Made by a program: the position numbers and the translations under genes
DNA from: a virus
Virus record (IMG/VR): IMGVR_UViG_3300018420_000141
Location: 1 to 21,514 of that record
Reading direction: 5' to 3' (one strand)
Length of the DNA stretch: 21,514 bases
Notes under the pieces: model-generated
The model's database searches: none
Seen by the model: the letters and a program-made list of their open reading frames with translations, nothing else
What the model was told of the DNA's origin: nothing
Shown here: positions 1 to 21,514 of the stretch, one piece after another
Numbering within the stretch: the stretch's first letter is position 1
How the letters are laid out: each line of letters begins with the position of its first letter

Positions 1-2637
1 GAATGAAGGTCTCATATTCATTCTTAAGGGGTCAATTGAAGCTCGATAATCGCCATAGTTTGTAGCGGAAAGAACATGTGTAGTAAAATTATCAACTACC
101 ACACCAGACTTAGTTCTATTTAATCCAGCAGAATCTAACACCTCGAAATTAGAGGTAGCAATTTCAAGTAAACTTAAAGAAGCTAATTCTTCAATAGCAT
201 CAACCCTTTTTTCTAAAGACTCGATGTCTTTCATAGTAAATCTTTTATGATCTATTCTTTTTACTGTTACATCTGAATCATTTAGTGTATTAGCGCCAAA
301 CCTAATATTATATAGTGGTAAGGTTCTGTCTGGAGCTGTTGGAAAGCGAGGTTCAAAGGCTTCTTCGCCTTTAACATAGATCAATTGCCCCTGGGTATCG
401 ATTACTAATTTACCTGCCTGTTGAAGATAATATGTTACATCACCGGAGACAAGATTTCCTGGTTGAGGTAGCTGACTGACTCTTGCCCCTAAAGAACTAT
501 TTGTATATCCTTCAGCAGAATCTTGAACTGATCTAAAATCTAAGACATTTCTTAATTGGACTTTCTGCCCATTTGCTAAAGTATGATCAGGTATATTACC
601 ATAATTTACTTGCCCAGAATAGGAGTTAACTGCAAAAAAGTCTCCGCTAGTACCATGATTAAAATATCGATATTTGATATGAATATTTGAGCCAGGGGCA
701 GAATTACCACTATTAAGGACCATCTTACCTAGGCCGTAAAAGTTATCCCTTTGACCATTATCTAAAGTAAATCTATTTGCGTAACTGATGCTACTGTCAT
801 TAGCATCTATTACCTCTTGAACATCATAGATATCAGCTTTATCAAGTCTTAAATATTTAAATCCGTTACCATCCGAATCCATTGTTCTAGTAACAGAATT
901 ACTAGTTAAAGTTTTACTTCTTATACTACCTGCAGATTTGTTAACATAAGCTAAAACTTCAATCGAACCGGAATATCCAGATCCGCCATTTGTTGGGCCA
1001 CCTGAAATAGTACCGTTAGTAGCATCACCAGATAGAGTTACTGATGTAGATCCTGTCCAAACATCACTATCAACATCTGCGATAAGCCAATCACCGGTGT
1101 TTGTATATGCTTCAGTACTAGTAAGAGTTGGCATAGAAATATTACCTGATGCATCAGCAGTTAAACTACCAAATCTTCTTTGCACTGTAAAATTCAAATC
1201 GGTTATAGTCTGGGGTCTTATGTTTGGTAGGTTAAAGAGTAGATTATTTTTAGATACTTCTTTAAGAACCGCTTTACTACTCTCTAGAATAGGATTGAAA
1301 TAATTTGTTGAACCAGTACCAATACTTTTTACATCACGAAATGCTTGACCTGAATTTAATTTAATATCAAATAGATGGTACTTAAGATTTGCACCATCTT
1401 CTGTAACAGCTCTTACTCGAGTAGTACCAATTACCGATCCTGTACCTCCAGTAGCATCATATAAATTCATTAATTCGAATACGTTAATATTAGGAAGGCC
1501 GCTGGTACCTCCGACAGGGTTAACTATAACATAGTTACCGAAGTCGACAGGCGTAACCTCGTTGTTTATTTCTAGGGTACTAGTAGCCTTTGGTACTCGA
1601 ATATGAGTCCCAACCTTTCTAGCTGCTCTATGTCCCTCTACAACTGCAACACCAGGACTTACTTTCATATTAAGGAATGCAATATCAGCTGAGTCAGGCT
1701 CAAATAATAAGGAAAAAGGACTAACTATATAATCGCCAGAATTTTCAGATATTCTTATTGCAGTTACTTCATTTGGAACATTATATCTGTCTGAGACAAC
1801 AACTGCAGATCTTACGGATCCTTCATCTATTGTGGCCACGTGTATAAAGTTTTCATCTGCAGCCAAGTTAATTTTATTAATAAGGGTTAAACGTATTCTA
1901 TATCTGTCAGCGCCTGGCGCAGACTGATTTGGTGTCGAGCCCTGATTATCAAATAGATCGACATCATCAGCTGTAGTTACAATTTCTTCAGTAATTTTAA
2001 ACCCAATCTCTGCAGTTGGATCATCAGTATATTTTGAAAGAATAATTGACTGTGCTTCAGTAAAGATAAAAAATCCCTTAGCATAATAAACCCCAGCACC
2101 AACAGAAACTCTATATCCAACCCCCAATGCTGGGTTTGCAACAGTATTAGTAGTTTGGATAGATAAAGTTGTACTACCGTTGTCTATATTTTCTCCGGGA
2201 TTAAATCTAATTGGCGCTGTCGTTGCAGCCGGCGATGATGCTGTATTAGTATATTGAACATATAGAGTAGCAGGATCTGACCCTTCTACAGGTACTACTT
2301 CAATAACCTTTGCTACCACACCACTTGTCTGTCCAGTAAATGAGGTACCAATTAAATCATTATATGATGAGGGTAAAGCGTTAACAGAAGTATTTAATTT
2401 AACAAATTCGTATAGGGGATTTGGATTTAAGCTACCTTCACTTATAACTGAACCTTCTACATATATGTCAGATGCCATTCTTTTAATCTGGTTATTAATA
2501 ATGGTTTGCGCTTGTGTAAGCTCGCGCGCCTGAAGGGTTCGTCCACTATTAAACAAGATCCTATAATAGCCATCGCTATCTGTATAATCATCTTTATAGG
2601 TATTCGAAAAAGTTGCATTAGTAAGAGTAGTAGCCAT
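1..2637 (-). CDS. DUF4815-type virion structural protein (C-terminus beyond window)
   Basis: An open frame runs from an ATG at 2637 to the left edge without a stop, giving at least 879 residues, so the gene is cut by the window. The start is preceded by AAGGT on the coding strand, 12 bases after the gp8 stop. The N-terminal region (about residues 20-65) reads YYRILFNSGRTLQARELTQ, then a QxxxNNQIKR helix and an EGSVISEGSL strand. That is the signature I associate with DUF4815 proteins of marine T4-type phages, which are large virion structural proteins probably on the baseplate periphery or fibres. The rest is rich in Gly, Ser, Thr and Asn and looks beta-structured. Near the window edge come NYGDYRASIDPL and MNMRPSF. 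The protein is co-oriented with and downstream of gp8. The exact position in the virion is inferred, not shown. Confidence 0.8.
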   Translation of the reverse strand, partial: MATTLTNATFSNTYKDDYTDSDGYYRILFNSGRTLQARELTQAQTIINNQIKRMASDIYVEGSVISEGSLNPNPLYEFVKLNTSVNALPSSYNDLIGTSFTGQTSGVVAKVIEVVPVEGSDPATLYVQYTNTASSPAATTAPIRFNPGENIDNGSTTLSIQTTNTVANPALGVGYRVSVGAGVYYAKGFFIFTEAQSIILSKYTDDPTAEIGFKITEEIVTTADDVDLFDNQGSTPNQSAPGADRYRIRLTLINKINLAADENFIHVATIDEGSVRSAVVVSDRYNVPNEVTAIRISENSGDYIVSPFSLLFEPDSADIAFLNMKVSPGVAVVEGHRAARKVGTHIRVPKATSTLEINNEVTPVDFGNYVIVNPVGGTSGLPNINVFELMNLYDATGGTGSVIGTTRVRAVTEDGANLKYHLFDIKLNSGQAFRDVKSIGTGSTNYFNPILESSKAVLKEVSKNNLLFNLPNIRPQTITDLNFTVQRRFGSLTADASGNISMPTLTSTEAYTNTGDWLIADVDSDVWTGSTSVTLSGDATNGTISGGPTNGGSGYSGSIEVLAYVNKSAGSIRSKTLTSNSVTRTMDSDGNGFKYLRLDKADIYDVQEVIDANDSSISYANRFTLDNGQRDNFYGLGKMVLNSGNSAPGSNIHIKYRYFNHGTSGDFFAVNSYSGQVNYGNIPDHTLANGQKVQLRNVLDFRSVQDSAEGYTNSSLGARVSQLPQPGNLVSGDVTYYLQQAGKLVIDTQGQLIYVKGEEAFEPRFPTAPDRTLPLYNIRFGANTLNDSDVTVKRIDHKRFTMKDIESLEKRVDAIEELASLSLLEIATSNFEVLDSAGLNRTKSGVVVDNFTTHVLSATNYGDYRASIDPLRMNMRPSF

Positions 2638-2649
2638 ATTTTTTTTACC

Positions 2650-4035
2650 TTATAGCGTAATAATAACTTTAATATCTTCTGTTTGTTCAGCTGTTCTTGC
2701 TACTGCTGCTCTATTTTCTAAATAGAGTAAATCTCCGGAAAATCTATCTACATCATCATCATAAAAAGCATCTGAGTCTGCATCAGATCCCTCACTAACC
2801 AGTGTACCAGATGCACCACCACCAGTTATAGGTTCACCTTCATTAAATGGTAAGAAACCAGTAGCTTCAGATTGATGAGCATATAATCTATCACTATCTA
2901 TATCATCAATAATTGCTTTTGCACCAGAGTTAGTACCGGTAATAGTTACATCACGTGTAAAAGTAGTTGCATCCGATGGTGAGGTAAGAAGTAGATATCT
3001 TAGTGCTCTACCAGTAACAGCAGTATAATCTGAGTCAGGACTATTATTATTTTTAGGATTTTTAATAAGACCTACTTGTCTATAATCCTGATCATTAATA
3101 AGCCAATCTTCATTTTCATCCCCAGCCGGCTTGATATTAAATAAAAGAGAAGTACTTCTAAGATCTTTAACAGCATTTGCACCGATACCAGAATCAGGGC
3201 CAATAATTACTCTTCCAGCAAAGCCTGTACCCCCACCACCACCGGTAAGGGTAATATCAGCAAAATTATAGCTATGTCCCATAGTCATTGTGCTATCTGA
3301 TGATGAATCCAAATCGATTTTAACGATCGAACCACCTGATACAAATGCCGTTGCTGAAGCCCCAACTCCATCTCCTCGAATATTAACCGTCGGGGTAGAA
3401 GTAAATCCAGTACCACCATCAGTTACCAGGATACTTAAAATTTGTCCCTTCGATGCTGCCTCTTGTACAGATGCCTGTTGTGCTTGAGCTGCGTTAATTG
3501 CAGGGGATCCAGATGAATCATTAACATATTGAACTGGTAGGAAATTAGCAGAAAGAAATTTACTTGAATTTGCGCCAGTTAAACCATATAAGAATTTCCA
3601 CACATAACCATCAGAAGTTTTTATGGGCCTTGTTGATGAACCAGTAGGTTTTACTGTAGATGCAACTACCGTTCCCTGTGCATTTTTACCAGATTGAAGA
3701 CATACATATACCTGATTGTCTTCTGTTAATACGTAATAAGAATTTACTGGTAAACCTGCTAGATCGTCATCCCACGAATTATAAATCGTTCCCGTTGACC
3801 AATTATACCGGGGAATCACATATGAAACGTCTGTAATCTTTTTAATAGACTGCATAGATAGTCTGAAATTACGTTCATCTCTGAGACTATTTCTAGGATC
3901 AGGAACAGTATCAGAGCTATCCCATTGTTCTGTACGACCAACCGCTACGTAGTAATTGTCTGTTAGATTAACAATTTCATTATAAACTGATTCAAGTAGG
4001 TCTTTTTTTAACCGATTTGTTACAATAGCCGTCAT
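2650..4035 (-). CDS. gp8: Baseplate wedge subunit gp8
   Basis: In T4 gp8 forms a dimer in each baseplate wedge and bridges gp6, gp7 and gp10. This 461-residue protein carries the T4 gp8 landmarks in order: an N-terminal helix, then GRTEQW (33-38; T4 has GRSEPW), YVIPRYNW (72-79; T4 VIPRRDW), SDGYVWKFLY (141-150; T4 GDGYVWEYLF), and the C-terminal LLYLENRAAVARTAEQTED (436-454; T4 IYMENRPPIIMAMDQTEE). It is about 130 residues longer than T4 gp8 (334). Much of the excess is an inserted Gly-rich beta region at roughly 200-290, beginning DGGTGFTSTPTVNIRGDG, of a kind common in phage fibres. The ATG at 4035 follows AGGAAAT, 12 bases after the preceding stop. Identification rests on motif order and on its place after gp6 and gp7. 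Confidence 0.9.
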   Translation of the reverse strand: MTAIVTNRLKKDLLESVYNEIVNLTDNYYVAVGRTEQWDSSDTVPDPRNSLRDERNFRLSMQSIKKITDVSYVIPRYNWSTGTIYNSWDDDLAGLPVNSYYVLTEDNQVYVCLQSGKNAQGTVVASTVKPTGSSTRPIKTSDGYVWKFLYGLTGANSSKFLSANFLPVQYVNDSSGSPAINAAQAQQASVQEAASKGQILSILVTDGGTGFTSTPTVNIRGDGVGASATAFVSGGSIVKIDLDSSSDSTMTMGHSYNFADITLTGGGGGTGFAGRVIIGPDSGIGANAVKDLRSTSLLFNIKPAGDENEDWLINDQDYRQVGLIKNPKNNNSPDSDYTAVTGRALRYLLLTSPSDATTFTRDVTITGTNSGAKAIIDDIDSDRLYAHQSEATGFLPFNEGEPITGGGASGTLVSEGSDADSDAFYDDDVDRFSGDLLYLENRAAVARTAEQTEDIKVIITL

Positions 4036-4047
4036 TTTAATTTCCTA

Positions 4048-5061
4048 TTAATTAATCGAAATATACGCATCTGCAGAATCTGCCGCGCCGATCAAAAGCC
4101 AATTTGTTCCATCCCATATACATTGACACGCACCATATTGTGCGATCGAAAAAGAGTTACCTTGTGGAAAGCTAGTTGGTGTTACTGTTACTAGACCGGC
4201 ACCTTTATTAGACATGATTTTCATTTCACCAGTTGTTGTACCATTTGCTAAAGACGCTGCGATAGGAGTACCTTGGTTAAATACAGTATATGACGAGGTA
4301 GGATCAACAGCGCCGCTGCTAGTTTGATCGTTATGGTCTAGCGCTATTTTCCCAATCTCAACTGAGCCATTCCCTTTAGGGTTAATATTTAAATTAATAT
4401 TAGTATCTGTTCCAGAAGCTGATATAGTAGGGCCAGTATTAGTAGCTCCATTTGATATAGTTATTTCATTGGTTGCCGAAGCCGCAGCCGTCAAAATAAT
4501 AATTTCTGCTCCATTCGAATCATCTATTCTACTACCAATTGTAGGCGCAATAATTGTAGGAGCTGTTAATGTTTTACTTGACATAGTAGATACTGATGTA
4601 TTTGTAACTATTGTATCACTATCAGAAAGAGAAGGAAGATTCAGATTAATGTTTTTCGACATTAAACTAGCATCAATTGGTGTGAATGAATAAAAATATG
4701 TAGCGTCGGCGGAATCTGCAATATCAGGATGTACAAGTCTAGCGTCATTGATAGTCTTGTTTGACATAGTCTGCGTGGCGCTATCGACAATCATTTCCCC
4801 AGTATAATCTGGAATAGTTACAATACGATTAGATGTAGGGTCTACAACTGTAATTCTAGTAGTGACATTATCAAGGGTTGTTCCTTCAAAAATAATACCG
4901 TTACTATCAAATTGAATACCTGGCATAAGAATATTACTATCCCCACCAAATCTCTGATAGATCTCTACGAAATTGTCATTTAGCTTTTCACCAGCTTGCC
5001 TGAGGGTATCGCCTGTACCATCATTTGCAACTGTGCCGATATTGATATTTTGTCTTGTCAT
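4048..5061 (-). CDS. gp10-like baseplate/short-fibre protein
   Basis: The first 35 residues (QNINIGTVANDGTGDTLRQA, then GEKLNDNFVEIYQ) match the start of T4 gp10 (QNINIGNVVDDGTGDYLRKG), a wedge pin domain shared with gp9 and gp11-type proteins. The remaining 300 residues are fibre-like: Ser/Thr/Asn-rich, with two tail-fibre repeat units QTMSNKTI (97-104) and STMSSKTL (158-165). The C-terminal beta module contains ACQCIWDGTNWLLIG (311-325). At 337 residues it is shorter than T4 gp10 (602) and lacks its C-terminal collar, so the protein may use the gp10 N-terminus as a docking peptide for a different fibre. It sits between gp7 and gp8, unlike T4 where 10 follows 9. Its ATG is preceded by AGGATAGAAG, and an exact late promoter lies in the 37-base gap upstream, so it probably has its own transcript. 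Confidence 0.75.
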   Translation of the reverse strand: MTRQNINIGTVANDGTGDTLRQAGEKLNDNFVEIYQRFGGDSNILMPGIQFDSNGIIFEGTTLDNVTTRITVVDPTSNRIVTIPDYTGEMIVDSATQTMSNKTINDARLVHPDIADSADATYFYSFTPIDASLMSKNINLNLPSLSDSDTIVTNTSVSTMSSKTLTAPTIIAPTIGSRIDDSNGAEIIILTAAASATNEITISNGATNTGPTISASGTDTNINLNINPKGNGSVEIGKIALDHNDQTSSGAVDPTSSYTVFNQGTPIAASLANGTTTGEMKIMSNKGAGLVTVTPTSFPQGNSFSIAQYGACQCIWDGTNWLLIGAADSADAYISIN

Positions 5062-5089
5062 CTTCTATCCTATACAGAATATTTACATC

Positions 5090-5097
5090 TATTTATA
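5090..5097 (-). promoter_or_regulatory. T4-type late promoter for the gp10-like gene
   Basis: The minus strand reads TATAAATA exactly, the T4 late promoter box recognised by gp55 with gp33 and gp45. It begins two bases after the gp7 stop codon. With T4 spacing (box at -13 to -6) transcription would start near 5084, giving a leader of about 23 bases with a good ribosome site before the ATG at 5061. It is one of only two exact TATAAATA boxes I found on this strand. Confidence 0.7.
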
Positions 5098-5098
5098 C

Positions 5099-6031
5099 TT
5101 AATAACTCGAATCACTTAGATATCTTGTAAACATATTTGCGTCCATAGTTTCAGTTGTAAGTGACATAAGCGGTGAACCTGAATTTCCACTGTCATCCAT
5201 AGTAAACGAATTCGGACTAATAACTTCAGCAATACTTTGATAGTAATTGTTCAGCTGAGTAATTGTTAGGGCCGAAAATGCCGCTGGGGTTCTATCTATA
5301 CCATACCTAATGTTAGTTCCTTCGCTATCGATAAGTCCGGTTGTTGTACTAAAGAGACTGAATCCAATAGATGCCTCGCCAATAAGACTAAGTTCTGCAG
5401 AATCTGCAATAGATAATGGCATAGTACCTATACCAAGATTTGCTTCACCTTCTACTGCAACAATACCCTCAAAATAAAAACCAGCAGGATGAACAAACTT
5501 TTTATATAATTCTCTATAAGTTGGTATGCCAAGACCAACTTTAATTAATATTGAGAATATCTGGTATCTTGCATAATCTTGTATAAATTTCTGTGAATCA
5601 TAACCAATTGCATCTCTACCAATAGTAAAAATATCTTTTTTTGGATATTCAACCTCTACCTCTTGTTGAAAAAATGCTCGAAAGAATTCTTCTATTGAAA
5701 ATCTAGATCCTTTATTTCTATAGTGATCAGCAAACCTTCTAATAGAAAATCTAGGCTTTAAAAAATTATCGGTATTCTGTAGGCCTGATCCTAAGGAAGA
5801 AACCATTTGATCTAATCTTGCTAGATCAGTTTCACTTATATCCCTAACAGAAAATAACTCTTGTATGTCTTCATCAAATCCCCCATCAGAATCTAAAAAA
5901 TCATAATAATATTCTAGAAACTGAACTAGGTCAGGATAATCTTCAGTAAAGTGTTCCGGCAGTACTTCCTTAACACTACGATTTCTGAAGTTAACAGGCC
6001 TACGGCCATAATTAATTAGTTTATGTGACAT
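5099..6031 (-). CDS. gp7: Baseplate wedge gp7, reduced to the C-terminal core
   Basis: T4 gp7 is a 1032-residue wedge scaffold that binds gp6, gp8 and gp10. This 310-residue protein aligns by eye with only its C-terminal part. Residues 23-48 (VLPEHFTEDYPDLVQFLEYY...) match the T4 stretch MPDSYLLQDSNFEAFCEAY. ADHYRNKGSRFSIEEFFRAF (101-120) and EVEVEYP (124-130) match T4 SYDFYSTKGIEASYKFLFKV and EVEIE. KKFVHPAGFYF (177-187) matches VIRFVHPVGFGFI. Residues 200-310 look like a family-specific beta-rich extension. The gene lies directly downstream of gp6, as in T4. The ATG at 6031 comes two bases after the gp6 stop, with AAGG-like sequence just upstream. The N-terminal two thirds of T4 gp7 have no counterpart here or nearby. 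Confidence 0.8.
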   Translation of the reverse strand: MSHKLINYGRRPVNFRNRSVKEVLPEHFTEDYPDLVQFLEYYYDFLDSDGGFDEDIQELFSVRDISETDLARLDQMVSSLGSGLQNTDNFLKPRFSIRRFADHYRNKGSRFSIEEFFRAFFQQEVEVEYPKKDIFTIGRDAIGYDSQKFIQDYARYQIFSILIKVGLGIPTYRELYKKFVHPAGFYFEGIVAVEGEANLGIGTMPLSIADSAELSLIGEASIGFSLFSTTTGLIDSEGTNIRYGIDRTPAAFSALTITQLNNYYQSIAEVISPNSFTMDDSGNSGSPLMSLTTETMDANMFTRYLSDSSY

Positions 6032-6032
6032 G

Positions 6033-7868
6033 TTACAAGGTCAATACTGTGTTTTGGTAATCGATTTGAGATTGTGCAAATGATAGGTCTTCATCTAATT
6101 GAATTACGTAATTTCTTAGCGGTCTTATTGTACTTTGGTTTGCAGGGGTCACTGATATTTTTAATTCAGAAGATCCCCCCTCTAGTTCAGTTGGATTAAA
6201 CCCTTGGAGTAATACTATACCAGTATCTTGATTATACTCACCAATATTATCTATTTCTACTTCATTATCGATATTAACTAATTCTATTTTATTAGAGCTT
6301 AGTTTATTTCTTAGGAAGCATATTTTATTATTAAAGGTAAATCTACCCGACGTTACAATCCTATCCAGGTTATCTGGGGCAGCAATTGTCATAGGGAACT
6401 TAATACTGTAAGATAAAGATTGTCCAGTTATCGGAGTAAATCTTCTTTGTACTTTAACTACTATTCTTGAGTTAAGAATAGCTTCATCAAGATCATCGAT
6501 TTCGCCTATTAACTTTGACCTTCTAAACACCTCGTTGAATTTCGCGAGGTTAACTGTAAAGAAATTCTGCATAGTAGAAAATACTAGATTTTCTGTTGCT
6601 CTAGGGGTCAAGTTAGTAAGATCAGGATCAAAATTAAAAAACGTTTGTAATTCTAGATATGCAATCTCTGTTTCTGTAAATTCCGTATCAATAGACATGA
6701 CGGCAAGATTGTCTGTTAATTCATTTACAATTCGATCTTTTACTTCTACCTGGACTGATTCGGAAATACCTTGCTTAAACTTTATACCAATAAATACTTT
6801 ACCATATTCTACAGGATCATTATCAGCACCACCCCAAGATACAACGTCGTCAATGTATGCATTGAAATTAGCTAATACTTGAGCCTTATAATCTTCCGCT
6901 GTAACCAATCTTTGCTGCGAAGCAAAATAGATAGGAGCATTTTGTCTTATAGATTCTATTCCCTCTTTAAATGCACCAGCGGATGATACAGCATCAGTAA
7001 CTACTGTAATAGGGTAATCTGTACCTTCTATATTTAAGTCAGCCGTTGGGACGTATACACTAGCACCATTTGCAGTAGGACCAACCGTTGAAAGATAGGT
7101 AATTACTACTTTATTACCAGCCGTTGGGGTTTTCCCCGTTGTAATACCATCACTAAATAGAATTTCGTAATAACCATTCGGTACTTCTTTTATCTGATAA
7201 TGTTTAGAACTACTAGTAATACGAATAGCTTTTTTCAAATTAGTATATGTTTCGTACGTACTAGATCCAGCTGTTTCATAAACCCTAACTAATAAGGATT
7301 CTGTATCAAGTGTAACATCTGGCATAACATATATTTGGGTTTCTTCGGTTTCCCCTACGAAAAAGGTTTTTGTCTTTTCAATACCTTCATATACCGGTAT
7401 TGAATTACTATCTTCTGATGTTTTAAATTCATAGAATCCGCTACCATTATCTATTGCAGAATATGATTCTCTAGTTCTAAAAGTATAGGATACTCCAGCT
7501 ACAGTTGCAGTAAAAGAAGTACCTCTTGGTAAATTAATAGATGTAGGTCTATTCGAATCTGTTATAGTAACTGAAATATTCAAATTACCTTTAGAAGAAG
7601 TATAAGATCTAGGGGTATATCCTAAAGCCTCTGCATGAGATACAACTGACGATCTTAATTGAGAAGTATTTAGAAATGATTCATTTAAGGCAAAGTTTGC
7701 TGTCAATCCATTAAAATGAGTATTGTAAGCTAGAACATCTAGAATATTTGATAGTCCTGATGCTTCAAAATTATAATCAGAAAATTCACTTTTTGATTTC
7801 AGATAATCCTTAAGCCTACCTTTAACTGTATCAAAATCCAGATCGGCAGATCTAATTGTAGTAGCCAT
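6033..7868 (-). CDS. gp6: Baseplate wedge subunit gp6
   Basis: gp6 dimers form the inner baseplate ring, joining wedges and controlling sheath contraction; the family is baseplate_J-like. The 611-residue length is near T4 gp6 (660). The N-terminus is typical: DFDTVKGRLKDYLKSKSEFS (11-30), then SGLSNILDVLAYNTHFN and LNESFLNTSQLRSSVVSHAE, equivalent to T4 LCDLLAYNT and ESFMRTANLRSSVV. The middle part (about 300-460) contains the baseplate_J stretch with ITAEDY-like VTAEDYKAQVLANF and an FxFDPDLTNLTPR segment. The C-terminal 130 residues are beta-rich. The start codon abuts the gp25 stop (TAAATG), with GAGGTTAAG upstream, so translation is probably coupled to gp25. Confidence 0.95.
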   Translation of the reverse strand: MATTIRSADLDFDTVKGRLKDYLKSKSEFSDYNFEASGLSNILDVLAYNTHFNGLTANFALNESFLNTSQLRSSVVSHAEALGYTPRSYTSSKGNLNISVTITDSNRPTSINLPRGTSFTATVAGVSYTFRTRESYSAIDNGSGFYEFKTSEDSNSIPVYEGIEKTKTFFVGETEETQIYVMPDVTLDTESLLVRVYETAGSSTYETYTNLKKAIRITSSSKHYQIKEVPNGYYEILFSDGITTGKTPTAGNKVVITYLSTVGPTANGASVYVPTADLNIEGTDYPITVVTDAVSSAGAFKEGIESIRQNAPIYFASQQRLVTAEDYKAQVLANFNAYIDDVVSWGGADNDPVEYGKVFIGIKFKQGISESVQVEVKDRIVNELTDNLAVMSIDTEFTETEIAYLELQTFFNFDPDLTNLTPRATENLVFSTMQNFFTVNLAKFNEVFRRSKLIGEIDDLDEAILNSRIVVKVQRRFTPITGQSLSYSIKFPMTIAAPDNLDRIVTSGRFTFNNKICFLRNKLSSNKIELVNIDNEVEIDNIGEYNQDTGIVLLQGFNPTELEGGSSELKISVTPANQSTIRPLRNYVIQLDEDLSFAQSQIDYQNTVLTL

Positions 7869-8312
7869 TTATCTTAACCTCGTTAATTGTAATTCCACAG
7901 TTTCAATCTGTTCTGTATTTCTAATCTGGAAAGTAACAGATACACTTGCTGAATTATAGTCTCCCAGAAGAGAGGATTTAACTTCTAAAACCTTTGCTCT
8001 AGGCTCATATTTTTCAACCGCTTCTGTTATAATTTCTTCTGAAAGCTCATCATCAAAGTCTGTATCTAGATTAAATAAAAGAGAATTTAGATTTCCCCCA
8101 AAGTCAGCAAAAAAGGGTTTTTCACCGTAACTAGTTAATAAAAGATTTTTAACTGCTTGTTTTACTGCCGCGGCATCTGTTTTCTTATAAACATCTTTAT
8201 CTGGTCTTAATGCAAATGACAGATCTATGTCACTAAAAGCTTTTTTCCTAGCCACATTAAGTGTACTAGTACTTATATTTCCGTCTTCAATTGAAAAAGA
8301 TCTTAAGGGCAT
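7869..8312 (-). CDS. gp25: Baseplate wedge subunit gp25 (GPW/gp25 family)
   Basis: gp25 seats on the inner ring with gp6 and gp53 and helps start sheath polymerisation; homologues occur in all contractile injection systems. This 147-residue protein has the family features: DIDLSFALRPD near the N-terminus (28-38), AVKQAVKNLLLTSYGEKPFF (49-68), the FGGNLNSLLF segment (71-80), and the hallmark EPR triplet at 103-105 (KYEPRAKVLEV). A C-terminal strand pair (VTFQIRN) completes the fold. It is slightly longer than T4 gp25 (132). The upstream 43-base gap has two near-consensus late promoter boxes, so this gene may lead a gp25-gp6-gp7 transcript. Confidence 0.95.
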   Translation of the reverse strand: MPLRSFSIEDGNISTSTLNVARKKAFSDIDLSFALRPDKDVYKKTDAAAVKQAVKNLLLTSYGEKPFFADFGGNLNSLLFNLDTDFDDELSEEIITEAVEKYEPRAKVLEVKSSLLGDYNSASVSVTFQIRNTEQIETVELQLTRLR

Positions 8313-8337
8313 TTGTATTTTCTCTAATAGTTAATCG

Positions 8338-8357
8338 TATTTATCTCTCTATTTATT
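8338..8357 (-). promoter_or_regulatory. Candidate late promoters before gp25
   Basis: In the 43-base gap upstream of gp25 the minus strand reads AATAAATA (8357-8350) and GATAAATA (8345-8338). Each differs from the TATAAATA late box only at the first base. The second would start transcription near 8332, about 20 bases before the gp25 ATG. Neither is an exact match, and the region is AT-rich, so the support is moderate. Confidence 0.4.
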
Positions 8358-8979
8358 ATGAATACACCTGAATATTTTCAGTAGAATTGAGTTTACATTC
8401 AACTAATTCATTAGTTGCCTGTACAAAATTATTAAACCGAGTTTCTACAATATTAGAATATTCTACATTCCAGGGCGAAATAATTTTAGGAAGAATGAGA
8501 ATAATTTGTACATTTAGAATACCGCTGGGATCGTAAGTATCATAGTCTAAAATGAGTTTATCAAAATTTAAATTATCTTTCCAATATACAGCTAGATCAA
8601 AAGTCTTCGAAGGATTAATTTTACCTTCTTTGTTTAATAATTCATAAACAACAGCCTGACCGGTTTTCATAAAATAATTAATGCTGTCGATATCTAGTTT
8701 TTCTAAGGGTTCTGGTCTATATAATCCTTCAGCAACAATTAGTCTATGATCAGAAAATTCTCCATCAGGTTGCCTTACAGTAGTCATAGCATCAGCATGC
8801 ATTAATAACTGTCTTGCTATTCTTTTCTTTTCTTCTTCAGTGGTTATGTAATCTAAAGTTACTGGGTCAGCATAACCACCTAGAAATTTAGCCATAGTAA
8901 TACCAGGCGCTAATTTAGTACGAGATGTAATCTTATCCTGAAAATCTGGATTATAATATGGATCAGGTACATACTTCAT
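8356..8979 (-). CDS. Baseplate-cluster protein with degenerate M15-peptidase-like pattern
   Basis: I do not recognise a named T4 counterpart for this 207-residue protein. Its block order resembles D-Ala-D-Ala peptidases of the M15_3/VanY type: KLAPGITMAKFL (22-33; family FTLSEFL), IARQLLMHADAMTTVR (54-69), RLIVAEGLYRPE (79-90; family RITSGYRSPE), KTGQAVVYELLNKEGK (105-120; family SxHxxGxAxDI), then FDLAVYWKDNLNFDKLILDY (127-146) and a GILNVQIILI strand (153-162; family WVHVSI). The zinc ligands expected in an active enzyme are absent: the SxHxxG histidine position is Met104, the AxD aspartate is Val111, and the WxH histidine falls near Asn156. If the relationship is real the domain is non-catalytic. 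The start overlaps the spike stop by ATGA, placing it with the hub tip genes. Confidence 0.6.
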   Translation of the reverse strand: MKYVPDPYYNPDFQDKITSRTKLAPGITMAKFLGGYADPVTLDYITTEEEKKRIARQLLMHADAMTTVRQPDGEFSDHRLIVAEGLYRPEPLEKLDIDSINYFMKTGQAVVYELLNKEGKINPSKTFDLAVYWKDNLNFDKLILDYDTYDPSGILNVQIILILPKIISPWNVEYSNIVETRFNNFVQATNELVECKLNSTENIQVYS

Positions 8980-10343
8980 GATGACGTAAACCTCTTATTA
9001 ATACCCTTCGAAGAATTCCCAATTGGAGTACTACCCCTCTTGATACCAGGTTCATTCGATACTGTTCTACCAATAGATGTAGGTGTTGGTCTAATATAAG
9101 ATGCTGATAATTTACCTTCTGCTATTTGAGACCCTATAAATTTTTCATTTGCTATTGTAATAGGATCTCTTAATTTAGACCGAACTTCTGGTGTTGTTAA
9201 TCGTCTTGCTGATATTCCACCGTAATCTACTGTTTTATCAATTTGGTTTTTAAGACCGTCGCCATAATCTACTTTAACCCTACGAACGCCTTTATTAGAA
9301 ACATTTAAGTAATCGTCTATAATAATATTATCTACTTCGACAGTAGTTTTATTTGTTGCTTCTGTATTATCAATTGTTTGTGATCCACCACCAGACCCAG
9401 GTCCCAATGGAGCTGACCCAGCTTGGTCTGCGGCAGCAGCAAATGATGCTTTACCATTTAAAGATCCATGGAATGTAGTAGCATACATTGCAGTTGAATG
9501 TGTTGATGTAGTATTGACTCGATCTATATGAGCTGTCTTCCCATAATATACAATTTCATCCCCACCGAATGTACCACTATCACCGATAACGGTCAATGAT
9601 GAAGCTCCGATATTAATATTTGGAGAAGAAAGTACAACTTCATCTTCAGCAGTCATTGTAAGAATACCACCAGTAAAGTGATTAGTATCTCCTTCAATAA
9701 AAACATTCAGATCTTGTCTTACGAATGAATTTTTGTCAACATAAATTGTTTCAGTCTCAGAACCTAATACATATTTTGATTTATTCTTTTTAATTGTTGT
9801 CTCATGATTCCTATGTACCTTTTGACGATATGATCCTTTTATATCTTTATCTTCATCGCCACCAACATTGACGTTAAAATCTCCACCTACCCTAAGATCA
9901 AAATCACCACTTACGTTTAATGTCAGGTTACCATTATATGATATCTCTCCATCGCCTTCAATAATAACTTTTTCATCTCCACCAGAGATTCGAATGGTGT
10001 TTTTTACTGAACTAATTATAACACTTCCATCAGCTCTTAATTCTACGCCGGCGCCGGTTCTGTGCTTAAATAGCATTCTTTCTCCGCCAGGAGTATCATC
10101 AATCTCTGTAACGTGACCTGATATAGTTTCTCTTACTTGATTTAAGGGGTATTGTGAAGCTATAGTATCATTTAGATCTAGATCAATCCCACGATCCCCT
10201 CCCCCAGTATAAAGCTCATTACGAATAATACCTCTAGCAGCTAAGTTAGTAGAAGCTACATTAATATATTCTTTTTTAGGAAAAACTTTAGAGGGATCTT
10301 TAAATCCGTCTTCCTCAACCCCTACTGTATCATATTCAGCCAT
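8976..10343 (-). CDS. gp5C-like central spike (beta-helix needle) as a separate protein
   Basis: This 455-residue protein corresponds to the C-terminal, membrane-piercing half of T4 gp5 and to VgrG needles. The key segment is ETISGHVTEIDDTPGGERML (72-91), then FKHRTGAGVELRADGSVII (92-110), the classic entry into the triple-stranded beta-helix. It is followed by short valine/glycine strands (LTLNVSGDFDLRVGGDFNVN, 140-159) up to about residue 260. There is no OB-fold or lysozyme domain; those are in the gene at 12405-13223. A fibre-like ATTFHGSLNGKAS segment and a Gly-rich linker (about 288-320) lead to a 130-residue C-terminal extension of unknown function. Its start overlaps the stop of the 686-residue protein as TAATG. 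A trimer at the tail tip is inferred from the family. Confidence 0.85.
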   Translation of the reverse strand: MAEYDTVGVEEDGFKDPSKVFPKKEYINVASTNLAARGIIRNELYTGGGDRGIDLDLNDTIASQYPLNQVRETISGHVTEIDDTPGGERMLFKHRTGAGVELRADGSVIISSVKNTIRISGGDEKVIIEGDGEISYNGNLTLNVSGDFDLRVGGDFNVNVGGDEDKDIKGSYRQKVHRNHETTIKKNKSKYVLGSETETIYVDKNSFVRQDLNVFIEGDTNHFTGGILTMTAEDEVVLSSPNINIGASSLTVIGDSGTFGGDEIVYYGKTAHIDRVNTTSTHSTAMYATTFHGSLNGKASFAAAADQAGSAPLGPGSGGGSQTIDNTEATNKTTVEVDNIIIDDYLNVSNKGVRRVKVDYGDGLKNQIDKTVDYGGISARRLTTPEVRSKLRDPITIANEKFIGSQIAEGKLSASYIRPTPTSIGRTVSNEPGIKRGSTPIGNSSKGINKRFTSS

Positions 10344-12403
10344 TATTTTTTACTCCATGAATTAGTTTCAGAATTATAAATGTAACCATTGTTTATCAGA
10401 TCAGATCGATTCTTATCTATTTCCTGTACAAGTACATCTATATTTCCAAGCAATACATTATTCTTTTCTATAGCATCGTTTCGTTGAGTGCTACCACTAA
10501 TGAAATTTTGTATAGAACTTTCACCAAAAGCCCTTTGATCTCTAGAAAGAATATTTGAATTTTTTATTTTACTTGAAAGCGTTGATGCTAGTGAATTTAA
10601 TTCTTCTTCAGTCGGTAATTTAAATTTCCCTGTAGCTGCATCAATTTCTTTACCAGCATTTTTAAGAATATCCTTTGTAGGAATAACCTGGGGAATTCCT
10701 TTACCTGAAGGACTGGATATCTTTTTAGGAAGCAAGTTAACAGCTTCTTCTTCAGTAATAGGTTCATCTTTTTGACGTATATCATAGTCATAAACAGTAG
10801 TTTTATTTTTCTGACCTCTTACATATAATTCTACGTCAAATCCTGGTGCAGAAGATCCGTTGTCTATATCTCTTCTTCCAACAATTTCCCCGCCAGGATA
10901 AATTTTATAGTAAGTGTCTATGAATGCCCCGAATGAACTCCATTGTTCCGAAGTAATAGATCCTGAGTTAAGATATAAATCTAAGTTTGGTACTTTACTT
11001 GGAACTGTATATCCTGCAACAAATCCTACGTATATTGTCCCTTTATTCCATTTTGTTTGTGGTCCAGGATCTATAGATATAGGCCTACCCCTTTGTATGG
11101 TACCATCCTTTTGTATAACATAGTGCCATTGTATACCCGATTTAACACCCTGCTGAACTGGATAAAGCGGCCCAAATTGTGACACTGACCTTTGTATTTC
11201 CTGCACATGGATATCTTTAGCCTTATAAAAATTATTACTCCAAGTCTTAGACCAATCTACAACAAGGGTAGTGATTTTCCGAGGATTTTTCTTAAGATCA
11301 AATTCTAATTCTTCCTTTGTATCAATATTTTCGAATACATAAGTTTCTGGAGTAAGAGCACCTAAGAACTTATTACCTTGGGCAATAGCATTAAAAGGGA
11401 TATCTGAGATTTTTATTTGCTTATTAGTATTATTAGGTTTTGCTATTAATTTATTTAGATTTGATGCGCCATTTTCTTCTACTATATTACTTGGTACATC
11501 ATATCCTTCAGGTACTATAAACCCATCGGGAACTGAAGTAACAACTTCTCCAAACTTATTAGCCGATCCAGTACCTTTAATTTTACCGGCGACTGCAGCA
11601 AGTAAGTTACCAAAGCTACTACCTAGGTTTCCAAACCCAAGCTCACTTTCAGATTGCACTGGGTTATCTAGGTTTCTCATAATTCTCCGAACAATCTTTT
11701 TTGATTCTGCAGTTATTTCAGTAGGTATTTCTTTTTTTACTGATTCGGACACTTTTTCCGGAACTGCAGAACTTTCCTCTAATGCTTGTCTCATATTAGT
11801 ATCAGTAGCCGAAAATACGCCACTTAATGCGCTTCTAATTGATTTAGGATTACCCGCAACTGTAACAGCATTCAACAGAGCGGAAGAAACCGGTTTTCCG
11901 GTTAATGTTTCAATTTCAGATTGTTTAGTAGAAAGAGTTGTAACTGGTATATTAGGAACACTTTCTGTTAATTTAGCAACTACTGGTTCATCACTTACAC
12001 CAATATTTTGTTTAAAATTTTCGGTTAAGGATTTAAATCCCCCTAGTACTGAACCTATAATATCTCCTGTTGGCGCTCCTTCTGCTGAAAGTCTTTCAAT
12101 TTGAGAATTTAATGCCTTGGCTTCAACTTCTGCTAATGAAGCAATTTCTTCAAGACTACGAAGATCGAAATTAAATATTTCCTTTGCCAATTGTGGATCG
12201 TATTCTACAATTTCCTCTACGGTGTAATCTACTTTAATCTCATCATAAGCTTTTCTTAACGAAATAGTTTTTTCAACTAATTCATAGTCAAACACACTAG
12301 TAAAAAACGGCTTGTCACCTCTTTTCACTTGCACAGAATTAATTGAAGTTGGTATACTACCAAGGGTAATCGTATTAGTTTTTCTGGCTCTTTCAATTGG
12401 CAT
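10343..12403 (-). CDS. Hub-tip protein with inactive amidase-like (PGRP/Amidase_2) domain
   Basis: This 686-residue protein has four parts. Residues 1-65 look like a small beta-domain. About 70-370 is helical and low-complexity linker. About 376-528 is an Amidase_2/PGRP-like domain, and 530-686 is a helical C-terminus. The domain call comes from WHYVIQKDGTIQRGRP (426-441), the counterpart of T7 lysozyme YHFIIKRDGTVEAGR, then TIYVGFVAG (456-464; family SIGVCLVG), a helix, and EIVGRRDI...APGFDVELYV (506-528; family HHEV...CPSFDLKRW). The zinc ligands are gone: T7 His17 is Asp383 (VVDWSKT), His122 is Arg510, and Cys130 is Ala519. Catalytic Tyr46 is Trp426. The fold may serve peptidoglycan binding or assembly. 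The gene sits between the OB-lysozyme and spike genes, so a role in the hub or spike is likely but unproven. Confidence 0.75.
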   Translation of the reverse strand: MPIERARKTNTITLGSIPTSINSVQVKRGDKPFFTSVFDYELVEKTISLRKAYDEIKVDYTVEEIVEYDPQLAKEIFNFDLRSLEEIASLAEVEAKALNSQIERLSAEGAPTGDIIGSVLGGFKSLTENFKQNIGVSDEPVVAKLTESVPNIPVTTLSTKQSEIETLTGKPVSSALLNAVTVAGNPKSIRSALSGVFSATDTNMRQALEESSAVPEKVSESVKKEIPTEITAESKKIVRRIMRNLDNPVQSESELGFGNLGSSFGNLLAAVAGKIKGTGSANKFGEVVTSVPDGFIVPEGYDVPSNIVEENGASNLNKLIAKPNNTNKQIKISDIPFNAIAQGNKFLGALTPETYVFENIDTKEELEFDLKKNPRKITTLVVDWSKTWSNNFYKAKDIHVQEIQRSVSQFGPLYPVQQGVKSGIQWHYVIQKDGTIQRGRPISIDPGPQTKWNKGTIYVGFVAGYTVPSKVPNLDLYLNSGSITSEQWSSFGAFIDTYYKIYPGGEIVGRRDIDNGSSAPGFDVELYVRGQKNKTTVYDYDIRQKDEPITEEEAVNLLPKKISSPSGKGIPQVIPTKDILKNAGKEIDAATGKFKLPTEEELNSLASTLSSKIKNSNILSRDQRAFGESSIQNFISGSTQRNDAIEKNNVLLGNIDVLVQEIDKNRSDLINNGYIYNSETNSWSKK

Positions 12404-12404
12404 T

Positions 12405-13223
12405 CTAAGTTTCCATCTTCTCTAATATCTCTTCAGAAAATTTAATTCTACTATCAGTACTTCCTGGAGCAGGTCTTTCATAATATGCCTCAAAGACCCT
12501 TGAGGCTTGTTCAACAGTTTGGGTTTTCCTCAATAGTCCTAAACCAAAATAAGGATAGGAGTACAATTCATGTTTTATAAATTCTAACTGTGGCAATAAT
12601 TCCCTAAAATTATATTTTCTTTCTGAACAGAATTCTTTTAAGGCACCAAGTCGATTACCAGCTCTACTAGAGGGATTCCATTGCGCAATTCCAAAGGAGC
12701 CTTCACTTGAGTTTAATGCTAATGGATTTAGATCTCCTCTGTTTGTATTAGCTCCCGATTCTACCATCAGATTTCCAATAATTCCACAGGTTTGTTGTAC
12801 TGTAAAAGAACCTCCTTCGGGTGATAAAAAGAATACATAAGCTTTTTCAATGTTTGTATTGCCAGTTAAAGTTCTTTGAGCAGTTTCCTCTGTTACATTA
12901 ATCCTGCCTGTTTCAAATTTAGGTATTGATCCAACAACCAAAGGTATTTGTGAATTGGTACCATCTAGGAAAACACCAAATACCTGAGCCATAGGTTTAA
13001 TACCAATATTAGTACCAATACCAGAACTTCCTCCCTCAGTTGTAGGGGTTACTACTTGAGCCCATGGTAAATCCTCTTCCGGTATATCATCTATATTTGC
13101 GGTGTGAACGCCAAATATTCTAACCTTTACTCGACCAAGTTCTAACGGGTCATTAATGGAAATAACAGTTCCAATAAACCATCTAGTAGAATCACCATAA
13201 AAATCTGAAGTCGTTGGTATCAT
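12405..13223 (-). CDS. gp5: gp5-type OB-fold protein with tail lysozyme domain (Phage_lysozyme2-like)
   Basis: Residues 13-100 are the gp5 OB-fold that sits on the gp27 hub: RWFIGTVISINDPLELGRVK (14-33), PWAQVVTP (53-60), VFGVFLDGTNSQIPLVVGSI (81-100). After a linker (101-123) comes a lysozyme/transglycosylase-type domain at about 124-270: EKAYVFFLS (126-134), CGIIGNLMVESG (146-157), EGSFGIAQW (174-182), LPQLEFIKHEL (210-220), EAYYERPAPG (245-254). I recognise these as the Phage_lysozyme2 pattern. Glu155 in NLMVESG is the probable catalytic acid and is present, so the enzyme looks active against peptidoglycan glycan strands. T4 gp5 uses a different lysozyme (GH24) and carries the beta-helix in the same chain; here the chain ends after the lysozyme. 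Start overlaps the gp27-like stop by ATGA. Confidence 0.9.
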   Translation of the reverse strand: MIPTTSDFYGDSTRWFIGTVISINDPLELGRVKVRIFGVHTANIDDIPEEDLPWAQVVTPTTEGGSSGIGTNIGIKPMAQVFGVFLDGTNSQIPLVVGSIPKFETGRINVTEETAQRTLTGNTNIEKAYVFFLSPEGGSFTVQQTCGIIGNLMVESGANTNRGDLNPLALNSSEGSFGIAQWNPSSRAGNRLGALKEFCSERKYNFRELLPQLEFIKHELYSYPYFGLGLLRKTQTVEQASRVFEAYYERPAPGSTDSRIKFSEEILEKMET

Positions 13224-14584
13224 TGTATACTCGGTTCCTCAACAAATGATGCTAGTTTAGCACATAATAGACTAACATCGTATCTTTCAGCCTTAATCAT
13301 GTGTTTTGCAGCATAGATTATATAGTCTCCTGATTTTTTTCTATCAAATCTAGGTTCGTCTGGATCATCAGAAGAATTATCTTTAAAAAGAATTCTTATA
13401 ACATTTCCCGTAGTATAATGTGAATAGCCGCTGACATGTTCCTCATGAGTTATAAAATCTTGACCTCTAACCTGTATCACCATTGGAGTTTTGGTCATAA
13501 AATTCCTTAAGGAATTTGCTATAACTTTTTTCTTATGTGAAGGGCCATCTGGTTCCTGATGAAGAGTTTTAAATCCGCCTGCACCATCATATGTCCCACC
13601 ATTTGTTATATGGGAAATAACTCTAGAATTATATTCACTTATTTTTTTTTCTTCGATTTTAAAATCAGGACCATAATTAAATCTTTCTTGTCCCTCTTTA
13701 AAATAGTCTGAACCTGCTAGGGTATAGAATACATCATTGTCTACAGCAAAATTAACATCTTGGGGAATTGCTTTCATAGTATCATAAAAACTATATTTAG
13801 ATCCAACTACTCCAGATCGAATAAGTCGAAGTAGATTTTCATTTTCCTCTTGCCTATAACTCTGTATAGAGGTGAAAGTAGTAAAAGATCCTAAAGTATT
13901 AGCTGCATTTTGCCAGTATACATAAGGGTTCTTTATATTAATTGGCCGCCTTCTTAGCATAGTCCCTAAATCTACTATACGAAGAAATTGATCACCAAAT
14001 GAAGAATATACGTAAAAAGGTAAACCATCACTACTAGTCGTTCTATTTCTAATCCATAAAGCTGCTTCAATTGGATGTAGGTTAGGAACAATAACTTTCA
14101 TTTTCCCTTTATATTCGTCAATAGAGCTTACAACCTCCTTTTTTAAAAATGTAGAAAGTATATTTGCCATAATAGATATTGGAGTTCCTTGATAAGATTT
14201 ATTAATATTCTTAACACTTGAAGTATAAACAATATCTTCTACTAATTTTAAAAATATTGTTTCATTCTTATCATTGGCTTTATAAGATCCTATTATTTTT
14301 TCTATACGGAAGGTTTTAGTTATAATCTTGGCTCTTTCTTCAAGATTAGTTGGCCTAATATTAACAACTATTCTTTCCCCACCCTGGACGTCCATAGCTG
14401 CTATAAGATTATTATTATCAACAAAAGCTATTTGGCCGGTTAGATAAGGTTTTTCTATATGCTCAAAGATCTCAAGGTCAGATATAGAATTTTTAATATC
14501 GACTGGTATACTATCTGGGGATCTATCTGCAAAAAATAGCACAGATTCAAATTGGTATGAGCTTTGGGTTTCTCCGTTTGCCAT
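13220..14584 (-). CDS. gp27: gp27-like baseplate hub protein
   Basis: The 454-residue protein immediately precedes the gp5-type gene and overlaps it by four bases, as expected for the hub on which the spike trimer is mounted. Features consistent with the gp27/gpD hub fold are an N-terminal beta domain (ISDLEIFEHIEKPYLTGQIA, 33-52), then GGERIVVNIRP, FRIEKI and IFLKLVEDIVYTSSVKNINK. A second domain region follows around MKVIVPNLHPIEAALWIRNR and PFYVYSSFGDQFLRIVD. The C-terminal part has MVIQVRGQ and SGDYIIYAAKHMI, which fits the second tube-like barrel. T4 gp27 is 391 residues. Sequence similarity to T4 is low by eye, so the name rests mostly on position, size and domain pattern. The start lies one base after the gp53 stop, with AAGGT upstream. 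Confidence 0.75.
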   Translation of the reverse strand: MANGETQSSYQFESVLFFADRSPDSIPVDIKNSISDLEIFEHIEKPYLTGQIAFVDNNNLIAAMDVQGGERIVVNIRPTNLEERAKIITKTFRIEKIIGSYKANDKNETIFLKLVEDIVYTSSVKNINKSYQGTPISIMANILSTFLKKEVVSSIDEYKGKMKVIVPNLHPIEAALWIRNRTTSSDGLPFYVYSSFGDQFLRIVDLGTMLRRRPINIKNPYVYWQNAANTLGSFTTFTSIQSYRQEENENLLRLIRSGVVGSKYSFYDTMKAIPQDVNFAVDNDVFYTLAGSDYFKEGQERFNYGPDFKIEEKKISEYNSRVISHITNGGTYDGAGGFKTLHQEPDGPSHKKKVIANSLRNFMTKTPMVIQVRGQDFITHEEHVSGYSHYTTGNVIRILFKDNSSDDPDEPRFDRKKSGDYIIYAAKHMIKAERYDVSLLCAKLASFVEEPSIQ

Positions 14585-14585
14585 T

Positions 14586-15332
14586 TTATGACCTTATAGA
14601 TTTCTTATATGCCGAAAGTATATCGTTAATAACATTAGGTCTAATAACCTTAATAGATCTTAAAGCTTCATTTTCATTAATATAATTCTCGAAATTCGTA
14701 ACCTCTGTTAATTGCACACCCGGACCGATTAAAGGATCAATATCTGTCCAATTTCCGCTTCCATCAATATAATGGTGAGCGGCATTATAATATTCTGAAT
14801 ATGAATGAACAGTTACGGTTTCGGTTACAATACTCTGAGGATCAATAGGATTTGGATAATTTACAACCAATGATTCTCCTACTTCAAATTCCAAGTCATT
14901 AGCTTGCACAACAATTTGTCCAAATTCTACATTCCTATGTATGATATTACTAGAGGATCCTGATTGTGCTCCAGTTAAAGTCCTACCAAGAGTAAAAATA
15001 CCATTTAAGCTATCCCTGGTAGTAATTGCTGTTCCTTCATAATCCTTTTTAATCTTTGCTTCTAACTCTCTATTAGTAAGCGGCCAGCCTTGTAGCCTAA
15101 GGTTATCATTCATTAAATAAAAGGTCCAATGATAAAGAGGAGAATTATAGAGACGAATAGAAACCTGATCAGGTCGAAATCCTTCATGAATCTGCTCATA
15201 TTGATAAAAAGAAGCATCGTCCTTAATCTGATCAATAATGTCCGTATAGGTAGTTATATTCTGGAAAAGTATATTTGAGGCTTCGTTACCAAATTTATAT
15301 CGTACCTTTTCAAAATCTTTAAAAAATCTCAT
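14586..15332 (-). CDS. gp53: Baseplate wedge subunit gp53
   Basis: gp53 clamps adjacent wedges together around gp6 and gp25. The N-terminal half matches T4 gp53: RPDQVSIRLYNSPLYHWTFY (53-72), then LMNDNLRLQGWPLT, equivalent to T4 PEEIANAIYGNPQLYWVLLM and NDN...YGWITS. The C-terminal NENEALRSIKVI (219-230) matches T4 ENEKLRQIKII. Between them lies a beta-rich insertion (about 105-210, with GIFTLGRTLTGAQSG and LEFEVGESLVV), which makes it 248 residues against 196 in T4. The start overlaps the gp48-like stop by ATGA, indicating coupled translation. Confidence 0.9.
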   Translation of the reverse strand: MRFFKDFEKVRYKFGNEASNILFQNITTYTDIIDQIKDDASFYQYEQIHEGFRPDQVSIRLYNSPLYHWTFYLMNDNLRLQGWPLTNRELEAKIKKDYEGTAITTRDSLNGIFTLGRTLTGAQSGSSSNIIHRNVEFGQIVVQANDLEFEVGESLVVNYPNPIDPQSIVTETVTVHSYSEYYNAAHHYIDGSGNWTDIDPLIGPGVQLTEVTNFENYINENEALRSIKVIRPNVINDILSAYKKSIRS

Positions 15333-16444
15333 CCGAAGTCCCCTAGTATATCTTTTTTATGAAGAGTCCTAATTTCAACAAAGTTTAATGTTAAATCAAT
15401 TTCATTTGGCTGCCCGTCAGAATGGAAGGTAGCACTTGTAGGATTATATGACGTTTGTATATTTCTTAAATAGCAAGTTTCTAATTTTGGTATTCTAGCC
15501 TTTGCACCTTTATAAGAAAAACTTATTCCAAATGCATTAGGAAAATTATATCCAATAGGTATACCAGCAGCTTCAATAGATTCGGGATACATTTCAGTCC
15601 TAAAATGTCTTATAATATTTTCTACAGTTCTTGCTTCAGTTGGAGAGGTTGCAATAAATTTAAAAGTAAAATTAAATTCCCGTAAATTTACATTTCGAAA
15701 TAATGCTCTTGTATTCGGATTTGCTGTTGCCTGTACAGCTAATTGACCAGCAATACCAACACCTCCTGGTATTTTATCTGCCAATCTACCAGCAGCTAAT
15801 CGTGCAAGGGTATTATTATCGATGCCTCTCATATCAAAGATCGATCGGAGTCCCTCCATAAGACCGGTAGCTAGTGATCCCGCTATAGTGTCCCCAGACT
15901 GTAGTCCTCCCATCGCCGCGGCTCCCATGGGATTAAGGTTAGTGGTGTCATATTGAACCCCTTCATTCATAACTATATTTCCAGCTGGCATGTATAAATC
16001 AATAACAGGCGCAGAGGTATCTATTGTATACTTTATACCCCTAAATCCATCTGATAGTGTAGAAGCTAATGCTGCACCTTCAGCTCCGGCATCTTGTTGT
16101 TGTTTTTGTTGTTCCTGTTCCGCAGATAAACCCGGATCTACTGAATTATTAAAACGTATCGGGTCGTCATCACTTTTACCTTTGTTATTATTGGAGCTGG
16201 AGCCTGTCCTGGATACATTGTCAAAACCAACTGCTTCTAGTAACTTATTAATACCGCTACCAGGATTAAGTCTATCGGCTTTTTTTACAGTAAAGCGAAT
16301 CCTACCTTGATAAGTTTCATCCTTCTTTATAGGATACGATAATACCGTGTTGCTTTGTAGTAAACTAGATCTTACAATACTGTTGTTTAAAACAACAGGC
16401 TGTCTTGAACTTTGAAGATTGTCAACGATCCATGTATCTGCCAT
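15329..16444 (-). CDS. gp48: gp48-like baseplate/tail-tube connector
   Basis: In T4 gp48 and gp54 cap the hub and start the tail tube. This 371-residue protein is the T4 gp48 size (364). Its C-terminus follows the gp48 pattern: PKLETCYLRNIQTSYNPTSA, then NEIDLTLNFVEIRTLHKKD near the end, like T4 IFGPCQIQSIRFDKTP and STFTLEITMREIITLNRAS. A middle segment NLREFNFTFKFIATSPTEAR resembles T4 KVFTWDLTPRSTED. The N-terminal third contains a disordered linker rich in Ser, Asn, Asp and Gln (about 80-125) that is not conserved in T4. gp54 is the alternative assignment, but a better gp54 candidate lies at 17623. It is the first gene of the minus-strand block, with AGGA nine bases before the ATG and a late promoter 38 bases upstream. 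Confidence 0.75.
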   Translation of the reverse strand: MADTWIVDNLQSSRQPVVLNNSIVRSSLLQSNTVLSYPIKKDETYQGRIRFTVKKADRLNPGSGINKLLEAVGFDNVSRTGSSSNNNKGKSDDDPIRFNNSVDPGLSAEQEQQKQQQDAGAEGAALASTLSDGFRGIKYTIDTSAPVIDLYMPAGNIVMNEGVQYDTTNLNPMGAAAMGGLQSGDTIAGSLATGLMEGLRSIFDMRGIDNNTLARLAAGRLADKIPGGVGIAGQLAVQATANPNTRALFRNVNLREFNFTFKFIATSPTEARTVENIIRHFRTEMYPESIEAAGIPIGYNFPNAFGISFSYKGAKARIPKLETCYLRNIQTSYNPTSATFHSDGQPNEIDLTLNFVEIRTLHKKDILGDFG

Positions 16445-16455
16445 TTGAAAAGTCC

Positions 16456-16463
16456 TATAGATA
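16456..16463 (+). promoter_or_regulatory. Candidate late promoter for the gp4 operon
   Basis: The plus strand reads TATAGATA, one mismatch from TATAAATA. With late-promoter spacing, transcription would begin near 16469, a 28-base leader before the gp4 ATG. It sits in the 52-base divergent gap and faces away from the exact minus-strand box at 16482-16489; the two predicted transcripts would overlap by a few bases. Confidence 0.45.
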
Positions 16464-16481
16464 ATAAGAAAGATTTAATCT

Positions 16482-16489
16482 TATTTATA
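16482..16489 (-). promoter_or_regulatory. T4-type late promoter for the minus-strand baseplate block
   Basis: The minus strand reads TATAAATA exactly. Predicted start of transcription is near 16476, giving a leader of about 32 bases that includes AGGA before the gp48-like ATG at 16444. All genes down to gp25 could be served from this one promoter, because the junctions between them are overlaps or gaps of one or two bases. Confidence 0.75.
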
Positions 16490-16496
16490 TGGAATT

Positions 16497-17057
16497 ATGG
16501 CACATTCAGGAAGATATAAAGTCGTTAATCGAGATAAGTATGCCGGCGATCCGACTAATATCATATACAGATCTTCTTGGGAAAGAAAAGTCTTTAAATG
16601 GTGTGATCTTAATATAGAGGTCAAGAGTTGGGCTTCTGAAGAAACAGTTATACCTTATTTCTACGATGTTGATAAAAGATATCACAGATATTTTGTAGAT
16701 CTTAAAATCACATGGAGAAATAATAAAACAACACTTATCGAAATTAAACCAGAAAAAGAAACACAGCCGCCTTCAGGTGAAAGACGTACAAAAAGATATA
16801 TCTATGAAGGATTAACTTATGTTAAGAATATGAATAAGTGGAAAGCCGCAAAGGAATATGCAGAGGATCGTGGCTGGACGTTTGAAATATGGACTGAAAA
16901 GAAATTGCAAGAGATGAAACTTCTTGCTAAACCGATGCCTGGTAAAATAAAAAAACCATTAAAAAAGGCAGCACCATATAGAAAAAGGAAGAATACAAAA
17001 CCTCGTGTTAAACCTCCAAAGAATGTGAATGCAGCACCTAAAGAGTGGAAGGATTAA
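16497..17057 (+). CDS. gp4: Head completion protein gp4 (nuclease-like)
   Basis: gp4 (T4 gene 4/50/65) trims or seals packaged DNA and completes the head before tail joining; its fold is TnsA/PD-(D/E)XK nuclease-like. This 186-residue protein has the conserved path: DPTNIIYRSSWERKVFKWCD (18-37), SWASEETVIPYFYDVDKRYH (44-63), RYFVDLKI (64-71), TLIEIKPEKETQPP (79-92), and NKWKAAKEYAEDRGWTFEIW (113-132). Asp68 together with Glu82-x-Lys84 fits the metal-binding nuclease core, with Glu29 as a further candidate. A Lys/Arg/Pro-rich C-terminal tail (about 145-186) extends beyond T4 gp4 (150) and probably contacts DNA. It opens the plus-strand operon. The ribosome site (GGA six bases upstream) is weak. 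Confidence 0.92.
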   Translation: MAHSGRYKVVNRDKYAGDPTNIIYRSSWERKVFKWCDLNIEVKSWASEETVIPYFYDVDKRYHRYFVDLKITWRNNKTTLIEIKPEKETQPPSGERRTKRYIYEGLTYVKNMNKWKAAKEYAEDRGWTFEIWTEKKLQEMKLLAKPMPGKIKKPLKKAAPYRKRKNTKPRVKPPKNVNAAPKEWKD

Positions 17058-17076
17058 CATTTATTGAATAAATCAA

Positions 17077-17084
17077 TATAAATA
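17077..17084 (+). promoter_or_regulatory. Late promoter box abutting the next start codon
   Basis: The plus strand reads TATAAATA exactly in the 32-base gap after gp4. With the T4 late spacing (box -13 to -6) the first transcribed base would be the A of the ATG at 17090, so the transcript would be leaderless. No Shine-Dalgarno-like sequence lies upstream of that ATG. Confidence 0.6.
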
Positions 17085-17089
17085 CTCGT

Positions 17090-17623
17090 ATGAGCAACTT
17101 ATTTAAAGATCTAGAAATTGAAGCATTCCGTGCTGGTATTACCCCACGGACTAAACAGTCTATTGAGTGGTTCCGTAAAAAGGCCGTCGCGCTCGGGCGC
17201 GTAAATCGTCTTGATCTTATGCGAGAAGAAGAAATTGCATTAAGGAATAGGCCAAAGACAGCACCGTACGGTAATATGTACATGTATTTCTATGATCCGA
17301 AATATAAAGATACTTTACCCTATTACGATGCATTCCCATTAGTTATTATGATGGGACCAGCAAAGGGTGGATTCTACGGCTTAAATTTACACTATCTTCC
17401 TCCTGTACTCAGAGCTAAAGCCTTAGATGCTTTATTGGGTGAAGGAGAATTACCTATGAAATTTATTAAGCCAACTATCCATAGATATTTAACAAAACAT
17501 GTAAAAAGTAGATTTGCTTTAGTAGATAAACCAGAATGGGAAATTGCTACATTTCTTCCGACACAGGATTTCAGAAAGGCAAGTTCAGGTACTGTTTATA
17601 GAGATTCAAGAGGAAAGATGTAA
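17090..17623 (+). CDS. Conserved myovirus structural-region protein (function unknown)
   Basis: I recognise the pattern but not a proven function. Similar proteins occur in many T4-type marine phages near head-completion and tail genes. Visible blocks in the 177 residues are GNMYMYFYDPK (61-71), LPYYDAFPLVI (76-86), GGFYGLNLHYLPPVLRAKAL (93-112), a C-terminal WEIATFLPTQDFRKAS (150-165) and a final VYRDSRGK. Such conserved aromatic blocks suggest a compact virion or assembly protein. Position next to gp4 makes a DNA-end or head-tail joining role (as for T4 gp2) possible, but nothing in the sequence proves it. The ATG at 17090 lacks a ribosome site, and the next Met is at residue 44, inside conserved-looking sequence, so the first ATG is kept. 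Its stop overlaps the next start as TAATG. Confidence 0.8.
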   Translation: MSNLFKDLEIEAFRAGITPRTKQSIEWFRKKAVALGRVNRLDLMREEEIALRNRPKTAPYGNMYMYFYDPKYKDTLPYYDAFPLVIMMGPAKGGFYGLNLHYLPPVLRAKALDALLGEGELPMKFIKPTIHRYLTKHVKSRFALVDKPEWEIATFLPTQDFRKASSGTVYRDSRGKM

Positions 17624-18312
17624 TGGCATCAATTGACGATCTAAAATCTGTTGCTACTTCAAAGCTTGGATTTGCACAAGCAAATCAGTTTTTGGTTGAG
17701 CTACCTCCAGTTGGCTCTGGTGGGTTTGGTGGACTAGGTGGATTTCTTGCAAATCTATTACCATCAATACCAAATATACCAGGAATTTTAAATACAGGTA
17801 ATCCTACTAGTAGAGAAATGAATATTTTATGTTCAAATGCTACATTGCCTGGTAAACAGATTCTTACAACAGATAGAAGAATCGGTATGGAATTTCAAAA
17901 GGTAGCCTATGGATATGCAGTTCAAGAGGTTAGCTTAACATTTTACTTGATGAATGATTATGGTATTAAAACATATTTTGATGCCTGGACAGATCTTGTA
18001 TTGAATCAGGATACAGGTGAAGTAGGTTATAAACAGGATTATGCTAAGACAGTAAAGATACATCAGTTGAGAAAGGCTAGAAAAGGTTTCAGTGCTAATA
18101 TTGGTCCACTCCAGGGTAATTTAGAAATTGGTGGAGGTACAATATATGCCGTAGAATTACAAGATGCTTTCCCAACAACAATTGGCGCAGTTCAATTATC
18201 AAACGAATTAGATGGATTAGTACAACTTCAAGTAGATCTATCTTATACTAAATGGAGACCAATTAAGGCTGGTCTACAAAACTTCGTAAGCGGTGGCTTA
18301 AATTTTGGATAG
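17623..18312 (+). CDS. Tail tube initiator/tube-like protein (gp54/gp19 family)
   Basis: The 229-residue protein has the tail-tube fold pattern: FAQANQFLVELP (17-28; T4 gp19 FARPNLFQVEI), ILCSNATLPGKQI (68-80; gp19 FQCKATALPAGIV), the central EVSLTFYLMNDYGIKTYFDA (102-121; gp19 DDWTVTVMNDEAHDARQKFV), VKIHQLRKA, and the C-terminal AVELQDAFPTTIGAVQLSNE (176-195) followed by LVQLQVDLSYTKWRP. It is longer than gp19 (163) because of a Gly/Pro insertion (about 30-62) and a C-terminal tail, as in gp54, which starts the tube on the baseplate. The baseplate and tape-measure context favours the gp54 role, with the bulk tube protein presumably encoded elsewhere. A second tube protein remains possible. 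Confidence 0.8.
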   Translation: MASIDDLKSVATSKLGFAQANQFLVELPPVGSGGFGGLGGFLANLLPSIPNIPGILNTGNPTSREMNILCSNATLPGKQILTTDRRIGMEFQKVAYGYAVQEVSLTFYLMNDYGIKTYFDAWTDLVLNQDTGEVGYKQDYAKTVKIHQLRKARKGFSANIGPLQGNLEIGGGTIYAVELQDAFPTTIGAVQLSNELDGLVQLQVDLSYTKWRPIKAGLQNFVSGGLNFG

Positions 18313-18321
18313 GTGATTTAA

Positions 18322-18567
18322 ATGGCAAAGAAAAGACAAAGAGCCCATCAGGTTTCTAAGGGAGAACGCAGATCCCAAGATCCTAGGTGGAGTAAACAAG
18401 CAAGAAAAGAATGGGTTGGTAGTACAGCACAAATGATTGCAAAGGTAAATGCATGGCACGCCGGCAAAAATGTAATGCTAACTATTGAAAACCCAAATAA
18501 GAATGAGACAAATAAAAAAATGATTCGTGTAAATGCGAATGACGTGTGGAAAAGAAAGAGTGCATAA
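18322..18567 (+). CDS. Small basic protein, function unknown
   Basis: This is an 81-residue, strongly basic protein (MAKKRQRAHQVSKGERRSQD at the start; many Lys, Arg and Trp). It has no recognisable domain, membrane segment or cysteine. A good ribosome site AGGTGAT overlaps the preceding stop, nine bases before the ATG, and the stop overlaps the gp26 start as TAATG, so it is almost certainly translated. The central part (KQARKEWVGSTAQMIAKVNA) could form a helix, and the C-terminal part (KMIRVNANDVW) a strand. The location between the tube initiator and the tail assembly genes suggests a tail assembly role; this is inference only. Confidence 0.75.
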   Translation: MAKKRQRAHQVSKGERRSQDPRWSKQARKEWVGSTAQMIAKVNAWHAGKNVMLTIENPNKNETNKKMIRVNANDVWKRKSA

Positions 18568-19277
18568 TGGCTTTACCAAGATTAAATGATTCCCCAAATT
18601 ATGATTTAATTATACCATCAATGAAAAAAAGTGTGAGCTTTAGACCATTCTTAGTCAAAGAAGAAAAGATTTTATTAATGGCTTTAGAATCTGATGATCA
18701 GAAACAGATTCTGAATACAGTAATTAATACTATTAAAGCTTGTGTAACTGAAGATATCGATACTACAAGATTAACTACATTTGATATCGAATATATGTTT
18801 TTAAAAATACGAGCTAAAAGCGTAGGTGAAACATCGACTATTGTTATGAAATGTAATGAATGTGAATCTAGTAATGATATTACATTAAATATTGATGATG
18901 TAGAAATAGAAGTACCAGACATCTCTAATACTATCGAATTGGATAACCAGATTTCTCTTGAAATGAAATGGCCTACCTTCGATAGTATAGTTAGAGGCGA
19001 TATTCTTTCTTCAGAATCAAGTGTAGATCAAATCTTTGGATTAATTAGATCAAGTATTGATGTTATAAAAACAAATGAAGAAAGATTCTCTGCTAAAGAT
19101 CAGACTGCTCAAGAATTAGATTCCTTTATAGAATCTATGAACAATCAGCAATTTACTAAGGTAAGAGAATACGTAGAAAAAATGCCTAAGCTAACACATG
19201 ATGTAGCTTTCTCTTGTAAAAAATGTAATCATCAAAACAATATTGTAGTAGAAGGAATGCAAAGTTTTTTCTCATAG
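18567..19277 (+). CDS. gp26: Baseplate hub assembly protein gp26
   Basis: gp26 helps assemble the T4 baseplate hub and is probably not part of the finished virion. The 236-residue product starts at ATG 18567, which overlaps the preceding stop (TAATG). A GTG at 18546 would add seven residues but lies inside the upstream gene and was not chosen. The family look is ALPRLNDSPNYDLIIPSMKK (2-21), SFRPFLVKEEKILLMALES (24-42), the helical FDIEYMFLKIRAKSVGE (72-88), and the C-terminal VAFSCKKCNHQNNIVVEGMQ (213-232). Two cysteine pairs, C96-x2-C99 and C217-x2-C220, look like a split zinc ribbon. The last codons (AGT TTT TTC TCA TAG) contain a frameshift-prone heptamer; see the separate entry. T4 gp26 is 208 residues. 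Confidence 0.85.
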   Translation: MALPRLNDSPNYDLIIPSMKKSVSFRPFLVKEEKILLMALESDDQKQILNTVINTIKACVTEDIDTTRLTTFDIEYMFLKIRAKSVGETSTIVMKCNECESSNDITLNIDDVEIEVPDISNTIELDNQISLEMKWPTFDSIVRGDILSSESSVDQIFGLIRSSIDVIKTNEERFSAKDQTAQELDSFIESMNNQQFTKVREYVEKMPKLTHDVAFSCKKCNHQNNIVVEGMQSFFS

Positions 19278-19364
19278 GTCTATCTCATGAGACGCTTGTA
19301 AATTATTATAGGACGAATTTTCAGTTAATGCACCATTATCGCTATTCGTTGACTGAGATAGACC
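19265..19364 (+). promoter_or_regulatory. Predicted -1 programmed frameshift element
   Basis: T TTT TTC lies at 19265-19271, with TTT and TTC as gp26 codons, so both tRNAs can re-pair perfectly after slipping back one base. Five bases follow (TCATA, containing most of the gp26 stop TAG at 19275-19277). Then GGTCTATCTCA (19277-19287) pairs without mismatch with TGAGATAGACC (19354-19364). The 66-base loop has its own nested pairs: ACGAAT (19313-19318) with ATTCGT (19344-19349), and TAATG (19326-19330) with CATTA (19334-19338). Slippery heptamer, short spacer and strong stem are the three parts of a classical -1 frameshift signal, and the -1 frame leads straight into gp51. Confidence 0.7.
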
Positions 19365-19459
19365 ATATGATACCATGGGAAAGAGAAGTATATCTTGATA
19401 TGCTAATCAACCATTTAAAAGAAGAACAAGCAAGGCAGGAACAACAGGGACGGGTATAA
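19271..19459 (+). CDS. gp51: gp51-like hub assembly segment, expressed as a gp26-gp51 frameshift fusion
   Basis: This frame, -1 relative to gp26, is open from 19229 and ends at TAA 19457-19459. After a slip at 19265-19271 it adds 62 residues to gp26 residue 235, giving a 297-residue fusion (18567-19459). The added part reads LIGLSHETLVNYYRTNFQLM, then HHYRYSLTEIDHMIPWEREV, and a charged helix ending QEQQGRV. The YRTNF...HHYRYSL..IDHMIPWERE pattern is the kind found in tail-assembly-chaperone extensions and small gp51-like proteins of marine T4-type phages. No ATG, GTG or TTG occurs before ATG 19328, and starting there would leave 43 residues without the first helix and with no well-placed ribosome site. 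T4 gp51 is much longer (249), so the gp51 name is tentative. The stop overlaps the tape measure start as TAATG. Confidence 0.7.
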   Translation, partial: LIGLSHETLVNYYRTNFQLMHHYRYSLTEIDHMIPWEREVYLDMLINHLKEEQARQEQQGRV

Positions 19460-21018
19460 TGGCAACTCTAGATGACGTAACTCAAAAATTAAAAGAAAAT
19501 AATATAGAAAATCAGTTAGGTCATGAAGGCACTCGACTTGAGCTTACTAAGATCGGTATAAGATTTGATAGATTCTTCAGTATGATGAGCATGCAAAAAT
19601 TGAAGAACTTGGAAACACAAAGAGAAGCCAAAAAAAAGTTGCCGCCAATACCCCAGCCGAGGTCTAGTACCGGCGGTGGTCCAGGCTTAGGACTACTTGG
19701 TGGATTAACGGGTCTTGGTGCAATAGGAACTACTCTAGCAGGTCTTGCAGCATCAATGGCAGGTCTAGATGAAGCAATTAAAGCATTAAGAATAGGACAA
19801 ATTGCAAAGGGTTTAGTTGCCACCGGAAAGGCGATGAACACTAGATATAAAAATTTTCTTGATTCCATTAAAGATTTTGGGAAAGGTATAGCAACCTTTG
19901 GTAGAAATCTTAAAAATCTTTTAATTATTCCAGATGAAACTAAAACATTGTTCAAAAATATACCTGACGGGTTTTTAAAAGGTATATACCAAGTTTTAGG
20001 TCTTGGTGTAGATGGTAAACCGGTTGTTAGTACTAATAATCTTGTTAAAAGTATTTTTGGTGATTCTAAATCAGGAGGCATAGGAGGCAAGATTGCTGAA
20101 GCTTTAAAACCTATGACAGATTTTTTTGATGGTATATCTAGTAAAATAGGTTCTATTACTAAATATTTTCCTACCATTAATTTTAAAGCTTTAAAGGGGA
20201 TATTAGGTGGTGGAGAGGCCGGCGGCGGCATAATTGGATTCTTCCAAAAAATTATATCAGCACTTGATCCTATTTTAGCTCCTATTAAAAAGATAATCGG
20301 ATTTGCACTTAGACCATTTTTCCAAATTATTATTTCTACAATTGATTTCTTTGTAGGATTTTATGAGGGATTTATGGAAGGTAAGAATAAAAAATTATTA
20401 GATAGAATTAAATCGGGAATCGAAGGTGGTATAAAAGGAGTTATTAAAGGGTTTACAGAGGCTATAGATTTATTGTTTATTAAATTGCCGGCATGGTTTG
20501 CTGATAAACTAGGATTTGAAGATGCATCGAAAAAACTAAAAGAGTTTAGCCTAACTGCATTGGTTGATCCTGCATGGGAAGCAGTAAAGAATTTCTTTAA
20601 AGAAGCATTTGCTAATCCTACTAGTAAAATTAGACAAGTTACTGCTAATGTTGGTAGTATGTCTGAGCGACTTACAAAATATATCTTAAGAAACACTTTA
20701 CCTGACCCGAACGTTGAACGGGCATGGTATGATCCTACGCGACTAGCAGTTATGGGTATTCCTGATTCTGTATATGAATATGCTGGATATACTAAAAATG
20801 ATAAAGGGAAATTTGTAATAAAACCAGATACAAATATTAGGTCAGAAAAGTATGAAGGCGTTCAAGGATTAAGATCGGCAGTCCCACCTGGACCAGGCGG
20901 ATCTGCACCAATTATTTTAGCACCATCAACATCGACATCGTCAACAACAAATGGATTTTCTCTTCCAGGAAATGCACAAAGCCCGGTTGATGCATCAGAT
21001 ATGCTATTATCCCACTAA
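19459..21018 (+). CDS. gp29: Tape measure protein (gp29-like)
   Basis: The 519-residue protein lies directly after the assembly-chaperone pair, the standard place for a tape measure protein. It sets tail length as an extended helix inside the growing tube and is released or acts at DNA injection. The N-terminus (1-60) is a charged helix (RLELTKIGIRFDRFFSMMSM), then a Pro-rich break (61-75) and a hydrophobic Gly/Leu/Ala stretch (76-103). About 110-400 is mostly amphipathic or hydrophobic helix, including GFALRPFFQIIISTIDFFVG (281-300). The last 100 residues include a YDPTRLAVMGIPDSVYEYAG patch and a Ser/Thr/Pro-rich tail. T4 gp29 is 590 residues. Similarity to T4 is not obvious by eye, so position and composition carry the call. 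A purine-rich ribosome site (AGGGACGGG) precedes the ATG, which overlaps the upstream stop. Confidence 0.8.
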   Translation: MATLDDVTQKLKENNIENQLGHEGTRLELTKIGIRFDRFFSMMSMQKLKNLETQREAKKKLPPIPQPRSSTGGGPGLGLLGGLTGLGAIGTTLAGLAASMAGLDEAIKALRIGQIAKGLVATGKAMNTRYKNFLDSIKDFGKGIATFGRNLKNLLIIPDETKTLFKNIPDGFLKGIYQVLGLGVDGKPVVSTNNLVKSIFGDSKSGGIGGKIAEALKPMTDFFDGISSKIGSITKYFPTINFKALKGILGGGEAGGGIIGFFQKIISALDPILAPIKKIIGFALRPFFQIIISTIDFFVGFYEGFMEGKNKKLLDRIKSGIEGGIKGVIKGFTEAIDLLFIKLPAWFADKLGFEDASKKLKEFSLTALVDPAWEAVKNFFKEAFANPTSKIRQVTANVGSMSERLTKYILRNTLPDPNVERAWYDPTRLAVMGIPDSVYEYAGYTKNDKGKFVIKPDTNIRSEKYEGVQGLRSAVPPGPGGSAPIILAPSTSTSSTTNGFSLPGNAQSPVDASDMLLSH

Positions 21019-21042
21019 AAGAAAAGGGAGCCGAAGCTCCCT
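21017..21042 (-). terminator. Intrinsic terminator of the gp32 transcript (UUCG loop)
   Basis: On the minus strand AGGGAGC-TTCG-GCTCCCT is a 7-bp stem closed by a C(UUCG)G tetraloop, followed by TTTCTTTT. This is a textbook rho-independent terminator for transcription leaving gp32. In the plus direction the hairpin lacks a T-tract. Confidence 0.85.
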
Positions 21043-21049
21043 AATCCCC

Positions 21050-21078
21050 GACTACCGAAGTAGTCTTTCTCCTTTATT
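21050..21078 (+). terminator. Terminator of the plus-strand gp4-to-tape-measure operon
   Basis: GACTAC-CGAA-GTAGTC (21050-21065) forms a 6-bp stem, followed by TTTCTCCTTTATT. It is oriented for the plus strand and lies 32 bases after the tape measure stop. The stem is short and the T-run is interrupted, so it is weaker than the neighbouring minus-strand terminator. Together they insulate the convergent operons. The rest of the gap up to the gp32 stop (21079-21139) shows nothing else I can name. Confidence 0.6.
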
Positions 21079-21139
21079 GTGTACCAACTTTTGTCCGAAT
21101 CTTATTCAGCGACTAGGCGTAATTGGTTGGCTTACCTAA

Positions 21140-21514
21140 TTAGTCGTCATTTGCCAATCGTGCAAAATATGACATAGTATCTTCATCACCAGATGTATCA
21201 ATCTGCTCTGCCGTTACTGGCTCTGCCATACGTGGCTGAGGTGCTGGTACAGGTTCATTAATCATGTTTTCCTGCTTAATAGTATAAGCACCTGCAGTTG
21301 ATTCTTCACCGAGAACACGCATTAACTTTGCTTTTAGTTCATCATACGTTTTGTAGTTCTTTGGATCCGTAAACTCACTGAGATCATGTAGTTGGTTATA
21401 AACTGATTCCAACTGGGATTCATTTCCTTCATATAGACCAGATGGGCTAGCAAACTCAGACTTATCATAATTACGATATCCTTCGACTTGACGGATCTTT
21501 AATTTAAAGTCTGC
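21140..21514 (-). CDS. gp32: Single-stranded DNA-binding protein gp32, C-terminal part
   Basis: Only the last 124 residues are in the window; the frame is open to the right edge. The segment IRQVEGYRNYDKSEFASPSG, then LHDLSEFTDPKNYKTYDELK and KLMRVLG, is the end of the gp32 core as seen in T4-type marine phages (T4-like VAGYWNYDxSEF and FTDPxNYKSYEELK patterns). A Pro/Glu/Gln-rich linker follows, and the acidic C-terminal tail (IDTSGDEDTMSYFARLANDD) is the region that in T4 gp32 recruits replication and recombination proteins. gp32 coats ssDNA during replication, so this is an early/middle-class gene at the border of the late cluster. A TTG at 21410-21412 is internal and not a start. Confidence 0.9.
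   Translation of the reverse strand, partial: ADFKLKIRQVEGYRNYDKSEFASPSGLYEGNESQLESVYNQLHDLSEFTDPKNYKTYDELKAKLMRVLGEESTAGAYTIKQENMINEPVPAPQPRMAEPVTAEQIDTSGDEDTMSYFARLANDD

Follow-up and report, generated by a model that had tools for sequence, protein, structure and literature searches.

A probable programmed −1 frameshift between gp26 and gp51 in a marine T4-like phage and its relatives

Frameshifted tail assembly chaperones and the gp26–gp51 junction

The −1 frameshift behind gpG and gpGT of phage lambda, and the widespread −1 frameshift of tail assembly chaperone (TAC) genes in general, are attributed to Xu, Hendrix and Duda (2004) in the relevant passages of PMC5009743 and PMC9024508; according to the passage in the former, a 2016 review, the frameshift of lambda G/GT is widely conserved in phages with long tails, 'except T4'. 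With respect to the T4-like phages, the pertinent passages of two papers cite Vladimirov et al. (2022), one stating that some of these phages carry a short gene along with a fused long gene instead of frameshifting (PMC10885494) and the other that poly-T tracts are slippery sequences in the TAC-N genes of T4-like phages (PMC12846349). Thus, so far as these citing passages convey the 2022 work, this kind of frameshift, and probably the T4-like case itself, are already known. The statement in the first-pass annotation that no frameshift between gp26 and gp51 had been described is therefore doubtful, given that the passage in PMC12846349 cites Vladimirov, Gautam and Davidson (2022) for poly-T sites of T4-like phages; a gp26/gp51 frameshift was not found in the titles or abstract openings searched, a search with most subscription journals outside its coverage. 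What is new here is the quantified conservation of the signal, an SD-like element upstream of it, a clade-limited stem downstream and the locus itself.

The junction analyzed here lies in a stretch of 21,514 nucleotides (hereinafter, the window) from a marine T4-like phage, IMG/VR record IMGVR_UViG_3300018420_000141. Its layout resembles that of lambda G/GT in having two frames directly before a probable tape measure gene, a predicted frameshift late in the first frame, and a predicted short and long chaperone (the lambda side of this comparison follows the passage in PMC5009743). The window shares with this kind an in-phase heptamer close to where the first frame ends and a second frame at −1 that has no start of its own in the window. 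It differs from lambda G/GT in its protein family (PF12322, with CxxC pairs), in the short, 62-codon extension and in the T-rich heptamer; the heptamer of lambda itself is G/A-rich. The locus is also similar to that of the Vandenendeviridae and Andersonviridae, for which the passage on phage Adele in PMC12846349 reports a conserved −1 frameshift with a T-rich motif in a chaperone gene before the tape measure gene, but these are different phage families and their motif is GTTTTT.

We consider it very likely that gp26 and gp51 are a single TAC gene read in two ways via a −1 slip on T TTT TTC, giving a short TAC-N and a long TAC-NC, with stimulators at the junction and roles like those of the lambda proteins. 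Direct support comes from the signal itself and how well it is conserved, from the fact that most relatives offer no other start, from the homology between the fusion and T4-type gp51, and from a predicted fold that hints at a TAC; so far as sequence comparison can tell, the programmed −1 frameshift proposed in the first-pass annotation stands as the best explanation.

The slippery site, the −1 frame and their conservation

The gp26-like gene (18567..19277, + strand, as are all features described below) encodes a 236-aa candidate short tail assembly chaperone (TAC-N) that belongs to PF12322 (T4_baseplate, E 8.9e-62 against Pfam) and to phrog_150 (E 8.3e-62 against the PHROG profiles). Its last codons, read directly from the window, are AGT TTT TTC TCA TAG, with the stop at 19275-19277; because TTT occupies 19266-19268 and TTC 19269-19271, the heptamer T TTT TTC (19265..19271) is in the X XXY YYZ phase, and its placement ahead of the gp26 stop in the first-pass annotation was right to the base. 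After the slip, the −1 frame reads LIGLSHETLVNYY... for 62 codons up to the TAA at 19457-19459 (19271..19459 in all), and direct reading shows this frame to be stop-free from 19232 to that TAA. The earlier description of a 62-codon open frame is thus borne out: it ends at 19456 and encodes gp51, matching phrog_634 (baseplate hub assembly catalyst, gp51; E 1.2e-26). With the 235 residues before the slip and the 62 after it, the predicted gp26-gp51 fusion would comprise 297 residues. The signal observed at the gp26/gp51 junction is confirmed as real.

Public records present gp51 as a separate gene, annotated at varying places relative to the gp26 stop, which would require (re)initiation of its own after gp26 termination. 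In the window, the −1 frame contains no ATG, GTG or TTG upstream of 19328, where its first ATG is codon index 21 of the 64 counted from the slip, in keeping with the original observation that no standard start precedes the middle of the frame. This ATG falls past the conserved segment LSHETLVNYY, and in the alignment of the relatives conservation of the peptide begins directly at the slip; moreover, the same domain forms the C-terminus of a longer protein in T4-type phages, all of which argues against reinitiation. Whether the relatives have a gp51 start of their own is answered differently in two groups of distinct junctions: in 100 of the 141, the −1 frame is free of ATG, GTG and TTG as far as the tenth codon counted from the slip, and 41 have some such codon near the slip, with an ATG close to the gp26 stop in, for example, L086, L087 and L088. 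An independent start is rejected for the former, that is, for most relatives, and as a general account of gp51 we find reinitiation highly improbable. The frameshift would explain the usual absence of a gp51 start codon in these genomes and suggests that the gp51 of the public records probably does not exist as a free-standing protein.

Relatives were collected by a scan with the window gp26 as the query, and the best 80 of its 598 confirmed matches, together with S-SRM01, Pelagibacter phage Mosig and the window, made up the first set, with 82 junctions in view (L045 is cut). All 82 contain an in-phase T TTT TTN that starts no more than 31 bases ahead of the stop, and gp51 then follows in the −1 frame. 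Further scans used gp26 of Aeromonas phage 65, Sinorhizobium phage phiM12, Salmonella phage P46FS4 and Stenotrophomonas phage Moby as well as T4 gp51, and annotated named phages were added, for 209 sources in all (208 loci and the window). When a strong gp26 is defined by E <= 1e-25, a limit picked after the survey scores had been seen, 171 sources, including the window, combine a strong gp26 with a complete junction. An in-phase T TTT TTN marks the end of gp26 in 169 of the 171, and gp51 was found in the −1 frame of 167 by an HMM trained on the 75 distinct junctions of the first set (82 sources). The two heptamer-bearing sources among the 169 for which the HMM gave no gp51 match are Moby (L085) and its copy L207. 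Outside the first set, the heptamer is present in 87 of 89 sources and gp51 at −1 in 85 of 89; named phages with the heptamer include Aeromonas 65, Moby, phiM12, phiM9, Vibrio PG216, Pseudomonas Milchi and Rhizobium IG49.

The complete account of the 209 sources consists of 170 with a strong gp26 and the T heptamer (169 complete, one cut), two that are strong and complete without it (Vibrio phage K362, L089, and the locus L208), four strong gp26 loci cut by a contig end, 31 weak-gp26 loci without the heptamer, which are of the Ackermannviridae and T4 types (gp51 at −1 in 14, in the zero frame in eight and not detected in nine), and two with no gp26 match on the + strand (L092 and L204). The slippery site is therefore near-universal in the group; the downstream structures differ by lineage. 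In L208, the gp26 of which is 99% identical to that of Moby, the translation implies one T fewer than in L207, and the frame runs on elsewhere.

Some named phages are represented twice (GenBank and IMG/VR), and the 141 distinct junctions result from the removal of identical ones alone. The gp26 genes of these junctions, 30,050 codons in total, contain T TTT TTN in phase at just 22 further places, so its presence beside the gp26 stop in 169 of 171 strong complete sources goes beyond chance. Phenylalanine in gp26 is encoded by TTT in 72.8% of cases (n=749) and the preceding codon is expected to end in T in ~62%, so that universal T TTT goes far beyond codon usage; with these amino acids and this codon usage, T TTT would be expected in all 75 distinct junctions with a probability of ~1e-27 if relatedness is ignored, the junctions not being independent.

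Runs of A or T are known slippage sites, and the T run at the junction could also cause RNA polymerase to slip, such that some mRNAs would carry an extra base and be read in frame. All 141 distinct heptamer-bearing junctions have runs of six to eight T, the first T always being the start of the heptamer. However, 96 of these runs consist of only six T (22 have seven and 23 eight) and none is longer than eight; the run is always in the tandem −1 codon phase, which transcriptional slippage would not demand, and the SD-like and fold signals described below fit slippage of the ribosome. Transcriptional slippage thus appears very unlikely, and we retain the ribosomal frameshift.

The first-pass annotation cautioned that assembly error had to be excluded, and the site is indeed a homopolymer. 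Four other IMG/VR contigs with four different sample numbers (L003-L006) contain the identical six T and both arms of the stem, and over 215 bases they depart from the window only at 19294, 19341 and 19417, changes that, read from the alignment, are silent, R/H and silent in the −1 frame. The recurrence of six T and stem in four other metagenome contigs with different sample numbers makes assembly error very unlikely, and we reject it. A wider form of this explanation, in which either sequencing or assembly went wrong or a single fused gene recently acquired a frameshift mutation, could draw on the difference at the T run between L208 and its near relative L207, as judged by translation, but, apart from L003-L006, it is opposed by the two-frame arrangement in 167 of the 171 strong complete sources, and its probability is practically negligible.

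Relationship to T4 gp26 and gp51 and the predicted fold

The locus belongs to the T4 gp26/gp51 family, being homologous to gp26 (PF12322) and to gp51. In hhalign comparisons, a global alignment places columns 1-287 of the fusion profile against 1-251 of T4-type gp51 (nine sequences), from one end to the other (probability 99.7, single-comparison E 4.1e-25), and T4-type gp26 (three sequences) aligns both with the short form (probability 99.5, E 3.4e-21) and with the N-terminal portion of the T4-type gp51 profile (probability 98.9 in global mode, E 2.5e-16); phrog_150 matches residues 3-248 of the 249 of T4 gp51. The likeness to T4, in which gp26 is the homolog of the short form and gp51 that of the entire fusion, stands against a difference in gene order, genes 26 and 51 of T4 being separate and divergently oriented. 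Because T4-type gp51 aligns with the whole fusion and the two genes are divergent, T4 possesses separate genes for the short form and the long one. This arrangement, gp26 plus a long gp51, is annotated in T4 (L083), L090 and L092 (in L197-L206, the long gp51 alone was looked at), whereas the window has a single locus with a −1 overlap. Judging from these alignments, the heptamer-bearing relatives probably make the short and long forms from one gene. In one T4-like contig (L205), gp51 is interrupted, its N-terminal part ending at a TAG and the C-terminal match following in another frame 248 bases on.

By analogy with lambda G/GT, gp26 is probably the short tail assembly chaperone and the 297-residue fusion the long form, a reading that provides a direct test of the role of T4 gp51, which should act as a long chaperone. 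An AlphaFold2 model of gp26 (mean pLDDT 88.2) matches 3fgx (Z 8.1), 2ob9 (Z 7.6), 3klu (Z 7.1) and 5ir0 (Z 4.8), followed by the next structure at 2.5, all within residues 1-95, where Z under 8 can reflect a common arrangement. The structure 2ob9 is the HK97 tail assembly chaperone (rmsd 3.2 over 85 residues; Foldseek E 0.78, probability 0.75), and 3fgx and 3klu are presumably chaperone relatives. Comparison of the model with the PDB by Foldseek alone yielded no match at E <= 0.001; in the viral library, the 50 matches listed are mostly phage baseplate-hub and unnamed proteins, the best named one among them being the baseplate hub assembly chaperone of Acidovorax phage ACP17 (E 1.9e-18). There is no TAC-named family for gp26 among the matches listed from Pfam (25 of 129 for the alignment) and NCBIfam. 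Taken as a model, the resemblance of the gp26 fold to TACs is suggestive.

Instead of the heptamer, ATTTTC or GTTTTC is present at the 20 loci of the Ackermannviridae type, namely L091, L094 and the 18 loci L179-L196, which were retrieved with a query from that family. In 13 of the 20, gp51 is detected in the −1 frame, and no ATG is present within nine bases after the gp26 stop in 16 of the 20. The sequence TAATG at the gp26 stop of P46FS4, a member of this family, is a point in favor of reinitiation.

Candidate stimulators, proposed expression and neighboring genes

An SD-like element, GAAGGA (19251..19256), located 8 bases before the slippery site, is a candidate upstream stimulator, and the relatives have a GAGG/GAAGG-like sequence at −15 to −11 (the first T of the heptamer being −1). 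In 86 clusters, the mean anti-SD pairing energy is −6.3 compared to −5.1 expected from synonymous codons (Wilcoxon p 1.4e-7, with relatedness handled by 80% clustering alone); the element is in the best 5% of the synonymous expectation in 24 of the 86 clusters and in the best half in 61. A near-invariant glycine codon at this place implies that the signal is partly protein-driven, a component for which the synonymous control allows.

Downstream, direct reading gives a 5-base spacer (19272..19276) followed by the stem of 11 perfect pairs described in the first-pass annotation, which is present as claimed, with the 5' arm GGTCTATCTCA at 19277..19287 and the 3' arm TGAGATAGACC at 19354..19364. 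The 105 nt at 19272-19376 fold with −30.1 kcal/mol (z −4.57 versus 200 dinucleotide shuffles), and the 99 nt after the spacer have z −4.69 versus usage-sampled synonymous sequences, and only −2.04 versus permutations of the window's own synonymous codons. Across 48 clusters compared to synonymous controls, the post-slip stretch has a mean z of −1.48, with 14 clusters below −2 and none above 2 (300 random versions), against −0.71, −0.60, −0.43 and −0.47, with 8, 3, 7 and 8 clusters below −2, for four control stretches of gp26 (100 random versions). The excess, judged from these means and counts, is modest, the controls being negative too.

The 11-bp stem itself was scored with the 3' arm allowed to shift by up to two codons, and 10-11 of the 11 pairs are found in eight of the 139 scorable distinct junctions, with one more at nine: all 11 in three (the window, L003/L004 and L005/L006) and 10 in five (L008, L009-L011, L013, L036 and L100). 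As for covariation, L036 has one compensated pair, a double change from G-C to C-G at 19278/19363, which is a single compensatory event in a small clade. In the homologous columns of the 48 clusters, 5.5 of 11 pairs are formed compared to 5.9 expected, slightly below the synonymous value (p 0.02). With the stem kept in only eight of 139 junctions and the cluster mean below expectation, we reject it as a family-wide element and regard it as a local candidate stimulator.

In the scheme that we infer, as regards the slippage and how often it occurs, what each stimulator contributes and the function as a chaperone, most ribosomes would stop at the gp26 TAG and release the 236-aa TAC-N, and a minority would shift back by one base at T TTT TTC and produce the 297-aa gp26-gp51 fusion, TAC-NC. 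The SD-like element probably raises the slip rate, as probably does, in this clade, the stem that starts five bases after the heptamer. By analogy with lambda gpG/gpGT, the domain shared by both products would coat the product of the adjacent tape measure gene, and the gp51 extension would bring in the subunits of the tail tube. This reading would extend the chaperone frameshift to numerous phages of the T4 superfamily, marine and otherwise.

As in the lambda G/GT kind, the locus is directly upstream of a probable tape measure gene (19459..21018, 519 aa), which has weak matches to tape measure families (phrog_1535, E 4.4e-9; phrog_167, E 2.1e-7; phrog_1272, E 5.2e-7) and no match in Pfam. The gp51 stop overlaps the ATG of this gene as TAATG (19457-19461), so shifted ribosomes would end at the start of the next gene, and translational coupling of the two is possible. 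Among the relatives, 123 were evaluated, and 61 of them have a frame of at least 110 codons that starts between −12 and +2 relative to the gp51 stop; 18 more are too short to judge.

To a broader evolutionary scenario, taken as a whole, we would give an even chance. Under this scenario, the signal of the T4 superfamily (SD-like element, T TTT TTN and lineage-specific structure) would be ancestral for the long chaperone, the free gp51 annotated in marine and related phages would not be made as such, T4 gp51 would be a frozen frameshift product fixed by gene duplication, the Ackermannviridae would have lost the heptamer by another route, and the overlap between the gp51 stop and the next ATG could tie tape measure synthesis to frameshifting.

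Two other genes of the window are worth recording. Between the tail tube gene and gp26, an 81-aa gene (18322-18567) matches only phrog_23239, a phage family of unknown function (E 4.2e-9), its Pfam match being sub-threshold. Farther upstream, the head-closure protein encoded at 16497-17057 (gp4-like, phrog_218) matches the TnsA-like endonuclease domain PF08722 (E 4.6e-18).
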